NCBI GenBank assembly: GCA_031459855.1
Contig: JAVKHP010000001.1
Span: forward strand, 2,199,906-2,263,905
From: Armatimonadota bacterium
GTDB lineage: Bacteria; Sysuimicrobiota; Sysuimicrobiia; Sysuimicrobiales; Humicultoraceae
DNA: 64,000 nt
Reading direction: 5' to 3'
In this document: positions 1 to 64,000 of the stretch, piece by piece
Layout: each line of letters starts with the position of its first letter
Position numbering within the stretch: the stretch's first letter is position 1
The notes under the pieces: model-generated
Told to the model about the DNA's origin: nothing
Seen by the model: only the letters and a program-made list of their open reading frames with translations
Database searches by the model: none
Made by a program: the position numbers and the translations under genes

Positions 1-2
1 TG

Positions 3-1121
3 CTGACGGCGGCGGTGTTTGGGGGGCTGCTGGCCGCGCTGTGGCGTCGGCCGGGCGCAGCCGTGCTGCACCTGCCGGCTGGCAGCGCGGTGAGCCGGCG
101 GCGGTTCCTGACCCGCTCCCTCACGCTGGTCGCCGCGCTAGGCGGGGCCGCTGCGGCGGCCCACTGGCTGGCTGCGCGGGCCGCGCATGCCGCCGCCGTG
201 GCCGCAACGCTCTTTCAGCGCATCAGGGGCCTGCCGCCCGAGGTGACACCCACGGAGAAGTTCTACGTGGTCAGCAAGAACCCGCCGGGACTCGACCCGA
301 AGCTCGACGCCTCGCGCTGGCGCCTGGAGATCACCGGGCTGGTGGCCAAGCCCGTCGTGCTCACCTACGAGCAGCTGCGCGCGCTCCCTGCGGTCGAGCG
401 GTACCACACGCTGGAGTGCATCAGCAACGAGGTGGGTGGCGACCTGATCGGCAACGCCCGGTGGAAGGGCGTGCGCTTCCGCGACCTCATCGCGCTGGCG
501 GGTGGGGTGAGCCCCACGGCGGTGCGCTTCGCGCTCCGGTGCGCTGACGGGTACACCGAAGGCCTCGGGACTGCCGAGGCGCTGCACCCCGACACGATGC
601 TGGCCTACGAGATGAACGGCGCGCCGCTGCCCCCTGCCCACGGCTTTCCGGCGCGGCTGCTGGTGCCGGGGCTGTTCGGGATGAAGAACCCCAAGTGGCT
701 GACGAAGATCGAGGCCGTCGCCACCCACTTCACCGGGTACTGGCAGGCGTCGGGGTGGAGCGACGAGGCCGTGGTCAAGACCACGTCGATGTTCCGCGTG
801 CCCTCAGGGCGCAGCGTGGGCCGGGCGCCCGACGGCGCCGTCGAGCTCGGGGGCATCGCCTACGCGGGCGATCGCGGCATCGCCGAGGTGGAGGTCAGCA
901 CCGACGACGGCAAGACCTGGACGAAGGCCGCGGTCAAGCCGCCGCTGGGCAAGTACACCTGGGTGCTGTGGGCCGCGCTGTGGACGCCGACCGGCCCCGG
1001 CACCTACGTCCTCAAGGTCCGGGCGCGCGACGGCACCGGCGTGCTGCAGACGGCCCAGGAGGCTCCCACGCTGCCCGACGGGGCCAGCGGCTACCACACG
1101 ATCCGAATCCGGCTGCGCTGA
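3..1121 (+). CDS. Sulfite-oxidase-type molybdopterin oxidoreductase (5' partial)
   Basis: Molybdenum-cofactor enzyme of the sulfite oxidase/MsrP (YedY) superfamily. Numbered from the GTG at 15, the Mo-ligating cysteine is Cys135 in HTLECISN. The Mo-binding domain spans about 85-250, followed by an Ig-like dimerisation domain (VEVSTDDGKTWTKA). The frame is open to the window edge with hydrophobic residues before an SRRRFL stretch, and a second hydrophobic segment lies at about 35-60. The real protein therefore probably starts upstream, with an N-terminal membrane part and the catalytic domain outside the cytoplasm. Substrate cannot be told from sequence. Cofactor genes elsewhere in the window (MoeB-rhodanese, MoaD-MoaE fusion) fit with it. 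Family assignment is firm; the start is unknown. Confidence 0.85.
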   Translation: MTAAVFGGLLAALWRRPGAAVLHLPAGSAVSRRRFLTRSLTLVAALGGAAAAAHWLAARAAHAAAVAATLFQRIRGLPPEVTPTEKFYVVSKNPPGLDPKLDASRWRLEITGLVAKPVVLTYEQLRALPAVERYHTLECISNEVGGDLIGNARWKGVRFRDLIALAGGVSPTAVRFALRCADGYTEGLGTAEALHPDTMLAYEMNGAPLPPAHGFPARLLVPGLFGMKNPKWLTKIEAVATHFTGYWQASGWSDEAVVKTTSMFRVPSGRSVGRAPDGAVELGGIAYAGDRGIAEVEVSTDDGKTWTKAAVKPPLGKYTWVLWAALWTPTGPGTYVLKVRARDGTGVLQTAQEAPTLPDGASGYHTIRIRLR

Positions 1122-1129
1122 CGGGTGCT

Positions 1130-1168
1130 GCTCCTGGCCAGCGACCTGCCGTCGCGATGAGCAGGAGC
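1130..1168 (+). terminator. Two-tier hairpin after the molybdoenzyme gene
   Basis: GCTCCTG (1130-1136) pairs with CAGGAGC (1162-1168), and inside it GCGAC (1141-1145) pairs with GTCGC (1151-1155) over a 5-base loop. There is no U-tract, so this is at best a weak or Rho-assisted terminator. It is the only structure seen in the 166-base gap before lpdA. Confidence 0.35.
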
Positions 1169-1287
1169 GCCGCACGCACCGCGCGAACCTCTTCGGGGCT
1201 GGATGCCCCCGCGCGGGTCTCCTGTCCCGCACCGGATCCATCCTCGGGTGCCCCAAGACCGCACCTGCGCGTCCCTGGGAGGGCGGC

Positions 1288-2685
1288 GTGGCGAACTCCT
1301 ACGACCTGGTGATCATCGGCGGCGGCCCCGCGGGCTACGTGGGGGCCGTGCGCGCGGCGCAGCTTGGGCTGCGCACCGCCCTGGTCGAGCGCGACAAGCT
1401 CGGCGGCATCTGCACGCACTGGGGCTGTATCCCCACCAAGGTCCTGCTGCACACCGCCGAGCTCGTCGAGCGCCTGCGCGCCGCGCAGGCGCTGGGGCTG
1501 GAGGGTGGCCCGCTGACCGTGAACTACGCGCGGCTGCAGCAGCGCAAGGCCGAGGTGGTCGAGCGGCTCCACCGCGGCGTGCAGTACCTGATGCGCAAAC
1601 ACCAGATCGACGTCTTCTACGGCACCGGGCGCTTCGAGCGGGCCGACCGGGTGGCAGTAGCCCTCAACGACGGCTCGGAGACCGTACTCGAGGCCGCCCA
1701 TGTCCTGGTGGCCACGGGCTCGACGGCCCGCAGCGTGCCCGGCATCGCCATCGACAACAAACGCATCCTGGACAGCAGCGGCGCGCTGATGCTGGAGGCC
1801 CCGCCGCGGGCCATCGTGATCCTGGGTGCCGGTGCCGTGGGCGTGGAGTTCGCCAGCCTGTTCGCGGCCCTGGGCAGTGCGGTCACCCTGGTGGAGCTGC
1901 TGCCGACGCTGCTGCCGCTGGAGGACGAGGAGATCGGCAAGGGGCTGGAGCGCGTCTTCACCCGCAAGGGGATCACGGTGCACACGGGCACCACGGCCAC
2001 GCGGGCCACGCTGCGGGACGACCGCGTGGTCGTCACCCTGGCCCGCGGGGACCAGACGGAGGAGGTCGAGGCGGACTACCTGCTGGTGGCGGTGGGACGT
2101 GCGCCGCTGCTGGACGGCCTGCAGCTGGAGGCCGTCGGCGTGGCGGTCGAGCGCGGCGCGATCGCCGTGGACGACGAGTTCCGCACCTCGGTGCCGACGA
2201 TCTACGCCGTGGGCGACTGTATCGGCCGGCCCTACCGCCTGGCCCACGTCGCCTCCGACGAGGCCATCCACGCCGTCGAGGCAATCGCGGGGGTCGCGCA
2301 CGCCCCCGTCAACTACCAGGCGGTGCCGCGGCCCACGTTCTCCATCCCCCAGGTGGCGACCGTTGGGCTCTCGGAGCGGCAGGCCCGCGAGGCCGGCTAC
2401 GACGTCAGGGTGGGGCGCTTCGCCTTCCAGGCCAACAGCAAGGCGGTCATCGAGGGCGAGCGCGACGGGTTCGTCAAGGTCGTGACCGACGGCCGGACCG
2501 GCGAGATCCTGGGCATCCACATGCTGGGGCCGGCGGTGACAGAACTGCTGGCGGAAGGCGTCGCCGTCAAGTATCTTGAAGGTACAGCCGTGGAGCTGGC
2601 CGGGGCGGTGCACGCGCACCCCACGCTGGCGGAGGCGCTCCGGGAGGCCGCGCTGGACGCGCTGGGCCGGGTGCTGCACGCCTGA
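1288..2685 (+). CDS. lpdA: Dihydrolipoamide dehydrogenase (E3)
   Basis: FAD-dependent E3 that reoxidises the dihydrolipoyl arm of E2 and passes electrons to NAD+. It has the N-terminal FAD motif GGGPAGYVGA, the redox-active disulfide Cys42/Cys47 in GICTHWGCIPTK, an NAD-binding GAGAVGVEF at about 180, the second FAD motif YAVGDC near 305, and the C-terminal active-site pair His444/Glu449 in HAHPTLAE. Its 465 residues are normal for the family. GTG start with a GGGAGG Shine-Dalgarno just upstream. It leads a block with E1 alpha, E1 beta, E2 and lipA on the same strand, so it serves that complex. The THWG between the cysteines differs from the common LNVG but keeps the CX4C spacing. Confidence 0.95.
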   Translation: MANSYDLVIIGGGPAGYVGAVRAAQLGLRTALVERDKLGGICTHWGCIPTKVLLHTAELVERLRAAQALGLEGGPLTVNYARLQQRKAEVVERLHRGVQYLMRKHQIDVFYGTGRFERADRVAVALNDGSETVLEAAHVLVATGSTARSVPGIAIDNKRILDSSGALMLEAPPRAIVILGAGAVGVEFASLFAALGSAVTLVELLPTLLPLEDEEIGKGLERVFTRKGITVHTGTTATRATLRDDRVVVTLARGDQTEEVEADYLLVAVGRAPLLDGLQLEAVGVAVERGAIAVDDEFRTSVPTIYAVGDCIGRPYRLAHVASDEAIHAVEAIAGVAHAPVNYQAVPRPTFSIPQVATVGLSERQAREAGYDVRVGRFAFQANSKAVIEGERDGFVKVVTDGRTGEILGIHMLGPAVTELLAEGVAVKYLEGTAVELAGAVHAHPTLAEALREAALDALGRVLHA

Positions 2686-2699
2686 CCCCGGTCACCCCC

Positions 2700-2720
2700 G
2701 CCGGGCGCACAACGCCCGGC
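2700..2720 (+). other. Hairpin between lpdA and E1 alpha
   Basis: Perfect 8-bp stem GCCGGGCG/CGCCCGGC with loop CACAA, in the 81-base gap between lpdA and the E1 alpha gene. No U-tract follows. It could attenuate transcription or stabilise a processed end, separating E3 expression from the rest. Structure is seen; function is inferred. Confidence 0.4.
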
Positions 2721-2766
2721 CGGGTGCAGGGAACCGACTCTGCACACACCTCGAGGGGGCGAGGAG

Positions 2767-3789
2767 ATGGTCGACCGAGACCGTCAGACCGCGACCGTGC
2801 AGGCCCGGCACGTGACGCTGGGCCTCTCCGACGACGACGTGCTCCGCATGTACCACACCCTGGCGCTGGCCCGCGCCCTCGACGAACGGATGTGGGTGCT
2901 GCAGCGCGCCGGCCTGGTGCCGTTCGTGATCTCCGGCCAGGGGCACGAGGGCGCCCAGGTGGGCGTGATGTGGGCCACCGATCGCGCCCGCGACTGGCTG
3001 GTGCCGTTCTACCGCTCGCTGGCCGCGTGCCTGGCCAAGGGGATGTCGGCGCGGGACCTGATGCTGGGGCTCTTCGCGCGGGCGGAGGACCCCAGCAGCG
3101 GCGGCCGGCAGATGCCCGCGCACTGGGCCCACCCGCGCCTCAAGATCCTCTCGACCAGCAGCCCGGTGGGCACGCAGTACCTGCACGCGGTGGGCATCGC
3201 CTACGCGGCCAAGCTGCGCAAGACCGGCGAGGTCTGCGTCACGTCCGTGGGCGAGGGCGGCACCAGCCAGGGCGACTGGCACGAGGCGATGAACTTCGCG
3301 GGCATCCACAAGCTCCCCGTGGTCTTCATGGTCGAGAACAACCGGTACGCCATCTCGGTCCCCCAGCGGCTGCAGATGGCGGTCGACGACGTGGCGGTGC
3401 GGGCCGCGGGCTACGGGTTCCCTGGCGTCGTCGTCGACGGGTCCGACGTGCTGGCGTGCTACGAGGCGGGCCGCGAGGCGGTGCGCCGGGCCCGGGCCGG
3501 CGAGGGCCCCACCTTGATCGAGGCCAAGGTCGAGCGGCTGACCGCGCACTCCTCCGAGGACCGGCAGGAGAAGTACCGGCCGACCGCTGACGTCGAGGCT
3601 GCTCGCAGCCGAGATCCCCTGGTGGTGTTCAAGCACTACCTGGAGCAGGTGGGCCTGCTGGACGAGCGCCGCTACACGGAGATCCACGCGCAGATCCGCG
3701 CCGAGGTCGATGATGCCACCGCGTACGCGGAACGGGCGCCGTGGCCCGATCCCGCGACCGTGACCCGGCACGTGTACTACGAGGGGTAG
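2767..3789 (+). CDS. 2-oxoacid dehydrogenase E1 alpha subunit
   Basis: Thiamine-diphosphate decarboxylase subunit of a pyruvate/branched-chain 2-oxoacid dehydrogenase complex. The ThDP motif starts at Gly162 (GEGGTSQGDWHEA) and ends with Asn191-Asn192 in VENNRYAIS. The GEG form, rather than GDG, is typical of branched-chain-type E1 alpha. The 340 residues match the family. ATG preceded by GGGGGCGAGGAG. It is followed by E1 beta and E2 in order, so it forms the alpha2beta2 heterotetramer with the next gene. Whether the physiological substrate is pyruvate or a branched-chain 2-oxoacid cannot be settled from sequence; the E1 type leans to branched-chain. Confidence 0.92.
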   Translation: MVDRDRQTATVQARHVTLGLSDDDVLRMYHTLALARALDERMWVLQRAGLVPFVISGQGHEGAQVGVMWATDRARDWLVPFYRSLAACLAKGMSARDLMLGLFARAEDPSSGGRQMPAHWAHPRLKILSTSSPVGTQYLHAVGIAYAAKLRKTGEVCVTSVGEGGTSQGDWHEAMNFAGIHKLPVVFMVENNRYAISVPQRLQMAVDDVAVRAAGYGFPGVVVDGSDVLACYEAGREAVRRARAGEGPTLIEAKVERLTAHSSEDRQEKYRPTADVEAARSRDPLVVFKHYLEQVGLLDERRYTEIHAQIRAEVDDATAYAERAPWPDPATVTRHVYYEG

Positions 3790-3889
3790 GCGCGTGACCG
3801 TGCTGCGGTCGGTGGCTGGGACGAGGCGGGGGCCTCATCGCGCGGGGGCTCCCGCCGGGGCGCCGTAGGCCGTAGGGGGAGGGCGCACG

Positions 3890-4879
3890 ATGCCGGAACT
3901 GCGGCTGCTGGATGCGATCCGCCAGGCCATGTACGAGGAGATGAAGCGCGACGAGCGCGTCGTCGTGCTGGGCGAGGACGTGGGGCCCAAGGGCGGGGTG
4001 TTTGGCGCCACTGACGGCTTCTGGGCCGAATTCGGGGAGGCGCGGGTCCTGGACACGCCGCTGGCCGAGTCGACCATCGTGGGCGCGGCGATCGGCATGG
4101 CCGCCAACGGGCTGATTCCCATCGCCGAGATCCAGTTCTCCGACTTCATCTTCCCTGCAACCAACCAGATCGTGAGCGAGGCGGCGCGGATGCGTTACCG
4201 CAGCAACGGGGCGTTCGGGTGCCCCATCGTCATCCGCGCGCCCTACGGCGGCGGGGTCGAGGTGCACGGCGGACTGTACCACTCCCAGAGCATCGAGGCG
4301 TTCTTCGCCCACGTCCCCGGGCTCAAGGTGGTGGCGCCGTCGGTGCCCTACGACGCCAAGGGCCTGCTGAAGGCCGCGATCCGCGATCCCGACCCCGTGC
4401 TCTACCTGGAGCACAAGCGGCTCTACCGGGCGGTCCGCGGCGAGGTGCCCGAGGACGACTACGTGGTGCCCATCGGGCCGGCCGTGGTACGCCGTCCGGG
4501 CACGACGCTGTCGCTGTTCGCCTACGGTCAGATGCTGCACGAGGCCCTGGCCGTGGCCGCAGAGATGGCCGGGGAGGGGATCGACGTCGAGGTGGTCGAC
4601 CTGCAGACGCTGCGACCGCTGGACGTGGAGACGATCCTGGCCTCGGTCCGCAAGACCAACAAGGCCCTGATCGTTTACGAGGACAACCGGTTCCTGGGGT
4701 TTGGGGCCGAGGTGGCGGCGATCATCGCCGAGGAGGCGTTCGACGCGCTCGACGGACCGGTGATGCGCGTGGCCGGGCTCGACGTGCCGGCGGTGCCCTA
4801 CGCCGATCCGTTGGCCGCGGCGTTCATGCCGTCGCGGGCCAAGATCGCCGACGCCGTGCGGCGCCTGGCCACGTACTGA
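3890..4879 (+). CDS. 2-oxoacid dehydrogenase E1 beta subunit
   Basis: Transketolase-like beta subunit (329 aa) that completes the E1 active site. The N-terminal pyrimidine-binding domain contains VLGEDVGPKGGVFGAT and DTPLAEST, and the C-terminal transketolase domain contains LQTLRPLD and YEDNRF. All are characteristic of the PdhB/BkdB family. Strong GGGGGAGGG Shine-Dalgarno before ATG. It sits 100 bases after E1 alpha and 11 bases before E2. The GAPYGGG-type stretch (RAPYGGGVEVHGGLYHSQ) with its histidines is conserved in this family. Confidence 0.93.
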   Translation: MPELRLLDAIRQAMYEEMKRDERVVVLGEDVGPKGGVFGATDGFWAEFGEARVLDTPLAESTIVGAAIGMAANGLIPIAEIQFSDFIFPATNQIVSEAARMRYRSNGAFGCPIVIRAPYGGGVEVHGGLYHSQSIEAFFAHVPGLKVVAPSVPYDAKGLLKAAIRDPDPVLYLEHKRLYRAVRGEVPEDDYVVPIGPAVVRRPGTTLSLFAYGQMLHEALAVAAEMAGEGIDVEVVDLQTLRPLDVETILASVRKTNKALIVYEDNRFLGFGAEVAAIIAEEAFDALDGPVMRVAGLDVPAVPYADPLAAAFMPSRAKIADAVRRLATY

Positions 4880-4890
4880 GGGGCGTGCCG

Positions 4891-6330
4891 ATGCCGGTCG
4901 AGATCAAGCTGCCGCAGCTGGGCGAGAGCATCCACGAGGGCACCATCGCGCGGTGGCTCAAGCAGCCCGGCGACCGCGTCGAGAAGTACGAGCCGTTGGT
5001 GGAGATCACCACCGACAAGGTCAACGTGGAGATGCCCTCGCCCGTGGCGGGGGTGCTGGTGGCGCTGCTGGTCCCGGAGGGCGAGACGCGGCCGGTGGGC
5101 GCGCCGATCGCGCTGGTGGAGCTGGAGGGGGCCGCAGCCGAGGGCGCGCCGCGCGGCCCACAGCAGCCCGGCGAGGCCGCGGACGTCACGGTGGCCGCCA
5201 CCATCGCCGCTGCGGCGCCAGCTGCAGCCCCGACGGCGCCGGCGCTGTCGGCCGAGATGCCGCGCGAGCGCGGCGCCGCCCGTCTGTCCCCGCTGGTCCA
5301 GCGCCTGGCCCGCGAGCATGGCATTCCCCTGAGCGTGCTGGAAACCCTGCCCGGCTCCGGCGCCGGCGGTCGGGTCACCAAGGACGACGTCCTGCGCTAC
5401 GTAGCGCAGCGGGCCGCAAGCGGCGCGGCACCACCCGGAGTCGGTCCTGCGCCTGCAGCGCCGCCGGGTCCGGTAGCCCCGGAGGTCCTTGCAGCGCCGC
5501 CGGCCTTCATACCATCGCCACCCTCGCCGGCCGCTGCGGCGCCGCCAGGTCCTGCCGGAGCGCCTGCCCCTGCAGCCCCGACGTCCCCACCAGCGCCGTC
5601 GGCGCCCGCGCCAGGTGCTGCGGCCGGCGTCGGGCCCGCCGCTCCCCAGGACCGCTTGCTCAAGCTCACGCCGATCCGCCGGACCATCGCCCAGCGCATG
5701 GCCCAGAGCAAGCGCGAGATCCCGCACGCCTACGGCGTGATCGAGGTGGACATGAGCGCCGTGGTGGCGTGGCGCGAGGCCCACAAGGACGCCTGGCGGC
5801 GCGAGGGGATCCCGCTGACCTACACGGCCTTCTTCATCAAGGCCGCCACCGACGCCCTGCGCGCCCATCCGGTGGTGAACGCCACCTGGACCGAGGACGG
5901 CATCCTGCTGCGCGGGGCGATCAACATCGGGGTGGGCATCGCCGTGGAGGACGGGCTCGTGGTGCCGGTGCTGCATGGGGCCGACCGCCTCAGCCTGCGG
6001 GGCATCGCCGCCGCCCTCGACGACCTGACCCGGCGGGCGCGCGCGGGCCAGCTCACGCTGGACGACATCCAGGGCGGCACGTTCACCATCACCAACCCCG
6101 GGGTCTTCGGCTCGATCTGGTCGATGCCGATCATCGTCCCGGGCCAGGCGGCGATCCTGGCCACCGATGCCATCGTCAAACGGCCGGTGGTGCGGGACGA
6201 CGCCATCGCCATCCGCCCCATCATGCACCTGGGGCTCGCGTTCGACCACCGCGTCTTCGACGGCGCGGTGTGCATGCAGTTCCTCCAGTACCTGAAGACC
6301 TGGCTGGAGGGGTTCCGCGATGCCGGTTGA
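4891..6330 (+). CDS. 2-oxoacid dehydrogenase E2 (lipoyl acyltransferase)
   Basis: Acyltransferase core of the complex (479 aa). Domains in order: a lipoyl domain at about 1-80 with the lipoylated Lys43 in TTDKVNVEM; a peripheral-subunit-binding domain around 128-165 (LSPLVQRLAREHGI, GRVTKDDV); a long Ala/Pro-rich flexible linker of roughly 90 residues; and a catalytic domain ending with the HRVFDG motif (His453, Asp457). The ATG at 4891 begins exactly with a lipoyl-domain consensus (MPVEIKLPQLGES), so the longer open frame upstream is not used. The 3' end overlaps lipA by 11 bases, which couples the enzyme to the supply of its cofactor. Confidence 0.94.
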   Translation: MPVEIKLPQLGESIHEGTIARWLKQPGDRVEKYEPLVEITTDKVNVEMPSPVAGVLVALLVPEGETRPVGAPIALVELEGAAAEGAPRGPQQPGEAADVTVAATIAAAAPAAAPTAPALSAEMPRERGAARLSPLVQRLAREHGIPLSVLETLPGSGAGGRVTKDDVLRYVAQRAASGAAPPGVGPAPAAPPGPVAPEVLAAPPAFIPSPPSPAAAAPPGPAGAPAPAAPTSPPAPSAPAPGAAAGVGPAAPQDRLLKLTPIRRTIAQRMAQSKREIPHAYGVIEVDMSAVVAWREAHKDAWRREGIPLTYTAFFIKAATDALRAHPVVNATWTEDGILLRGAINIGVGIAVEDGLVVPVLHGADRLSLRGIAAALDDLTRRARAGQLTLDDIQGGTFTITNPGVFGSIWSMPIIVPGQAAILATDAIVKRPVVRDDAIAIRPIMHLGLAFDHRVFDGAVCMQFLQYLKTWLEGFRDAG

Positions 6331-7225
6331 CGCCGCCCCCCGTCCCGCATGGCTGAAGGTGCGCCTGCCGGGCGGCCCCGACTACGCCGACCTGGTGAGC
6401 ATCATGCGCGCGCAGCAGATGCACACCGTCTGCGAGGAGGCCCGCTGTCCCAACATCGGCGAGTGCTGGGGCCGGCGCACCGCCACCTTCCTGATCCTGG
6501 GGAACGTCTGCACGCGCCGCTGTGGCTACTGCGCCGTGGCCCACGGGCTGCCCACCGAGCTCGACCGCGCGGAACCGGCCCGCCTGGCCGCAGCGGTGGC
6601 GGCCATGGGCCTGCGCCACGCCGTCGTCACCTCGGTCACCCGCGACGACCTGGCCGACGGCGGCGCGGCGATCTACGCCGAGACGATCCGGCAGATCCAC
6701 CGGCGCGTGCCGGCCTGCACCGTCGAGGTGCTCGTGCCCGACTTCAAGGGTAATCCCGAGGCGCTGCGGGTGGTGCTGGACGCCAACCCCGAGATCCTGG
6801 GGCACAACATCGAGGCCCCGCGGCGCATCTTCGCGATCGTGCGCCCGGGCGGCGACTACGACCGGTCGCTGGAGCTGTTGCGCCGCGTCAAGGAGTGGGG
6901 CTACACCTCGTTCACCAAGAGCAGCATCATCCTGGGCATGGGCGAGACGGTCGACGAGGTCCTCGCGACGATGGACGACCTGCGGGCCGTCGACGTCGAC
7001 GTGCTCACGCTGGGCCAGTACCTGCGCCCGGGCCCGGAGTTTCATCCCATCGACCGGTACTACACGCCCGAGGAGTTCGCCTGGCTGCGCGAGGAGGGCC
7101 TGCGCCGCGGGTTCCGCTACGTCGAGGCCGGCCCACTGGTGCGCTCCTCGTACCGCGCCGACGTCCAGGCGCAGGCTGTGCGTGCCTACCGGGCGCGCCT
7201 GGGGGCTGTGCCGGCAGCCGACTAG
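6320..7225 (+). CDS. lipA: Lipoyl synthase
   Basis: Radical SAM enzyme that inserts two sulfurs into protein-bound octanoyl groups, here most likely on the adjacent E2. The auxiliary-cluster cysteines are Cys38/Cys43/Cys49 (CEEARCPNIGEC) and the radical SAM triad is Cys64/Cys68/Cys71 (CTRRCGYC). The C-terminal RSSY serine ligand motif is present in LVRSSYRAD. All residues needed are there and 301 aa is normal. It overlaps the E2 gene. No octanoyltransferase or lipoate ligase was found in the window. Confidence 0.96.
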   Translation: MPVDAAPRPAWLKVRLPGGPDYADLVSIMRAQQMHTVCEEARCPNIGECWGRRTATFLILGNVCTRRCGYCAVAHGLPTELDRAEPARLAAAVAAMGLRHAVVTSVTRDDLADGGAAIYAETIRQIHRRVPACTVEVLVPDFKGNPEALRVVLDANPEILGHNIEAPRRIFAIVRPGGDYDRSLELLRRVKEWGYTSFTKSSIILGMGETVDEVLATMDDLRAVDVDVLTLGQYLRPGPEFHPIDRYYTPEEFAWLREEGLRRGFRYVEAGPLVRSSYRADVQAQAVRAYRARLGAVPAAD

Positions 7226-7452
7226 ACCCGGGCCTTTCTCCTGGCACCGCGGGGTGAACCGGGCCGGGTCCCGGTGGTGTAGTTCCGATGGTGCAGCAGT
7301 GAGGGGGCATTCCCGGCCGAGGACGCAGGACGCAGACGGTCAGGTTCCCGCCGGGAGTCCGGTCCGATGACCATCGGGTGCGGAGTGGGGCATGGAGCGC
7401 TGAAAAAGCGGTGAACGCGGTCTGCCAGAGGCTGCACAAGGAGGTATGCGAC

Positions 7453-7587
7453 ATGGTTAAGCTCGTGTTCGGCATGAACGTGTCCTTGGACGGGTACGTC
7501 GACCACACGGCCTGTTCGCCAAGTCTCACGCTCTTCCGCCACTTCGTCGAGGAGGCACAGAGACAGGCGGGTAGTGTTTCAGTTTGA
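7453..7587 (+). pseudogene. Truncated dihydrofolate-reductase-family protein, N-terminal remnant 1
   Basis: From a perfect AAGGAGG Shine-Dalgarno and ATG, the frame encodes 44 residues beginning MVKLVFGMNVSLDGYVDH, the typical start of the RibD C-terminal/DHFR-like family. The similarity runs through FRHFVEEAQRQAGSV and then stops. A full member is about 180-200 residues, so the NADPH-binding and catalytic remainder is missing. Preserved translation signals with a deleted body indicate a recent truncation. Family recognition is from memory of the motif, not a search. The 227 bases before it (7226-7452) show no recognisable gene. Confidence 0.6.
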
Positions 7588-7740
7588 CCTATGTCCCCGC
7601 GTAGCCTCTCGAGGCGCGGGGGCGGAGTCTTCAGGCATGTGGCATGCGGGCAGCAGCTCCGCACGGCCTCACGACGGCATGCACTTGATGGGCTTCGCCT
7701 GCAGGTGATGTTGCAGCCGTGAGCTGAAGGAGGTCACCTC

Positions 7741-8232
7741 ATGGCGTCCCGGGTGCAATCGAGGATATTTCCGCATCTTTGGTACTCAGGAGGAGCCGAA
7801 GAGGCAGCGAGATTTTACGTGTCCATCTTTCCCGACTCACGCGTCGATCACATAACAGTGCTTCCCAGCGAAACGCCGAGCGGCCCGCCGGGATCGGTCA
7901 AGGTGGTCGATTTCACCCTGCTCGGCCAGCGATTTCAGGCAATCAGTGCGGGCCCACATCATGACTTTAATGACGCCGTGTCGATCGTTGTCCTGTGCGA
8001 GGATCAGGAGGAGATTGACCGCTATTGGCGTGCGCTCCTCGAGGGCGGTGGGCAAGCACAGGCATGTGGATGGCTCATCGATCGCTTCGGCCTACGATGG
8101 CAAATCGTGCCCGCCGTTCTGGATGAGATGATGCGCGACCCAGACCCGGCTCGCTTAAAGCGAGTCATCGATGCGATGTTGAAGATGGTGAAACTGGACA
8201 TAGCCGCGCTTCAGCATGCGTACGCCGCGTGA
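7741..8232 (+). CDS. VOC-family protein (PhnB/3-demethylubiquinone methyltransferase-like fold)
   Basis: A 163-residue vicinal-oxygen-chelate protein of the PhnB-like family often labelled 3-demethylubiquinone-9 3-methyltransferase. It starts with the typical RIFPHLWYSGGAEEAARFY and later carries a GWLIDRFGLRWQIVP stretch. These domains are widespread and mostly of unknown substrate; real methyltransferase activity is not implied. Excellent Shine-Dalgarno AAGGAGGT eight bases before ATG. Base composition is lower in GC than the surrounding genes, and truncated gene remnants lie on both sides, which fits an acquired, decaying patch in which this gene alone stayed intact. Confidence 0.85.
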   Translation: MASRVQSRIFPHLWYSGGAEEAARFYVSIFPDSRVDHITVLPSETPSGPPGSVKVVDFTLLGQRFQAISAGPHHDFNDAVSIVVLCEDQEEIDRYWRALLEGGGQAQACGWLIDRFGLRWQIVPAVLDEMMRDPDPARLKRVIDAMLKMVKLDIAALQHAYAA

Positions 8233-8256
8233 AGATCGGCTCCCCCATCGAATCCA

Positions 8257-8502
8257 GTGAGTCCTAATTTTCTGCAGGACTGCCATCGGAACAGTCTTAG
8301 CCTCGACGGCTACATGGCGCCGGATGGCATGGACATGGCGCACTGCAGCGAACCGGCCTACAGCAACTGGGGCGTCAAGTGGGAGGTACTGATGGCATGG
8401 GCGCTCAATCAACAGTACGGGCGCGAGAAGCTGACGCTAGGTCCTGGTGGCTTCTTGATAGCCCCTTGGCCACAGATGTGCGGTATGTGCGTGAATGAGT
8501 GA
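8257..8502 (+). pseudogene. Truncated dihydrofolate-reductase-family protein, remnant 2
   Basis: The frame carries SLSLDGYMAPDGMDMAH, then WALNQQYGREKLTLGPGG, which match the N-terminal part of another RibD-C/DHFR-like subfamily (normally about 200 residues). After the GPGG the resemblance ends and a stop follows within about 20 codons. The start of the original protein is unclear because the first residues do not look native. It differs in sequence from the remnant at 7453, so this is not a simple duplication. Recognition rests on motif memory. Confidence 0.5.
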
Positions 8503-8847
8503 GGGTCGCCCATCGGTCATGTCTCGCTCCGCGAAGCTCATCGGGTGCTCGCACGAGGACGAACCGTTGGTCGCTCCCGTTGCGGGTGTGCCGGCACAGG
8601 GACGGGCGGTACCGGATGCGCTCCGATAGGTCGTGGGTCCGTCCCGGCGGCAGCGTCATCGACAAGGTCGCCCCGACACAAGCGTAACCTGCATGCCTTC
8701 CCTTGTTCGACGGCAAGGCCAACGTGAGGGCCGGTATCGTCAAGCGGAAGGTTTCGGCCCCGGTGATCGTCGGCATCTCGACGTGGGGGATGCTCGGGCG
8801 GGGCGATACGGTCGGGATTCCTCATCACTTCTAGGGAGAGAAGCCCT
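8503..8847. other. Gene-poor stretch with possible debris
   Basis: No convincing intact gene. In the + frame ending at about 8834 a short stretch reads SAPVIVGISTWGMLGRGDTV before a stop. This has the look of a broken protein, possibly a TRPM-SLOG-like nucleotide-binding fragment, but I cannot support a family. Codon use and stops in all other frames look non-coding. Confidence 0.3.
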
Positions 8848-9495
8848 ATGACACAGTCTGCTCATGCGGCTCGAGTCCGGCTGAGTGCTGCCGCTCTCGC
8901 TGTCGCCGGCATCTTGTTTGTGCTGTATCCGGCGATCAGGCCCTTTTCCGATGAGGCATCCTTGCACGGTGCTGCGGCCTTCGCATCAACCGAGTGGTTG
9001 GTGGCTCACGTGCTCGCCATCGTGGCGTTCACACTGCTCCCGCTGGGCTTGCTTGGTCTTCATGGCACCGTGCGACAGGCAGTCGCGGAGCGCCACGCAT
9101 ATGGAGCGGTCGTGTTGAGCCTGATCGGGACGGGTCTCACCGTGCCCTTTTACGGGGCTGAGGCGTACGGCCTGTACGCGATCGGGCAAGCGGCTGTTCG
9201 TCAACAGAACGCCGCCCTGCTGACGCAGGTGGCTGTGGTACGGTCCGGTGCAGGTCTCGTCATTTTTCTTGTGGGGCTCTTGCTCCTGGCCATGGCCGCA
9301 GTCATGGCTGCCATCGCCGTCTGGAACTCCGGGCGGTATCCAAAGGGGAGCGGCATTCCCATGGCAGTCGGCGTGGGGCTATACGTTCCGCAGTTTTTCT
9401 GGACGCAGCCCTTCCGAGTGGCCCACGGCGTGTTGGTCGCCGTTGGCTGTCTTTGGATCGCCGTAGGCGTGTGGTCGCAGGGCAAGGCACCATGA
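8848..9495 (+). CDS. Multi-spanning membrane protein of unknown function
   Basis: A 215-residue integral membrane protein with about six predicted hydrophobic helices, the first at about residues 12-32 (AAALAVAGILFVLYPAIRPF) and later ones around 50-70, 85-105, 125-155 and 165-210. ATG is preceded by AGGGAGA. No catalytic motif was found. Composition is somewhat lower in GC than its neighbours, matching the patch from about 7.4 kb. It is convergent with the flavoprotein gene downstream. I do not recognise the family and assign no function. Confidence 0.7.
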   Translation: MTQSAHAARVRLSAAALAVAGILFVLYPAIRPFSDEASLHGAAAFASTEWLVAHVLAIVAFTLLPLGLLGLHGTVRQAVAERHAYGAVVLSLIGTGLTVPFYGAEAYGLYAIGQAAVRQQNAALLTQVAVVRSGAGLVIFLVGLLLLAMAAVMAAIAVWNSGRYPKGSGIPMAVGVGLYVPQFFWTQPFRVAHGVLVAVGCLWIAVGVWSQGKAP

Positions 9496-9546
9496 GACGC
9501 TCTGGGTGCCCGCGCCACGCCCGCAGGCCGACCGTCGCCCGGCGCA

Positions 9547-10578
9547 TCAGCGGGGCTGGCGGGCCAGTTCCTTCTCCTTCTTCTCCATGATGGCCGAGGA
9601 GTGGCCGGGGAACACCGAGGCGTGCGGGTCGAGGTAGGTCGCGGCGTTGTTCACCGCGGTGGCCGCCTCGCCAAACCCCGTCGCGATCAACTTCAGCTTG
9701 CCCGGGAACGTGGCGATGTCGCCGGCCGCGTAGACGCCCGGCAGGTTGGTCTCCATCTTGGTGTTGACGACGATGGCGTCACCCTCCAGCTGCAGCCCCC
9801 ACTGGGCGATGGGGCCCAGGTTGGAGACCAGCCCGAGGAACGCCAGCACGGCGTCCACCCGCAGCACTTCTTCCTGCCCGGTGCGGTTGTTGACGATCAC
9901 GGCCTCCTCGACGTGCGGGTCGCCCCGCAGCGCCCGCAGCTCGTAGAACAGCTTGACGGTGATCGGCGACTCGAACAGCTTCCTGACGCTGTCGGCGTGG
10001 GCGCGAAAGCCATCGCGGCGGTGGATGAGCGTGATGCTCCTGGCGTAGGGGAGCAGGTTCAGCGCCCAGTCCAGGGCGGAGTCGCCGCCCCCGACCACCA
10101 GCAGGGTCTTGTCGCGGAACTCCTCCTTGCGCCGCACAGCGAAGTAGAGCCCGCGGCCCTCGTAGCGGTCGAGTTCGGGACGCCGGTAGGTCTTGGGGGT
10201 GAAGGCGCCGATGCCCGCCGTGATGATCACCACCCGACTCCGGTGCCGCCCCAGGGTGGTCCCGAGCTCGATGATCCCATCGGGCCCCCGCTGCAGCGTG
10301 CGGACCTCCTCGTTCAGGCAGACGGTGGGTTCATACTGCATGGCCTGCTCCACGAGGTTCGCCACCAGGTCCTTCCCCAGGATCTTGGGGAAACCGGCCA
10401 CGTCGTAGATGTACTTGTCCGGGTAGAGCGCGGTGATCTGGCCTCCCAGATCGGGCTGGCTGTCGATCAGCTTGGTCCGGAAGCCGCGGAACCCGGCGTA
10501 GTAGGCGGCGAAGAGGCCGGTGGGCCCGGCGCCGATGATGGTGACGTCGTAGAGTTCGTGGGCCTGCGTCTCGTCCAT
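9547..10578 (-). CDS. Ferredoxin-NADP+ reductase, thioredoxin-reductase-like type
   Basis: Two-dinucleotide-fold flavoprotein (343 aa) of the TrxR-like FNR family. It has an N-terminal FAD motif IIGAGPTGLFAAYYAG, a NAD(P) motif VVGGGDSALDWALNL and a C-terminal FAD motif GVYAAGDIATFPGKLKL. The CxxC redox disulfide of true thioredoxin reductase is absent, so it likely moves electrons between NADPH and ferredoxin/flavodoxin. The ATG at 10578 has GGAGG six bases upstream and matches the conserved N-terminus; a further upstream in-frame start is less likely. It diverges from the moeB-like operon. A ferredoxin-dependent oxidoreductase lies at 20.8-24.3 kb and could be an indirect partner. Confidence 0.88.
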   Translation of the reverse strand: MDETQAHELYDVTIIGAGPTGLFAAYYAGFRGFRTKLIDSQPDLGGQITALYPDKYIYDVAGFPKILGKDLVANLVEQAMQYEPTVCLNEEVRTLQRGPDGIIELGTTLGRHRSRVVIITAGIGAFTPKTYRRPELDRYEGRGLYFAVRRKEEFRDKTLLVVGGGDSALDWALNLLPYARSITLIHRRDGFRAHADSVRKLFESPITVKLFYELRALRGDPHVEEAVIVNNRTGQEEVLRVDAVLAFLGLVSNLGPIAQWGLQLEGDAIVVNTKMETNLPGVYAAGDIATFPGKLKLIATGFGEAATAVNNAATYLDPHASVFPGHSSAIMEKKEKELARQPR

Positions 10579-10635
10579 GAACGCCTCCGCCCCTTCGGGT
10601 TCCGTGCCAACCGCTACCCGAGGTGATCGTGCCCC

Positions 10636-10641
10636 ATTGTA
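10636..10641 (-). promoter_or_regulatory. Candidate -10 box (TACAAT) for the FNR-like gene
   Basis: On the minus strand TACAAT lies about 58 bases before the flavoprotein ATG. No good -35 hexamer is visible at 16-18 bases, so the assignment rests on the -10 match and its position in the divergent gap (10579-10842). Confidence 0.3.
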
Positions 10642-10842
10642 CCCGTTTCTTGACACGAATTCCCACCCGTGCCAGTGTTAGGACGAGTCCGGTGTGGTCG
10701 TGCGCCACCGGTGCGCCGGCAGCGAGCTGCCGGCGCGGGACGAAGCGGACGTCGCCCGGTCCGAGCGCGCCCCTGTACGCCGGGGCGTCGCCGCCGGGAA
10801 TAGGGGTGGCCGGGCGGTCGTCGGGAACGACGGGGGAGGAGC

Positions 10843-12024
10843 ATGGCGGTTCAGACGCAGCGCGGCGCCACGCCGCTGTTGACGAAGGAGCAGCTGACCC
10901 GCTACTCGCGGCAGATCATCCTCGAGGAGCTGGGGGTGGCGGGGCAGCGCAAGCTGCTGGACAGCAAGGTGCTGATCGTGGGCGCCGGCGGGCTGGGGTC
11001 GCCGTCGGCGCTCTACCTGGCGGCGGCCGGGGTGGGGACGCTGGGCATCGTCGACGGCGATCGCGTGGACCTGTCGAACCTGCACCGCCAGATCCTGCAC
11101 TTCACGCACGACATCGGTCGGCCCAAGACGCAGTCGGCGCAGCGGACCCTGGAGGACGTCAACCCCGACGTCACGGTCGTGCCGTACCAGACCACCCTCA
11201 CCTCGGAGAACGCCCTGGAGATCGTCCGTGACTACGACGTGGTCGTCAACGGCAGCGACAACTTCCCCACGCGCTACCTGGTCAACGACGCGTGCGTCCT
11301 GCTGCGCAAGCCCCTGGTGGACGCCAGCATCCTGAAGTGGGAAGGCCAGGCCACGGTCTTCCTGCCCGGGCGGGGCTGCTACCGGTGCCTGTTTCCGACG
11401 CCCCCACCGCCGGGGTCGGTGCCGTCGTGCGCCGAGGGCGGCATCGTGGGCGCCGTGGCCGGCTACATGGGCACGCTGCAGGCCATCGAGGCCATCAAGA
11501 TCCTGCTGGGGGTCGGCGAGACCCTGGCCAACCGGCTGCTGCTCTTCGATGCGCTGCAGGGCGAGGTGCGCACGCTGCGGTGGACGCGCAACCCCGCCTG
11601 CCCGGCGTGCGGCGACCACCCCACGATCACGGCGCTGATCGACTACGAGCAGTTCTGCGGCCTGCCAGGGCGCCAGCACGCGCCCGCGGCGACCGAGGAG
11701 GGAGTTCCAGCCGTCGATCCCGAGGAGGCCTACCGCCTGGTGGCGGAGGGCGCGCAGCTGATCGACGTGCGCGAGCCGTGGGAGTGGGCGATGGTGCGGA
11801 TCCCGGGCGCCGTGCTGATCCCCATGGGCGAGGTGCTGCAGCGCACCTCCGAGATCGACCCCAACCGCCCGGTGGTGGTGCAGTGCGCCACCGGCGCGCG
11901 CAGCGCGAAGGTGACGGAACTGCTGCGCCAGGCCGGGTACGCCCGCGCGTACAACCTGGCCGGCGGCATCGTGGAGTGGCAGAACCGCCAGTTGCCGGTC
12001 GAGACGGGCGACGGACGGCGGTAA
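10843..12024 (+). CDS. moeB: MoeB/ThiF-type adenylyltransferase fused to a rhodanese domain
   Basis: E1-like enzyme (393 aa) that adenylates the C-terminal glycine of a small sulfur carrier (MoaD- or ThiS-like) and, through its rhodanese domain, supplies sulfur. The ATP-binding GAGGLGSP is at residues 47-54, with RQ-rich and DNFPTRY segments following. Zinc cysteines occur in CYRCLF and CPACGDH. The C-terminal rhodanese domain (about 285-390) has its catalytic cysteine in VVQCATGARSAK. This architecture is that of MoeBR/MOCS3. ATG after GGGGGAGG. Probable client: the MoaD half of the fused protein at 36.0-36.8 kb. Two dehydrogenases and a cupin follow on the same strand. Confidence 0.92.
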   Translation: MAVQTQRGATPLLTKEQLTRYSRQIILEELGVAGQRKLLDSKVLIVGAGGLGSPSALYLAAAGVGTLGIVDGDRVDLSNLHRQILHFTHDIGRPKTQSAQRTLEDVNPDVTVVPYQTTLTSENALEIVRDYDVVVNGSDNFPTRYLVNDACVLLRKPLVDASILKWEGQATVFLPGRGCYRCLFPTPPPPGSVPSCAEGGIVGAVAGYMGTLQAIEAIKILLGVGETLANRLLLFDALQGEVRTLRWTRNPACPACGDHPTITALIDYEQFCGLPGRQHAPAATEEGVPAVDPEEAYRLVAEGAQLIDVREPWEWAMVRIPGAVLIPMGEVLQRTSEIDPNRPVVVQCATGARSAKVTELLRQAGYARAYNLAGGIVEWQNRQLPVETGDGRR

Positions 12025-12085
12025 GCGGTCCGGCGGCCAGGCGGCCGGGCGGTCGGTAGGGCCCGGGCGTCACGGGCCGGGCGCC

Positions 12086-13117
12086 ATGCGACAGGCGATC
12101 TTGCGCGGGCCGCGCGCCCTGGACCTCGCCGAGGTCCCGATGCCCGAGCCGGGCCCGGGCGAGGTCGTCGTCCGCGTGCGCGCGGCGCTGACCTGCGGGA
12201 CCGACCTCAAGACCTTTCGCCGCGGGCATCCCCGTCTGCCGTTTGGCCCCTTCGGCCATGAGGCCGCCGGCGACGTCGCGGCGGTGGGCGAGGGGGTGCG
12301 CCACGTCGTGCCCGGCCAGGCCGTGGTCTTCGTGCCCACGGCGCCCTGTGGCGCGTGCGCTCCCTGCCAGCGCGGCCGCGAGAACCTCTGCGTCCGTCTC
12401 TTCGACGCTGTCGCCCTCGGCGCGTACGCCGACGCGATTCGCCTGCCCGCGCGTGTGGTCGCGCGGCACCTCTTCCCCAAACCCGGCGGGCTTGGCTACG
12501 CCGAGGCCGCATGCCTGGAGCCGCTGGCGTGTGTCGTCCACGGCTGGCGCCGCCTGGGCGCGGTCACCGGCCCGGTGGCGGTGGTTGGGGTCGGGCCGAT
12601 CGGCCTGCTGTTCGTGCAGGTGGCGGCGGGCTGTGGGCTCGCGGTGGTGGCCGTCGGGCGCCGACCGGAGGGGCTTGCGCGAGCCCGGGCCTGCGGGGCC
12701 ACCGGTGTGCTCGACGCATCGGGGCTCGACGACGTGGGCGAGGCGTTGCGCGCGCTGTGCGGGCCCGACGGTCCGGAGGTGCTGGTTGAAGCCACCGGGG
12801 CACAGGCCGTGTGGGAGGCTGCTCCCGGGTGGGTGGCGCCCGGTGGTCGCGTGCTGCTCTTCGGCGGGCTGGCCGGTGGCAGCCGTCCGGCGTTCGACGC
12901 CGCGCGGCTGCACTACAGCGAAGTGGACCTGATCGGCGCCTTCCACTACACGACGGCCGAGGTCCGGCAGGCCCTGGATCTGCTGGCGGCGGGGAAGATC
13001 CGCCCGGAGCCGCTGATCGCGTCCTGGCGGCCACTGAGCGCGATCCGCGAGGTCTTCGACGAACTCGACCGTGGGGCCGGGCCCAAGGTCGCGGTACTGC
13101 CCGACGGCGCGCCGTGA
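12086..13117 (+). CDS. Zinc-dependent medium-chain dehydrogenase 1
   Basis: MDR-superfamily alcohol/polyol dehydrogenase (343 aa). Catalytic-zinc region: CGTDLK and the GHEAAGDV motif. Structural zinc lobe: four cysteines in CGACAPCQRGRENLC. The Rossmann fold starts with VGVGPIGLLFV. It resembles the threonine/sorbitol/galactitol dehydrogenase branch. Its stop overlaps the GTG of a second, related MDR, and a cupin gene follows, also overlapping. The three genes are therefore translated together and probably act on one small hydroxylated substrate. Substrate unknown. Confidence 0.87.
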   Translation: MRQAILRGPRALDLAEVPMPEPGPGEVVVRVRAALTCGTDLKTFRRGHPRLPFGPFGHEAAGDVAAVGEGVRHVVPGQAVVFVPTAPCGACAPCQRGRENLCVRLFDAVALGAYADAIRLPARVVARHLFPKPGGLGYAEAACLEPLACVVHGWRRLGAVTGPVAVVGVGPIGLLFVQVAAGCGLAVVAVGRRPEGLARARACGATGVLDASGLDDVGEALRALCGPDGPEVLVEATGAQAVWEAAPGWVAPGGRVLLFGGLAGGSRPAFDAARLHYSEVDLIGAFHYTTAEVRQALDLLAAGKIRPEPLIASWRPLSAIREVFDELDRGAGPKVAVLPDGAP

Positions 13118-14148
13118 GCGTGGTGCAGCCCACGACGACCCGGGCCGTGGTCTGGCGAGCGCCCGACGACCTGCGCCTGGAGGAGCTCCCGCTTCCGACG
13201 CTGGGTCCAGGCGACGTCCTGCTGCGCATCACGGCGTGCGGACTGTGCCCCGGCGAGACGATGGACTGGTACATGGCGCGCAAGGCGCCGGTCGTCCTGG
13301 GCCACGAGGCCGTGGGGGTCGTCGTCGAGGCAGGCCCTGACGCGGCGTTCGCCCCGGGCACGCGCCTGTTCGTCCACCACCACGCACCGTGTCTTGCCTG
13401 CGCCGCCTGCCGGCGCGGCGACCACGTGCACTGCGCGGCATGGCGGCCGCGTCGGCTGCTGCCGGGCGGTCTGGCCACCTATGCGGTGGCCCAGGCGGCG
13501 GCGCTCGTCACCGATGCGCACGTGGTACCCGCCGGCCTCGACGACGTCACGGCGACGTTCATCGAACCGCTGGCGTGTGTGGTCAAGTCGTTGCGGCGGG
13601 CGCGGGTGCGGCCGGGCGCCCGCGTGCTGGTGCTCGGCCTGGGCGTGATGGGGCTGCTGCACCTGCTGGCAGCCCGCCGGCTAGAGCCGGAGGTGCTGAT
13701 CGGCGCCGATCGCTTGGCTGGCCGCGTCGCCATCGCCCGGCCCTTCGCCGACGTCGTGCTCGACGTGACCCAGGACGTCCTCCCCGAGGCCGTACGTGCA
13801 GCGACCGGCGGGGAGGGCGCCGACGCGGTGATCGTCGGGCCCGGCGCCATCGACGCGCTGGACGCCGGCGTGGCGTGCGCGGCGCCGGGCGGCACCGTGC
13901 TGCTGTTTGCGCCCACGCCACCGGAGGTCCGCTGGGCGGTGGCACCCCATGACCTCTTCTTCCGGGAGGTGAGCCTCGTGGCCAGTTACTCGGCAGGACC
14001 ACCGGACACCCGGGAGGCTCTGGCGCTGTTGACGACCGGGCTGCCGGTACAGGCGCTCGTGACGCACCGGTTGCCGCTGGCCGAGGCGGCGGCCGGCTAC
14101 GCGTTGCTGCGCAGGGCAGCGGCGCTCAAGGTGGTGGTGCAGCCGTGA
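13114..14148 (+). CDS. Zinc-dependent medium-chain dehydrogenase 2
   Basis: A 344-residue MDR protein, paralogous to the preceding one. The GTG at 13114 forms a GTGA overlap with the stop of its neighbour and starts just before a normal MDR N-terminus. CGLCPGETMDW replaces the usual CGTD motif, followed by GHEAVGVVVEAG. The structural zinc cysteines are in CLACAACRRGDHVHC. Cofactor fold around VLGLGVMGLLHLL. Replacement of the usual threonine/serine after the catalytic cysteine suggests altered zinc or proton-relay chemistry. Two adjacent MDRs could form a heteromer or catalyse consecutive oxidations. Confidence 0.85.
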   Translation: MSVVQPTTTRAVVWRAPDDLRLEELPLPTLGPGDVLLRITACGLCPGETMDWYMARKAPVVLGHEAVGVVVEAGPDAAFAPGTRLFVHHHAPCLACAACRRGDHVHCAAWRPRRLLPGGLATYAVAQAAALVTDAHVVPAGLDDVTATFIEPLACVVKSLRRARVRPGARVLVLGLGVMGLLHLLAARRLEPEVLIGADRLAGRVAIARPFADVVLDVTQDVLPEAVRAATGGEGADAVIVGPGAIDALDAGVACAAPGGTVLLFAPTPPEVRWAVAPHDLFFREVSLVASYSAGPPDTREALALLTTGLPVQALVTHRLPLAEAAAGYALLRRAAALKVVVQP

Positions 14149-14672
14149 CGCCCGGGCCCGGGACGGGGAGCGCGTGCGAGGTGCCGTTCGTCGTCGCCGC
14201 CCGGCCCGGGGTGGCGCGTTTCGACCCGCGCACGTTCCGCTGGCAGGGAGTGCCCGCCGCCCCCTACAAGGAGCAGACCGGCGGGCCGCTGGCGTGGCGG
14301 GACGTGGAGCGGTTCGTGCTGCTGGGCGGCCCGCGTGCGGGGACGGCCTTCGAGCTGCGCTACTTCGAGATCGCCCCCGGCGGGTACTCGTCGTGGGAGC
14401 GACACGCCCACGCGCACGCCATCGTGGTGCTGCGGGGCCGCGGCCGCGTGCGCATGGGCCGCCGCGTCGTGCGGGTGCGACCCTTCGACTTCGTCTTCAT
14501 TCCCGCCGGGACGCCCCACCAGTTCCGCGCCGACGGTGCCCCGTTCGGGTTCCTCTGTCCGGTCGACGCCGTGCGCGACGCGCCGCGTCCGGCCTCGCGC
14601 TTGCACCCGCCGCACCGGCGGGCTACAATGCCAGGGAGAGCACGGGGCCCGACGGGCAGGAGGCGCACATGA
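14145..14672 (+). CDS. Cupin-domain protein
   Basis: A 175-residue single cupin. Motif 1 is GGYSSWERHAHAHAIVVLRG with the metal-ligand histidines, and motif 2 is DFVFIPAGTPHQFRADG. GTGA overlap with the upstream MDR gene, so translation is coupled. The last roughly 30 codons run through the promoter of the next gene and encode an Arg/Pro-rich tail of poor quality; the functional domain ends near residue 145. Small cupins of this kind bind sugars or act as isomerases, oxygenases or sensors; the role here is unknown but likely shared with the two dehydrogenases. Confidence 0.8.
   Translation: MTPGPGTGSACEVPFVVAARPGVARFDPRTFRWQGVPAAPYKEQTGGPLAWRDVERFVLLGGPRAGTAFELRYFEIAPGGYSSWERHAHAHAIVVLRGRGRVRMGRRVVRVRPFDFVFIPAGTPHQFRADGAPFGFLCPVDAVRDAPRPASRLHPPHRRATMPGRARGPTGRRRT
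14601..14629 (+). promoter_or_regulatory. Sigma-70-type promoter for the Fe-S carrier genes
   Basis: TTGCAC (14601-14606), a 17-base spacer and TACAAT (14624-14629). This is the best-matched housekeeping promoter in the window. It lies 40 bases before the HesB-like ATG and inside the 3' end of the cupin gene, so the two Fe-S genes can be transcribed independently of the dehydrogenase operon. Confidence 0.7.
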
Positions 14673-15040
14673 TCACCATCACGGCGCAGGCGGCCGAGAA
14701 GCTGCAGGAGCTCCTGCGACAGCAGGACGATCCCCAGCTGCGGTTGCGCCTCTTCATCACCCGCGGCGGCTGCCACGGGTTCAGCTACGGGATGGCGTTC
14801 GACCGCGAGCGCCGGCCCGACGATCAGGTGGTGGCCCAGCACGGGGTCGAAGTCCTGGTGGACCCGGAGAGCCGCCGGCTCCTCGACGGCGCCCGGATCG
14901 ACTACGTGCGGTCGATCGCGGGCGAGGGCTTCACGGTGCACAATCCCAATGCCGTCGAGACCTGCGGCTGCGGCCACTCGTTCCGCCACCGCGACGAGGC
15001 CGGTGAGCCCGATCCCTGCGACGACGCGCCGCAGGGCTGA
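14669..15040 (+). CDS. Iron-sulfur carrier, HesB/IscA/ErpA family
   Basis: A-type Fe-S carrier (123 aa) that delivers clusters to apoproteins. The three ligand cysteines are Cys35 (GGCHGFSY) and Cys99/Cys101 (ETCGCGHSF). ATG at 14669 has AGGAGG upstream and starts MITITAQAAEKL, the family N-terminus. It overlaps the cupin stop. Together with the NifU-like gene 17 bases downstream and their own promoter and terminator, it forms a compact Fe-S delivery unit. Likely clients nearby include lipoyl synthase and the indolepyruvate oxidoreductase-type enzyme. A histidine follows the first cysteine where glycine is commoner. Confidence 0.92.
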   Translation: MITITAQAAEKLQELLRQQDDPQLRLRLFITRGGCHGFSYGMAFDRERRPDDQVVAQHGVEVLVDPESRRLLDGARIDYVRSIAGEGFTVHNPNAVETCGCGHSFRHRDEAGEPDPCDDAPQG

Positions 15041-15057
15041 GCGCAAGGAGGACGTCC

Positions 15058-15324
15058 ATGAGCGCTGGGGTGCAGACCTCCGACCACGACCAGAGCCTGC
15101 GCACTCGGGTGGAGCGCGTACTCGACGCGATCCGCCCCTACGTGCAGGGTGACGGTGGCGACATCGAACTGGTCGACATCACCGACGACGGGATCGTGCA
15201 GATCCGGCTGGCGGGCGCCTGCGTGGGGTGCATGTACTCCATGATGACCCTGCAGGCCGGGATCGAGCGGATGCTCAAGCAGGAGATCCCGGAGCTGCGC
15301 GCCGTGGAGGCGGTGCCCTTCTAG
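15058..15324 (+). CDS. NifU C-terminal-domain Fe-S scaffold (Nfu type)
   Basis: An 88-residue Nfu protein. The core motif GDGGDIELV at about 31-39 and Cys55/Cys58 in GACVGCMYS bind a bridging [4Fe-4S] cluster between two monomers. AAGGAGG Shine-Dalgarno before ATG. It follows the HesB-like gene in a two-gene unit ended by an intrinsic terminator. No other Isc or Suf component (cysteine desulfurase, SufBCD, IscU) was seen in this window. Confidence 0.93.
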   Translation: MSAGVQTSDHDQSLRTRVERVLDAIRPYVQGDGGDIELVDITDDGIVQIRLAGACVGCMYSMMTLQAGIERMLKQEIPELRAVEAVPF

Positions 15325-15350
15325 CCCGCAGGCACCGGCTGTCCGCTCGG

Positions 15351-15383
15351 GGCCCCGGGGCGTTGCCCGCGCGGGGCCTTTTT
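15351..15383 (+). terminator. Intrinsic terminator after the Fe-S carrier genes
   Basis: GGCCCCG (15351-15357) pairs with CGGGGCC (15372-15378) and is followed directly by TTTTT (15379-15383). It is the clearest Rho-independent terminator in the window and marks the end of the two-gene Fe-S unit. Confidence 0.85.
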
Positions 15384-15409
15384 GTCGGAGGCGACACGGA
15401 GGGCGGCAG

Positions 15410-16903
15410 ATGAGCGCACAGGAGACCTCGAGCCAGGTATCGACGGCCACGGCGTGGACCCGCATCCTGCGGAAGATCGACGACTACCGCTGGGAGATCC
15501 CTACCAGCTACAAGCCGGGCATGCGGGTGCCGGGCCTGATCTTCGCCAGCGAGCGCATGCTCCGGCAGATGGGCGAGGAGCAGGCGTTCGAGCAGGTGGC
15601 GAACGTGGCCACGCTGCCGGGGATCGTGTGGCGGTCCCTGGCGATGCCCGACGTGCACTGGGGCTACGGTTTCCCCGTGGGCGGCGTCGCGGCCTTCGAC
15701 GAGGAGGACGGCGTGATCTCGCCGGGCGGGGTGGGCTACGACATCAACTGCGGGGTCCGGCTGATCCGCACCGACCTCACCGAGGACGACGTGCGCCCGC
15801 GCCTGGAGGAGCTGGTGGACACGCTGTTCCGCACGGTGCCGTCGGGTGTCGGCGTGGGCGGCAAGGTGAAGGTGAGCATGCAGGAGATCGACGACGTGCT
15901 GGCGCGCGGCGCCCGGTGGGCCGTGGCCAAGGGCTACGGCACGCCCGACGACCTCGAGGTCATCGAGGCCGGTGGCGCGCTGCCCCAGGCCGACCCCGCC
16001 CAGGTCAGCGTCGAGGCCAAACAGCGGGGGCGCGGGCAGATCGGCACGCTGGGGTCGGGCAACCACTTCCTTGAGGTGCAGGTGGTCGACCAGATCTTCG
16101 ACCCCGTCGCAGCGCGGGTGATGGGGTTGGAGGAGCCCGGGCAGGTGGTGATCTTCATCCACTCGGGCTCGCGGGGGCTGGGTCACCAGGTGTGCACCGA
16201 CTACCTGCGGGTCGCCGAGCGGGCCAACCGGCAGTACAACATCCGGCTGGTGGACCGGCAGCTGGCCTGCGTACCGCTGCGCTCGCCCGAAGGCCAGCGG
16301 TACTTCGGGGCGATGTGCGCCGCGGCCAACTTCGCGTGGGCCAACCGTCAGCTCATGACGCACTGGGCCCGGGAGAGCTTCCAGCAGGTCTTCGGGAAGC
16401 CGTGGGAGGCCCTGGGCATGCGGCTGGTCTACGACGTGGCGCACAACATCGCCAAGCTCGAGGAGTACGAGGTCGAGGGCCAGCGCCGGCGCGTGTGTGT
16501 GCACCGCAAGGGCGCCACGCGGGCCTTCCCGCCAGGCCACCCTGAGGTGCCAGCCCGCTACCGTGCCATTGGCCAGCCGGTGCTCATCCCCGGCGACATG
16601 GGCCGGTACTCGTTCGTGCTGGTGGGCGCGCCGGGCGCGATGCAGGAGGCGTTCGGATCCACCTGCCACGGGGCCGGGCGCGTGCTGGGCCGCAAGGCGG
16701 CGGTGCGCCAGCTGGCAGGCCGCAACATCGCCGACGAACTGCGCCGGCAGGGGATCATCGTGCGCGCTCAGGACCCGCACCTGCTGGCCGAGGAGGCCTC
16801 GCCGGCCTACAAGGACGTGGCCGACGTCGTGGCGGTCTGCCACGCTGCCGGGCTGAGCCGGCGGGTGGCGCGCCTGCGGCCTGTCGGGGTCATCAAGGGG
16901 TAG
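15410..16903 (+). CDS. rtcB: RNA ligase RtcB
   Basis: GTP- and Mn2+-dependent ligase (497 aa) that joins 2',3'-cyclic phosphate to 5'-OH RNA ends, used in tRNA splicing or RNA repair. Metal and catalytic residues are visible in the family positions: the cysteine in [14 protein letters not shown], histidines in [21 protein letters not shown] and [13 protein letters not shown], and the nucleophilic histidine in [18 protein letters not shown] with GGAGGCGAC-type upstream purines. It begins 27 bases after the terminator. No archease or rtcA is adjacent. Full length, no defects seen. Confidence 0.95.
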
Positions 16904-16929
16904 AGCACGCGCCAGACAGGAGTGCGAGC

Positions 16930-18095
<1,166 letters not shown>

Positions 18096-18099
<4 letters not shown>

Positions 18100-19940
18100 C
18101 GGCGTCGACGTTTCGGGCGCGCCTGGCGCAGGGTCCCTTGCTGGCCGACGGCGCCATGGGCACGATGCTCTACGCCCGCGGGGTGCCCTTCGACCAGTGT
18201 TTCGACGCCGTCAACCTCACCGATCCCGCGCTCGTGGGCGCGATCCACCGGGCCTACGTCGATGCGGGCGCCGAGCTGCTGGAGACCAACACGTTCGGCG
18301 CCAACCGGTTGAAACTGGCAGCCCACGGGCTGGCCGACCGCGCCGCCGAGATCAACGCCACGGGGGTGGCCCTCGCCCGGGCTGCCGCCGGGGCAGCCGG
18401 CCGCCGGGTGTGGGTGGCGGGGTCGATGGGGCCCCTGGGCCGGCCGCTGGCGCCTCTGGGGACGGTGACCCTCGAGGAGGCGGCCGAGATCTTCAGCGCT
18501 CAGGCGCAGGCGCTGGCCCAGGCCGGGGCCGACGTGCTGGTGCTCGAGACGTTCGCCGACCTGCGGGAGCTGGAGACCGCGGTGCGGGCCGCACAGGCCG
18601 TCACCGACCTGCCCATCGTCGCCGAGATGACCTTCGGGCCCGATGGTCGGACGCTGCTGGGGCACACGCCCGAGGAGATCGTCGCCCGGCTCGAGGCGCT
18701 GGGCGTGACGGCCCTGGGTGCCAACTGCAGCGTGGGGCCGTACGGCATCGTCGAGGTCCTCGAGCGCATGGCCGCTGTGGCCCGCACGCCGCTGGTCGCG
18801 ATGCCCAACGCGGGTCTGCCTGCGGTCGTCGGCGGACGCCTGGCGTACGTGGCCTCGCCGGCGTACATGGCCGAGCACGCGCGGGCGCTGGTCGAGCTGG
18901 GCGTGGCGATCGTGGGGGGCTGCTGCGGGACCACGCCGGAGCACATCGCGGCCATGGGCGAGGCCATCCGCGGCCGCGCGGCAGGCCCGCGTCCGCGGGC
19001 GGCCGTGCGCCCCGCGCCGCCCCCGCCTCCTGCGCCCCCACCGGAGCCCCGCAGCTCGCTCGCGCAGCGGCTGGGCAAGCGGTTCGTCGTGACGGTGGAG
19101 GTGACGCCGCCCCGCGGCGCGTACGACGCCGAGGCCCTGGAGCACTGCCGGCGGCTGCGCGCGGCCGGCGTCGACGCCATCGACGTGGCTGACAACCCCA
19201 TGGCCCGGTTGCGCATGAGCCCCTGGGCCATGGCCGCCCGCATCGAGCGCGAGGTCGGCGTCGAGACCATCCTGCACTTCACCACCCGCGACCGCAACCT
19301 GGTCCGCCTGCAGTCCGACCTGCTGGCTGTCCACGCGCTGGGCATTCGCACGCTGCTGGTCCTGCGGGGCGATCTCCCGCAGACCGGCGACTATCCCCGC
19401 GCCACGGCCGTCGCCGACGTGCAGCCCTCGGGCCTGGTGCGCCTGATCAAGGGGTTCAACAGCGGCCAGGACGTCGCCGGCAACTCGATCGGCACGCCCA
19501 CCAGCTTCCTGGTCGGGGTCGCGCTCAACATGGCCGCACGGGACCTCGACCGCGAGCTGCGGGCGCTGGACCGCAAGCTCGCCGCGGGCGCCGACTTCGT
19601 CTGCACCATGCCCATCTTCGAGCCCGAGACCCTGGACCGGTTCCTGGCCCGCGTGGGCGCCCTGCCGGTGCCGATGCTGGTGGGCGTGCTGCCGCTGCAC
19701 AGCGCCCGCCACGCCGAGTTCCTCCACAACGAGCTGCCGGGCATGGTCGTTCCCGAGGCGATCCGCACGCACATGCGGCAGGCGAAGGACGGGCGCGAGG
19801 CCGGCATGCGCCTGGCGCGCGAGCTGCTGGCCGCGCTGCGTCCGCGCGTGGCGGGCGTCTACTTCGTGCCGTCGTTTGGCCGCTACGACCGCGTGATCGA
19901 GCTGATCGCCGAGGTGCGGGCGGCGTCCCCGGCGCGGTAG
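18096..19940 (+). CDS. Bifunctional homocysteine S-methyltransferase / methylenetetrahydrofolate reductase
   Basis: Two-domain protein (614 aa). N-terminal homocysteine methyltransferase barrel (about 1-295) with zinc ligands Cys211 (GANCSVGP) and Cys276/Cys277 ([10 protein letters not shown]). An Ala/Pro-rich linker at about 300-325 precedes a MetF-like flavin barrel (about 330-614) with [10 protein letters not shown] and [14 protein letters not shown]. The same fusion is known as YitJ-type enzymes. It would reduce methylene-THF and pass the methyl group to homocysteine for methionine synthesis. GTG start overlaps the upstream stop. No cobalamin-binding domain is present, so the second step needs a partner or a different methyl donor. 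Confidence 0.93.
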
Positions 19941-20017
19941 GGAGACGGCACCGTGCGCGGACCCAGGCTGGACGCTGTCGGCCGGCGGGCCGTGGCCGCC
20001 AGGGTCGGGTAGCCGCC

Positions 20018-20755
20018 GTGTCGCGCGAGGTCGGCGTCGAGGGACACCGCCGGATCCGGGCGCCGGTGCACCGCGTCTGGCAGCTACTCGCCCGGATCGA
20101 GTCCCTCCCGCGGTACTCGTCGCTGTGGATGGCCGCCGACGTGCTGGAGCGCTCGGGGAGCACGGCGCTGGTGGAGTTCCGCGGGTTCCTGGGCGGGCTG
20201 CCCGTGACCTCGGTGCAGCGGGTGACGCTGCGGGCGCCTACCCGGCTCGAGTTCCGACAGGTGCGGGGCGAACTGCTCCGGCTGTCGGGGAGCCTGACGC
20301 TGCAGGAGGTCGACGGCGAGACCGAGGTCACCTACCAGATCGCCACCGAGCCGGGCATCCCATTGTTCACCGAGACCTCGGTGCTGCAGATCCTGGCCGC
20401 GCACGTCGACGTGTTCCTGGCGCGCCTGAAGGCCACCGCCGAGCGCGACCTGGTGCGCGTCGTCGTGCGCCGGCGCGCGGCAGCGCAGGGCGTCGGTCCG
20501 GTGACCAGCCTGCCGCTGGAGGCCGAGGCCGACGAGGAGGAGGAAGGGCGGGGAGAGGACGGTGCGCAGCCCCCTGCAGCGGTCGGCGAGCGTGCGGGTG
20601 ATGAGGAGGAAACGCCCGGCCCGCCCCAAACCGCGGGCGCCGTGCCCGCGGCCTCCGCTGGCGCGAGACCGCGCGGCCCGCAGGACCGACGCGGGCGGCG
20701 GCGCCGGCGGCGCCGCCGCCCGCACGCGCCACCCCACGCACCAGCCGGCGCGTAG
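20018..20755 (+). CDS. SRPBCC (polyketide cyclase/START-like) protein with charged tail
   Basis: The first 150 residues form a START/SRPBCC ligand-binding domain of the coenzyme-Q-binding/polyketide-cyclase type (GHRRIRAPVHRVWQLLARIE near the N-terminus, then the long C-terminal helix). Residues 165-245 are low complexity: a Glu/Asp-rich run (EADEEEEGRGEDG) followed by a Pro/Ala stretch and an arginine run (RRGRRRRRRRR). The tail has no recognisable fold and may bind nucleic acid or be unstructured. GTG start with a weak Shine-Dalgarno. Ligand unknown. It ends 12 bases from the convergent oxidoreductase gene. Confidence 0.8.
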   Translation: MSREVGVEGHRRIRAPVHRVWQLLARIESLPRYSSLWMAADVLERSGSTALVEFRGFLGGLPVTSVQRVTLRAPTRLEFRQVRGELLRLSGSLTLQEVDGETEVTYQIATEPGIPLFTETSVLQILAAHVDVFLARLKATAERDLVRVVVRRRAAAQGVGPVTSLPLEAEADEEEEGRGEDGAQPPAAVGERAGDEEETPGPPQTAGAVPAASAGARPRGPQDRRGRRRRRRRRPHAPPHAPAGA

Positions 20756-20763
20756 TCGCCGGC
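20744..20763. terminator. Hairpin between convergent genes
   Basis: GCCGGCG (20744-20750) and CGCCGGC (20757-20763) with loop CGTAGT, across the stop codon of the SRPBCC gene and just before the end of the convergent oxidoreductase gene. It could terminate from both sides, though no U-tract is present. Confidence 0.35.
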
Positions 20764-20766
20764 GAG

Positions 20767-23700
20767 CTATGCGGGCATGCGCCGGCGCGCCAGGCGTTCC
20801 AGCAGCTGCGCCGCCTGGCGCGTTGCCGCGGCCACGTTCTCCAGTTTGATGGCCTCGTAGCCGCGGATGCGGTCGGGCAGCTGGGCGATCTCCACGGCCA
20901 CCGGGTAGGTCTCCGGGGTCAACTGGGCGAGCGCCTGCTCGAGCAGCTCGCGGTACCACGCGATCAACCGGCGCTCCTCGCGGCGCACCCGGGCGTACCC
21001 GAAGGGATCGAAGGGCGTGCCCCGCAGCCGTCGCATCGCCCGCAACAACCGCAGGAGGGGCAGCACCCAGGGTCCCAGCGCCAGCTTGCGCCGAAGCCCC
21101 AGGGCGCGCAGCAGCGGCGGGTGGAAGTGGAACACCACCCGCCGGGGGTGGGCGACGAGGCGGGCGATCTGCGCGCGGAACGCCGGCGTCAGGTACAGCC
21201 GGGCGACCTCGTACTCGTCCTTGTAGGCCATCAGCTTGAAGAGGTGGAAGATGACGGCCCGGGTGAGGGCGGTCCCGCCTGGCCGCACCGCCTGCTCGCG
21301 GGCGGCCACGCGCAGGACGACGTCGACGTACTGCTCAGCGTACCGCGGGTGCTGGTAGTCGATCAACTCGGCGATGCGGATCGCAAGCATCCGGCGCGAC
21401 TCCGGATCGAGGTGCGCGCAGCGGTCCAGCAGCGCAATGTAGGCGGCAGCGGCGGGTGTCGTCCGGCCGTTCCGGGCGCCCAGCCGCGCCAGCGCCGCGG
21501 CCCGCTCCTCCTCGTAGGTCCGCGCCGGTGGCTCGACCAGGCGCCGCACGCGTGCTGGCTCCGCGACGAACAGCCGGCCGTAGCGGAACGCCTGCAGGTT
21601 CTGCTCGACCTGCACGCCGTTCAGGCGAATCGCCGCCTCGATGCTCCGGGCAGAGAGCGGCACGAGGCCGGCCTGGTAGGCCACCCCGACGACGAAGAAG
21701 TTCGTCATCATGTAGTCCCCGAAGAGCGCCTCCGCGTAGCGGCGGCCTTCGACCAACACGTTGTCTGTGGCGCGCGTCACCTGCGCGACGGACTGCACCA
21801 TGGCCTCGGCGTCGACCGCAAACCAGACGTTGCGGACCATCTCGCCGCTGGGCAGGAGCGTCGTGTTGAGGACGGCCACGGTTCGCGCGGGATCGCAGCG
21901 GTCCAGGTTGCCGGGCGTGGCGGCGCCCATCAGGTCCAGGCCGAGGTAGAGGTCTGCCTTGCCGGCTCCGACCTTGCTGGCGGCGACGCGCTGCCCCGGG
22001 CGCGCGAGCACCAGACTGGACAGCACCGGTCCCCACTTCTGGGCCGCGCCGGTCTGGTCGTACCCGATGACGTGCACGCCGTCCATCAACCCCGCGAACG
22101 AGAGGACGTTGTTGACGGTGATCACCCCGGTGCCCCCCACGCCGGGAATGTAGATGTGGTATGGGCGCTCCAGGCCGACCTTGTGCACCGGCTCGGGGAT
22201 CGCCTCGGCCTCCAGCACCGGTGGCGTGGGCCTGCGCAACCCCTCGCCCGGCCGCGTCTCCACCGTCACGAACGACGGGCAGTCGCCCCCCAGACAGCGG
22301 TAGTCCTGGTTGCACGACGACTGGTGGACCTGGGTCTTGGGCCCGAACTCGGTGTCAACCTTCTGGAGCGACATGCAGTTGGTCAGGGCCCCGCAGTGCC
22401 CGCAGTTCTCGCACACGGCCTCGTTGATCACGACGAACCGGTGCGGGGCCGGCAGGAGGCCGCGCTTCTGCTGGCGGCGCCGCTCGTTGGCGCACATCTC
22501 GTCGTAGATCAGGACCGTGGTGCCCTTCGTCTCCGAGAGTGTCCGCAGCGCGTGGTCGAAGGCGTCCACGGGGTAGACCCGCGTGATCGGTGAGAGGCCT
22601 GCCCGGCGGTAGGCGCGCGGGCGCTTGGTGACCAGGGCGATGGCGCGGACGCCTTCCCGGGCCAGGAGCTGGGTGAGCGCGGGGATCGACCGCTGGCCCA
22701 CGGGCGCTTGGGCGCCCGTGTTGGCCACGGCGCCGTTGTAGAGGATCTTGTAGGTGATGTTGGCCCCCACCGCCGCCGCGAACCGGATGGCCAGGTAGCC
22801 GGAGTGGAAGAGGGAGCCGTCGCCCATGTTCTGGACCATGTGGGGCCGGTCGGTGAAGGGCTGCAGGCCGATCCAGGGCGCGCCCTCGCCGCCGTACTGC
22901 GTCATGGCCTCGATGCGGCGGTGCGGTTGCTCGATGACCGACGCGAACGCATGACACCCGGGGCTCCCCCACGCGACCTGCCCGTCTAGCAGCTGCGTTG
23001 TGACGTTGTGGGGACAGCCCGAGCAGTAGTTGGGCGTGCGCGCCGGATGCGCGGCGTACCGACGTGTCCGGATCGCAGCAAGCGCGTCCAGCCGGCGGCG
23101 AATCCCGGCATGGGCGGGCGCGTACCGGAGCAGCCGCGGGCCCAGGCGTTCGGCGATGATGTCGCTGTCCATCCCGCCGTGGATGGGGAACAGCGGTGCC
23201 CCGGTCTCGTCGAACTTGCCGACGATGGTTACCGGGCCGGGGAGCCCGGCGAGCGCCTCCTTCACCTGCGCCTCGAGGAATCCGCGTTTCTCCTCGATGA
23301 CGATGATCTCGCGCAGGCCGGCGGCGAACGCCCGGATGCGCTCACCGTCGACCGGGTAGATCAGGCCCATCCGGAGGAGGCGAATACCCCACCGCCGCAG
23401 CTCCTCGTCGTCCAGGCCCATGTCCAGCAGCGCCTGCCAGGTGTCGGCGTGGCTCTTGCCGGCCGTGATGATCCCCACGCGGTCCTCGGGGCCCGTGACC
23501 TCGACCACGTCCAGCCGGTTGGCACGCGCGTAGGCGCGGACGGCCAGGTGCCGCTCGTAGTAGAGGTGGCGCTCGATCTCGATGTTGCGTGTGCCAAAGA
23601 ACGAGAAGTCCGCCACCTTCTGGTAGGGACGTCCGTCGATCTCCAGCGTCGGGGTCACGATCGTCGGCCGTCCGGGGGCGAGCTCCACCGTCTCGCCCCC

Positions 23701-24330
23701 GTCGCACAGGGCCCCCACGAGCTTGAGCGCCACCCAGCACCCGCTGTAGCGGGACATGGCAATGGCGTGCAGCCCCAACTCCAGGAACTCCCGGACCGAG
23801 GCCGGGTAGAGGATGGGGATGCCGGCACTGACCAGCGCGTAGTCGTCCTGGAACGGGAACGATGAGCTCTTGGCCTCGTGGTCCTCGCCCACGAGCAGGA
23901 CCACGGCACCGTGCCGGCTGGTCCCGGCGAAGTTGCCGTGCTTGATGGCGTCGCCGCTGCGGTCCAGACCAGGGCCCTTCCCGTACCAGAGCGCGACGAC
24001 GCCGTCGTACCGGGACGAGGGGTAGCGGTCCAGCATCTGGGTGCCCATGATCGCCGTGGCGGCGAGGTCCTCGTTGGCGGCCGGTACGTGGACGATGTCG
24101 TGCTCTGCCAGCAGGTGACGGATGCGCTGCAGGGCGAGGTCGTAGCCAGCCAGAGGGGCGCCGGGGTAGCCGCTGATGAAGGTGCCGATGCGCAGGCCGG
24201 CGGCGCGATCGCGCCGGTGCTGGTCGAGGGGGAGGCGCACGAGCGCCTGAATGCCCCGCAGGTAGACCCGGCCTTCCTCGAGCAGGTACCGGTCGTCCAG
24301 GGAGATCTCGCGCGTGGTCTGCGCCGGCAT
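20767..24330 (-). CDS. Indolepyruvate ferredoxin oxidoreductase family protein, single-chain
   Basis: Large ThDP/Fe-S enzyme (1187 aa from the ATG at 24330, which has GGGGGGA upstream). The N-terminal pyrimidine-binding domain includes GTFISGYPGAPLAGYD, the ThDP/Fe-S region includes PNYCSGCPHN near 435, and a cysteine-rich segment at about 638-690 has CENCGHCGALTNC, then HQSSCNQDYRCLGGDCPSF. The C-terminal gamma-type domain begins GVGGTGVITVNNVL near 730. This one-chain fusion of IorA and IorB parts is known in actinobacteria and proteobacteria. It oxidatively decarboxylates aryl or other 2-oxoacids to acyl-CoA with ferredoxin as acceptor. The exact substrate is not decidable here. Divergent from the ABC importer genes. 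Confidence 0.92.
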   Translation of the reverse strand: MPAQTTREISLDDRYLLEEGRVYLRGIQALVRLPLDQHRRDRAAGLRIGTFISGYPGAPLAGYDLALQRIRHLLAEHDIVHVPAANEDLAATAIMGTQMLDRYPSSRYDGVVALWYGKGPGLDRSGDAIKHGNFAGTSRHGAVVLLVGEDHEAKSSSFPFQDDYALVSAGIPILYPASVREFLELGLHAIAMSRYSGCWVALKLVGALCDGGETVELAPGRPTIVTPTLEIDGRPYQKVADFSFFGTRNIEIERHLYYERHLAVRAYARANRLDVVEVTGPEDRVGIITAGKSHADTWQALLDMGLDDEELRRWGIRLLRMGLIYPVDGERIRAFAAGLREIIVIEEKRGFLEAQVKEALAGLPGPVTIVGKFDETGAPLFPIHGGMDSDIIAERLGPRLLRYAPAHAGIRRRLDALAAIRTRRYAAHPARTPNYCSGCPHNVTTQLLDGQVAWGSPGCHAFASVIEQPHRRIEAMTQYGGEGAPWIGLQPFTDRPHMVQNMGDGSLFHSGYLAIRFAAAVGANITYKILYNGAVANTGAQAPVGQRSIPALTQLLAREGVRAIALVTKRPRAYRRAGLSPITRVYPVDAFDHALRTLSETKGTTVLIYDEMCANERRRQQKRGLLPAPHRFVVINEAVCENCGHCGALTNCMSLQKVDTEFGPKTQVHQSSCNQDYRCLGGDCPSFVTVETRPGEGLRRPTPPVLEAEAIPEPVHKVGLERPYHIYIPGVGGTGVITVNNVLSFAGLMDGVHVIGYDQTGAAQKWGPVLSSLVLARPGQRVAASKVGAGKADLYLGLDLMGAATPGNLDRCDPARTVAVLNTTLLPSGEMVRNVWFAVDAEAMVQSVAQVTRATDNVLVEGRRYAEALFGDYMMTNFFVVGVAYQAGLVPLSARSIEAAIRLNGVQVEQNLQAFRYGRLFVAEPARVRRLVEPPARTYEEERAAALARLGARNGRTTPAAAAYIALLDRCAHLDPESRRMLAIRIAELIDYQHPRYAEQYVDVVLRVAAREQAVRPGGTALTRAVIFHLFKLMAYKDEYEVARLYLTPAFRAQIARLVAHPRRVVFHFHPPLLRALGLRRKLALGPWVLPLLRLLRAMRRLRGTPFDPFGYARVRREERRLIAWYRELLEQALAQLTPETYPVAVEIAQLPDRIRGYEAIKLENVAAATRQAAQLLERLARRRMPA

Positions 24331-24511
24331 GGTCCGTCCCCCCACCACCGTTGACGCGCCCGGCTGAGCGCTGCTGGCTCCTCTCGGCTTACGTCACGGC
24401 TCGCAGCTTTCCTTCCATACCCTCGCGTGCGCCGACGGGGACGGGGCGCCGCGCGCCGGCGCAGGCGCCGGAGGAGTCCCCCGGTGCCACGCGGAATCGA
24501 GAGCCCCAAGC

Positions 24512-25297
24512 ATGCGGCGCCCACACATCGTCGTCCGCGACGTGGCCAAGACCTACCGCACGCCCTCGGGCCCGGTGCGCGCGGTCGAGGCGGTGTCGTT
24601 CGAGGTCTACGAGCAGGAGTTCCTGACGATCCTGGGGCCGAGCGGATGCGGGAAGTCCACCGTGCTGGGCATGCTGGGCGGGCTGGTCCGGCCCGATGCC
24701 GGCACGATCCTCATCGACGGGGTCGCCACCAACGGACCCGACCCCCGGGCGGTGGCCATGGTGTTCCAGGACCCGGGGCTCTTTCCCTGGCGCACGGCAC
24801 TTCACAACGTCTGCTTTGGCCCCGAGGTGCGGGGGGTGCCACGCCGCGCGCGGGAGGAGGAGGCGCGCCGCCTGCTGGAGGCGGTGGGGCTCAAGGGGTT
24901 CGAGCACAAGTACCCCCGCGAGCTGTCCGGGGGCATGCGGCAGCGGGTGGCTATCGCGCGCGCGCTGGCGCTGGGGAGCCCGATCCTGCTCATGGACGAG
25001 CCGTTCGGGGCTCTGGACGAGCAGACGCGCCTGTTGATGGGAGAGTGGCTCGGCGAGATCCGCGCCCGGGCGCGGAAGACCATCGTCTTCGTCACCCACA
25101 GCATCCAGGAGGCGATCACGCTGTCGGACCGCATCGTGGTCATGACGGCCCGCCCGGGCCGCATCAAGGACGTGGTGCCGGTCGCCCTGCCGTTTCCCCG
25201 CGACCTGAGCGCGCCCGATGCCGTGGCGCTCCGCGCCCGGCTGTGGCAGCAGATCCGGGAGGAGTCGATGCGGGCCATGGCCGAGGGGCAGGGATGA
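24512..25297 (+). CDS. ABC transporter ATPase, NitT/TauT/SsuB type
   Basis: ATPase subunit (261 aa) of a nitrate/sulfonate/taurine-type importer. Walker A GPSGCGKST at about 41-49, Q-loop in VFQDPGLFPW, signature LSGGMRQR, Walker B ILLMDEPFGALDEQT and the switch histidine in VFVTHSIQEAI. It is followed by two permease genes with stop/start overlaps and a substrate-binding protein, so all parts of the importer are present. The family takes up small anions, sulfonates or pyrimidine precursors. Confidence 0.94.
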   Translation: MRRPHIVVRDVAKTYRTPSGPVRAVEAVSFEVYEQEFLTILGPSGCGKSTVLGMLGGLVRPDAGTILIDGVATNGPDPRAVAMVFQDPGLFPWRTALHNVCFGPEVRGVPRRAREEEARRLLEAVGLKGFEHKYPRELSGGMRQRVAIARALALGSPILLMDEPFGALDEQTRLLMGEWLGEIRARARKTIVFVTHSIQEAITLSDRIVVMTARPGRIKDVVPVALPFPRDLSAPDAVALRARLWQQIREESMRAMAEGQG

Positions 25298-26040
25298 GGC
25301 TGCTGCTGTGGCGGGCGGCGTTCCTGGCAGCGGCCCTGGGGACCTGGGAACTGATCGCCCGGCCCCTGAACCCTGTGCTGTACGTGACGCCGTCCGCCCT
25401 GCCCGGTGCCGTGGTACGGCTGCTCTCGCAGCCCGACCTGCCACCGTTGCTCGAGCACCTGGGCATCACCCTGCGCACCATCGCCGCCGCCTACGCGTTG
25501 GCAGTGGCCGTAGGCCTGACGCTGGGGTTCCTGATGGGCTTCTGGCCGCTCCTGGCGCGGGCGTACGAGCCCATCCTCGCGGGGCTGTATGCGGTGCCCA
25601 GCGTGGTCTGGTATCCGTCGCTGATGTTGCTGTTCGGGCTGGGGCCCGCTTCCAAGGTGGCGTTCGGCTTCCTGCTGGGGTTCTTCCCCGTGGTGCTGGC
25701 GGTGCTGGCCGGCATGCAGCAGACCGACCGCCACCTGGTGACGGTGGCCCGGGCGATGGGCGCCAGCCCGTGGGCGATCTACTGGAAGGTGATGCTGCCG
25801 GCCATGGCGGGCACGCTGGCCAGCGGCCTCCGGTCGGGGCTGGCGTTGTGCACCGTTGGGGTGCTGGCGGGAGAACTGCTGGGATCCCGCGCCGGCATCG
25901 GCTTTCTGATCAACCACGTCTACAACCTGCTGCGGACGCCAGAGTACGTGGCCCTCGCAGTCCTCATGGCGGCGGTGGTCGTGGTCGTCGACGTGGCGGC
26001 GGGGCGTCTCGAAGCCCGGGCGAAGCAATGGAGCGGGTGA
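25294..26040 (+). CDS. ABC transporter permease 1 (SsuC/TauC type)
   Basis: Membrane permease (248 aa) of the BPD-transporter inner-membrane family. About six hydrophobic helices and the cytoplasmic EAA-like loop (VARAMGASPWAIYWKVMLPA) that contacts the ATPase. ATG at 25294 overlaps the ATPase stop (ATGA). It pairs with the next gene, a second related permease, suggesting a heterodimeric channel. Confidence 0.92.
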   Translation: MRLLLWRAAFLAAALGTWELIARPLNPVLYVTPSALPGAVVRLLSQPDLPPLLEHLGITLRTIAAAYALAVAVGLTLGFLMGFWPLLARAYEPILAGLYAVPSVVWYPSLMLLFGLGPASKVAFGFLLGFFPVVLAVLAGMQQTDRHLVTVARAMGASPWAIYWKVMLPAMAGTLASGLRSGLALCTVGVLAGELLGSRAGIGFLINHVYNLLRTPEYVALAVLMAAVVVVVDVAAGRLEARAKQWSG

Positions 26041-26771
26041 CGGTGCGCGTGCTGCAGGGCGCCACGCTGGCCGCCATCGGTCTCGTCTGGGAAGCGGCGA
26101 GCCGCCGCGGCGTCCTGGACCCGCTGTTCGTTCCACCGCCGAGCGCGGTGGCGGGGGCGCTGGGACCCGTCGCCGCGCTGGCGCTGCCCCGGCTGGGCGA
26201 GACCCTGCTGAAGACCCTGGGTGGCTACCTGCTGGCCGTGGTGTGCGGTGTGGGCCTGGGCCTGGTGGTGGGGTCGACGCGCACCCCGCGCGAGGTCGTC
26301 ATGCCCTACGCCATGGCGCTCTACAGCCTCCCCAAGATCCTGCTCGTGCCGTGGATCGTCCTCATCCTGGGCGTCCGCCCGCAGGCGGCCGTGATCGGCG
26401 GCGCGCTCTTCGCGTTCTTCCCGATCATGGTGCAGGTGGTGGGCGCCGTCCGCGACGTGGAGGGGATTCTGCTCACGGTGGCCCGGTCCATGGGCGCCAC
26501 GCGGTGGCAACTCTACGGCAAGGTGATCGTCCCGGCGGCGCTCCCGGCGATCCTGGCCAGCCTGCGCGTGGGCGCCGTCTTCGCCTTCGTGGGCGTGCTG
26601 TTAACGGAGATGTTCGCGGGGATCCGCGGCATGGGCTTTCTCATGCAGCAGCTGGCCCTGGCGTTCAACGCGCCGCAGCTGTTTGCCGCCACGGCCATCA
26701 TCTCCGTGTTCTCCGTGGCAGCGGTGCTATGGCTCGAACACTGGAACCGGCGTCTGGGGGCATGGCGGTGA
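26028..26771 (+). CDS. ABC transporter permease 2 (SsuC/TauC type)
   Basis: Second permease (247 aa) with the same topology and an EAA-like loop VARSMGATRWQLYGKVIVPA. The ATG at 26028 lies inside the end of permease 1; a GTG at 26037 forming a GTGA overlap is an equally good start, three codons later. Two different permeases with one ATPase is a minority arrangement in this family. Confidence 0.92.
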   Translation: MERVTVRVLQGATLAAIGLVWEAASRRGVLDPLFVPPPSAVAGALGPVAALALPRLGETLLKTLGGYLLAVVCGVGLGLVVGSTRTPREVVMPYAMALYSLPKILLVPWIVLILGVRPQAAVIGGALFAFFPIMVQVVGAVRDVEGILLTVARSMGATRWQLYGKVIVPAALPAILASLRVGAVFAFVGVLLTEMFAGIRGMGFLMQQLALAFNAPQLFAATAIISVFSVAAVLWLEHWNRRLGAWR

Positions 26772-26798
26772 CGCCAATCGCATTGAGGGGGTGGAGCG

Positions 26799-27788
26799 AT
26801 GATCATGTGGACACGACGAGGGTTCCTCGGGCGGGTGGGGACCGCGCTGGCGGCCGCGACGGCACCGTGGCTGCGCATCGGCGTCGCCTGGGGCCAGCAG
26901 GCCGTCCCCTTCAAGCTCGGCCCGGTGGTGTTGGGCGATCTCGCGATCATGGCCCCTGTCCTCGTGGGGGTGGAGAAGGGGTTCTTCCGTGAGGCCGGCA
27001 TCGCGCCCGAGGTGATCACCTTCACCGGCGGTCCGCCGCTCCTGCGCGGCGTGCTGGCGGGTACCGTCGACCTCGGGCTCACGGGCGCCACCGATGCGTT
27101 GGTGTTCCGGGCGCAGGGGGCGCCGATCCGGGCCGTGGCCGTGATCACCGAGAAGAACCACTTCACCCTGATCGCCGCGCCGGGGATCGCCCGCGTGGCG
27201 GACCTCAAGGGGAAGGCCATCGGCGTGACGGCGGTGGGGGCGACCACGTGGGTGTTCGCCCGGATGCTGGCCAGGCAGCAGGGGTGGGATCCGGTGCGCG
27301 ACGTGCGCATCGTGGGCCTCGGGGGCTTGGATGCGCAGATGGCGGCCCTGCGGCGCGGGGAGATCCAGGCGTTCATCTTCGGCGACGCCGGGGCCCTGGC
27401 CGAGCACCTGGGGGTGGGGAAGATCCTCCTGCGCCTTGACGAGGTCACGCCGAAGTGGATCAGCGAGCTCGCCTACACCACCAGCGACGTGATCCGCAAG
27501 CGGAAGGACGACCTGCGCAAGCTCCTGCAGGGGTACTTCAGGGCCCAGCGGTTCTGCCGCGACAACGCCGACGAGACGATCCGGATTGCGGCCAAGGGCA
27601 TCGGGTGGCCGGAGCCGGCCACCCGGCGCGCCTACGAGAACACGCGCCCGCTCTGGTCGATCGACGGCCGCTTCGACCTCGAGGCGCTGAAGTTCATGCA
27701 GGATACGCTGCTGGAGCTGGGCGTGCTGACGGTGCGCTGGCCGCTGTCGGATCACTACACCGCGGAGTTCGTGCCGGTCAAAGTCTGA
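26799..27788 (+). CDS. ABC transporter substrate-binding protein (SsuA/THI5-like)
   Basis: Periplasmic binding protein (329 aa) with a Tat-type signal: TRRGFLGR then a hydrophobic stretch and cleavage probably near AWG-QQ at about 36. The mature part has the NMT1/SsuA fold features: DLAIMAPVLVGVEKGFF at the start, and LRGVLAGTVDLGLTGATDAL with GVTAVGATTW forming the ligand cleft. It completes the importer. A Tat signal implies folding before export, which happens for some cofactor- or metal-dependent binding proteins. Ligand unknown; the hydrolase fragment and secreted cyclase downstream hint at an aromatic or amide-type compound. Confidence 0.92.
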   Translation: MIMWTRRGFLGRVGTALAAATAPWLRIGVAWGQQAVPFKLGPVVLGDLAIMAPVLVGVEKGFFREAGIAPEVITFTGGPPLLRGVLAGTVDLGLTGATDALVFRAQGAPIRAVAVITEKNHFTLIAAPGIARVADLKGKAIGVTAVGATTWVFARMLARQQGWDPVRDVRIVGLGGLDAQMAALRRGEIQAFIFGDAGALAEHLGVGKILLRLDEVTPKWISELAYTTSDVIRKRKDDLRKLLQGYFRAQRFCRDNADETIRIAAKGIGWPEPATRRAYENTRPLWSIDGRFDLEALKFMQDTLLELGVLTVRWPLSDHYTAEFVPVKV

Positions 27789-27822
27789 TCGTCATGCCGG
27801 GATCCGGGGGAGGCGACGCGCC

Positions 27823-28149
27823 ATGCGCTGCTGGCTGTCATGCTCCTACGCCATGAAGTTGCTGGCGCGCGACCTGGAGACCGTGAACCTCGACGCGATG
27901 TTGCCGGCAGTGGGGGGGCCCACGCTGGTGCTCCATGGCGTGCACGACCGCAAGCAACGCTACGGCGGCGCACTGGCGCTGGCCCTCCGCATCCCCGGCG
28001 CGCGCCTGGTACCCTTCCACGAGAGCGGGCACAACCCGCAGCTGGAGGAGGCAGAACGGTTCAACCGGGTGCTGGTAGAGTTCATCGAGGAGACGACGGG
28101 GGCCGGGAGGCCGATCGCCGGCCTCCCGGCCGCCCCACCGGCGATCTGA
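27823..28149 (+). pseudogene. Alpha/beta hydrolase, C-terminal fragment
   Basis: This 108-residue frame has GPTLVLHGVHDRKQRYGGAL, the strand and acid-loop region, and PFHESGHNPQLEEAERFN with the catalytic histidine of an alpha/beta hydrolase. The nucleophile elbow (GxSxG) and roughly 150 N-terminal residues are absent. A good GGGGGAGG sits upstream of the ATG, so a product may still be made, but it cannot be an active hydrolase by itself. It follows the importer genes on the same strand. Remnant of a fuller gene is the best reading; a new small protein is possible. Confidence 0.6.
28101..28131. terminator. Strong hairpin between convergent genes
   Basis: Perfect 13-bp stem (GGCCGGGAGGCCG pairs with CGGCCTCCCGGCC) over a 5-base loop. 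It lies at the 3' end of the hydrolase fragment, 31 bases before the end of the convergent cyclase gene. No U-tract, but stem strength and position suit bidirectional termination. Confidence 0.55.
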
Positions 28150-28161
28150 AGGAGCCAGCGC

Positions 28162-29055
28162 CTAACGCCGCGGCACCAGGGCGAGCGGACGTACCGGGCT
28201 GCCGGTGCCGCCCTCGACTTTCATCGGCAAGACCACGAGCACGGCGCCCGTGGCCGGCAGCCGGTCGAGGTTGAACAGCGACGTCAGGCCGTACTTGCCG
28301 GCTCCGTGCATGATGGCGTGGTTGGGAAACGGCGGGTTCTCCTTGAACGCCTGGCCGGCATCGGTGCCGATGGTCTCCACGCCGACGCCCACGATGTCCC
28401 GTTCCGTGACCAGGAAGCGCGCGCCGGAGGCTCCCATCCCCGGCGTGTGCGGTCCGTCCGGTCCCACGTTGAAGTAGGCTTTGGGGTCCGCGTACTTCTT
28501 GGACCAGCCACTGCGCAGCAGGACCCAGGCGCCCTTGGGGATGCGTCCCCAGCGGCGCTCCCAGCCCAGCAGCGTCTCCCTGGTGACGACGAAGTCGGGG
28601 TTGGCCATAGCTTCCCGCGTGATGTCGACTACGGCGATGGGACCGACCAGGGTGCGCGGGTCGAGCCGGTGGAGGCAGGGCTTGTCCTTGCCGGTGACCC
28701 AGTGACATGGCGCGTCGAAGTGCGTGCCGACGTGCTCGCCGACCTCGTACCAGTACCAGGTCCAGGCCGGTCCCTTCTCGTCGAAGGCCGAGATCACGTG
28801 CTTCTTGAACCCCGGCGTGTTGGCAAACGGCGGCGGCAGCTGGATGACCGGCGTACTCTCCTTCAACGTCCCGCCCAACTCCACGACGTCGACGCGGCCG
28901 TCGCTCAGGGCCGCCAGCAAGTCGCCCAGCACGGCCCGGCCCCGCGCCCTGCGGGCGGCATCCGCCGCCGACACGGCGCTCGCCGCGACCAGCGCGGTGA
29001 CCAGCACACCGGCCACCCACACTCCCAGCGCCACCCTCCTCGTGTGCCTGCGCAT
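28162..29055 (-). CDS. Secreted cyclase-family hydrolase (kynurenine formamidase-like)
   Basis: A 297-residue member of the putative cyclase/kynurenine formamidase family. Metal-binding motif HVGTHFDAPCHW at about 108-119 is intact; a later histidine (NHAIMHGAGKYG) fits the second metal site. The N-terminus is a signal peptide (basic MRRHTRRVAL then a hydrophobic stretch to about 30, ending AVSAADA), so it acts outside the cytoplasm. RBS AAGGGGGG. Enzymes of this family cleave amides or isatin-like rings. It is convergent with the importer set, which could take up its product. The substrate is not known. Confidence 0.87.
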   Translation of the reverse strand: MRRHTRRVALGVWVAGVLVTALVAASAVSAADAARRARGRAVLGDLLAALSDGRVDVVELGGTLKESTPVIQLPPPFANTPGFKKHVISAFDEKGPAWTWYWYEVGEHVGTHFDAPCHWVTGKDKPCLHRLDPRTLVGPIAVVDITREAMANPDFVVTRETLLGWERRWGRIPKGAWVLLRSGWSKKYADPKAYFNVGPDGPHTPGMGASGARFLVTERDIVGVGVETIGTDAGQAFKENPPFPNHAIMHGAGKYGLTSLFNLDRLPATGAVLVVLPMKVEGGTGSPVRPLALVPRR

Positions 29056-29188
29056 CGTCGCACCCCCCCTTGTGCGGGACGCTATTCGCCCACGGCGGGC
29101 CGGGTCCTGTGCGCGCGCCGGGTCGGACCGCAGGGCACCAGCTGCCGCCGGGCCGTCTGACGCCCGTGTAGCCGGCGCAGCGCCCCGA

Positions 29189-29197
29189 TGCTAGACT
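29189..29197 (+). promoter_or_regulatory. Candidate extended -10 promoter for the Mrp gene
   Basis: TGC followed by TAGACT forms an extended -10 element 56 bases before the Mrp ATG. No clear -35 is visible. It sits in the divergent gap between the cyclase and Mrp genes. Confidence 0.35.
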
Positions 29198-29252
29198 GAA
29201 ACCGACAGCGTGGTGCGATGGTTCGTCACCGGCCCGCGCCAGGAGGCAGCGC

Positions 29253-30365
29253 ATGTTCGGTCGCCAGTCCGGTCCCACCCGGGAGCAGGTGCTCGAGGCC
29301 CTGCGCGACGTGCAGGACCCTGAGCTGCACAAGAGCATCGTCGAACTCGACATGGTGCGGGAGGTGGCCGTCCGCGACGGCGTGGTGCGGGTCGACGCCC
29401 TGCTGACCATCAGCGGCTGTCCGCTCCGGGAGACGATCGTCGACGCCATCCGCGATCGCCTGCGCGGCCTGCCGGGGGTGCGGGACGTCGAGGTGCACCT
29501 GGGAGTCATGACGCAGGAGCAGCGGCAGGCGCTGATCGCCCGGCTGCGCGGGGGGGAAGGCGCCGGGCAGCGCCGGTCGTCGTTCCTGACGCCGGAGGCG
29601 CCTACCCGCGTCGTGGCCGTGGCCAGCGGCAAGGGCGGCGTCGGCAAGTCGACGATCACCGTGAACCTGGCCGTGGCGCTGGCCGACGCCGGCCGCATCG
29701 TGGGCATCATCGACGCCGACGTCTACGGCTTCTCCATCCCGCGCATGCTGGGGGTCGCGGGCAGACCCACCGCCATCGACCAGATGCTGATCCCGCTGGA
29801 ACGGGACGGCATCCGCGTCATGTCCATCGGCTTCCTGCTGCCCGGCGAGGACGAAGCGGTGATCTGGCGCGGGCCGATGCTGCACAAGGCGCTGGTCACC
29901 TTCATCCAGGAAGTGCACTGGGGCGACGACCTGGAGTACCTGTTCATCGACCTGCCGCCGGGTACGGGCGACGTATCGCTGTCGATCGCCCAGACCCTGC
30001 CCCAGGCCTCGATGCTGATCGTCACCACTCCGCAGCCGGCCGCGGCCAGCGTGGCGATGCGGGCCGCGAAGATGGCCGAGAAGGTCAACATGGACGTCGT
30101 GGGCGTCATCGAGAACATGGCGGGCTTCGTCCCGGCGCCGGGGGCCGCGCCCATCGACGTCTTCGGCCGCGGCGGCGGCCTGCGTCTGGCCGAGCAGCTG
30201 GGCGTGCCGCTGCTCGGCGAGATCCCCCTGGACGTGGCAGTGCGCGAGGGCGGAGACATCGGCGCACCGGTGGTGCGCAGCCGGCCCGACAGTCCGGCCG
30301 CGCAGGCGCTGCGCGAGGCGGCCCGGCGGCTGGCCGACCGGCTGCCCGTGGCCACCCGCGCGTAA
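29253..30365 (+). CDS. Mrp/NBP35-family Fe-S carrier ATPase (ApbC type)
   Basis: P-loop ATPase (370 aa) in Fe-S cluster transfer. An N-terminal MIP18/DUF59 domain (about 1-90, with SGCPLRETI) precedes the ATPase with the deviant Walker A SGKGGVGKST near 124-133. The usual CxxC after ENM, which holds a bridging cluster, is replaced here by PAPG in ENMAGFVPAPG (about 287-297). Several actinobacterial Mrp proteins also lack these cysteines, so the protein may still function, possibly using the DUF59 cysteine. Followed by an aldehyde dehydrogenase. Confidence 0.9.
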   Translation: MFGRQSGPTREQVLEALRDVQDPELHKSIVELDMVREVAVRDGVVRVDALLTISGCPLRETIVDAIRDRLRGLPGVRDVEVHLGVMTQEQRQALIARLRGGEGAGQRRSSFLTPEAPTRVVAVASGKGGVGKSTITVNLAVALADAGRIVGIIDADVYGFSIPRMLGVAGRPTAIDQMLIPLERDGIRVMSIGFLLPGEDEAVIWRGPMLHKALVTFIQEVHWGDDLEYLFIDLPPGTGDVSLSIAQTLPQASMLIVTTPQPAAASVAMRAAKMAEKVNMDVVGVIENMAGFVPAPGAAPIDVFGRGGGLRLAEQLGVPLLGEIPLDVAVREGGDIGAPVVRSRPDSPAAQALREAARRLADRLPVATRA

Positions 30366-30400
30366 CGCGGTCCGGCGAGCCGCAGGAGGGGTGCACGGCG

Positions 30401-31897
30401 ATGCTGGAGGTGCTGTCGGTCCCGCAGGGGCGCAACTACATCGCCGGCCAATGGGTCGACCCGGTCGGCGAGCGCATGCTGACCTCCGTGAATCCCGCCA
30501 CAGGCGAGGTGCTGGGCGTGGCGCCCGACTCGACCGCGGCTGACGTGGACCGCGCGGTTCAGGCGGCTGCCGACGCCTGGCCGCGGTGGCGCGCGACCCC
30601 GGCGCCGCGCCGGGCCGAGATCCTCTTCCGCGCGGCGGAGCTGCTGGTGCGGCACAAGGAGGAGCTGGCGCGGCTGGCCACCCGCGAGATGGGCAAGATC
30701 CTGACCGAGACGCGCGGCGACGTGCAGGAAGCCATCGACATGACCTACTTCATCGCCGGGGAGGGGCGGCGCCTGCACGGCTACACCACGCCCAGCGAGA
30801 TGCCGCGCAAGGCCGCGTACTGCGTCCGCCAGCCGCTGGGCGTCGTGGGCGTGATCACGCCGTGGAACTTCCCGGTGGCGATCCCGTCGTGGAAGATCGT
30901 CCCGGCGCTGGTCTGTGGCAACACGGTGGTGTTCAAGCCGGCGCCCGAGACCCCGCTGACGGCCGCAGCCTTCGTCGCGCTGCTGGTGGAAGCCGGCCTG
31001 CCGCCAGGCGTCCTCAACCTGGTCACCGGTGGCGACGAGACCGGCGCGGCGCTGGTGGACCACCCGGGCATCGCCCTGATCTCCTTCACCGGCTCCACCG
31101 AGGTGGGACTGCAGGTGGCGGCCCGCTGCCAGGCGCGCGGCGTGCGGGTCTCGCTGGAGATGGGCGGCAAGAACGCGGCGATCGTCCTCGACGACGCCGA
31201 TCTCGAGCTGGCGGCCGACGCCCTGACCTGGAGCGCGTTCGGCACCACCGGCCAGCGGTGCACGGCCTGCAGCCGGATCGTCGTGACGCCGCGGGCGCAC
31301 CGCGAGGTCGTCGAGCGCCTGGCAGACCGCGCCCGGCGCCTGCGCCTGGGCGATGGGCTGGACCCCCAGACCGACATGGGGCCCCTGGTGAGCGCCCGGC
31401 AGCGCGAGCGCGTGGAGACCTACGTGGAGATCGGGCGGCGCGAGGGGGCGACCGTCGTGCTGGGGGGCGAGCGGCCCCACCTGCCCGGCCTGGAACGGGG
31501 GTTCTTCTACGCGCCGACGATCCTGGATGGTGTCGCCCCCGGCATGCGGGTCGCCCAGGAAGAGATCTTCGGCCCGGTGGTGGGCGTCATCGACGCCGCC
31601 AGCCTGGACGAGGCCATCGAGATCGTCAACGGCGTGCGCTACGGCCTGTCGGCGTCGATCTTCACCCGCGACGTCTTCGCCGCGATGCGCGCGGTGGAGG
31701 AGATCCGCACCGGCATCGTCTACGTCAACCACGGCACGACGGGTGCCGAGGTGCACCTGCCGTTCGGCGGCACCCGGGCGACCGGCAACGGCCACCGGGA
31801 GGGCGGCCTGCAGGTGCTCGACGTGTTCACCGAGTGGAAGAGCGTGTACATCGACTACAGCGGCCGCCTGCAGCGTGCGCAGATCGACCGCGACTAG
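30401..31897 (+). CDS. Aldehyde dehydrogenase (NAD(P)+)
   Basis: ALDH-superfamily enzyme (498 aa). Catalytic Cys287 in GTTGQRCTACSRI, the general base glutamate in SLEMGGKNAAIV, the conserved PWNFPVAIPSWK oxyanion/cofactor region, and the EIFGPVVGV motif. The sequence is closest in feel to ketoglutarate-semialdehyde or related carboxylate-semialdehyde dehydrogenases, but substrate assignment needs comparison. The next gene's ATG follows its stop codon directly. Confidence 0.92.
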   Translation: MLEVLSVPQGRNYIAGQWVDPVGERMLTSVNPATGEVLGVAPDSTAADVDRAVQAAADAWPRWRATPAPRRAEILFRAAELLVRHKEELARLATREMGKILTETRGDVQEAIDMTYFIAGEGRRLHGYTTPSEMPRKAAYCVRQPLGVVGVITPWNFPVAIPSWKIVPALVCGNTVVFKPAPETPLTAAAFVALLVEAGLPPGVLNLVTGGDETGAALVDHPGIALISFTGSTEVGLQVAARCQARGVRVSLEMGGKNAAIVLDDADLELAADALTWSAFGTTGQRCTACSRIVVTPRAHREVVERLADRARRLRLGDGLDPQTDMGPLVSARQRERVETYVEIGRREGATVVLGGERPHLPGLERGFFYAPTILDGVAPGMRVAQEEIFGPVVGVIDAASLDEAIEIVNGVRYGLSASIFTRDVFAAMRAVEEIRTGIVYVNHGTTGAEVHLPFGGTRATGNGHREGGLQVLDVFTEWKSVYIDYSGRLQRAQIDRD

Positions 31898-32791
31898 ATG
31901 CGTGTCCCGATCGTGAGGCGGTGGCGTGCGTGGTGGGAGCGCCAGCGCGCAGGGGGGCGTCAGCGGGTGCTGCCGGTGCGCGGCGTGACGACCGGTGTCG
32001 CGGTCCTGCTGGCCTTCGCCGGGGTCGCGTCCCAGCCGGAGGTGCTGCGCGCGCACGCCGCGCCGGCGCCCGCCGTGCAGCTCACGGCTGGCGAGGTCAC
32101 CCTCGACGCCGCCACCGGCGAGGGGGAGGCCGCCGGGGGCGTGCGCCTCACCGACGGCCGCACTACCGCGGTGGCCGCGCGTGCGCGGCTTGCCCGCCGC
32201 GCCGGCCTTGCGGTGCTGAGCGGCGGGGCGCGGGTAGTGGCGCCCCAGGGCACGCTGGCCGCCCGGGAGATCACGGTGGCTTTCACGCGCCAGACGATCA
32301 CCCGGATCGTGGCCCGCGGCGAGGCCATCCTGGACGCTCAGGACCTGCGGCTCCGGGCGCCTGGGATCACCATCGTCCCGGCGCGCGAGGAGGTGACGGC
32401 GGACGGCGGTGTCGCGCTGGTCGTTCCGCCCGACGTCACCGCCACCGGGCAGCGCTTCGTCTATCGGCGCGCCGCGGGCGAAATGGTGCTAGACGGCGAC
32501 GCCCGGGTGGTCACCCGCGACGGCAGCGTCACAGGCACGCGGGTCGAGGCGGACCGCCGGGTGCGCCGCGCGCGCGTCAGCGGTCCGGTGCGCGCTGTCT
32601 GGGGTCAGCTCGCGGTCGAGAGCCAGATGGCCCTGCTCGATCACCAGGCGCAGGTGGCGGTCTTCACCGGTCAGGTGCGCGCGGCTGACCCCCACCGCCG
32701 GCTGGCGACCGAGCGGCTCGTCGTCTGGTACACGCACCGTCGCCTGCTGGCCGAAGGGCCCACCCACATCGTGGTGGAGCCCGCCCCCTGA
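31898..32791 (+). CDS. LptA/OstA-like envelope protein
   Basis: A 297-residue protein with an N-terminal basic region, a hydrophobic signal/anchor at about 30-50 (TTGVAVLLAFAGVASQ) and repeated beta-strand segments of the LptA/OstA type (VQLTAGEVTLDAATGEGEAA, TAREITVAF-like). LptA forms a periplasmic bridge carrying lipopolysaccharide to the outer membrane. The assignment is by pattern: alternating hydrophobic strands with G-[DE]-A/V turns. It starts immediately after the aldehyde dehydrogenase stop. Together with the LptD-like gene at 52.8 kb it indicates an outer-membrane lipid export bridge. Confidence 0.75.
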   Translation: MRVPIVRRWRAWWERQRAGGRQRVLPVRGVTTGVAVLLAFAGVASQPEVLRAHAAPAPAVQLTAGEVTLDAATGEGEAAGGVRLTDGRTTAVAARARLARRAGLAVLSGGARVVAPQGTLAAREITVAFTRQTITRIVARGEAILDAQDLRLRAPGITIVPAREEVTADGGVALVVPPDVTATGQRFVYRRAAGEMVLDGDARVVTRDGSVTGTRVEADRRVRRARVSGPVRAVWGQLAVESQMALLDHQAQVAVFTGQVRAADPHRRLATERLVVWYTHRRLLAEGPTHIVVEPAP

Positions 32792-32812
32792 CCGGCAGCA
32801 CGACACGGGGAG

Positions 32813-32845
32813 GAGGAGGAGGCGACGACACGAGGAGGAGGCGAC
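32813..32845 (+). repeat. Duplicated Shine-Dalgarno block before the aldolase
   Basis: GAGGAGGAGGCGAC occurs twice, at 32813-32826 and 32832-32845, a 14-base direct repeat with 19-base period. The second copy is the aldolase ribosome binding site. The first could act as a standby site or simply be a slippage duplication. Confidence 0.75.
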
Positions 32846-32849
32846 TGAG

Positions 32850-33758
32850 ATGGTGATCGAGCGCGTCCGGCGTCCCGTGCTGGACGAGCTGCCGCTGGCG
32901 CAGGGCAAGCGCGCGCGGCTGTACCGGCTGCTGTACGCCCACGGGCCAGGCCACGGCACGATGCTGGTGCTGCCGGTGGACCAGGGACTGGAGCACGGCC
33001 CGGGCGATTTCCTGCCCAACCCGCCCAGCGAGCGCCCCGAGTTCCAGATCCGGCTCGCGCTGGAGGGTGGCTACTCGGCGATCGTCTTCCACTACGGCAT
33101 CGCGGCACGCGCCCTGGCGCCGTTCGCCGGCCGCATCCCACTCATCCTGAAACTCAACGGGAAGACCAACATCCCGCCGGAGGACCGGCCGCTGTCGGGG
33201 CTGACCGGCAGCGTGGAGGACGCGGTGCGGCTGGGCGCCGACGCGGTGGGCTACACGCTGTACGTGGGCTCGCCGCGCCAGGACGAGGACATCGCCCAGC
33301 TGACCCGCGTGCGGCAGGCGTGCGACCGCTACGGGATGCCGCTGGTGGTGTGGGCCTATCCGCGGGGAGAGGCGATCGAGCGCAAGGGCGGCCGTGATAG
33401 CCTCTACGCCGTGGACTACGCGGCGCGGGTGGCGGTGGAGCTGGGCGCGGACGTGGTGAAGCTGAACCCGCCGGTCCTGGAGCCCCGGCGCGAGGGCCTG
33501 CCCAAGGCCTACGCCGAGCTGAGCCTGGATCCGCGGGCCGCGGTGGAGAAGGTGGTGCGCACTGCGGGGGCCGCGTTCGTGCTGTTCTCGGGCGGCCAGC
33601 GCCTCGACGACGCCGACCTGCTGGCCCGCGCGCGGCTGGTCATGGAGGCCGGCGCCACCGGACTGATCTTCGGCCGCAACCTGTGGCAGCGCCCCATGGC
33701 CGAAGCGCTGCGCCTGACCGCACAGATCCGCGAGATCATGCTCGCGACCGCCCAGTGA
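32850..33758 (+). CDS. Archaeal-type class I aldolase (DhnA family)
   Basis: Schiff-base aldolase (302 aa) of the archaeal class IA fructose-bisphosphate aldolase/DeoC-like family. Conserved LPVDQGLEHGP near the N-terminus, the Schiff-base lysine Lys204 in ADVVKLNPP, and phosphate-binding FSGGQRLDDADLL and GLIFGRN near the C-terminus. It would cleave fructose-1,6-bisphosphate. The same family includes the archaeal ADH synthase, which makes an early aromatic-pathway precursor, and an AroE-like gene overlaps its stop. The canonical glycolytic role is the default; the alternative is noted in the findings. Confidence 0.88.
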   Translation: MVIERVRRPVLDELPLAQGKRARLYRLLYAHGPGHGTMLVLPVDQGLEHGPGDFLPNPPSERPEFQIRLALEGGYSAIVFHYGIAARALAPFAGRIPLILKLNGKTNIPPEDRPLSGLTGSVEDAVRLGADAVGYTLYVGSPRQDEDIAQLTRVRQACDRYGMPLVVWAYPRGEAIERKGGRDSLYAVDYAARVAVELGADVVKLNPPVLEPRREGLPKAYAELSLDPRAAVEKVVRTAGAAFVLFSGGQRLDDADLLARARLVMEAGATGLIFGRNLWQRPMAEALRLTAQIREIMLATAQ

Positions 33759-34891
33759 CGGCCTCTGGCGCTCCGCACACCGCGACGAGGGGTGGGCCGC
33801 CGCCCTGGCTGGCGCCCCTGCAGGCGCTGGTCACCAACACGCTCCCCGCGCCCCGGGCCATGGGCCTGGCGGGCCTGATCGGCGACCACCCCTCGACGTA
33901 CGCGCGCAGCCCGCGCATGTGGATGCGGGCGTTTGCGCTGCTGGACATCGACGCGGTCTACCTGCCGCTGGACGTGCCGGCGCACGCGCTGGCGGCCGTC
34001 CTCGACCTCGTGCGGCGCACCGACGGCGCCCTGGGCGTCAACGTCACGGTGCCCTACAAGGAAGCGGTGATCCCCCTGCTGGACGCGCTCGATCCCCAGG
34101 CTGCTCGCATCGGCGCCGTGAACACCATCACGCGCACCCGCAACGGCCGGTTGCTGGGCGCCAACACCGACGCCGCCGGCCTGCTGGAAGCGCTGCTGCA
34201 CCCCGGCGATGGGCCGCCGCTCGTCGACCGTCTGGAGGGACGTACCGTGTTGCTGATCGGCGCGGGCGGCGCCGCGCGCGCGGCGGCGTTTGCGCTCGCC
34301 CCGCACCTGCGCGGCGGGCGGCTGCTGATCACCAACCGCGACATGGCACGGGCCGACGCGCTGGCCGCAGCGGTGCGCGCGGCCGGCGGCCCGGCCGAGG
34401 CCGTCGACGACGCCGCCCTCGACCACGTGCTCCCGGGGGTGCAGCTGGTGATCAACGCGTCGGTGCGGGGCCAGGCCGGCATCGTGCCCCGGGCCGGCGG
34501 GTGGACGCTCCTGGAGCCCTACTCGGCCCTGGCGCCCGCGTCGCCGCCGGTGCTGCCGGCAGGCGACGCCACGACGTTCCCGGCGGCGTTCCTGGCGCAG
34601 GCGGCCGCCGACATCGCGGCGAACCACGAGCGCTCGCAGGCGCGCATGCGGCTGCTGCCGCCCGGGGCGGTCGTCTACGACATGATCTACGCGCCGCAGG
34701 AGACCACCACGATGCGTCACGCCCGCGCAGCCGGGTTGCGCGCCGCCGGCGGCCGGTGGATGAACATCGCGCAGGCGGTCTGCGCCTGCCTCGATCACGT
34801 CTGTCGGGAGGCGCTGGCAGCCCGGGGCGTCGCGCCGGCGGCCGTCCGCCCCGCCGTCGCCCGCGCCATGGCCGACGCCTGGGGGCCGTGA
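33755..34891 (+). CDS. Shikimate dehydrogenase-like protein, enlarged
   Basis: AroE-family oxidoreductase (378 aa; usual length about 270-290). Catalytic Lys102 in NVTVPYKE and Asp139 in GANTDAAG are present, as is the nucleotide motif GAGGAARAA near 170. The substrate-binding SxS motif is altered: the segment reads YARSP where HSKSP is typical, so the first serine is alanine. Extra length lies at the N-terminus and in an insertion around 265-310. GTG start overlaps the aldolase stop. It may reduce dehydroshikimate or a related compound. Confidence 0.82.
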   Translation: MTASGAPHTATRGGPPPWLAPLQALVTNTLPAPRAMGLAGLIGDHPSTYARSPRMWMRAFALLDIDAVYLPLDVPAHALAAVLDLVRRTDGALGVNVTVPYKEAVIPLLDALDPQAARIGAVNTITRTRNGRLLGANTDAAGLLEALLHPGDGPPLVDRLEGRTVLLIGAGGAARAAAFALAPHLRGGRLLITNRDMARADALAAAVRAAGGPAEAVDDAALDHVLPGVQLVINASVRGQAGIVPRAGGWTLLEPYSALAPASPPVLPAGDATTFPAAFLAQAAADIAANHERSQARMRLLPPGAVVYDMIYAPQETTTMRHARAAGLRAAGGRWMNIAQAVCACLDHVCREALAARGVAPAAVRPAVARAMADAWGP

Positions 34892-34895
34892 GCCG

Positions 34896-35939
34896 ATGCA
34901 CGCCGTGCGCATGCATCAGCACGGAGGGCCGGAGGTCCTGGTCTACGAGGAGGCCCCCGACCCGCGCCCGGGCCCCCTGGAGGTGCGCGTGCGGGTGCGG
35001 GCCGTGGCCCTGAACCACATCGATCTCTGGGTGCGGCGCGGGCTGCCGCGCCTGCGCCTGCAGTTCCCCCACATTCTCGGCGCCGACATCGCCGGCGTGG
35101 TCGACGCCGTGGGCGAGGGCGTCGAGGGCGTCGCGGTCGGCGATGCGGTGGTGCTCGCGCCCGGGGTCTCCTGCGGGCAGTGCCGGTGGTGCATCGCCGG
35201 CGACGACACGCTGTGTCCCCAGTTCTCGATCTTCGGCGAGCACATCCCCGGCGGCTACGCCCAGTTCGTGGTGGCCCCGCGGGCCAACGTCCTGCCCAAG
35301 CCCGCCCGCCTCGACTTCGCCCGCGCAGCCGCCGTTCCGCTGGTCTTCCTCACCGCCTGGAACATGCTGGTGACCCACGCGCGCCTGCGCAGCGGGGAGA
35401 CCGTGCTGATCTGGGGTGCCGGGAGCGGCGTGGGGAGCGCGGCGATCCAGATCGCCCGCCTGCACCACGCGCGCGTCATCGCCACGGCTGGCGCCGACTG
35501 GAAGCTGGAGCGGGCACGCGCCCTGGGCGCCGAGGCGGTCATCAACCACACCACCGAGAACGTCTACGACGCGGTGCGGCAACTGACGGACCGCCGCGGT
35601 GTGGACGTGGTGTTCGACCACGTCGGCGCCGCCAGCTGGGAGACCAGCCTCCGGATCCTGACCCGCGGTGGCCGGCTGGTGACCTGCGGGGCCACCACGG
35701 GCGCCCAGGCGCCCACCGACATCCGGTACATCTACGGCCGCCAGCTCAGCATCTTCGGCACCTGGGTGGGTGCCAAGCGCGAGCTCCTCGACGTCACGGC
35801 CCACGTCGAGGCGGGACGCCTGGAGCCGGTGGTGCACGCGGTGCTGCCGCTGCGCGAGGCCCGCGCCGCCCACGAGATGCTCGAGCGGCGCGAGCAGTTC
35901 GGCAAGGTCGTGCTGGCGGTGGCGGAGGAGGACGCCTGA
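34896..35939 (+). CDS. Zinc-binding MDR dehydrogenase / quinone oxidoreductase-like
   Basis: MDR enzyme (347 aa). GADIAGVVDAVGEGV at about 65-80, four structural-zinc cysteines in CGQCRWCIAGDDTLC, and the cofactor fold IWGAGSGVGSAAIQIARL with the AXXGXXG pattern of the quinone-oxidoreductase/crotonyl-CoA reductase-like branch. It retains zinc-lobe cysteines that many quinone reductases have lost. It lies 4 bases after the AroE-like stop. Substrate unknown. Confidence 0.88.
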   Translation: MHAVRMHQHGGPEVLVYEEAPDPRPGPLEVRVRVRAVALNHIDLWVRRGLPRLRLQFPHILGADIAGVVDAVGEGVEGVAVGDAVVLAPGVSCGQCRWCIAGDDTLCPQFSIFGEHIPGGYAQFVVAPRANVLPKPARLDFARAAAVPLVFLTAWNMLVTHARLRSGETVLIWGAGSGVGSAAIQIARLHHARVIATAGADWKLERARALGAEAVINHTTENVYDAVRQLTDRRGVDVVFDHVGAASWETSLRILTRGGRLVTCGATTGAQAPTDIRYIYGRQLSIFGTWVGAKRELLDVTAHVEAGRLEPVVHAVLPLREARAAHEMLERREQFGKVVLAVAEEDA

Positions 35940-36012
35940 CGACGTGCCTGCCCGATCTCGCCAGCGCGGGAGGCGGTGAGGGCGTGTCGTGCGGGCCTGT
36001 GTGCGTGCGCCG

Positions 36013-36777
36013 CTAGGGCGACGGGTCGCGGGAGGTCGTGCTGGGAGCCGGAGGGTCCGGTGCCTGGTCCTCCTGGCCAATCCACTGCGCGCCGGTGGCC
36101 CACACCTCTTTCTTCCAGATGGGCACCGTCTGCTTCAGGGTGTCGATGGCGAACCGGCCGGCCTCGAACGCCTCGCGCCGGTGGGGCGCCGCCGCTGCGA
36201 TCGCGACGCTGATCTCGCCGACGGCCAGCGTGCCGACGCGGTGCACCATGGCCACGCGGGCGCCAAAGCGCCTGGCGGCTTCGGTGGCGATCCGCTGCAT
36301 CTCGGCGCGGGCCAGCGTCTCGTACGCCTCGTACTCCAGCCGCTGGACCTGCCGGCCACGCGAGTGCTCGCGGACCGTGCCCAGGAAGAGGACCACGGCG
36401 CCGGCGTCGCGGTGCGACACCGCCTCCAGGAGCGGGTCGAGGCGGATCGGGGTGGCAACGAGGTCGACGTGGACGACGGCCGCCAGCGCCGCGTCGGCGT
36501 CGGTAGATGGAGACGGGGCCGGTGGTTCGCCGGCGCCACCGCTCACCGGCGCCAGCAGCGCCACCTGATCGCCGGCGGCCAGCGGGTGCTCCGGCGGCCG
36601 CACGACGTCGTTGATGGCGACGGCTGCGGGCGCCGGCAGCCCGTCGAGCCCGGGGTAGGCCTGCCGCAGCAGCGTCCACACGTCGCCGGCGGTAGCGCCG
36701 TCGGGCATCTCGAGCACGAGCGCCGGCGTGCCGACGGCCTCGCGGTAGGCGGCGAAGAGACGGACGGTGATCCGCAT
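36013..36777 (-). CDS. Fused molybdopterin synthase (MoaD-MoaE)
   Basis: One chain of 254 residues containing MoaD (1-81) and MoaE (about 100-240), the two subunits of molybdopterin synthase. The MoaD half ends with the essential Gly80-Gly81 (APVSGG), which in normal MoaD is the free C-terminus that becomes a thiocarboxylate. The MoaE half retains FLGTVREHSRG, the HRVGTLAVGE segment and the catalytic lysines in PIWKKEVW. ATG at 36777. Fused MoaX of mycobacteria has the same layout and is cut after its Gly-Gly, so cleavage is expected here too. MoeB-rhodanese at 10.8 kb is the likely activator. Confidence 0.92.
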   Translation of the reverse strand: MRITVRLFAAYREAVGTPALVLEMPDGATAGDVWTLLRQAYPGLDGLPAPAAVAINDVVRPPEHPLAAGDQVALLAPVSGGAGEPPAPSPSTDADAALAAVVHVDLVATPIRLDPLLEAVSHRDAGAVVLFLGTVREHSRGRQVQRLEYEAYETLARAEMQRIATEAARRFGARVAMVHRVGTLAVGEISVAIAAAAPHRREAFEAGRFAIDTLKQTVPIWKKEVWATGAQWIGQEDQAPDPPAPSTTSRDPSP

Positions 36778-36784
36778 GGACCGG

Positions 36785-37720
36785 ATGGTGTTTCGGGCGC
36801 ATCGTAGCACGGGCACCCGGCCCTGTAAAGGAACGACGGGCGTTCGCCGCCGGCGTGTCAGCTCACAGCGCAGGCGCCGTGGTGCAGGGCTCCTGACCGT
36901 CGGGCCGCGCTGCGGGGTCGTGGCGGTGCTGGTCCTGCTGGTCTGTCTGGCCTTGCCTGCGCGGCCGGCGCAGGCCGCGCTGATCAGCGAAGCCCAGGAG
37001 ATCCGGATCGGGCGCCAGGCAGCGGCCGAGCTCGAGCAGCAGTATCCCGTAAGCCCGGATGCCGGCCTGCGCGCCCGCGTCACCGCCATCGGGGAACGGA
37101 TCGCCGCGCGCTCGGCGCGGCCCGGCCTGCCCTACACGTTCAAGGTGCTGCGGGTCCGCGAGGTGAACGCCATCTCGCTCCCCGGCGGGTTCATCTACGC
37201 CACCGAGGGCCTGGTGCGGTTCGTGGAGTCCGACGACGAGTTGGCCTTCGTGCTGGGCCACGAGATCGGACACGTGGCGGCGCGCCACCACGTCCAGCTG
37301 CTGGAGCGCCATTTCTTCCTGGCGCTGGTGGCCCAGCTGTTGTTCGGCGGCGACCCCACCGCAGCCCAGGTGGCCGCCATCGTGCGCTTCTTCGTCCAGC
37401 GGGGGTTCTCGCGCGAGTTCGAGTTCGAGGCCGACCGCCTGGCCGTCGCCTATACCCACCGTGCCGGGTTCGACGCGTCGGCGGGCCTTGCGTTCATGCG
37501 CCGGCTCCGGGCCGCCGAGGGCCGCGACCCCAGCCAGTTCGAGGTGTTGTTCCGCACGCACCCCGGCCTGGCCGACCGCATCGAGCGCGTGCGGCGCGAG
37601 CTGCGACAGCTCGGCTACGAGGTGGGAGCCGACGGGCGCCTGCGCCGGAGCCTCAGGCGGCCGCCCGCAGACCGCCCGGGGGCACCGCGCGCGTGGGTGC
37701 GGGACCCGGCGGCCGCGTGA
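36785..37720 (+). CDS. M48-family metalloprotease
   Basis: Zinc protease of about 311 residues. The HEIGH motif starts at His159 and the third ligand glutamate lies in EFEFEADRLAVAY. A hydrophobic segment around 40-60 (VVAVLVLLVCLALPARPAQA) is a signal peptide, so it is periplasmic, like BepA/LoiP proteins that maintain outer-membrane assembly. The start is uncertain: the ATG at 36785 is 8 bases from the divergent gene's ATG and lies upstream of that gene's promoter, so a later start (for example GTG at 36920) is possible. A C-terminal Pro/Arg-rich tail follows the protease core. Confidence 0.85.
   Translation: MVFRAHRSTGTRPCKGTTGVRRRRVSSQRRRRGAGLLTVGPRCGVVAVLVLLVCLALPARPAQAALISEAQEIRIGRQAAAELEQQYPVSPDAGLRARVTAIGERIAARSARPGLPYTFKVLRVREVNAISLPGGFIYATEGLVRFVESDDELAFVLGHEIGHVAARHHVQLLERHFFLALVAQLLFGGDPTAAQVAAIVRFFVQRGFSREFEFEADRLAVAYTHRAGFDASAGLAFMRRLRAAEGRDPSQFEVLFRTHPGLADRIERVRRELRQLGYEVGADGRLRRSLRRPPADRPGAPRAWVRDPAAA
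36801..36829 (-). promoter_or_regulatory. Promoter for the fused molybdopterin synthase gene
   Basis: On the minus strand TTTACA (36824-36829) and TACGAT (36801-36806) are separated by 17 bases; TGC before the -10 makes it an extended -10. It lies 24 bases before the ATG at 36777, giving a leader of roughly 18 bases. It overlaps the 5' end of the divergent M48 protease frame. Confidence 0.6.
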
Positions 37721-38622
37721 TCCGGATCGCCGACCCCTACGCGGGCCCCGGGCGGTGGTGTCGTGCCCAGCTCCACTGCCACACCCACCACTCCGACGGC
37801 CGCCGCTCGCCGGCAGACCTGGCGCGGCGCTACCGCGATGCAGGCTACACCTTCGTCGTCTTCACCGACCACGACCGCATCACGCGCTGCGACGACCTCA
37901 ACGACGCCACGTTCCTGGCGCTGCCGGGCGTGGAGGAGACCGTCACGTGGGGGATCTGGCCCCTGGGACCGCACCTGGGCCGGCTCCTCGTGGAGGACGT
38001 GCTCGGCGCCGGACCGCCGGAGGAACGCATCCGGCACACGCTGGCCTGTGGCGGGGTGCCGAGTCTGCACCATCCCTCGTGGACGGGCAACTTCTGGACC
38101 GGCGCCTGGACGGCGCAGGTGCTGGCGCGGTTGCCGACGCCGTTCCTGGTGGAGATCTGGAACCCACACTCCCACCCGGAGGAAGACCTCCGGCGCTGGT
38201 TGCACGCAGTGCGCGCCCATGGCCCCGGCGTCATGGTGGTCGCCAGCGCAGGCGACGACTACCACGTCGACGCGCAGTTCGACCGTGCCTGGGTGGTGGT
38301 CAAGGTGGACGCAGTGACCCCAACCGCCCTGCGCCGGGCGCTGTTGGGTGGGGCGTGCTACGCCTCCACCGGGGTGACCGCGACGTTCGGCGTCGAGGGC
38401 CCCGCGATCGTCGCCCACGCAGAGGCCGACGAGGTGCTCGTGCTCGATGCCGCCGGGCGCCTCCGCCGTCGCCTGGGATCAGGCGGCGGTACGTACCTGC
38501 CCGAGGGCGATGAGGGGTTCGTGCGGCTGGAGTGCCGCGCCGGCGTGCGCCGGGCCTGGAGCCAGGTATTCTGGATCAGCGCCGCGGAGGGAGAGGCTGG
38601 CCGTGCAGCACCGGTGGGCTAG
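37717..38622 (+). CDS. PHP-domain metallohydrolase
   Basis: A 301-residue polymerase-and-histidinol-phosphatase domain protein. Metal ligands: HCHTHHSDG near the N-terminus, FTDHD, SLHHPSWTG and NPHSHPEED. GTGA overlap with the protease stop. Stand-alone PHP proteins are phosphoesterases for small molecules such as nucleoside or sugar phosphates. The C-terminal part (about 220-300) is an extra beta-rich region. Substrate unknown. Confidence 0.87.
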   Translation: MIRIADPYAGPGRWCRAQLHCHTHHSDGRRSPADLARRYRDAGYTFVVFTDHDRITRCDDLNDATFLALPGVEETVTWGIWPLGPHLGRLLVEDVLGAGPPEERIRHTLACGGVPSLHHPSWTGNFWTGAWTAQVLARLPTPFLVEIWNPHSHPEEDLRRWLHAVRAHGPGVMVVASAGDDYHVDAQFDRAWVVVKVDAVTPTALRRALLGGACYASTGVTATFGVEGPAIVAHAEADEVLVLDAAGRLRRRLGSGGGTYLPEGDEGFVRLECRAGVRRAWSQVFWISAAEGEAGRAAPVG

Positions 38623-38658
38623 CCGGCCTCGATCCTTGAGATCGGCGCCGCGCGGTGT

Positions 38659-38691
38659 GCCTCCCCCGGCATCCCCTCGAGTAGGGGAGGC
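38659..38691 (+). promoter_or_regulatory. Hairpin sequestering a Shine-Dalgarno
   Basis: GCCTCCCC (38659-38666) is complementary to GGGGAGGC (38684-38691), and CCCCT (38673-38677) is complementary to AGGGG (38683-38687). Both pairings hide the GGGGAGG ribosome binding site of the ATG at 38695 and exclude each other. Pairing is seen; regulation is inferred. Confidence 0.5.
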
Positions 38692-38694
38692 GTC

Positions 38695-40185
38695 ATGGCG
38701 AGAGAGGGACCTGCAGGTGCTCAGGGAAGAGGACACAAGGGAGGACACGAGGTGAGCATCACCCCCGCGGCCGCTGCGCGCGCGGAAGACGAGGCCGCAG
38801 CCTACGAGGCGTTCCTCGCCGCGTACCCGGAGTACGCCGACACGCGCCTGCTCGACGACCTGCGGGCCAGCGAGTACGCGCGGCTGGACGCTGTCGGGCA
38901 CGTCTACCTGGACTACACCGGCGCGAGCCTCTACGCCGCCTCGCAGCTGACCGAGCACCACGCGCTGCTGCGCCAGCGCGTGCTGGGCAATCCCCATTCG
39001 CAGAACCCCGCCTCGGCCGAGGCCACCGCGCTGGTGGAGGAGGCCCGCCAAGCGGTGTTGCGCTTCTTCAACGCCCCGCCCGAGGAGTACGTGGCGATCT
39101 TCACGTCCAACGCCACGGGCGCCCTCAAACTGGTCGGGGAAGCCTACCCGTTCGGCCCCCAAGGCCGCTACCTGCTGACCTTCGACAACCACAACTCGGT
39201 GAACGGCATCCGCGAGTTCGCGCGCGCCCGCGGCGCGACGGTGACCTATGTACCCCTGGTGCTCCCCGACATGGGCGTCGACGAGGCACATCTCGAGGCG
39301 CAGCTGCGGGCGGGACCGGGCACCGCCGGCCTGTTCGCCTATCCCGCGCAGTCCAACTTCTCAGGCGTGCAGCACGCGCTGGCGTGGATCGACCGGGCGC
39401 ACCACTACGGGTGGGACGTGCTGCTGGATGCGGCCGCGTTCGTGCCCACCAACCGGCTCGACCTCGGCCGGTGGAAGCCCGACTTCGTAGCGCTGTCGTT
39501 CTACAAGATGTTCGGATACCCCACGGGGGTCGGGTGCCTGCTGGCGCGGCGCGCGGCGCTGGCGCGCCTGCGCCGTCCCTGGTTCGCCGGCGGAACGATC
39601 ACCGTCGCCTCGGTCCAGGGCGACCGGCACTACCTGGCAGAGGGCGAGGCGGCCTTCGAGGACGGCACCCCGGACTTCCTGGCGATTCCCGCGGTGCCCA
39701 TCGGGCTGCGGCACCTCGAGCGCATCGGCCTCGAGCGCCTGCACACGCGCCTGCACTGCCTGACCGGATGGCTGCTCGACCAGCTGCAGGCGCTCCGGCA
39801 TCGGTCCGGTGCGCCGGTGGTGCGGATCTACGGCCCCACGACCACGGTTGGCCGGGGCGCTACGGTCACCATGAACTTCTACGACGCCCGCGGGCGGTTC
39901 GTGGACCACCGGGCGGTCGAGCAGGAGGCCGCGGCGGCGGCGATCGCGCTGCGCACGGGCTGTTTCTGCAACCCCGGGGGCGGCGAGGTGGCCCTGGGCC
40001 TGGACCGCACCGAGCTCGTCGCCTGCTTCAGCCGGCCGACCGACCGGTTGACCATGGAGGACTTCCGGCGGTGCATCGATGGCAAGAGCAGCGGCGCCGT
40101 GCGCGTGTCGCTGGGGATCGCCAGCACCTTCGCCGATGTCTACCGGTTCGTGGCGTTCGCACGCGGGTTCGTCGACCGGGGCTGA
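38695..40185 (+). CDS. Molybdenum-cofactor-sulfurase/cysteine-desulfurase-like PLP enzyme
   Basis: Class-V aminotransferase-fold protein (496 aa). YLDYTGASLYA near 85-95, SNATGALKL, the PLP-binding Lys271 in SFYKMFGYPTG, and a candidate sulfur-carrying cysteine in RTGCFCNPGGGE. These are features of the N-terminal domain of eukaryotic Moco sulfurase and of related bacterial proteins. It has no MOSC domain. Two starts compete: ATG at 38695 with GGGGAGG, which is in a hairpin, and GTG at 38752 with GGGAGG eight bases upstream. Since the window contains Moco genes, a sulfur-transfer role is plausible but unproven. Confidence 0.87.
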   Translation: MAREGPAGAQGRGHKGGHEVSITPAAAARAEDEAAAYEAFLAAYPEYADTRLLDDLRASEYARLDAVGHVYLDYTGASLYAASQLTEHHALLRQRVLGNPHSQNPASAEATALVEEARQAVLRFFNAPPEEYVAIFTSNATGALKLVGEAYPFGPQGRYLLTFDNHNSVNGIREFARARGATVTYVPLVLPDMGVDEAHLEAQLRAGPGTAGLFAYPAQSNFSGVQHALAWIDRAHHYGWDVLLDAAAFVPTNRLDLGRWKPDFVALSFYKMFGYPTGVGCLLARRAALARLRRPWFAGGTITVASVQGDRHYLAEGEAAFEDGTPDFLAIPAVPIGLRHLERIGLERLHTRLHCLTGWLLDQLQALRHRSGAPVVRIYGPTTTVGRGATVTMNFYDARGRFVDHRAVEQEAAAAAIALRTGCFCNPGGGEVALGLDRTELVACFSRPTDRLTMEDFRRCIDGKSSGAVRVSLGIASTFADVYRFVAFARGFVDRG

Positions 40186-40263
40186 GGGTGGGGGCACCGG
40201 CTGCCCCGGCGGGTGCGGACACGGCCACTCGCGGGTGCGGCGGGGCATGACGGGGCGTCATCC

Positions 40264-41730
40264 GTGACCCACCGCGCACGGGTGCGGTTCGAGCGCGGGT
40301 CGCTGCGGCTGGACTTGCCGTCCTCGGTCCGCATGCCGCCCTACTGCGTCTGGGACGCCCGCGTGGGCGCGTGGCGGACCGAGGCCATGCGCTACGGGCA
40401 GATCCGCGAGGACGCCCCACGGTACGGCCTCGACGTGGTGGACGAGGCGGCGCGGTTCTTCGACCTGCCGCCGCTCCGCCCGGTGCTCCCGTCGCTACGG
40501 CCCGACCAGCAGGCCGCCATCGACGCGTGGGAGCGCGCGGGCGGGCGCGGGGTGGTCGTCAAGCCCACCGGCACCGGCAAGACCGAGATCGCCCTGGCCA
40601 TCGTCGCGCGCCGCCGCGTCTCGGCGCTGATCGTGGTGCCGCTGCGCGACCTGATGTACCAGTGGCACCGTCGGATCCGCCAGGGCCTGGGGGTGGATGC
40701 CGGGTTGCTGGGCGACGGCCACCGCGCGATCTTGCCGGTCACGGTCACCACCTACGACAGCGCGTACATCCACATGCGGGAGATCGGCAACCGCTTCCGC
40801 CTGGTGGTCTACGACGAGGCCCATCACCTGCCGGCGCCGGCGCTGCGGGAGAGCGCGCTCGACTGCCTGGCGCCGCTGCGGCTGGGGCTCACGGCCACAC
40901 CCTGGCGCGCCGACGGCGCCGACCGTCTGCTGGAGACGCTGATCGGCCCCGTGGTCTACGTCGAGCAGATCCCCCAGGCGCGCGGCCGCACCCTCGCCGA
41001 CTACACCATCGTGCGGGTCCCGATCTACCTCACCGACGCCGAGCAGGCCGAGTTCGACGCGCTCTCCCGCCGCATCCGCCGGTACGTCGCGCGCTGGCGG
41101 CAGGAGCAGACCGCCCGGCGCGCGGCCGGCGGCGGCGTCCCCGTCGACCCTCCCGCGCCGTCCGCCTTCGACTGGACGCGCGACCTCGCCGTGCGCGCGC
41201 GGACCGATCCCGAGGCGCACGCGATCCTGCGGGCTTATCGGCGCAAGCTGGCCCTCGTGCACCGCTCGGCGGAGAAGCTGCGCGTGGTGGAAGATCTCCT
41301 GCGTCTGCACCCCGACGAGCAGATGGTGATCTTCACCGCGTCCGCCCGCATGGCCCTCGACGTGTCGGCGCGGTTCCTCATCCCGGCGCTGACCACGTCC
41401 TCGCCGGCCGAGGAGCGTCGCCGCGTGCTCGACCTGTTCGGTCAGGGGCGCGTGCGGGCTCTTGTGGCGTGCGAGGTCCTCAACGAGGGGTGGGACGCGC
41501 CCGCGGTGAAGGTCGGGGTGGTGCTGGGCGGCGAGAAGGGGACCCGCGAGGCCGTCCAGCGGCTCGGTCGGCTGCTGCGGAAGACCGGCGACCGCCGGGC
41601 GAGGCTGTACGAGGTGGTCGTGCAGGAGTCGCCCGAGGTGCGCCGGGCGCGACGGCGCCGCCACACCGATGCTTACCAGACAGCACCGCATCTATCACTG
41701 GATCAGGCCCGGCAGGGCGATCTCTTCTGA
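40264..41730 (+). CDS. XPB/Rad25-like DNA helicase
   Basis: Superfamily-2 helicase (488 aa). An N-terminal damage-recognition-like region (about 1-80, with PYCVWDARVGAWR) precedes motif I VKPTGTGKTE, motif II VYDEAHHLP, motif III LTATPWR and motif VI QRLGRLLRKTGDRR. GTG at 40264. The next gene, which overlaps its end by 62 bases, is the DUF790/Bax1-like nuclease. In archaea XPB and Bax1 form a helicase-nuclease pair for nucleotide excision repair. The layout here is the same, pointing to a bacterial counterpart. Confidence 0.9.
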   Translation: MTHRARVRFERGSLRLDLPSSVRMPPYCVWDARVGAWRTEAMRYGQIREDAPRYGLDVVDEAARFFDLPPLRPVLPSLRPDQQAAIDAWERAGGRGVVVKPTGTGKTEIALAIVARRRVSALIVVPLRDLMYQWHRRIRQGLGVDAGLLGDGHRAILPVTVTTYDSAYIHMREIGNRFRLVVYDEAHHLPAPALRESALDCLAPLRLGLTATPWRADGADRLLETLIGPVVYVEQIPQARGRTLADYTIVRVPIYLTDAEQAEFDALSRRIRRYVARWRQEQTARRAAGGGVPVDPPAPSAFDWTRDLAVRARTDPEAHAILRAYRRKLALVHRSAEKLRVVEDLLRLHPDEQMVIFTASARMALDVSARFLIPALTTSSPAEERRRVLDLFGQGRVRALVACEVLNEGWDAPAVKVGVVLGGEKGTREAVQRLGRLLRKTGDRRARLYEVVVQESPEVRRARRRRHTDAYQTAPHLSLDQARQGDLF

Positions 41731-42949
41731 TCGCCTGGAGCCCGACTGCCTGCCGCACCTGGTGCGCGCCATCGCGGTGTACCGGCGGCTGGTCGGGCGG
41801 CCACGGGCTCAGGTACGGGAGGCCGCGCGTCACGCGCTGGCGGCGCTGCGGCCCGACCGCGTGGAGGCGCTGGTGAAGCTCCTGGAGGATGCGGCCACCT
41901 ACGACTGGCCGCGGGGGCCCGAGGCGGCCGCACGCCGGCTGCGCCTCTTCGAGGCTGCCGCGCGCGAGCATCCCGTGCTCGACGCCGCACGCGCCGCCGC
42001 CCTGGTTGCGGACGTGGCGCAGGACTGGGCAGATGGAGGGGATGTGCGGTCGAGATCCGGTGTGCCCGCGCCGACCGGCGCCCGCGCGTCGAGCTCGCCG
42101 CGGACGCTGGTTTCCCTGCTCTACGCCGACTACCCCGAGTTCCACCGCCTGCGCGCCTTCCCTCCCGACTACACGCCCGAGGACCTGCGCGACGACTACG
42201 CGCTGGCCCAGGCGCAGGCCCTGCTGTACGATGCGGTGCGCGTTACGGTGGAGGCGACCGACGCCTTCGGCCACGTGGTGCGCGCTGTGCGTCTGGCGCG
42301 CCTGATCCACCAGATCGAACGGCTGCCGGCGGGCTACCGGCTGGTCCTCGACGGTCCCGCCTCGGTGCTGCGCCACACCCACGCCTACGGCGTGGACTTC
42401 GCGAAGTTCCTGGCCGCGCTGGTCGCGGTCTCCGGCTGGACGCTGACCGCTGAGATCACGTTGCGCAAGGGGTGGCGGCCGGTCCTCTTCGCCCTCTCCG
42501 ACGCCCACGGGCTCCGGTCCCGCGTGTCCCCGCCGGCGCTGTTCGACTCGCGCCTGGAGGAGCGGTTCGCCCGCAAGTTCGGTGCGGCCCGCGACGGCTG
42601 GCGGCTCGTGCGCGAGGGCGCGATCCTGGCCGCGGGCGAGGCACTGCTCGTGCCCGACTTCCTGTTCCGCCACGAAGACGGCACGGAGGTCGCCCTGGAG
42701 ATCGTCGGCTACTGGACCCCGGAGTACCTGGAGTACAAGTTCCAGAAGCTGAGCCGGGTGCGCGGGGTGAACCTGCTGGTGGCTGTGCGACCTCAGCTCG
42801 CGGCGCGGGCCGGCACCCTGCCCGCGACGGTGCTGTCCTTCCGCAGCGGCATCCTACTGCGGGACTTGCTGCCGCGGCTCGAGGCGTTCCGGCAGCAGGG
42901 CAGCCGGGCGGGGCTTGCGCAGGGACGTGCGGGTGATCCCGTAGGGTGA
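41669..42949 (+). CDS. DUF790/Bax1-like nuclease, partner of XPB
   Basis: A 426-residue DUF790 protein. The C-terminal third has a PD-(D/E)XK-like site: ALLVPDFLFRHEDG, then VALEIVGYWTPEYLEYK, giving the acidic and lysine residues of a metal-dependent nuclease. The N-terminal part is helical with LRARRL-type basic stretches, and DYTPEDLRDDYALAQAQALLY in the middle matches the family. It overlaps the helicase gene by 62 bases, strong evidence of joint production. In Sulfolobus the homologue Bax1 binds XPB and cuts bubble DNA. A Ser/Ala-rich stretch near 125-145 is an insertion. Confidence 0.85.
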   Translation: MLTRQHRIYHWIRPGRAISSDRLEPDCLPHLVRAIAVYRRLVGRPRAQVREAARHALAALRPDRVEALVKLLEDAATYDWPRGPEAAARRLRLFEAAAREHPVLDAARAAALVADVAQDWADGGDVRSRSGVPAPTGARASSSPRTLVSLLYADYPEFHRLRAFPPDYTPEDLRDDYALAQAQALLYDAVRVTVEATDAFGHVVRAVRLARLIHQIERLPAGYRLVLDGPASVLRHTHAYGVDFAKFLAALVAVSGWTLTAEITLRKGWRPVLFALSDAHGLRSRVSPPALFDSRLEERFARKFGAARDGWRLVREGAILAAGEALLVPDFLFRHEDGTEVALEIVGYWTPEYLEYKFQKLSRVRGVNLLVAVRPQLAARAGTLPATVLSFRSGILLRDLLPRLEAFRQQGSRAGLAQGRAGDPVG

Positions 42950-43149
42950 CGTGGGAGCCGGCACCCCGGGTGCAAAACGGCTCGGTCACGCGGGCGTCTG
43001 TGGATCGTGCGCGACGCACCGCACCCCGTTGTTATGCCCTCTGGCGACACCGCCCGGCGCTATGCCGCGGGCGACGCTGTGCTGTGACTGGTGGGGGCGT
43101 CGGCGCCGCGTGGGCAACGGCGGACGTGACGTGGTGCCCCCGTCGGCGG

Positions 43150-43695
43150 TTACGGGAGCAGGTCCGCCACGACCAGAGGGCCCAGCGCACAGAGCGGCAC
43201 GACACGGTCGTGCGCCCCCAGGCGCCGGATCGTGCGATAGGTGCCCTCCAGCGGGTCCCGGTAGACTTCGAGGACACGGTCGACCAGGTTGACGATCCAG
43301 TACTCGGGAATCATCGCCCGGGCGTAGAGCGCGAGTTTCCGGGTGCGGTCGAACTCGAGGGTGGTGTCGGCGACCTCGACCACGAGCGCAGCGGTGGTTG
43401 GGTGCTGCGCGGTGCGGCTCCGCGGGTCACCGGCGACGACGGCCAGATCGGGTTCTGGCTCAGAGTCGGCGCCGAGCGCAAGCGGCATCTGCACGCGGAC
43501 CGCCTGCTCCGGCCCCACGAGACGCAGCAGCGCGCGTTGGACCAGCTCCACCGCCGCCGCGTGGGCGGCGCTCTGGGGTGTCATCTCCACGATCTCTCCC
43601 TGGACCAACTGCACCCGGCTGCCCGGGTCGAATGCGCCGGCGCGCACCAGCCGCTCGTACTCGTCGCGTGTCCAGACTTTGGCCCGAACGGTCAC
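43150..43695 (-). CDS. Uma2-family (DUF820) nuclease-like protein
   Basis: A 181-residue PD-(D/E)XK-fold protein. EPEPDLAVV and LVVEVADTT supply the acidic residues and FDRTRKLALYARAMIPEYWIVN supplies the lysine and the typical family segment. These proteins are abundant in cyanobacteria and other Terrabacteria and have no firmly established role. GTG at 43695 has GGAGG six bases upstream; the longer in-frame extension is not needed. Tandem 13-base repeats lie just before it. It ends 200 bases after the XPB-Bax1 pair on the opposite strand. The gap 42950-43149 has only a GC-rich inverted repeat. Confidence 0.85.
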   Translation of the reverse strand: MTVRAKVWTRDEYERLVRAGAFDPGSRVQLVQGEIVEMTPQSAAHAAAVELVQRALLRLVGPEQAVRVQMPLALGADSEPEPDLAVVAGDPRSRTAQHPTTAALVVEVADTTLEFDRTRKLALYARAMIPEYWIVNLVDRVLEVYRDPLEGTYRTIRRLGAHDRVVPLCALGPLVVADLLP

Positions 43696-43722
43696 AGCCT
43701 GCCTCCGTACGTCCTCAACTAT

Positions 43723-43748
43723 AGAACATAGCATGAGAACATAGCATG
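43723..43748. repeat. Perfect 13-bp tandem repeat before the Uma2 gene
   Basis: AGAACATAGCATG occurs twice in direct succession (43723-43735 and 43736-43748). It is AT-rich in a GC-rich region and lies 28-53 bases before the Uma2 GTG, where a promoter would be expected. It may be a regulator binding site or a slippage product. Confidence 0.85.
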
Positions 43749-43776
43749 CGCGGTGGGCCGGCGCAGGCGCCCGACG

Positions 43777-44895
43777 TCACGAGGCCTTCCTGCCCGGACC
43801 CTCGCGGGCCATCTCTGCCAGTGCTGCGGCGATGCGCGCCGCCGCGCCCGGCGGTCCCATCAGCGCGCGGCCAGCAGCCCCGCGGCGTTCGCGTTCGGCC
43901 GGCGCGCGCAGCAGGCGCACCGCGGCAGCGGCAGCCTCCTGCCACGTGCGTGTCGTGATCAGCGCGTCGCCCAGCAACCGCGCCTGGGCCGCCAGGAACG
44001 CCGGCGAGAACTGCGGCCCGCGGCTGGGGAAGGCCACCACCGGCCGCCCCATGCCCGCGGCCTGCTCGTGCGCGGTGCCGGCGAAGCCCATCACCAGCGC
44101 CGCCCGCGCCACCGCGTCGGCGAAGGCGGTCGTCACGTGGATCGCCGGCGTCTCGGGCAGCCGTGCGCGCACGCCGTCTTCGGATATCGTCGGCGCCAGG
44201 ACCATGAGGAAGCGGACCTCCGGCACCGCCGCCGCGACGGCGCGTGCGGCCTGCGCCAGCACCGCGGCGTTGTCCGGCGCATCGTGGCGGCTGCCTGGCA
44301 ACAACGCCACCACCGGCGCGTCCGGGGGCACCGGGAACGTCGCGCCGCGAGGCCGGACCAGGTCCATCATCACGTTGCCCAGGCAGTCCGCGGGCACGCC
44401 CAGCCGCCGCAGGGCTGCTGCGGTCTCGTGGTCGCGGGCGAAGACACGCGCCGCGAACCGCCGCAACCCCACCCTGGCCAGGAACCCGAAGGGCGCGATG
44501 CGCACCGAATCGGCCGTGGAGACGAAGGCCACGCGCGGGGCGGCGGTGCTGGCCATCCACAGGCAGTAGGTGTCGCCGACGGCCACCACCAGGTCGGCGT
44601 GACCGTACCAGCGGGCCAGCGTGGCCCGCTGGGCGACCCACAGGCCGATCACGCCGGCGCGCAGGTCCGCGCCCAGCCCCCGCAACCCCGCCCGAAATGC
44701 GAACCCTGCGCTGGGCAGCGTCCGACGCGGGTCCAGCAGCCGGACGTCCGGAGGGTACGCGCCGGTCCCCACCAGCGGGTAGGCGGTGATCTCGGCGCCA
44801 GGCAGGTGCCGGATGATCTCCGCCGCGATCAGGTCCTCGGCGTAGCCGTTGCTGACGAAGAGCGCCCGCACCGCTGGGTTACTCCTCTTCACCAC
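43777..44895 (-). CDS. Lipid-A-disaccharide-synthase-related glycosyltransferase 1
   Basis: A 372-residue LpxB-related, GT-B-fold protein. It shows ALFVSNGYAEDLIAAEII at the N-terminus, VAVGDTYCLWMAST, VVALLPGSRHDAP in the nucleotide-sugar domain and GFAGTAHEQAAGMGRPVVAFP. True LpxB joins UDP-diacylglucosamine to lipid X. This subfamily occurs in organisms without the usual lipid A pathway, so its acceptor is uncertain. Its GTG overlaps the stop of the glycosyltransferase upstream; it is last in a six-gene minus-strand operon. Confidence 0.85.
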   Translation of the reverse strand: MVKRSNPAVRALFVSNGYAEDLIAAEIIRHLPGAEITAYPLVGTGAYPPDVRLLDPRRTLPSAGFAFRAGLRGLGADLRAGVIGLWVAQRATLARWYGHADLVVAVGDTYCLWMASTAAPRVAFVSTADSVRIAPFGFLARVGLRRFAARVFARDHETAAALRRLGVPADCLGNVMMDLVRPRGATFPVPPDAPVVALLPGSRHDAPDNAAVLAQAARAVAAAVPEVRFLMVLAPTISEDGVRARLPETPAIHVTTAFADAVARAALVMGFAGTAHEQAAGMGRPVVAFPSRGPQFSPAFLAAQARLLGDALITTRTWQEAAAAAVRLLRAPAERERRGAAGRALMGPPGAAARIAAALAEMAREGPGRKAS

Positions 44896-46004
44896 CTGGG
44901 TCGCTCCTCATCGTCACCGGAAGACGCCACCTGGCGCAGCGCCGCGAACACGCCCTCGTAGTACCCCCGCCACAGCAGGTGGTTGTAGCACTCGTTGAGG
45001 ATCAGCCATCGCTGGCGACGCTCGGCCCACGGCCGCACGCGCTCGACCAGGACCGCCACCGGGCGCGTGCGGAAGACCAGCCACTTCAACGGGAGCAGCA
45101 CCGGGTGCAGCTCCAGGTGGAACGCCAGCCACGCCGGGCCGCCGTGCTTGCGCCACAGGTAGACGGCTGCGCGGCCATTCTGACGCTGGCGGGCGGCGGC
45201 CGCCTCGATGGTCAGCGGGTGGGAGTGGACGCCCACCAGCCCCGGGTCGTAGACCAGGCGCCCGCCGGCGCGACAAAAGCGCAGCGCGTAGTCCACGTCC
45301 TCGAACCCGTAGCCCTGGAAGCGTTCGTCGAAGCCCCCGGCGGCCTCGTGGCCGGCGCGGGTGACCGACAGGTGGCGGCCGACGACGCGCAGCGGCGACA
45401 GGCCTCGCACCGACGACAGGCCTCGCACCGCCGACAGGCCCCCCGGCGACAGCCCGCGGACCGACAACAGGCGACGGCCCCGCCGGCCGAGGTGCCACCT
45501 GCCCGGGCCGTCGCGCGACAGGCTGCGCCCTTGGGTCGGTGGGATCAGCCCGTCGGCCGGCGCTCCCCTGCGGTCAGGCATCCGGTGGCTCGTGCGGCCA
45601 AACGGCGTGGCCAGCGTCACCGCATCGGGGACGGTGCGACCCTGTACCGCCAGCAGCGCGCGGCTGTCGGTGTGGTGCGCCAGGTGCCGGCGCACGAGGT
45701 CCGGGGCGGCGAGCACGTCGGCGTCGAGGAACAGGAGCACCTCGCCGCGTGCTGCTGCCGCGCCGGCGTTGCGCGCGGCGGCCAGCCCGCGGTGGGGCTG
45801 CGTCACGAGCCGCACGCGGGCCGGCCCGCCATGCGCGGCCGCAATGGCCGCGCTGTCGTCGGTCGAGCCGTCGTCGACGACGACCACCTCGAACGTGTCC
45901 GCCGGCACGTCCTGGGCATCCAGCGCGACCAGCACGTGGGGCAACGTCGCGCGGGCGTTGTGGCAGGGCACGACGACCGAGAGACGCACCGGCGTTCGAG
46001 GCAC
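44889..46004 (-). CDS. Family-2 glycosyltransferase A
   Basis: GT-A-fold transferase (371 aa). SVVVPCHNARATL near the N-terminus, EVVVVDDGSTDDSA with the nucleotide-binding acid, and LLFLDADVLAAPD as the DXD-like metal motif. FDERFQGYGFEDVDYALR is the catalytic ED region. GTG at 46004, one base after the upstream stop. Around residues 178-205 it encodes a repeated RGLS segment from an 18-base tandem repeat. Acts on a lipid-linked glycan, by context. Confidence 0.87.
   Translation of the reverse strand: MPRTPVRLSVVVPCHNARATLPHVLVALDAQDVPADTFEVVVVDDGSTDDSAAIAAAHGGPARVRLVTQPHRGLAAARNAGAAAARGEVLLFLDADVLAAPDLVRRHLAHHTDSRALLAVQGRTVPDAVTLATPFGRTSHRMPDRRGAPADGLIPPTQGRSLSRDGPGRWHLGRRGRRLLSVRGLSPGGLSAVRGLSSVRGLSPLRVVGRHLSVTRAGHEAAGGFDERFQGYGFEDVDYALRFCRAGGRLVYDPGLVGVHSHPLTIEAAAARQRQNGRAAVYLWRKHGGPAWLAFHLELHPVLLPLKWLVFRTRPVAVLVERVRPWAERRQRWLILNECYNHLLWRGYYEGVFAALRQVASSGDDEERPRW
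45394..45474. repeat. 18-bp in-frame minisatellite inside glycosyltransferase A
   Basis: GACAGGCCTCGCACC-type units of about 18 bases recur imperfectly four to five times. Unit length is a multiple of three, so copy-number changes would lengthen or shorten the protein loop without a frameshift. The encoded peptide repeats RGLS between the donor-binding and acceptor-binding halves. Confidence 0.75.
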
Positions 46005-46005
46005 G

Positions 46006-47046
46006 TCAGCCAGCGACGGCGTCGTCGGACGCAGCGTCGCCGGCGCCAGCAGGCTCTGTGCGCCGATACCGGTCCAGCGCCCGCAGGTAGTGCCGGTTGA
46101 GCGCGCCCCGCGCGACCAGGAACGCCAGCGTCGCCAGCCCGCGCCCCCGCAGCCAGCGCGCCAGGCGCAGGGCATCGTCAGCCGGCAGGAGCCCGCCCGC
46201 AGCCATCGCGAAGTGCACCGCCCGCTGCACCGGCGTGTCCTGGACCAGCAGCCGCGTCCGCCAGCCAGGGTGCTTGCGCAGCAAGTAGACGGCGGTGCGC
46301 GCGCGTTCCTCTTCGCGCGCCAGCGCGGCTGCCAGGGTCTCGGGTAGGGGCAGCGGCTGCACGTGGAAGGCCACCGCCTCAGGGGCGAACACCCTGGGAA
46401 GCCCCAGCGCCTGCAGGCGCAGCCCCAGGTCGACGTCCTCCCACCCGTAGGCGCGGAAGCCCTCGTCGAAGAGCCCGGCGTCGAACACCGCCTGCCGGGG
46501 CACCGACGCGTTGGCCGTGTCGAGGAACGCCGGCGACGGGCGAACCATCGGAAGCCGCGCGGGCACCTCGGGACGCGGCACGAACACCACCGGCCCGCGG
46601 CCCACCACCGGCCGTCGCGCAGCCCGATGCAGGGCGAGGTGACGGGCCAGGAAGTCCGGCCGGACCAGCACGTCGCTGTCGATGAACACCACCAGCGGCG
46701 CCCGCACCGCCCGGAGCGCGGCGTTGCGGGCGGCGGCCCGGCCCCGGTTGGTTTCCAGACGCACCACCCGCAGGGGCAGGCGCGCCGCAGCCGCGGCCAG
46801 CACCGCGGGCGTGGCGTCGGTCGAGCCGTCGTCGGCCACCACCACCTCGAACGCCGCGCGCGGGAGCGTCTGGGCGGCAAGGCAGTCCAGCGCTGCGGCC
46901 AGCAGCGGGGCGTGGTTGTAGGTCGGGATGACGACGCTGAGCAGCGGCGCGCCCGTGGGCGGGGCGGTCTCCGAGGGCGTGCCAGCCTCGCCTGGAGCAG
47001 CCTCGCGTGGAGCCGCCTCGCGTGGCGACGTGGCCGAAGACCTCAC
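46006..47046 (-). CDS. Family-2 glycosyltransferase B
   Basis: A 346-residue GT2 enzyme. LLSVVIPTYNHAPLLAAAL, FEVVVADDGSTDATP, LVVFIDSDVLVRPDF and GYGWEDVDLGLRL-like (FRAYGWEDVDLGLR) motifs. The GTG at 47046 makes a GTGA overlap with glycosyltransferase C; its first 30 residues are a PREAA repeat from a 15-base DNA repeat and are probably unstructured. C-terminal basic helices (about 255-345) suggest peripheral membrane contact. Second of three consecutive GT2 genes. Confidence 0.87.
   Translation of the reverse strand: MRSSATSPREAAPREAAPGEAGTPSETAPPTGAPLLSVVIPTYNHAPLLAAALDCLAAQTLPRAAFEVVVADDGSTDATPAVLAAAAARLPLRVVRLETNRGRAAARNAALRAVRAPLVVFIDSDVLVRPDFLARHLALHRAARRPVVGRGPVVFVPRPEVPARLPMVRPSPAFLDTANASVPRQAVFDAGLFDEGFRAYGWEDVDLGLRLQALGLPRVFAPEAVAFHVQPLPLPETLAAALAREEERARTAVYLLRKHPGWRTRLLVQDTPVQRAVHFAMAAGGLLPADDALRLARWLRGRGLATLAFLVARGALNRHYLRALDRYRRTEPAGAGDAASDDAVAG
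46985..47029. repeat. 15-bp in-frame repeat at the start of glycosyltransferase B
   Basis: Three tandem 15-base units (GCCTCGCcTGGAGCA, GCCTCGCGTGGAGCC, GCCTCGCGTGGCGAC). They encode a PREAA/PGEAG-like N-terminal repeat. The units keep frame. Confidence 0.8.
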
Positions 47047-48104
47047 CGGACGTCCTGCGGCGTCACGTGGCGCGGCCTCGGACGCATCGACGCGCCCCGT
47101 CCTTCCCCGGATCCCGCCACAGGCGCCGGTCGCCGCCACGCGCCGAACACGCCCTCGTAGTACGCGCGCCACAGCAGGTGGTTGTAGACCTCGCCCGCGA
47201 CCGCCAGCAGGCCCAGGCGTTCTGCCAGCCGCAGCACCGGCAGCAGCGGCGCCGTGAGCAGCCCGCTGCGGTAGACCAGCCACTTGACCGGCAGCAGCAC
47301 GGGCAGGATCTCCAGGAACAGCCCCAACCGCCACGCCCGCCCGTGCTTGCGCCAGAAGTACACCGCCCCGTCCCCGGCCTGGCGCATCTTCTCACACAGG
47401 TCGTCCAGCGTCTGCACGTGATGGTGGTAGGCGAGCGCCGCCGGCTCGTAGCGCAGCACGACCCCGTCGCGGACCAGGCGGTAGGCCAGCTCGATGTCCT
47501 CCCAGCCGTAGCCGCGAAACGCCTCGTCGAAGCCGCCGGCGCGATGGAACGCCGCGGCGTCGACGGAGAAGTTGCGGGTGACGACGTGGTAGGGCGAGAG
47601 GCCCTCGCGGCGGCGCCGCGTGGTATCGAGCGCCACGCGGTGGGTGGCGCGCATGAAGAAGGTCGCCAGGCTCGCCGGGTCGGTGGCCAGCCGTCCCTGT
47701 ACCCCCAGGCCCGGGCGCCCGGCGTGGTGCGCCAGGTGCGCGCGCACCAGCCCGGGCGTCGCCAGGATGTCGGCGTCGAGGAACAACAGCACGCGGCCCC
47801 GGGCTTCCCGGGCGCCGTAGTTGCGCGCGGCAGCCCGACCGCGGGGTGGCTGCCGGACGACGCGCACGGGTGCTGGCCCCGCCATCCCCTCGAGGGAATC
47901 GCACGAGCCGTCCATCGACCCGTCGTCGACGACCACGACCTCGAACGTCCCCGGCGCAGCCTCCTGGGCCTGTAGCGCCCGCACCGCGCGGTGCAGTGTG
48001 GCCCCGGCGTTGCGGGCCGGGATGACCACCGAGAGCTGTGGCGCAGCCGGCGCAGGAACAGGGTCCGGGGCAGCCTGCGTGACCTGCAGGGAGGGGCGCG
48101 CCAT
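47043..48104 (-). CDS. Family-2 glycosyltransferase C
   Basis: A 353-residue GT2 enzyme. LSVVIPARNAGATLHRAV, VVVDDGSMDGSC, LFLDADILATPG and FRGYGWEDIELAYRL. Its middle shows VVTRNFSVDAAAFHRAGGFDE. The final part has a hydrophobic/basic pattern (LPVLLPVKWLVYRSGL) that recurs in glycosyltransferase A, so the two share a membrane-associated C-terminal region. It starts two bases after the exporter stop. The open frame continues far upstream inside the exporter gene but the ATG at 48104 is the real start. Confidence 0.88.
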   Translation of the reverse strand: MARPSLQVTQAAPDPVPAPAAPQLSVVIPARNAGATLHRAVRALQAQEAAPGTFEVVVVDDGSMDGSCDSLEGMAGPAPVRVVRQPPRGRAAARNYGAREARGRVLLFLDADILATPGLVRAHLAHHAGRPGLGVQGRLATDPASLATFFMRATHRVALDTTRRRREGLSPYHVVTRNFSVDAAAFHRAGGFDEAFRGYGWEDIELAYRLVRDGVVLRYEPAALAYHHHVQTLDDLCEKMRQAGDGAVYFWRKHGRAWRLGLFLEILPVLLPVKWLVYRSGLLTAPLLPVLRLAERLGLLAVAGEVYNHLLWRAYYEGVFGAWRRPAPVAGSGEGRGASMRPRPRHVTPQDVR

Positions 48105-48106
48105 AG

Positions 48107-49897
48107 CTACGGCTGGGACACTGCCGCACGCTCCACAGCCGGGAGGTCCAGCATCTGCAGGCGGAGCAGCCGGGCGTAGATCCCGTCGCGGGCCACCAGC
48201 TCGTCGTGGCGGCCCTCTTCGACCACGGTCCCCTGGTCGAGCACCACGATCCGGTCTGCGGTGCGCACCGTCGAGAGGCGATGGGCGATGATGAAGGTCG
48301 TACGGCCCCGGGTGATGCGCTCCATCGCCTCCTGGATGAGGGCCTCCGATTCGCTGTCCAGCGCCGAGGTGGCCTCGTCGAGGATCAGCAGGCGCGGGGC
48401 GTTCAGCAGCGCCCGGGCGATGGCCAGCCGCTGGCGCTGGCCTCCGGACAGCTGCAGCCCGTCGTCGCCCAGCAGCGTCTCGTAGCCCTGCGGCAGGGCC
48501 ATGATGAAGTCGTGGGCGTTGGCCGCCCGCGCCGCCGCGGTGACCTCGTCCAGGGTGGCGTCGGGGCGGGCGTAGGCGATGTTGTCGCGCACGGTCCCCC
48601 GAAAGAGCACCGTCTCCTGCGGTACCAGCCCGATCTGCCGGCGCAACGACCGCACTTTCACCCGGCGGAGATCGTGGCCGTCGATCTCCACCGTGCCCGT
48701 GGTGGGATCGTAGAAGCGCGCCAGCAGGTTGACCAGCGTGGTCTTGCCGGCGCCGCTCGTCCCCACCAGCGCCACGCGTTCCCCCGGCCGCGCCTCCAGC
48801 GACACGTCGCGCAACACCCACTGCCCGGGCTCGTAGGCGAAGGAGACCTGGTGGAACCGCACGTGGCCGACGATGGGCGGCAGCGCCACCGCCCCGGGGG
48901 CGTCGCCGGGCGCTTCCGGTTCTTCCAGCAACGTCCGCACGCGCGCGAACGCGCCCAGGGCCTGGCGCAGGCCGGCGTAGTGGCGTACCAGCGCCTGCGC
49001 CGGCTCGATGGCCAGCGCCACGTAGGCCAGGAACGCCACCAGCGCGCCGGCGGTCAGGTGGCCTGCCGTGACCCGCTGCCCGCCAACCCACAGCACGATC
49101 AAGGCGCCGAACGCGGTGAGGAAACTGGTCACCGGGACCTGGATCGCGATCATCCGGGCGATCTTGAGGTTGGCGCGGAACGTCCGCTCGTTCACCTGGC
49201 GGAAGCGACCGATCTCGCGATCCTCGCTGGCGAAGGCCCGGATGATGCGGGCGCCGACGAACGCCTCCCGGATCAGCCCGGCCAGGCCCGCCACGTGCTC
49301 CTGCGCCCGGGTGGCCGTGCCCTGGATCTCGCGGCCGAACGCCCGGGCCAGCAGCAGCACCGCGGGAATGATCAGGGCGATCACCGCCGCCAGCTGCCAG
49401 TCGATCCACAGGAGCATCGCCACGATGCCCCCCAGCATGAGCGTCGTGCTCGCCGCGTCCACCACGCCGCCCAGCAGCTCCGTCTGCACCAGCTGCGTGT
49501 CCTGCAGGCTGCGGGCGATGGCGTCGCCCGACTGCCACACGGCGAACCGCGCCAGCGACCACCGCTGGATCCGGGCGAACAGGTCCTGGCGCAGGTCGGC
49601 GGTGATGCGGTGGCTCATGTAGTACGTGGCGTAGAGCTGGACGAACAGCGCTACGCTGCGGACCCCGAACAGTCCCAGCATCACCAGCGCCGCGCGGTTG
49701 AGCACCGCGAAGTCGCGCGTCGCGATCAGCCGGTCGATGAGGCCGCCGGCGTAGCTCGGGGCGACGAGGTTCGCAGCGGTCACGAGCGCCATGGCCACGA
49801 GCGCCGTGACCAGATGCCCCAGGTAAGCGCGCACGTAGCCGGCCAGGCACGCCAGATCGCTGGTACCTGCCGTGCCCGCGCCGCGGTGTGCGCTCAC
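48107..49897 (-). CDS. MsbA-like ABC exporter (fused permease-ATPase)
   Basis: A 596-residue exporter half-transporter. The N-terminal part has six transmembrane helices (about 20-310); the ATPase has Walker A VGTSGAGKTTLVNLL, signature LSGGQRQRLAIARAL, Walker B LLILDEATSALDSE and the H-loop IIAHRLSTV. Similar proteins flip lipid A core (MsbA) or other lipids and drugs. Placed between two LpxB-related genes and three glycosyltransferases, a glycolipid-flipping role is the best guess. It follows the LpxB-related gene by 22 bases. Confidence 0.92.
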   Translation of the reverse strand: MSAHRGAGTAGTSDLACLAGYVRAYLGHLVTALVAMALVTAANLVAPSYAGGLIDRLIATRDFAVLNRAALVMLGLFGVRSVALFVQLYATYYMSHRITADLRQDLFARIQRWSLARFAVWQSGDAIARSLQDTQLVQTELLGGVVDAASTTLMLGGIVAMLLWIDWQLAAVIALIIPAVLLLARAFGREIQGTATRAQEHVAGLAGLIREAFVGARIIRAFASEDREIGRFRQVNERTFRANLKIARMIAIQVPVTSFLTAFGALIVLWVGGQRVTAGHLTAGALVAFLAYVALAIEPAQALVRHYAGLRQALGAFARVRTLLEEPEAPGDAPGAVALPPIVGHVRFHQVSFAYEPGQWVLRDVSLEARPGERVALVGTSGAGKTTLVNLLARFYDPTTGTVEIDGHDLRRVKVRSLRRQIGLVPQETVLFRGTVRDNIAYARPDATLDEVTAAARAANAHDFIMALPQGYETLLGDDGLQLSGGQRQRLAIARALLNAPRLLILDEATSALDSESEALIQEAMERITRGRTTFIIAHRLSTVRTADRIVVLDQGTVVEEGRHDELVARDGIYARLLRLQMLDLPAVERAAVSQP

Positions 49898-49919
49898 CGT
49901 GTCCTCCGCCTGCAGTCCC

Positions 49920-51122
49920 TCACGCCGTCCCCCACACCGGCCGCAGGGTCTCCACGATCCGACGCGACGCGCCCGCCTCTGCCGGGATCACCGTCAGGGC
50001 CTCGGCCAGCGCCTGCCGCGCCGCCGGGTCGCGCAGCAGGCGGGCCGCCTCGGCGGCGACCTGGGCCGGCGTCACGGCGCCGACCAGCTCGGGCATGATG
50101 CGTCGGCGCGCCCACATGTTGGGCAGCGCCACGTAGGGTGCCCGCCGCAGGTACTGCCGGGCCAGGAAGAGCTTCAACGCCGGGCCTACGGCCGGGATGC
50201 GGCTCAGCCACTCGATGGCGCCCTCGGCGGGAATCTGCACCGAGAACGTCGTGGGGAGCACGACGATGCTGGGAATGCGGAGCAGCGCCAGCTCCAGCGT
50301 GTTCGTCCCCGGCAAGGTCAGCACCAGGGCGGCACCCGCGATGGCCGCCCAGCCCGCGCCGTCGACGCGCACGCCGGCGGCATCCAGCCGCGGGCGGTAC
50401 CGCGCGACGAGTGCGTCGCGCACCGCGGGCGAGACGAACGGCGAAACGACGATCACCGGCTCCACGTCCGGCACCTGCGCGCGCAACGTGGCCGCGGTCT
50501 CCACCCAGAACGGGAAGAACGCCGAGAAGACCGTGTCCCGGCTGCCGGCCAGGAACGCCACGCGCAGGCCAGACGCCCGCACCGACGCCAGACGGCCGCG
50601 CACGGCCTCCAGGGCGTCGCGGCGGGGGTCGCCGGTGATGGTGACCTTCGCCGCGGGCACGCCCCGGCGGCGCAGCCGGTCGGCGATGGCCTCGGTGGGC
50701 ACGAAGATCCGCTCGTAGGCCCGATGCTGGCGGGCGATGTGCGCCCGCTCCACGAACGCGAACGCCCGGGCGCGCCACCGCCGCGTCAGGCGCCGCGAGT
50801 ACCAGAAGTCGCCGCCCACATGCAGCACCGCCACCCGATCTGCAGGCCGCCAGTCGTGCAGTCCCAGGCCCAGGCGCAGCGTGGCCCGCGGGTCGAGCAC
50901 GCGGTCGAACACGCCCGCCGCCGCGGCGGCCGCCGCCTCCTGCCCGCTGGCGAACTGGCACGGCGGCAGGCACAGGTGCACCGCCAGCGCACGTCCGACC
51001 GCCTGGGCCCAGCGCCGCGCCTCGGCGGCGATCGGCACGGCCCAGCCGGCCACTTCGCCGGGGCCGTTGCCCACGATCACCAGCGCGTGGCGCGCCCCGT
51101 TTCCAGACGCGTGCTCTTTCAT
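49920..51122 (-). CDS. Lipid-A-disaccharide-synthase-related glycosyltransferase 2
   Basis: A 400-residue LpxB-related protein. ALVIVGNGPGEVAGWAVPIA at the N-terminus (matching the SGEASGD region of LpxB), VAVLHVGGDFWYSRRL, RVAFLAGSRDTVFSAFFPF and LVLTLPGTNTLELALLRIPS. It differs clearly from the first LpxB-like protein; the two may catalyse separate steps. ATG at 51122 has AGGAGC upstream, in a 13-base repeat array. First gene of the operon. Confidence 0.85.
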   Translation of the reverse strand: MKEHASGNGARHALVIVGNGPGEVAGWAVPIAAEARRWAQAVGRALAVHLCLPPCQFASGQEAAAAAAAGVFDRVLDPRATLRLGLGLHDWRPADRVAVLHVGGDFWYSRRLTRRWRARAFAFVERAHIARQHRAYERIFVPTEAIADRLRRRGVPAAKVTITGDPRRDALEAVRGRLASVRASGLRVAFLAGSRDTVFSAFFPFWVETAATLRAQVPDVEPVIVVSPFVSPAVRDALVARYRPRLDAAGVRVDGAGWAAIAGAALVLTLPGTNTLELALLRIPSIVVLPTTFSVQIPAEGAIEWLSRIPAVGPALKLFLARQYLRRAPYVALPNMWARRRIMPELVGAVTPAQVAAEAARLLRDPAARQALAEALTVIPAEAGASRRIVETLRPVWGTA

Positions 51123-51457
51123 GCTCCTCCGCTCATACTCCTCGACTCATCCCTCGGTTCATCTCCTCGGCCCATCCCCTCGACCCATCCCCTCGGCCCA
51201 TCTCCTCGACCTATCTCCTCGACTCATACTCCTCGGCCCATATCCGCGCCTACTCCTCGCTCGTGCTCCTCGGCCAATATCCTCGCCTCGTCTTCCTGCG
51301 CAACATACCTTGCCAAGGTTCCTCCGCCTGACATGCCTCCACCCGGTATTCCTTCGCCTCATGCCCCTCCGGTCGCCCGTCCGCGGTCGGTGCGCCCGTG
51401 CGCTGGAAGCGGGCAACGCGCCGGCCCGTGCCACGGCCGCACGCGGCGTCTCCGTCT
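51123..51457. repeat. Gap with 13-bp Shine-Dalgarno-like minisatellite
   Basis: The 335-base gap has no credible gene. Its first 170 bases are a degenerate tandem repeat of about 13 bases with roughly ten to twelve copies. On the minus strand, the direction of the LpxB-like gene, the unit reads ATGGGCCGAGGAG: each holds a Shine-Dalgarno-like core and most hold an ATG. Since 13 is not a multiple of three, successive ATGs fall in different frames. The remainder is pyrimidine/purine-biased without recognisable structure. Confidence 0.75.
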
Positions 51458-51874
51458 TTAGTGTCCGATCAGCCGGTCGCACCAGTGCGCCACGAACTCC
51501 GCATCCTCCAGCGCCAGGGCGGCGTCGTGTTCCCCGTAGAGGTCCTGGGGCGCCCTTGCGGTGGCTTCGTCGCCGTAGAAGCTCCGTTCGCGCTCGCGGC
51601 CCAGGCGACGAGAGATCGCGACGAACCGGTCGAGGTGCGCGCGAAACGCAGCGGGGAACCGGCTCTGGTGATCGACCAGCGCATCCCCGACGTCGCGGAC
51701 TCCCGGGACCTCCACGCCCGCCCAGCGCAACGCCGCCTTGAGGGCCAGATCCACCGCTTCCTGCGCCCGGCGGACGACCAGGTTCCACACGCCCCGGGCG
51801 TGCAGGTCCCGTGCCTCGGCCAGGATGGCGCGCGCCTGGCGGAGGTGGGCTTCGGCCATCTCGTGGTTGGTCAC
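51458..51874 (-). CDS. HEPN-domain protein
   Basis: A 138-residue helical HEPN protein. NHEMAEAHLRQARAIL, VVRRAQEAVDLALKAALR and RERERSFYGDEATARAP match the COG2250/COG1895 type. The RX4HXY ribonuclease motif of HepT toxins is not visible, so it may not be a nuclease. GTG start overlaps the stop of the nucleotidyltransferase (GTGA), as in many MNT/HEPN pairs. The pair may be a toxin-antitoxin or an uncharacterised nucleotidyl-transfer module. Confidence 0.83.
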   Translation of the reverse strand: MTNHEMAEAHLRQARAILAEARDLHARGVWNLVVRRAQEAVDLALKAALRWAGVEVPGVRDVGDALVDHQSRFPAAFRAHLDRFVAISRRLGRERERSFYGDEATARAPQDLYGEHDAALALEDAEFVAHWCDRLIGH

Positions 51875-52404
51875 AGCTCGAAGATCTCCCCCGGCCGAAA
51901 GTCGGGCTTGAGGTCCCAGTACCATGCCTGGCCCCTGCGGACGCGGCGGGCCCCCAACGCCGCAAGACGCTCCCGAAGCCGTCCGAGGACCCCCGCAAAG
52001 AAGCCGTCACGGTCGTACAGCAGGTCCGCGTCCTCCACCATGTCGAGGTAGAGGGGGGTGATCCGCTGCGCCTCCTCCGGCGTCTTGAGGATGGGACGGA
52101 CGTCGGTCACGATCCCCTCGCGGCGTAAGCGCACGCGCTCAGGCTCGATGCACGCGTCGGCCGCCTGGAGCACGTCGTGGCGGGCCAGCTGGGAGGGCGG
52201 CAGTCCTTCGACCACGAGCAGCAGGTCGATGTCGGACACCGGGCCTGCCTCGCCCCTGGCCACCGACCCGAAGAGGACTGCCGAGACCAACGCCGGCCCC
52301 GCGCTCTCCTGGAGGGCAGCCACGTACAGCCTGGCCAGGTCGCGGAGCCGCTGCGCGAGCTCCGGACCGTGAGGGCGGGTCCCCGCGTGCATCGGTCTTA
52401 CCAT
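51871..52404 (-). CDS. MNT-type minimal nucleotidyltransferase
   Basis: A 177-residue protein with the GSX10DXD signature (GSVARGEAGPVSDIDLLLVV) of Pol-beta-fold minimal nucleotidyltransferases. MntA antitoxins of this family adenylylate HepT. The motif is complete. ATG at 52404 or, less likely, 52392; neither has a strong Shine-Dalgarno. It precedes the HEPN gene, with overlap. Confidence 0.86.
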   Translation of the reverse strand: MVRPMHAGTRPHGPELAQRLRDLARLYVAALQESAGPALVSAVLFGSVARGEAGPVSDIDLLLVVEGLPPSQLARHDVLQAADACIEPERVRLRREGIVTDVRPILKTPEEAQRITPLYLDMVEDADLLYDRDGFFAGVLGRLRERLAALGARRVRRGQAWYWDLKPDFRPGEIFEL

Positions 52405-52788
52405 ATCATACCCGCGTGAAGATACCCGTACTTCGTCTGCCGATGCCCGCACCCGCGTGACGATGTTTGCGCCCATGCAGCGGTGCCCCTCCGTGCCAGC
52501 CTCTCCCACCCGCGGTGGCTGCGATGGCGCTTCCCCGGCGCGTGCACGGCCCAGACCTCCGCCGCATGGCGGCACAACGCATCCGCGACGCCCCGTGGCG
52601 CGACGCCGCCGCGCAGCGAGGCCCCGCGCAGCGACGTCCCACACAGCGACGTCCCGTGCGGCGAAGCTCCCGCAAGAGTGCGCCGGTGGCAGGAACGACC
52701 CTCAGGCACCCGAATACCGCGAGAAGGTCGCGCGCGTAGAGCCCGCACCTGAGGACCACGGGACTGCGACCGCTCGGAGAGGTGTGGT
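52405..52788. other. Divergent gap with a 15-bp repeat
   Basis: The 384 bases between the MNT gene and the LptD-like gene hold no supported gene. At about 52598-52672 a 15-base unit (GCGCAGCGACGTCCC-like) recurs four to five times with variation. Short frames in both directions read as repeats of Arg/Ser/Gly and look non-coding. Promoters for both divergent genes should lie here, but none matches a consensus. Confidence 0.5.
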
Positions 52789-54303
52789 GTGCGGTGGAGC
52801 CTGTTGCTGGCGCTCGGGCTGGTCCTAATCGTCGCCGGACGCGCCAGCGCCCAACCGATCCCGATCACGGTGGAGGCCGACGTCATCACCTATGACGCCG
52901 TCCAGCAGGTCGTCACCGCGCAGGGCAACGTTCGGGCCATGTTCCGCCGCTACCGGCTGACCGCTGACGCCGCCCGCGTGGACCTGCGGACCGGCGTGGT
53001 CACCGCGCGCGGCCGCGTTTTGCTGGTCGATGCCGAGGGCCGCCAGCTACGGGGCGCGGCGTTGACGTACAACAGCCGCACCGAGCAGGGCGTCCTCGAG
53101 CCGGTCGAGGGGCACTTCGAGCAGCGGGTGTACCTGCGCGGACAGCGGCTGGAGGCGGCGCCGACGCTGCTGGTGGCGCACGAGGCGACGGTGACCCCCT
53201 GCGACCCCGCGCAGCCGCTCTTCCGCGTGGTCGCCCGCCGCATCGAGATCGTCCCCGACCGCGAGGTCGTCGCGCATGACGCCAGCCTCTACCTGGGCAC
53301 CCGACGTCTGGTGACGCTTCCCCGGTACGAGATCTCGCTGCAGCCCCCGGAGGTGCGCACGCAGTTCCCGGGTTTCGGGGCCAACGCCGTCGAGGGCTTC
53401 TGGGCCGACTACCGGTTCCCGTTGCGCGTCGGCGCCGCTCGCGGGCGCGTCCACCTGCGGGCCGGGACCCTCACGGGCCTAGCGGGCCTGGCCACGCTCA
53501 CCTACGACGGGCCCCGCTACACCGCATCGTTTCGCGTCGGCCGCACCCAGACCGTGGACGACCGCCCGAGCTTCGATGGGTTGCGGTACGACGTGGCCGA
53601 GGTGCAGGTGGCCACCGCCAGCGCGCGCCTGGCGGGCCTGCCGTTCTCGTGGACCGCTACGGTGACCGGCGGCTGGTACAGTGAGCTCGCTACCGGCACC
53701 GCCACGACGCGCCTCGACGGCCAGCTTCGCCTGGTCACCGACGTCTTCCCGCTGGGCGAGCGGCTGACCGTGGCCGCCGTTGCGGGCATCCGCTTCTCCG
53801 CCTACGGCACCGGCGCGGTGCGGACCGTCGCCTCGTACGGGGCCACGCTGACCTACCGCCTCGACCGGTTCACGACCGCGACCCTGGGTTACGGCCGCGA
53901 CGTGGTGCGCGGCGTCACGCCGCTCCAGATCGACGTCATAGACCCCGCCGACACTCTCAGCGTGCGCGTGGCTCGCGTGGTGCCCGACCGCTACCGCATC
54001 GCCGCCGGCGTCGCCTGGAACGCCGCCCTGGCCGAGACCAAGTACAGTGCGTCCGTGAGCGTGGTCGTGGCGCCCCGGTGGGAGCTGGGCCTGGCCGCAG
54101 TGTACAACACGCGGCTGGCCGCCTTCGAGGATATCGACTACACTGTCCGGTGGGTCTGCGACTGCGTGGACGTGGTGGTGGGCTACCGCCAGATGCGCCA
54201 GCAGGTCGTGCTCGAGGTCGGACTGTTCGGCCTGCCCCCGCGAGGCGACCCGTTCGTGCCCCGCACGCCGCTGCCCATGCGCACCTTCGAGCCCCAGCAA
54301 TGA
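52789..54303 (+). CDS. LptD-like outer-membrane assembly protein
   Basis: A 504-residue envelope protein. A signal peptide (MRWSLLLALGLVLIVAGRASA) is followed by an OstA/LptA-like beta domain (about 22-130: VEADVITYDAVQQVVTAQGN) and then a region rich in alternating amphipathic strands, as in the LptD barrel (about 190-490). It is shorter than proteobacterial LptD (about 780 aa), a common feature outside Proteobacteria. Cysteines are few (one in VTPCDP, two in VCDCVD), so the LptD disulfide network is not conserved. GTG start after GGAGAGGT. Likely inserts a glycolipid into the outer leaflet. Confidence 0.75.
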   Translation: MRWSLLLALGLVLIVAGRASAQPIPITVEADVITYDAVQQVVTAQGNVRAMFRRYRLTADAARVDLRTGVVTARGRVLLVDAEGRQLRGAALTYNSRTEQGVLEPVEGHFEQRVYLRGQRLEAAPTLLVAHEATVTPCDPAQPLFRVVARRIEIVPDREVVAHDASLYLGTRRLVTLPRYEISLQPPEVRTQFPGFGANAVEGFWADYRFPLRVGAARGRVHLRAGTLTGLAGLATLTYDGPRYTASFRVGRTQTVDDRPSFDGLRYDVAEVQVATASARLAGLPFSWTATVTGGWYSELATGTATTRLDGQLRLVTDVFPLGERLTVAAVAGIRFSAYGTGAVRTVASYGATLTYRLDRFTTATLGYGRDVVRGVTPLQIDVIDPADTLSVRVARVVPDRYRIAAGVAWNAALAETKYSASVSVVVAPRWELGLAAVYNTRLAAFEDIDYTVRWVCDCVDVVVGYRQMRQQVVLEVGLFGLPPRGDPFVPRTPLPMRTFEPQQ

Positions 54304-54389
54304 CCGGTGGCAGTCCACCCGTCGTGCCGTCAGTCGGGATTCCGGCTGGTATCGTTGCAGCGGCGGGTACCGCCAGCAATGACCGGTGG
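54294..54389. repeat. Direct repeat duplicating the 3' end of the LptD-like gene
   Basis: CCAGCAATGACCGGTGG occurs at 54294-54310, spanning the stop codon of the LptD-like gene, and again at 54373-54389. The similarity continues weakly for about 18 further bases. Probably a small segmental duplication with 79-base period. Confidence 0.75.
54327..54355 (+). promoter_or_regulatory. Candidate promoter for the phosphohexomutase gene
   Basis: An extended -10 (TGG then TATCGT, 54350-54355) with CCGTCA 17 bases upstream (54327-54332), about 140 bases before the phosphohexomutase ATG. The -10 is good, the -35 poor. Confidence 0.35.
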
Positions 54390-54498
54390 AGTCCGCCCGT
54401 GGCGCCGCGGCGCCGTCGGTACGCCGTGATGGTGTCCCGTCGTTCGAGGCGATTTCGGCCGCCGGGAGCAGAGGGAGGACCGTGGTGAGGACGTGGCC

Positions 54499-55869
54499 AT
54501 GAGCATCGCTGCCGAGATCTTCCGCGAGTACGACATTCGAGGGGTCGTCGGCACCGAACTGTCCCCCGAGGTCGCCCGGCGCATCGCGCGCGCCTACGCC
54601 GCCGAGCGCGGCCTGGCCGGGCAGGCGGTCGTGCTGGGCCGCGACAACCGCACCCACTCGCCCGCGCTGGCCGCCGCCGTGGCCGAGGGCCTGGCCGCCT
54701 CCGGCTGCCGGGTGCTCGACATCGGCACCGTGATCACGCCCACGTTCTACTTTGCCCGCGTCCACTGGGAGATCGACGGCGGGGTCATGGTCACCGCCAG
54801 CCACAATCCTCCCGAGTTCAACGGCTTCAAACTGGCCGGCGGGTTCGGCACGTTGTACGGCGACCAGATCCAGGCCATCCGGCGGCGGGCCGTGGAGGGA
54901 CCGTTCGTCGACGGCGCCGGCACCGTGGAGTCCCGTGACGCGACTGGGCCGTACCGGGCGATGCTGCGCGAGCGCATCCGCCTGGGGCCGCGCCGGGTGA
55001 AGGTCGTGCTTGACTGCGGCAACGGCACTGCCAGCCTGGTGGCCCCGCAGGTCTTCGCCGACTGGGGCGTCGAGCTCGTCCCGCTCTACTGCGACTCCGA
55101 CCCGCGCTTTCCCCACCACCATCCCGACCCCGTCGAGCCCCACAACCTGGCCGACCTCATCGCCACCGTGCGCCGCGAGCGCGCCGACGTCGGCATCGGC
55201 CTCGACGGCGACGGCGACCGCATCGGCGTCGTCGACGATCAGGGGCAGATCGTCTGGGGCGACCGCCTCATGGTGCTCTACTGGCGCGAGATCATGCCCC
55301 GCTACCCCGGCGCCCAGGTCATCGTCGAGGTGAAGTGCTCGCAGGCCCTGGTAGAGGAGGTCCAGCGGCTGGGCGGCCGGCCGTTCTTCTACCGCACCGG
55401 GCATTCGCTCATCAAGGCCAAGATGCGCGAGATCGGCGCCGTCTTCACCGGCGAGATGTCGGGCCACATGTTCTTCGCCGACGAGTACTACGGCTTCGAC
55501 GACGCCGTCTACGCCGCCGGCCGCCTGCTGCGCATCCTCTCCCACACCGACCGGCCGCTGTCGGCGCTGCTGGCCGACGTGCCCCAGTACCCCGTCACCC
55601 CCGAGGTGCGCGTCGCCTGTCCCGACGACCGGAAGTTCGCCGTGGTGGCCGCGCTGGTCGAGCAGTTCAAGCGCGACCACCAGGTGATCGACGTCGACGG
55701 CGCGCGGGTACTGTTCCCCGACGGGTGGGGGCTCGTGCGGGCCAGCAACACCCAGCCGGTGCTGGTGCTGCGGGCCGAGGCGACCACTGAAGCGGGGCTG
55801 GCCCGAATCAAAGCGGCCATCGAGGAGGCGCTGCGCCGCTTCCCCGAGGTCGGCCGGCCGCGGTGGTGA
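54499..55869 (+). CDS. Phosphomannomutase/phosphoglucomutase
   Basis: A 456-residue alpha-D-phosphohexomutase (ManB/AlgC type). It has FREYDIRG at the N-terminus, the phosphoserine Ser101 in TASHNPP, the metal loop GLDGDGDRIG near 235, the sugar loop GEMSGHMFF and a C-terminal phosphate-binding RASNTQP motif. It would interconvert mannose or glucose 6- and 1-phosphates, supplying GDP-mannose for the polysaccharide genes nearby (GDP-mannose dehydratase at 59.5 kb). ATG at 54499 is favoured by the GAGG spacing over a GTG six bases earlier. Confidence 0.94.
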   Translation: MSIAAEIFREYDIRGVVGTELSPEVARRIARAYAAERGLAGQAVVLGRDNRTHSPALAAAVAEGLAASGCRVLDIGTVITPTFYFARVHWEIDGGVMVTASHNPPEFNGFKLAGGFGTLYGDQIQAIRRRAVEGPFVDGAGTVESRDATGPYRAMLRERIRLGPRRVKVVLDCGNGTASLVAPQVFADWGVELVPLYCDSDPRFPHHHPDPVEPHNLADLIATVRRERADVGIGLDGDGDRIGVVDDQGQIVWGDRLMVLYWREIMPRYPGAQVIVEVKCSQALVEEVQRLGGRPFFYRTGHSLIKAKMREIGAVFTGEMSGHMFFADEYYGFDDAVYAAGRLLRILSHTDRPLSALLADVPQYPVTPEVRVACPDDRKFAVVAALVEQFKRDHQVIDVDGARVLFPDGWGLVRASNTQPVLVLRAEATTEAGLARIKAAIEEALRRFPEVGRPRW

Positions 55870-55874
55870 GCGGT

Positions 55875-56303
55875 CTACCCGAGACCGAGCCCTTCTGCCT
55901 TTGCCGCTGCTGTCAGCTGGGCGTCGAACGACAGGACCCGCACTTCGGGCAGGTCTGCCTGGAGGGTCTTCGCGGTGGCGAGGTGCCACAGGTCAGCGCC
56001 TCGTAGCGGCCATCGCGTCGACAGGGTACGCACGAGCGCCCAGTCGGGCGAGGCACGCACACGCCGCCAGGGCCCACGTTCCAACACGTCGCGAGCTGCG
56101 GTGAGCAGGACGGGCGGCAGCGCACGCTCCCTGCTAGCTCTGCCGATCACCGCATGCGCCTCAGCCCACGCCAGACTCGACAGGAGGTGGAGCCCCGGCC
56201 GCTGGGCCCATCGGTGCGCCGCGACGCTGTGGGCGTCGCGAAACAGCGCCGCCAGCACCGCCGAGGTGTCCCAGTAGAGGACGACCTCGGTTGCGGATCT
56301 CAC
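55875..56303 (-). CDS. PIN-domain toxin (VapC-like)
   Basis: A 142-residue PIN ribonuclease. Acidic residues expected for the metal site are visible in YWDTSAVLA, WAEAHAVIG, RGADLWHLATA and SFDAQLTAA. GTG at 56303 forms a GTGA overlap with the antitoxin gene. These toxins cut tRNA or mRNA when freed from their antitoxin. The pair sits between the phosphohexomutase and the O-antigen ligase. Confidence 0.88.
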   Translation of the reverse strand: MRSATEVVLYWDTSAVLAALFRDAHSVAAHRWAQRPGLHLLSSLAWAEAHAVIGRASRERALPPVLLTAARDVLERGPWRRVRASPDWALVRTLSTRWPLRGADLWHLATAKTLQADLPEVRVLSFDAQLTAAAKAEGLGLG

Positions 56304-56623
56304 GGTGACCGCTCTCCCCAAAGCCGCCGTCGTGGCAGGTCCCACCGGGACCGCGCTTCCTGAAGCCACCGCAGCGCGAGCCCTCTTCGCAGCGGTAATG
56401 GCGGCGGCAGCGGCTCCGCGGGACGGGCAGGCTCGAGCACTCCGGCGTCCTCCAACTGCTTGATCCGCTGCGCGAGCGACAGCGATGCGGGCGTGACCGG
56501 CGCCAGCCTGGCCACCGGTTTGCCCCGCGCCGTGATGATCCACTCCCGGCCCCGGCTGACCTCGTCCACCAGTCTGCTCAACCGGGCCTTGGCCTCCCGA
56601 ATCCCGACGGTTCTCGCGCCCAT
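56300..56623 (-). CDS. Phd/YefM-type antitoxin
   Basis: A 107-residue antitoxin. VGIREAKARLSRLVDEVSRGRE and ITARGKPVARLAPV are the DNA-binding/dimerisation core of the Phd/YefM family; the C-terminal part, rich in Pro and Arg, would bind the toxin. Start at ATG 56623 with GAGGAG upstream. It precedes and overlaps the toxin, the usual order for autoregulated pairs. Confidence 0.88.
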   Translation of the reverse strand: MGARTVGIREAKARLSRLVDEVSRGREWIITARGKPVARLAPVTPASLSLAQRIKQLEDAGVLEPARPAEPLPPPLPLRRGLALRWLQEARSRWDLPRRRLWGERSP

Positions 56624-56641
56624 CGCGCTCCTCGGATATGG

Positions 56642-56697
56642 TATTGTGGTGCTGTGAACTACATAATTATTGTGATCCTCGAGACCACATCTGTCAA
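56642..56697 (-). promoter_or_regulatory. Toxin-antitoxin promoter and operator
   Basis: A perfect TTGACA (+ strand complement at 56692-56697) lies 17 bases from CACAAT (56669-56674). Downstream, CACAATA occurs twice on the minus strand (complement of 56668-56674 and 56642-56648), 26 bases apart, in an AT-rich block that suits antitoxin binding. The -35 overlaps the O-antigen ligase stop codon. Confidence 0.55.
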
Positions 56698-57893
56698 GCG
56701 CCGTCCCGGCGCCGCACGTGCCCTGCGCGCCCGGCATCCGCCGCCAGCGCCAGCAGGGCGAAGAAGCCAAACCCCAGGTGCACCGAAAGCACCGTGCCGT
56801 CGAACATCTGCGTCACCAGGAGCGTCACCAGGGCGGCCAGTACCGCGGTGGCCACAGTGCGCTCGCGCGAGCCCGAGGGACTGCGGACCGTCCAGCGCCA
56901 GGCGGCCCGAAGGCCTGCGCCGCAGAGCGTGACCAGGCCTGCCGTACCCACCACGCCAGTCTCCACGAGGAAGTTCAGCACCAGGTTGTGTGCAAACGGC
57001 GGCTCGGGTTCGGGCGCGTCGGGAGGCCGGTAGCGCGCGTAAGCGTGCTGGAAGGTGCCAAACCCGGTCCCGAGCACCGGATGCGCGGCGAACATGCGGA
57101 CGGACGTGGCCCACAGCACCAACCGGTTGCGGTTGGCAGCCAGGTTCGGAATGGACGCCAGCTCCTGGCGCAACGGCGGCCACTGCCAGGCCGCGGCACC
57201 GGCCAGCGCCAGGACGAGCGCGAGTCCCCCCGCGAGGCGCCAGCGACGCCGCCGATCAGGAACCGCCAGGACGACGACAGCGCTGCCGGCTGTCAGCGCC
57301 GCCCAGGCGCCCCGGGCGTAGGTCGCGGCGAGCCCTCCCGCCAGTAGCAGCCCAACGCCCGCTGCAGCCCATCGCCATCGCGAGCGGTCGCCCACGGCGA
57401 CGGCCACCGCCATGGACGCGGCCAGCGCCAGCGTCGTGCCCAGGCCGTTGGCTCCAAGGCCTGGTAGCGTCGCGGGGGTGCCCGGCCGGGACACCGCAGC
57501 CGCCAGGCCGGCGAGGGCCGCGGGTACCGCGCCAGCGATCCAGGCGGCCACCAGCGCCGCCACCGTCCCACCGCCTGCCCCGTAGGCTCCGGCCGCCGTC
57601 GTGGACACGAGCGACGTGGCCAGGAACAGGACGGTAGGTGCCAGGCTCGCTTCTCTCCATGGTGACGCCAGGGCTGATACGATGACGCCCGCGGCCAGGA
57701 AGACCAGGGGACGCCGCAGTGCACCGCCTCCCCACGTGCCGCGCGCGGCGCGGACGGGGAGGAGCACGGCCAGGAGCAGCAGCCCCGGCAGGGCGAGCCC
57801 GGCGGAGAACAGCAGCACGGTGCACAGCAGCACGCGGTCGAAGAGCCAAGCCGAGCGCACGGGAAGGCAGTTCTCGACCGACGGCAGCAACAC
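56694..57893 (-). CDS. O-antigen ligase/polymerase (Wzy_C family)
   Basis: A 399-residue membrane protein with about ten hydrophobic helices. The periplasmic loop contains the family's characteristic region: LGTGFGTFQHAYARYRPP, followed by FAHNLVLNFLVETGVVG with the NxxL-type signature of O-antigen ligase/polymerase proteins. It would join or polymerise glycan units on the outer side of the inner membrane. It diverges from the initiating sugar transferase. Confidence 0.87.
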   Translation of the reverse strand: MLLPSVENCLPVRSAWLFDRVLLCTVLLFSAGLALPGLLLLAVLLPVRAARGTWGGGALRRPLVFLAAGVIVSALASPWREASLAPTVLFLATSLVSTTAAGAYGAGGGTVAALVAAWIAGAVPAALAGLAAAVSRPGTPATLPGLGANGLGTTLALAASMAVAVAVGDRSRWRWAAAGVGLLLAGGLAATYARGAWAALTAGSAVVVLAVPDRRRRWRLAGGLALVLALAGAAAWQWPPLRQELASIPNLAANRNRLVLWATSVRMFAAHPVLGTGFGTFQHAYARYRPPDAPEPEPPFAHNLVLNFLVETGVVGTAGLVTLCGAGLRAAWRWTVRSPSGSRERTVATAVLAALVTLLVTQMFDGTVLSVHLGFGFFALLALAADAGRAGHVRRRDGA

Positions 57894-57997
57894 CTGGACG
57901 AAAAGAACCTCGCCAGGGCAGCACCGCGACGTCTCCAGGCACAGTCCTCGGCAGGTGATCCTGCCACCCGGCGAGAATACAACGCCCGCAGGTGCTC

Positions 57998-59464
57998 ATG
58001 CCCGAGTCGTACTCGTCGTCCGTCACGCCCACCGGGGTGCGCGCTGCCACGCCCCAGGCGCGGATCGCGGGCGCGAGGACGCTGGCTCTGCGGCTCTCCG
58101 AACGCAAGATCATCCTGTTCCTCGCCGACATGGCCGCCATCGTGGCGGCCTTGCTGCTGGTGCTCCACCTGCGGTTCGGCGCGCCCCTGTCGTGGACGAC
58201 CGTGGCGCGCGACCGCGGGTGGTTCCTCTTGCTGGGCGGGCTGTGGGTGGTCTTCGCGTTCCTGCTCGACACCTACGACCTGCAGCGGGCGTCGCGCATC
58301 GCCTCGGGCGTCAGCACGGCTGGGGCGACCGCGCTGGCCACGACTGCCGCGTACCTGCTGATTCCCTACATCACGCCCCCGCTCCACCAGTCGCGCCTCA
58401 CCGCCCTGTTGTTCGTCGGCGCGATGCTCGGGCTGGTCGCCGTCGGTCGTACCGCGTATGCGGGACTGTTGGTGCAACCCACCTTTCGCCACCGCCTCCT
58501 GATCGTTGGCGCGGGGCAGGCAGGCCGGACGTTGGTGGACGTAATCCGCGCCCACGCCGGCGTCGAGTACACGGCGGTCGGATTCGTGGACGACGCGGTC
58601 GGCCACCAGCCGGCCGCCGTGCAGGGGCTGCCGGTGCTCGGCACGTCGCACGACCTGGTGCGAGTGGCCGAACAGCACGGTGTGAGCGAGGTGGTCCTGG
58701 CCATCACGCAGCGGGACCGGTTGAGCCCGGCGCTGGTACAGGCCCTCATCGACTGTCGGGAACGGGGGATGCACGTCAGCGAGATGCAGGTCGTCTGCGA
58801 GCGGCTGACCGGGCGCGTCCCGCTCGCCCATGCCGGTACCAACCTGCACGTGGTCCTCCCCGTCGGCCACGGCAGCCACCGGATCTACGCCGTCGTGAAG
58901 CGGCTCACCGACCTCGTGATCGGCCTCGTGGGACTCGCGACGCTCGTGCTGGTGCTGCCGGCCGTCGCCTTGCTCATCCGGCTCGACGGGCCCGGCCCGA
59001 TCTTCTATCGGCAGGTGCGCATCGGGCGGGGCGGTCGACCGTTCGTACTGACGAAGTTCCGGACCATGCGCGTCGACGCCGAAGACGACGGGCCGCAGTG
59101 GGCGCAACCCGACGATCCCAGGGTGACCCGCATCGGCCGGTGGCTGCGTCGGCTTCACGTCGACGAGCTGCCCCAGGCCCTCAACCTGCTCCGCGGCGAG
59201 ATGTCGTGCGTGGGCCCCCGCCCCGAGCGCCCCGAGTTCGTCGCCGAGCTCGACCGCCACATCCCCTTCTACCGCGCGCGGCACGCGGTCCGGCCCGGGG
59301 TGACCGGGTGGGCGCAGGTGAACTACCCGTACGGGCGGTCGCTGGAAGACGCGCTGGTGAAGTTGGAGTATGATTTGTATTACGTCAAACACTGTTCGCC
59401 GCTGCTGGACGCGACGATCCTGCTACGCACGCTTGCCGTGGTGTTGAGCCTGCGGGAGCGGTAG
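57998..59464 (+). CDS. Initiating sugar-phosphate transferase (polyprenyl-phosphate, WbaP/CpsE-like)
   Basis: A 488-residue polyisoprenyl-phosphate hexose-1-phosphate transferase. Four or five N-terminal membrane helices (about 35-150) lead to a CoA-binding-like Rossmann domain (LLIVGAGQAGRTLVDVI) and a C-terminal catalytic domain with FYRQVRIGRGGRPFVLTKFR, DELPQALNLLRGEMSCVGPRP (given here in part), and PGVTGWAQV. It starts the polysaccharide repeat on undecaprenyl phosphate. ATG at 57998 chosen; a GTG two codons earlier is possible. Confidence 0.92.
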   Translation: MPESYSSSVTPTGVRAATPQARIAGARTLALRLSERKIILFLADMAAIVAALLLVLHLRFGAPLSWTTVARDRGWFLLLGGLWVVFAFLLDTYDLQRASRIASGVSTAGATALATTAAYLLIPYITPPLHQSRLTALLFVGAMLGLVAVGRTAYAGLLVQPTFRHRLLIVGAGQAGRTLVDVIRAHAGVEYTAVGFVDDAVGHQPAAVQGLPVLGTSHDLVRVAEQHGVSEVVLAITQRDRLSPALVQALIDCRERGMHVSEMQVVCERLTGRVPLAHAGTNLHVVLPVGHGSHRIYAVVKRLTDLVIGLVGLATLVLVLPAVALLIRLDGPGPIFYRQVRIGRGGRPFVLTKFRTMRVDAEDDGPQWAQPDDPRVTRIGRWLRRLHVDELPQALNLLRGEMSCVGPRPERPEFVAELDRHIPFYRARHAVRPGVTGWAQVNYPYGRSLEDALVKLEYDLYYVKHCSPLLDATILLRTLAVVLSLRER

Positions 59465-59522
59465 GGGCGATTGCAGAGCAAGGCGGTCAGGACACCTGGA
59501 ACCCTAGGCGAGGGGACGCGGC

Positions 59523-60614
59523 GTGCCGAAGGCATTGATTACGGGCATTACGGGCCAAGACGGCTCGTACCTAGCGGAGTTCTTGCTTGCCCGGGGTTAC
59601 GAGGTACACGGCGTGATCCGCCGGGCTTCTACGTTCAGCACCGACCGCCTCGATCACCTGTACCGGGACCCTCATGAACCCGGTGTTCGATTGTTCCTAC
59701 ACTACGGCGATCTCACGGATGGCACGAACTTGCGGGTGCTGTTGGAGCGGATTCAACCTGATGAGGTCTACAATCTTGGGGCGCAGTCGCACGTTCGCGT
59801 GTCATTTGATCAGCCTGAGTACACGGCCAACGTGGTTGCTCTTGGAACCCTGCGTCTCTTGGAGGCCGTGCGCGACTACCAGCAACGTACGGGCCGGGCC
59901 GTGCGGTACTTCCAAGCAGGCTCTTCGGAGATGTTTGGTAATGCTCCTGCCCCGCAGAACGAACGCACACCCTTCGCTCCCCGCAGTCCGTATGCCGCCG
60001 CTAAGGTATTCAGCCACTACATCACCGTCAACTACCGTGAGGCATACGGATTGTTCGCGTCTAATGGTATCTTGTTTAACCATGAAAGCGAACGGCGCGG
60101 CGAGACATTTGTCAGTCGGAAGATCACACGAGCAGCCACTCGGATCGTCTTGGGTCTTCAGGAGAGACTGTACCTTGGCAACCTGGATGCGCAACGTGAC
60201 TGGGGCTATGCCCCTGACTACGTGGAGGCCATGTGGCGGATCGTCCACCACGACGAGGCCGATGATTTCGTGATTGCCACCGGTGAGTCGCGGACTGTAC
60301 GCGAGTTCCTGGACGCGGCTTTCGGCTTGTTGGGACTCGACTGGCGGGAGCATGTGGTGGTAGACCCCCGGTACTTCCGGCCGACTGATGTGGACCACTT
60401 GCAGGGTGATGCGTCCAAGGCCGCGCGCGTACTGGGCTGGCAGCCGAGGACGAGTTTTTCTGACATGGTCCGTATCATGGTCGAGCATGATCTTGAGCTT
60501 GCACGTGCCGAGCGGTCATTGCGCCAGGCGGATTATTCCGGGGATGTCCCACTACGGTTGATGAGACCACCCGTGAAGTGGCGCCGAACGCCCTGGGGAG
60601 ATAGCCAGCTGTGA
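59523..60614 (+). CDS. gmd: GDP-mannose 4,6-dehydratase
   Basis: SDR enzyme (363 aa), first step from GDP-mannose to GDP-4-keto-6-deoxymannose. Nucleotide motif [14 protein letters not shown], then [29 protein letters not shown], the catalytic YAAAK and [20 protein letters not shown] start after GAGGGG. From here to the window end GC content drops visibly and codons ending A/T are common. Overlaps the next gene (GTGA). Uses GDP-mannose whose precursor comes from the phosphomannomutase at 54.5 kb. Confidence 0.95.
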
Positions 60615-61597
60615 CCTCGGTGGACTCCTGGCACGGGATGTCGGTTGTTGTGACGGGAGGCGGGGGCTTCCTCGGCAGGGTGTTGGTAGATCGCCTGCGG
60701 CGCGCCGGTGCCAGGGTGTGCGTCCCGCGGCGCGCCGAGTACGATCTCACCGATGCCACGGCGGCGGCGCGGCTGTTTGCTGAAGCGAACCCCGAGGTAG
60801 TCTTCCATCTTGCTGCTGCTGTGGGCGGTATTGGTGCCAACCGGGACAATCCGGGCCGCTTTTTCTACGAAAACATGGCGATGGGGCTAAACGTCTTGGA
60901 GCAGGCGCGACGCCACGGGGGCGTGCGTAAGCTCGTCCTTGTGAGCACAACGTGTGCCTATCCGGAAGATGCGGAGGTCCCGTTGCGTGAGGAGGACCTA
61001 TGGCGGGGTTATCCGGAGCCCACCAACGCACCCTATGGCATCGCCAAACGCGCTCTGGTGGTCATGGCCCACGCCTATCTGCAGCAGTACGGCTTGCGGA
61101 GTATCACGCTCATTCCTGCCAATCTCTACGGCCCCGGTGACAACTTCGATCTCGAGACGTCGCACGTGATCCCGGCATTGATCAGAAAGTGTGTCGAAGC
61201 CGTGGAGCGAGGCGATGATGAGATTACTGTATGGGGCGATGGAACAGCGACGCGTGAATTCCTCTATGTGGACGACGCTGCGCGCGGCCTGTTGTTGGCT
61301 GCGGAGCGGTACGATGATCCTCATCCCGTCAATCTCGGAACGGGCGAGGAGATCAGCATCAAGGGTCTGGTGACCCTTGTTGCCGATCTTACAGGATTCC
61401 GTGGCCTGGTACGCTGGGATACGTCAAAACCGACCGGACAGCGCCGCAGGCGACTGGAGATCTCCCGGGCCTGGGAGAAGTTCGGTTTTCGGGCGGCGGT
61501 GTCCCTGCGGGAGGGTTTGCAGGCCACAATCAGTTGGTACCGTACCGAGGGCAGGCGGTTGCAAGCGCGGTCGCGTAGGCCCGGAACGAGGTATTGA
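60611..61597 (+). CDS. fcl: GDP-L-fucose synthase
   Basis: SDR epimerase/reductase (328 aa) that converts the dehydratase product to GDP-L-fucose. [31 protein letters not shown] and the catalytic segment [10 protein letters not shown] with [10 protein letters not shown] (Tyr-x3-Lys) are present. GTG overlaps the gmd stop. With gmd it makes a complete GDP-fucose (or related deoxy-sugar) supply for the surface glycan. The N-terminal residues before VVVTGGGG look longer than usual; start may be slightly downstream. Confidence 0.93.
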
Positions 61598-61601
61598 CGG
61601 T

Positions 61602-62705
61602 CTAGCTCAGGATGCCTGCGCGCGAGAAAATCTCTTGAAACCGATGCTCGTAGGTGTGCTCCGCAAGCACGCGGCGGTAGGCAGCTTCGCGCATCCGCTC
61701 GACGTCCGCGGGGTGCTGGAGCGCCCAGCGGATGCGTTCGATGAGATCATCCACGGTGTCGTATACGAGAATATCCCGGCCGAGTTCGTAGTAGTCGGCA
61801 AGCGCTTGCACGTGCTTCGTGATCAAGAGAGCACGACATGCGGGGACCTCGAAGTCTCGACCTTTCACTTGGTCCACACCTCCGACCGAGGCGTTAGACA
61901 GGTTGAGGTTTACTTCGGTCTCGTTGATGATCTCCACGGCCCGCCGCGTGGAGATCTTGCCACTCCGCCACCCGTACCCGAATGTCTTCACCGGGAGGCC
62001 GGCGGCACGCAGGCGCGCGATGACTTGCCGGCGGTTGCCGTGGGGCTGACCGATGAACGTTATGGGAAAGCGTCTTGGCCTGTCGAGCGGGCGGTAGAGC
62101 CTGTGGTTGACGCCCCACTGTGAACGAATCACCCGCGGCATGCCCGCGGCATGGTATTTCGGCACGGCCTGCGGATCGGTCGTGATCGCCCACGAGAAAT
62201 GACGTGCCCAGCGTCGTGAGAATGAGTCAAATCGCCAGTGATCATCCGTGAACCAGTTGAATGTCACGCAGCCCAGGCGTTGGAGCTCTTCAACCGCGTC
62301 CGGCGGAAAGTCGTCTTTGAAAAGGACGAAGAATGCTATGTCCGGTCTTAGGCGAAATGCGGCCTCCACGAGGAGATCTCCCGCACGCTGGCGGCCGAAG
62401 GTGCGCACCAGTGTGAGGGAGTCGAGGCGTATGATAGCGAACCCTAGTTGCATTAGGACCGGCAGGAAGTGGTTTTCCTCGTAGGAGTAGCCACGTGCGG
62501 GATTACCATAGTCGAACCTGGGAGCCACGTACAACAGTCGGATGCCCGCGGCTCGACCGCCTGGCTGTTGAGGGATCACCGGAAGCACGCCGTGTGCGAT
62601 CGTTCTGTCGAGATGTGTCTCAACGTGCATCTGGCGGGTAAGGCACTCTATGAGCTGCATGGCTGCGCGGCGCCAGTAGTACGGATGCGTGATGTAGCGC
62701 CTCAT
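61602..62705 (-). CDS. CgeB-like glycosyltransferase
   Basis: A 367-residue protein of the DUF3880/CgeB type. RLLYVAPRFDYGNPARGYSYE near residue 55, FNWFTDDHWRFDSF, FIGQPHGNRRQVIARLRAAG in the nucleotide domain, and DQVKGRDFEVPACRALLITK followed by TVDDLIERIRWALQHP at the C-terminus. A GT-B-like enzyme of surface glycan assembly, likely working with the other glycosyltransferase upstream. Lower GC than the main chromosome. Convergent with GDP-fucose synthase (four bases between stops). Confidence 0.87.
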   Translation of the reverse strand: MRRYITHPYYWRRAAMQLIECLTRQMHVETHLDRTIAHGVLPVIPQQPGGRAAGIRLLYVAPRFDYGNPARGYSYEENHFLPVLMQLGFAIIRLDSLTLVRTFGRQRAGDLLVEAAFRLRPDIAFFVLFKDDFPPDAVEELQRLGCVTFNWFTDDHWRFDSFSRRWARHFSWAITTDPQAVPKYHAAGMPRVIRSQWGVNHRLYRPLDRPRRFPITFIGQPHGNRRQVIARLRAAGLPVKTFGYGWRSGKISTRRAVEIINETEVNLNLSNASVGGVDQVKGRDFEVPACRALLITKHVQALADYYELGRDILVYDTVDDLIERIRWALQHPADVERMREAAYRRVLAEHTYEHRFQEIFSRAGILS

Positions 62706-62742
62706 GGTTCCTACGCGTCAGAGTCTGCCGGGCATAAGCCGC

Positions 62743-63573
62743 CTATCGGAGCTTCTGGATGCCGCGAGCATGTGCTGTTATGCGCCGGGTAAGTGTGCCG
62801 ACGGCTGCGTCCGCCGGCCCGTACGCCCGTGCCAGCATGTAGGCCCCGCAGGTCGCAGCCAGCGGCGGAATGGCCTCCCACCACCGCCCTAGGAGCCTGG
62901 CGGCCTCAAGCTGTGCGTCCAGGCGCGCACGCAGTGCCCACGCGCGTGGTCGACGGCTGTAGCTGTGGGGGAGGACTCTGTATGTGACCAGCACCCGGGG
63001 GATCACCGCTAGCTTCCACCTGCACGCCATTCGAATCCACAGTCGATAGTCCTCATTGGGCCCCTCCGGGTAACCTCCTGCTTCGCGGTACGCGGCATAT
63101 CTGAACATCACGGAGCTGTGCACGAACGGGTTGTCCCACAGCAAATAACGTCGAAGACTGTGGTCCTGCGTCGGGGGTTGGAACTGGTATGTACGGCCGT
63201 CCGAGGTTTCTAGGCGGGCGTAACTTCCGACCAAGCCGACATCGGCATGTCGTTCCAGGTAGTGGACCTGCACCGTGAGGCGCTCTGGGTGAGCGACGTC
63301 GTCGGCGTCCAACCGCGCGACGTAGATCCCGTGCGCGTGGCTGCATCCCAAGTTTAGGGCCTTGGCCACGCCGCCGTGGGGTTGCCGGAACACACGGACA
63401 CAGGGATTCTTGATGCGTTCTACAATGGCTACCGAGTCGTCCGACGACCCGTCGTCCACGATGATGATTTCCATCGGCCGCCAGGTTTGCTGCAGTAGGC
63501 TAGCCACGGCACCCTCGATGGTCGCAGCGGCGTTGTGCATGGGCACCACGACGGATACCAGGGGTGCACTCAT
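62743..63573 (-). CDS. Family-2 glycosyltransferase D
   Basis: A 276-residue GT2 enzyme. VSVVVPMHNAAATIEGAV, MEIIIVDDGSSDDSV, and YVARLDADDVAHPERL (DXD) motifs, then FVHSSVMFRYAAYREAGGYPEGPNEDYRLWI-type acceptor region (quoted in part: GGYPEGPNEDYRLW). ATG at 63573 forms an ATGA overlap with the upstream O-antigen ligase gene. Low-GC block; single-sugar transferase of the polysaccharide. Confidence 0.9.
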   Translation of the reverse strand: MSAPLVSVVVPMHNAAATIEGAVASLLQQTWRPMEIIIVDDGSSDDSVAIVERIKNPCVRVFRQPHGGVAKALNLGCSHAHGIYVARLDADDVAHPERLTVQVHYLERHADVGLVGSYARLETSDGRTYQFQPPTQDHSLRRYLLWDNPFVHSSVMFRYAAYREAGGYPEGPNEDYRLWIRMACRWKLAVIPRVLVTYRVLPHSYSRRPRAWALRARLDAQLEAARLLGRWWEAIPPLAATCGAYMLARAYGPADAAVGTLTRRITAHARGIQKLR

Positions 63574-64000
63574 GCGGAAGCCGACCATCTCGGTCGGTGC
63601 ACCTGACATCCGGCAGCCAACCCCAGGAAGACCCAAAAGGTGAGGTTGTCAAACAGCACGTTGAAGGTGGCCCAGATCACGAACGCAGCCGCTAATCCCT
63701 TGATGCACAGGTCCCGGATGCGTTCCTTCGCTGGAGTGTCGGCCGCCAAGTGGCGCAGAAGCAACCAGCCCCACAGGGTCGTGAACCCAACGAAACCCAA
63801 AAGCCCGGCATCGAGCCACGCCTGCAAAAAGGAATTCTCCACGTGGTTAGCGGTCTTGGCGCGGAGATTGATGTCTTGCACGACCGCGGGCACTCGTCCT
63901 GGCCCAATACCGGTGAGAGGATGGGTGGCGATCTGTCGCGTTGCGAGCTCAAGTAACTTGATACGGTCTGGCACATTCTCTTCTCGATTTTCCAATCGCA
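63570..64000 (-). CDS. O-antigen ligase/polymerase, C-terminal part (5' partial)
   Basis: The frame is open to the window edge, so the N-terminal part is outside. The visible residues have HPLTGIGPGRVPAVVQ and NHVENSFLQAWLDAGLLGFV, the signature loop and following helix of Wzy_C-type ligase/polymerase, then two more membrane segments. It is a second member of the family in the window (the other at 56.7-57.9 kb), which suggests one is the polymerase and one the ligase. The last codons overlap the glycosyltransferase ATG. Confidence 0.8.
   Translation of the reverse strand, partial: RLENREENVPDRIKLLELATRQIATHPLTGIGPGRVPAVVQDINLRAKTANHVENSFLQAWLDAGLLGFVGFTTLWGWLLLRHLAADTPAKERIRDLCIKGLAAAFVIWATFNVLFDNLTFWVFLGLAAGCQVHRPRWSASA

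Follow-up and report, generated by a model that had tools for sequence, protein, structure and literature searches.

An XPB–Bax1 helicase-nuclease gene pair in an Armatimonadota bacterium, with a conserved 62-nt gene overlap and a putative clamp-binding tail

The xpb and bax1 genes

The window analysed here, a stretch of 64,000 nt from the 3.19-Mb genome (4 contigs) of an Armatimonadota bacterium, contains two overlapping genes on the forward strand, which encode a helicase of the XPB family and a nuclease of the DUF790/Bax1 family. The features discussed below are as follows (clade A is the clade of the window pair, described in the next section).

40264..41730, + strand: xpb, encoding an SF2 helicase of the XPB family (488 aa when started at the GTG at 40264)
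40285..40449, + strand: DNA damage recognition domain XPB_DRD (PF18458) of the helicase, 43 bits
41669..42949, + strand: bax1, DUF790/Bax1 nuclease, 426 aa, PF05626 matched at full length
41669..41730, + strand: overlap of xpb and bax1, exactly 62 nt, a length kept exactly throughout clade A, in two phyla
41713..41727, + strand: codons for the XPB C-terminal QGDLF, a putative beta-clamp-binding motif, the window form of QLDLF/QLDLL
42557..42739, + strand: nuclease-site residues E297, D330, E344 and K357 of Bax1 (E-PD-E with a migrated lysine)

The open frame of xpb spans 40213-41730 (+) and includes an alternative upstream GTG at 40213, which would give a protein of 505 aa; the GTG at 40264 is the better start, because relatives start near it. 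The product matches the Pfam models XPB_DRD (residues 25-79 in the 505-aa reading), ResIII, Helicase_C and ERCC3_RAD25_C (the ERCC3/RAD25 C-terminal helicase domain PF16203, 28.9 bits), each above the Pfam cut-off. Its best matches among solved structures are the XPB proteins of S. tokodaii and A. fulgidus (E-values of about 1e-77 to 1e-74), and XPB chains score 254-264 bits against 39.5 bits for RadD; the closest solved relatives of the window helicase are XPB proteins, not other SF2 helicases. The bacterial equivalog model NF045503 of NCBIfam ("DNA repair helicase XPB") aligns over the helicase core with 159 bits, below its cut-off of 610, so that the window protein falls outside the type which this model names. 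It belongs to the XPB family all the same, in its archaeal form that is paired with Bax1. A single-sequence structure model of XPB (pLDDT 39) was set aside. A chance open reading frame or a wrong frame is ruled out by the Pfam matches and by an overlap frame that is common to other loci.

Bax1 matches PF05626 (DUF790) over residues 1-401 with 263.9 bits (cut-off 28.8), and its sequence matches among solved structures are archaeal Bax1 exclusively. In an alignment of 40 Bax1 proteins from five clades, all 40 have D330, E344 and K357 (numbered as in the window protein), and 39 have E297. E297, D330 and E344 align with E275, D305 and E318 of AfBax1, which constitute its metal site (PMC7293015). 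D154, located in the N-terminal Y-x-D interaction region, is kept in all 40 proteins. An AlphaFold model of Bax1 built from seven sequences has a mean pLDDT of 53.5, with residues 310-410 mostly at 65-84; searched with Foldseek, this model of pLDDT 53.5 returned archaeal Bax1 as each of its top 8 matches (E 1e-14 to 5e-18, TM about 0.45). A preliminary description of the locus, made from the DNA letters, had named a helicase with SF2 motifs and a downstream DUF790 protein that keeps a PD-(D/E)XK-like site, the two genes overlapping by 62 bases. All of these assignments hold, and the comparison with archaeal XPB and Bax1 that it proposed yields archaeal XPB and archaeal Bax1 as the best solved matches.

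The two genes are the sole XPB_DRD gene and the sole DUF790 gene of the genome. The uvrA, uvrB and uvrC genes, which the preliminary description had suggested looking for, are present as a complete uvrB-uvrA-uvrC cluster far from the pair, at positions 6216-13132 of contig C1. Upstream of xpb, on the same strand, a class-V aminotransferase (SufS/DndA-like) gene at 38695-40185 (+) ends 78 nt before the helicase gene. A SufS/DndA-like gene was not seen beside any other clade-A pair, and a search of the genome for DndC (TIGR03183) gave no match; a phosphorothioation module that includes the upstream gene was ruled out on these two grounds. On the other side, the pair adjoins a Uma2 (PD-(D/E)XK-like) gene at 43150-43734 (-). 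Uma2 accounts for 3 of the 43 flanking proteins scanned, the other two probably being those at L078:2067-2657 and L024:3691-4302.

Distribution, inheritance and related systems

DUF790 is present in 6 of the 36 genomes of the host phylum, and the same six hold an intact XPB_DRD gene. A seventh XPB_DRD match, in genome G020 (L086:4621-5036), consists of XPB residues 23-120 followed directly by Bax1 residues 366-407; it is the remnant left by an internal deletion, and the pair was therefore lost together. In the Rokubacteria phylum, DUF790 occurs in 15 of 81 genomes and falls in three unlike clades. The two-gene unit is also found on Deinococcus and haloarchaeal plasmids. Trees of XPB and of Bax1, a comparison likewise proposed at the outset, contain the same clades with full support; their archaeal sampling is thin, being composed of plasmid-borne haloarchaea and solved structures, P. 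furiosus Bax1 (8gy8) among them. The clade of the window pair, clade A, mixes the host phylum with Rokubacteria and comprises 15 distinct XPB–Bax1 pairs. Because the two trees match and clade A is mixed, the pair can be said to move as a unit, and these sequence relationships indicate that it has probably crossed phyla.

Two genomes of the Rokubacteria phylum should be noted separately. Genome G109 carries two unlike pairs (L037 and L048), a clade-A pair and a clade-B pair. In genome G055, the Bax1 encoded at L033:1498-2733 (-) fits the Pfam model far better, with 363 bits, and the tail of the accompanying XPB ends in ESALLF; this Bax1 may have been acquired separately or be a contaminant.

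The occurrence of the XPB–Bax1 pair in bacteria is in itself no novelty. In 2005, DUF790 was reported in Archaea and Cyanobacteria beside COG1061 SSL2 helicases (PMC1189080), and Deinococcus plasmids carry such operons as well. The preliminary description had named XPB–Bax1 as known from archaea; in bacteria, the pair is not unusual in itself.

The archaeal XPB–Bax1 complexes of known structure (S. tokodaii 6p4o and 6p4f, A. fulgidus 6p66 and, for Bax1, P. furiosus 8gy8) have in common with the window the DRD and two helicase domains, a DUF790 nuclease with an E/D/E site, adjoining genes and a conserved N-terminal Y-x-D region. Unlike them, the window pair resides in a bacterial host with a full UvrABC system, and its XPB extends 16 residues further over bax1, to end in a putative clamp motif. 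The Deinococcus plasmid operons are bacterial and share the gene content and gene order of the window pair, and their two genes likewise overlap at the ends. Their Bax1 proteins, about 30-36% identical to that of the window and placed in a separate clade in both trees, keep the catalytic residues, one copy having K for E at motif I, and their XPB C-termini, mostly ...NAPD or NAPH, are devoid of the clamp motif. The mycobacterial Mtb XPB is likewise a bacterial XPB helicase; it has a eukaryote-like N-terminal domain and does not show the DRD/thumb arrangement seen in A. fulgidus XPB, and as of the same report no bacterial Bax1 partner had been identified (PMC3353954).

The genes that flank the pair vary between loci, which rules out a larger conserved operon. 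In clade A, the flanks are mostly metabolic or transport genes, and restriction-type genes are isolated. On plasmid P1 of Deinococcus gobiensis, the pair (L030:3111-6870) follows a gene of the spore photoproduct lyase family, a UV-repair neighbour. Searches of phages and viral contigs gave no XPB–Bax1 matches, and a phage or viral origin was ruled out on this basis.

The patchy occurrence of the pair (6/36 and 15/81 genomes), its transfer between phyla and its plasmid location in Deinococcus and haloarchaea would suit a defence or selfish DNA-restriction module that resides on mobile elements and attacks foreign DNA. Such a module is also suggested by the similarity, at the level of the helicase, to PbeA (TIGR04095), a phosphorothioation-dependent restriction helicase of the Dnd/Pbe system that has a related SF2 helicase core; PbeA is not known to form a pair with Bax1. 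However, Bax1 matches no PADLOC model, DndC is absent from the genome, restriction-type genes are isolated among the mostly metabolic and transport genes of the clade-A flanks, the pair is absent from the phages and viral contigs searched, and a host-clamp tag, such as the putative one described below, would fit a repair factor at least equally well. In our opinion, a defence or selfish role is very improbable.

The gene overlap and the XPB C-terminus

Wherever both genes of a clade-A locus extend into the overlap, its length is exactly 62 nt, and this holds for ATG and GTG starts of bax1 alike. The haloarchaeal and Deinococcus overlaps measure 14 nt with few exceptions (1 nt in L062 and L072, a 40-nt gap in L070 and no overlap in L032), the 14-nt form being present at 9 of the 10 Deinococcus loci, all except L062. 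The length is about 29 nt in Rokubacteria clade B and 35 nt in L033. The relative frame is identical among all loci that overlap by more than 1 nt, and in a codon alignment the haloarchaeal N-A-D-G-stop faces D-A-Y-Q-... of clade A. Because the codons align across the old stop, the simplest history is a loss of the XPB stop and a read-on of 16 codons into bax1; that the change ran from 14 to 62 nt is an inference from the codons and not from a rooted tree. The clade-A extension thus encoded has 16 residues and overprints bax1.

Among the 15 distinct clade-A proteins, XPB ends in QLDLF in 12 cases, in QLDLL in 2 and, in the window, in QGDLF. None of the 25 XPB proteins outside clade A has an ending of this kind; the pairs of Deinococcus and haloarchaea are without the motif. 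QL[S/D]LF is the consensus for binding to the beta clamp (PMC3919608), and QLDLF is the strongest clamp-binding peptide (PMC11139829). The motif Q-phi-x-[L/M]-[F/L] is exact in 14 of the 15 clade-A proteins; the window QGDLF, in which position 2 is non-aliphatic, is the weakest form within the clade and reflects a change from CTC to GGC (Leu to Gly) that alters both XPB and Bax1. In peptide tests, Gly at position 2 lowers the affinity less than does loss of the Gln (PMC11139829). The DnaE1 protein of the same genome carries QTGLF near residue 916, the usual place, and a non-leucine position 2 is therefore apparently used by the organism's own polymerase.

Clamp-binding motifs are often found at protein C-termini. 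In the 36 genomes of the phylum, the DNA pattern for QxDL[FL]-TGA occurs 8 times; six of the occurrences are XPB ends, and the remaining two lie in short ORFs (19 and 76 aa). No other protein ending in QLxLF was found in the window's genome. Judged by its sequence, the clade-A tail looks like a beta sliding-clamp-binding tag; the literature searched contains no report of an XPB clamp motif, and other literature may differ.

Within the overlap, the first codon positions of XPB are the wobble positions of bax1, and drift is therefore expected there under bax1 constraint alone. The mean number of minority bases per bax1 wobble site is 4.9 downstream of the overlap, 1.55 within it, and 0.5 over the six codons that make up the motif and its stop. 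The wobble sites of these six codons total 3 minority bases. No count as low was obtained in 342 downstream 6-codon windows (mean 28.9, minimum 9), nor when six conserved codons were drawn 200,000 times; the sequences being related, the counts are not independent events, although the control windows were taken from the same set of sequences. Individual substitutions mostly follow the same pattern, that of the window being the exception. In L021 and L045, changes in the motif are silent in XPB and alter Bax1 (S to F and S to N), and the XPB change in L017 and L021 is F to L, which the clamp allows. The Bax1 codon that faces the XPB Phe/Leu encodes Pro in every protein outside clade A and Ser or Phe within it; Pro at this codon would destroy the F/L of XPB. 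Selection acts on the XPB reading frame along the motif.

The 18 nt over the motif are almost invariant across two phyla and the length of the overlap is fixed at 62 nt, as would also be the case if both were conserved for an RNA reason, such as a coupling or processing element, with no function for the QLDLF peptide. The substitutions seen there, however, mostly keep the XPB residues, being either synonymous (CAA, CTT, TTT) or the clamp-allowed F to L; moreover, conservation drops directly past the XPB stop, and the peptide fits the clamp consensus at the extreme C-terminus. We consider it improbable that an RNA element is the explanation; some nucleotide constraint from an RNA or coupling function could be present in the overlap.

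Proposed function of the pair

The reading that we favour, with a probability of about two in three, is that of a translationally coupled XPB–Bax1 helicase-nuclease which is tethered to the clamp at replication or repair sites and does not substitute for UvrABC. Archaeal XPB–Bax1 unwinds DNA and cuts near the junction of double and single strands, the physical complex and the structure-specific incision having been described for archaeal proteins only (PMC7293015, PMC7672443). By analogy, the N-terminal part of the window Bax1 would bind XPB, XPB would translocate along duplex DNA and open it, and the PD-(D/E)XK-type domain of Bax1 would cut near the double/single-strand junction. The stop of the older 14-nt overlap would have been lost in the bacterial clade to which the window belongs, with XPB reading 16 codons further into bax1. 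The tail QLDLF (QGDLF here) is predicted to hold the complex on the beta sliding clamp at sites of replication or repair synthesis, where the tethered complex may incise damaged or branched DNA, supporting UvrABC and recombination and not duplicating UvrABC. The motif is absent from the pairs of Deinococcus and haloarchaea, so the core activity of XPB–Bax1 would be independent of it.

Alternatively, the pair could be an ordinary horizontally acquired one, engaged in stand-alone excision repair with an XPG-like 3' incision, and the pentapeptide a by-product of the overlap. The domains and catalytic residues match those of the archaeal complex, uvrABC is also present in the genome, and the D. 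gobiensis pair adjoins a spore photoproduct lyase gene, all of which agree with such a role. However, the selection on the XPB frame across the motif argues against a by-product, and genetic data from archaea argue against a stand-alone route. Halobacterium NRC-1 carries an XPB–Bax1 pair on pNRC100, yet deletion of uvrA, uvrB or uvrC abolishes its dark repair of UV photoproducts completely (PMC1590041), and archaeal XPB/XPD deletions cause slight UV sensitivity only (PMC7776575). It is therefore doubtful that the pair duplicates UvrABC, and we regard the stand-alone reading as unlikely. The preliminary description had envisaged an additional excision-repair route beside UvrABC; UvrABC is present, as it supposed, but the separate route is its least supported step. 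In the literature searched, no cellular phenotype of XPB–Bax1 in a bacterium was found.

The putative clamp motif provides a concrete hypothesis for the recruitment of XPB–Bax1 to cellular DNA. On balance, we lean somewhat towards the view that the pair is a mainly archaeal repair helicase-nuclease adapted to bacteria by overprinting, in which the loss of a stop would have created de novo a 16-residue tail that ends in the optimal clamp-binding peptide and, with it, a replisome-tethered incision machine. If so, the pair would clearly illustrate how overlapping genes can give rise to a working docking peptide, here one that arose as the complex entered hosts with a different sliding clamp.

A clamp-tethered XPB–Bax1 would resemble DinG and RecBCD, a helicase and a helicase-nuclease with a predicted or actual link to the beta clamp. 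QLDLF is predicted in E. coli DinG (PMC12525004), and a contact between RecBCD and the clamp is described in PMC13254535. The nucleases there are unrelated to Bax1, and the motif is not made by overprinting a partner gene.

Two further features of the gene neighbourhoods may be recorded. A CcbP-type calcium-binding gene is located just upstream of three haloarchaeal pairs (L068:981-1334, L069:998-1351 and L070:964-1230), and the upstream position of two Deinococcus pairs (L065 and L066) is occupied by an Excalibur/metallo-beta-lactamase gene.
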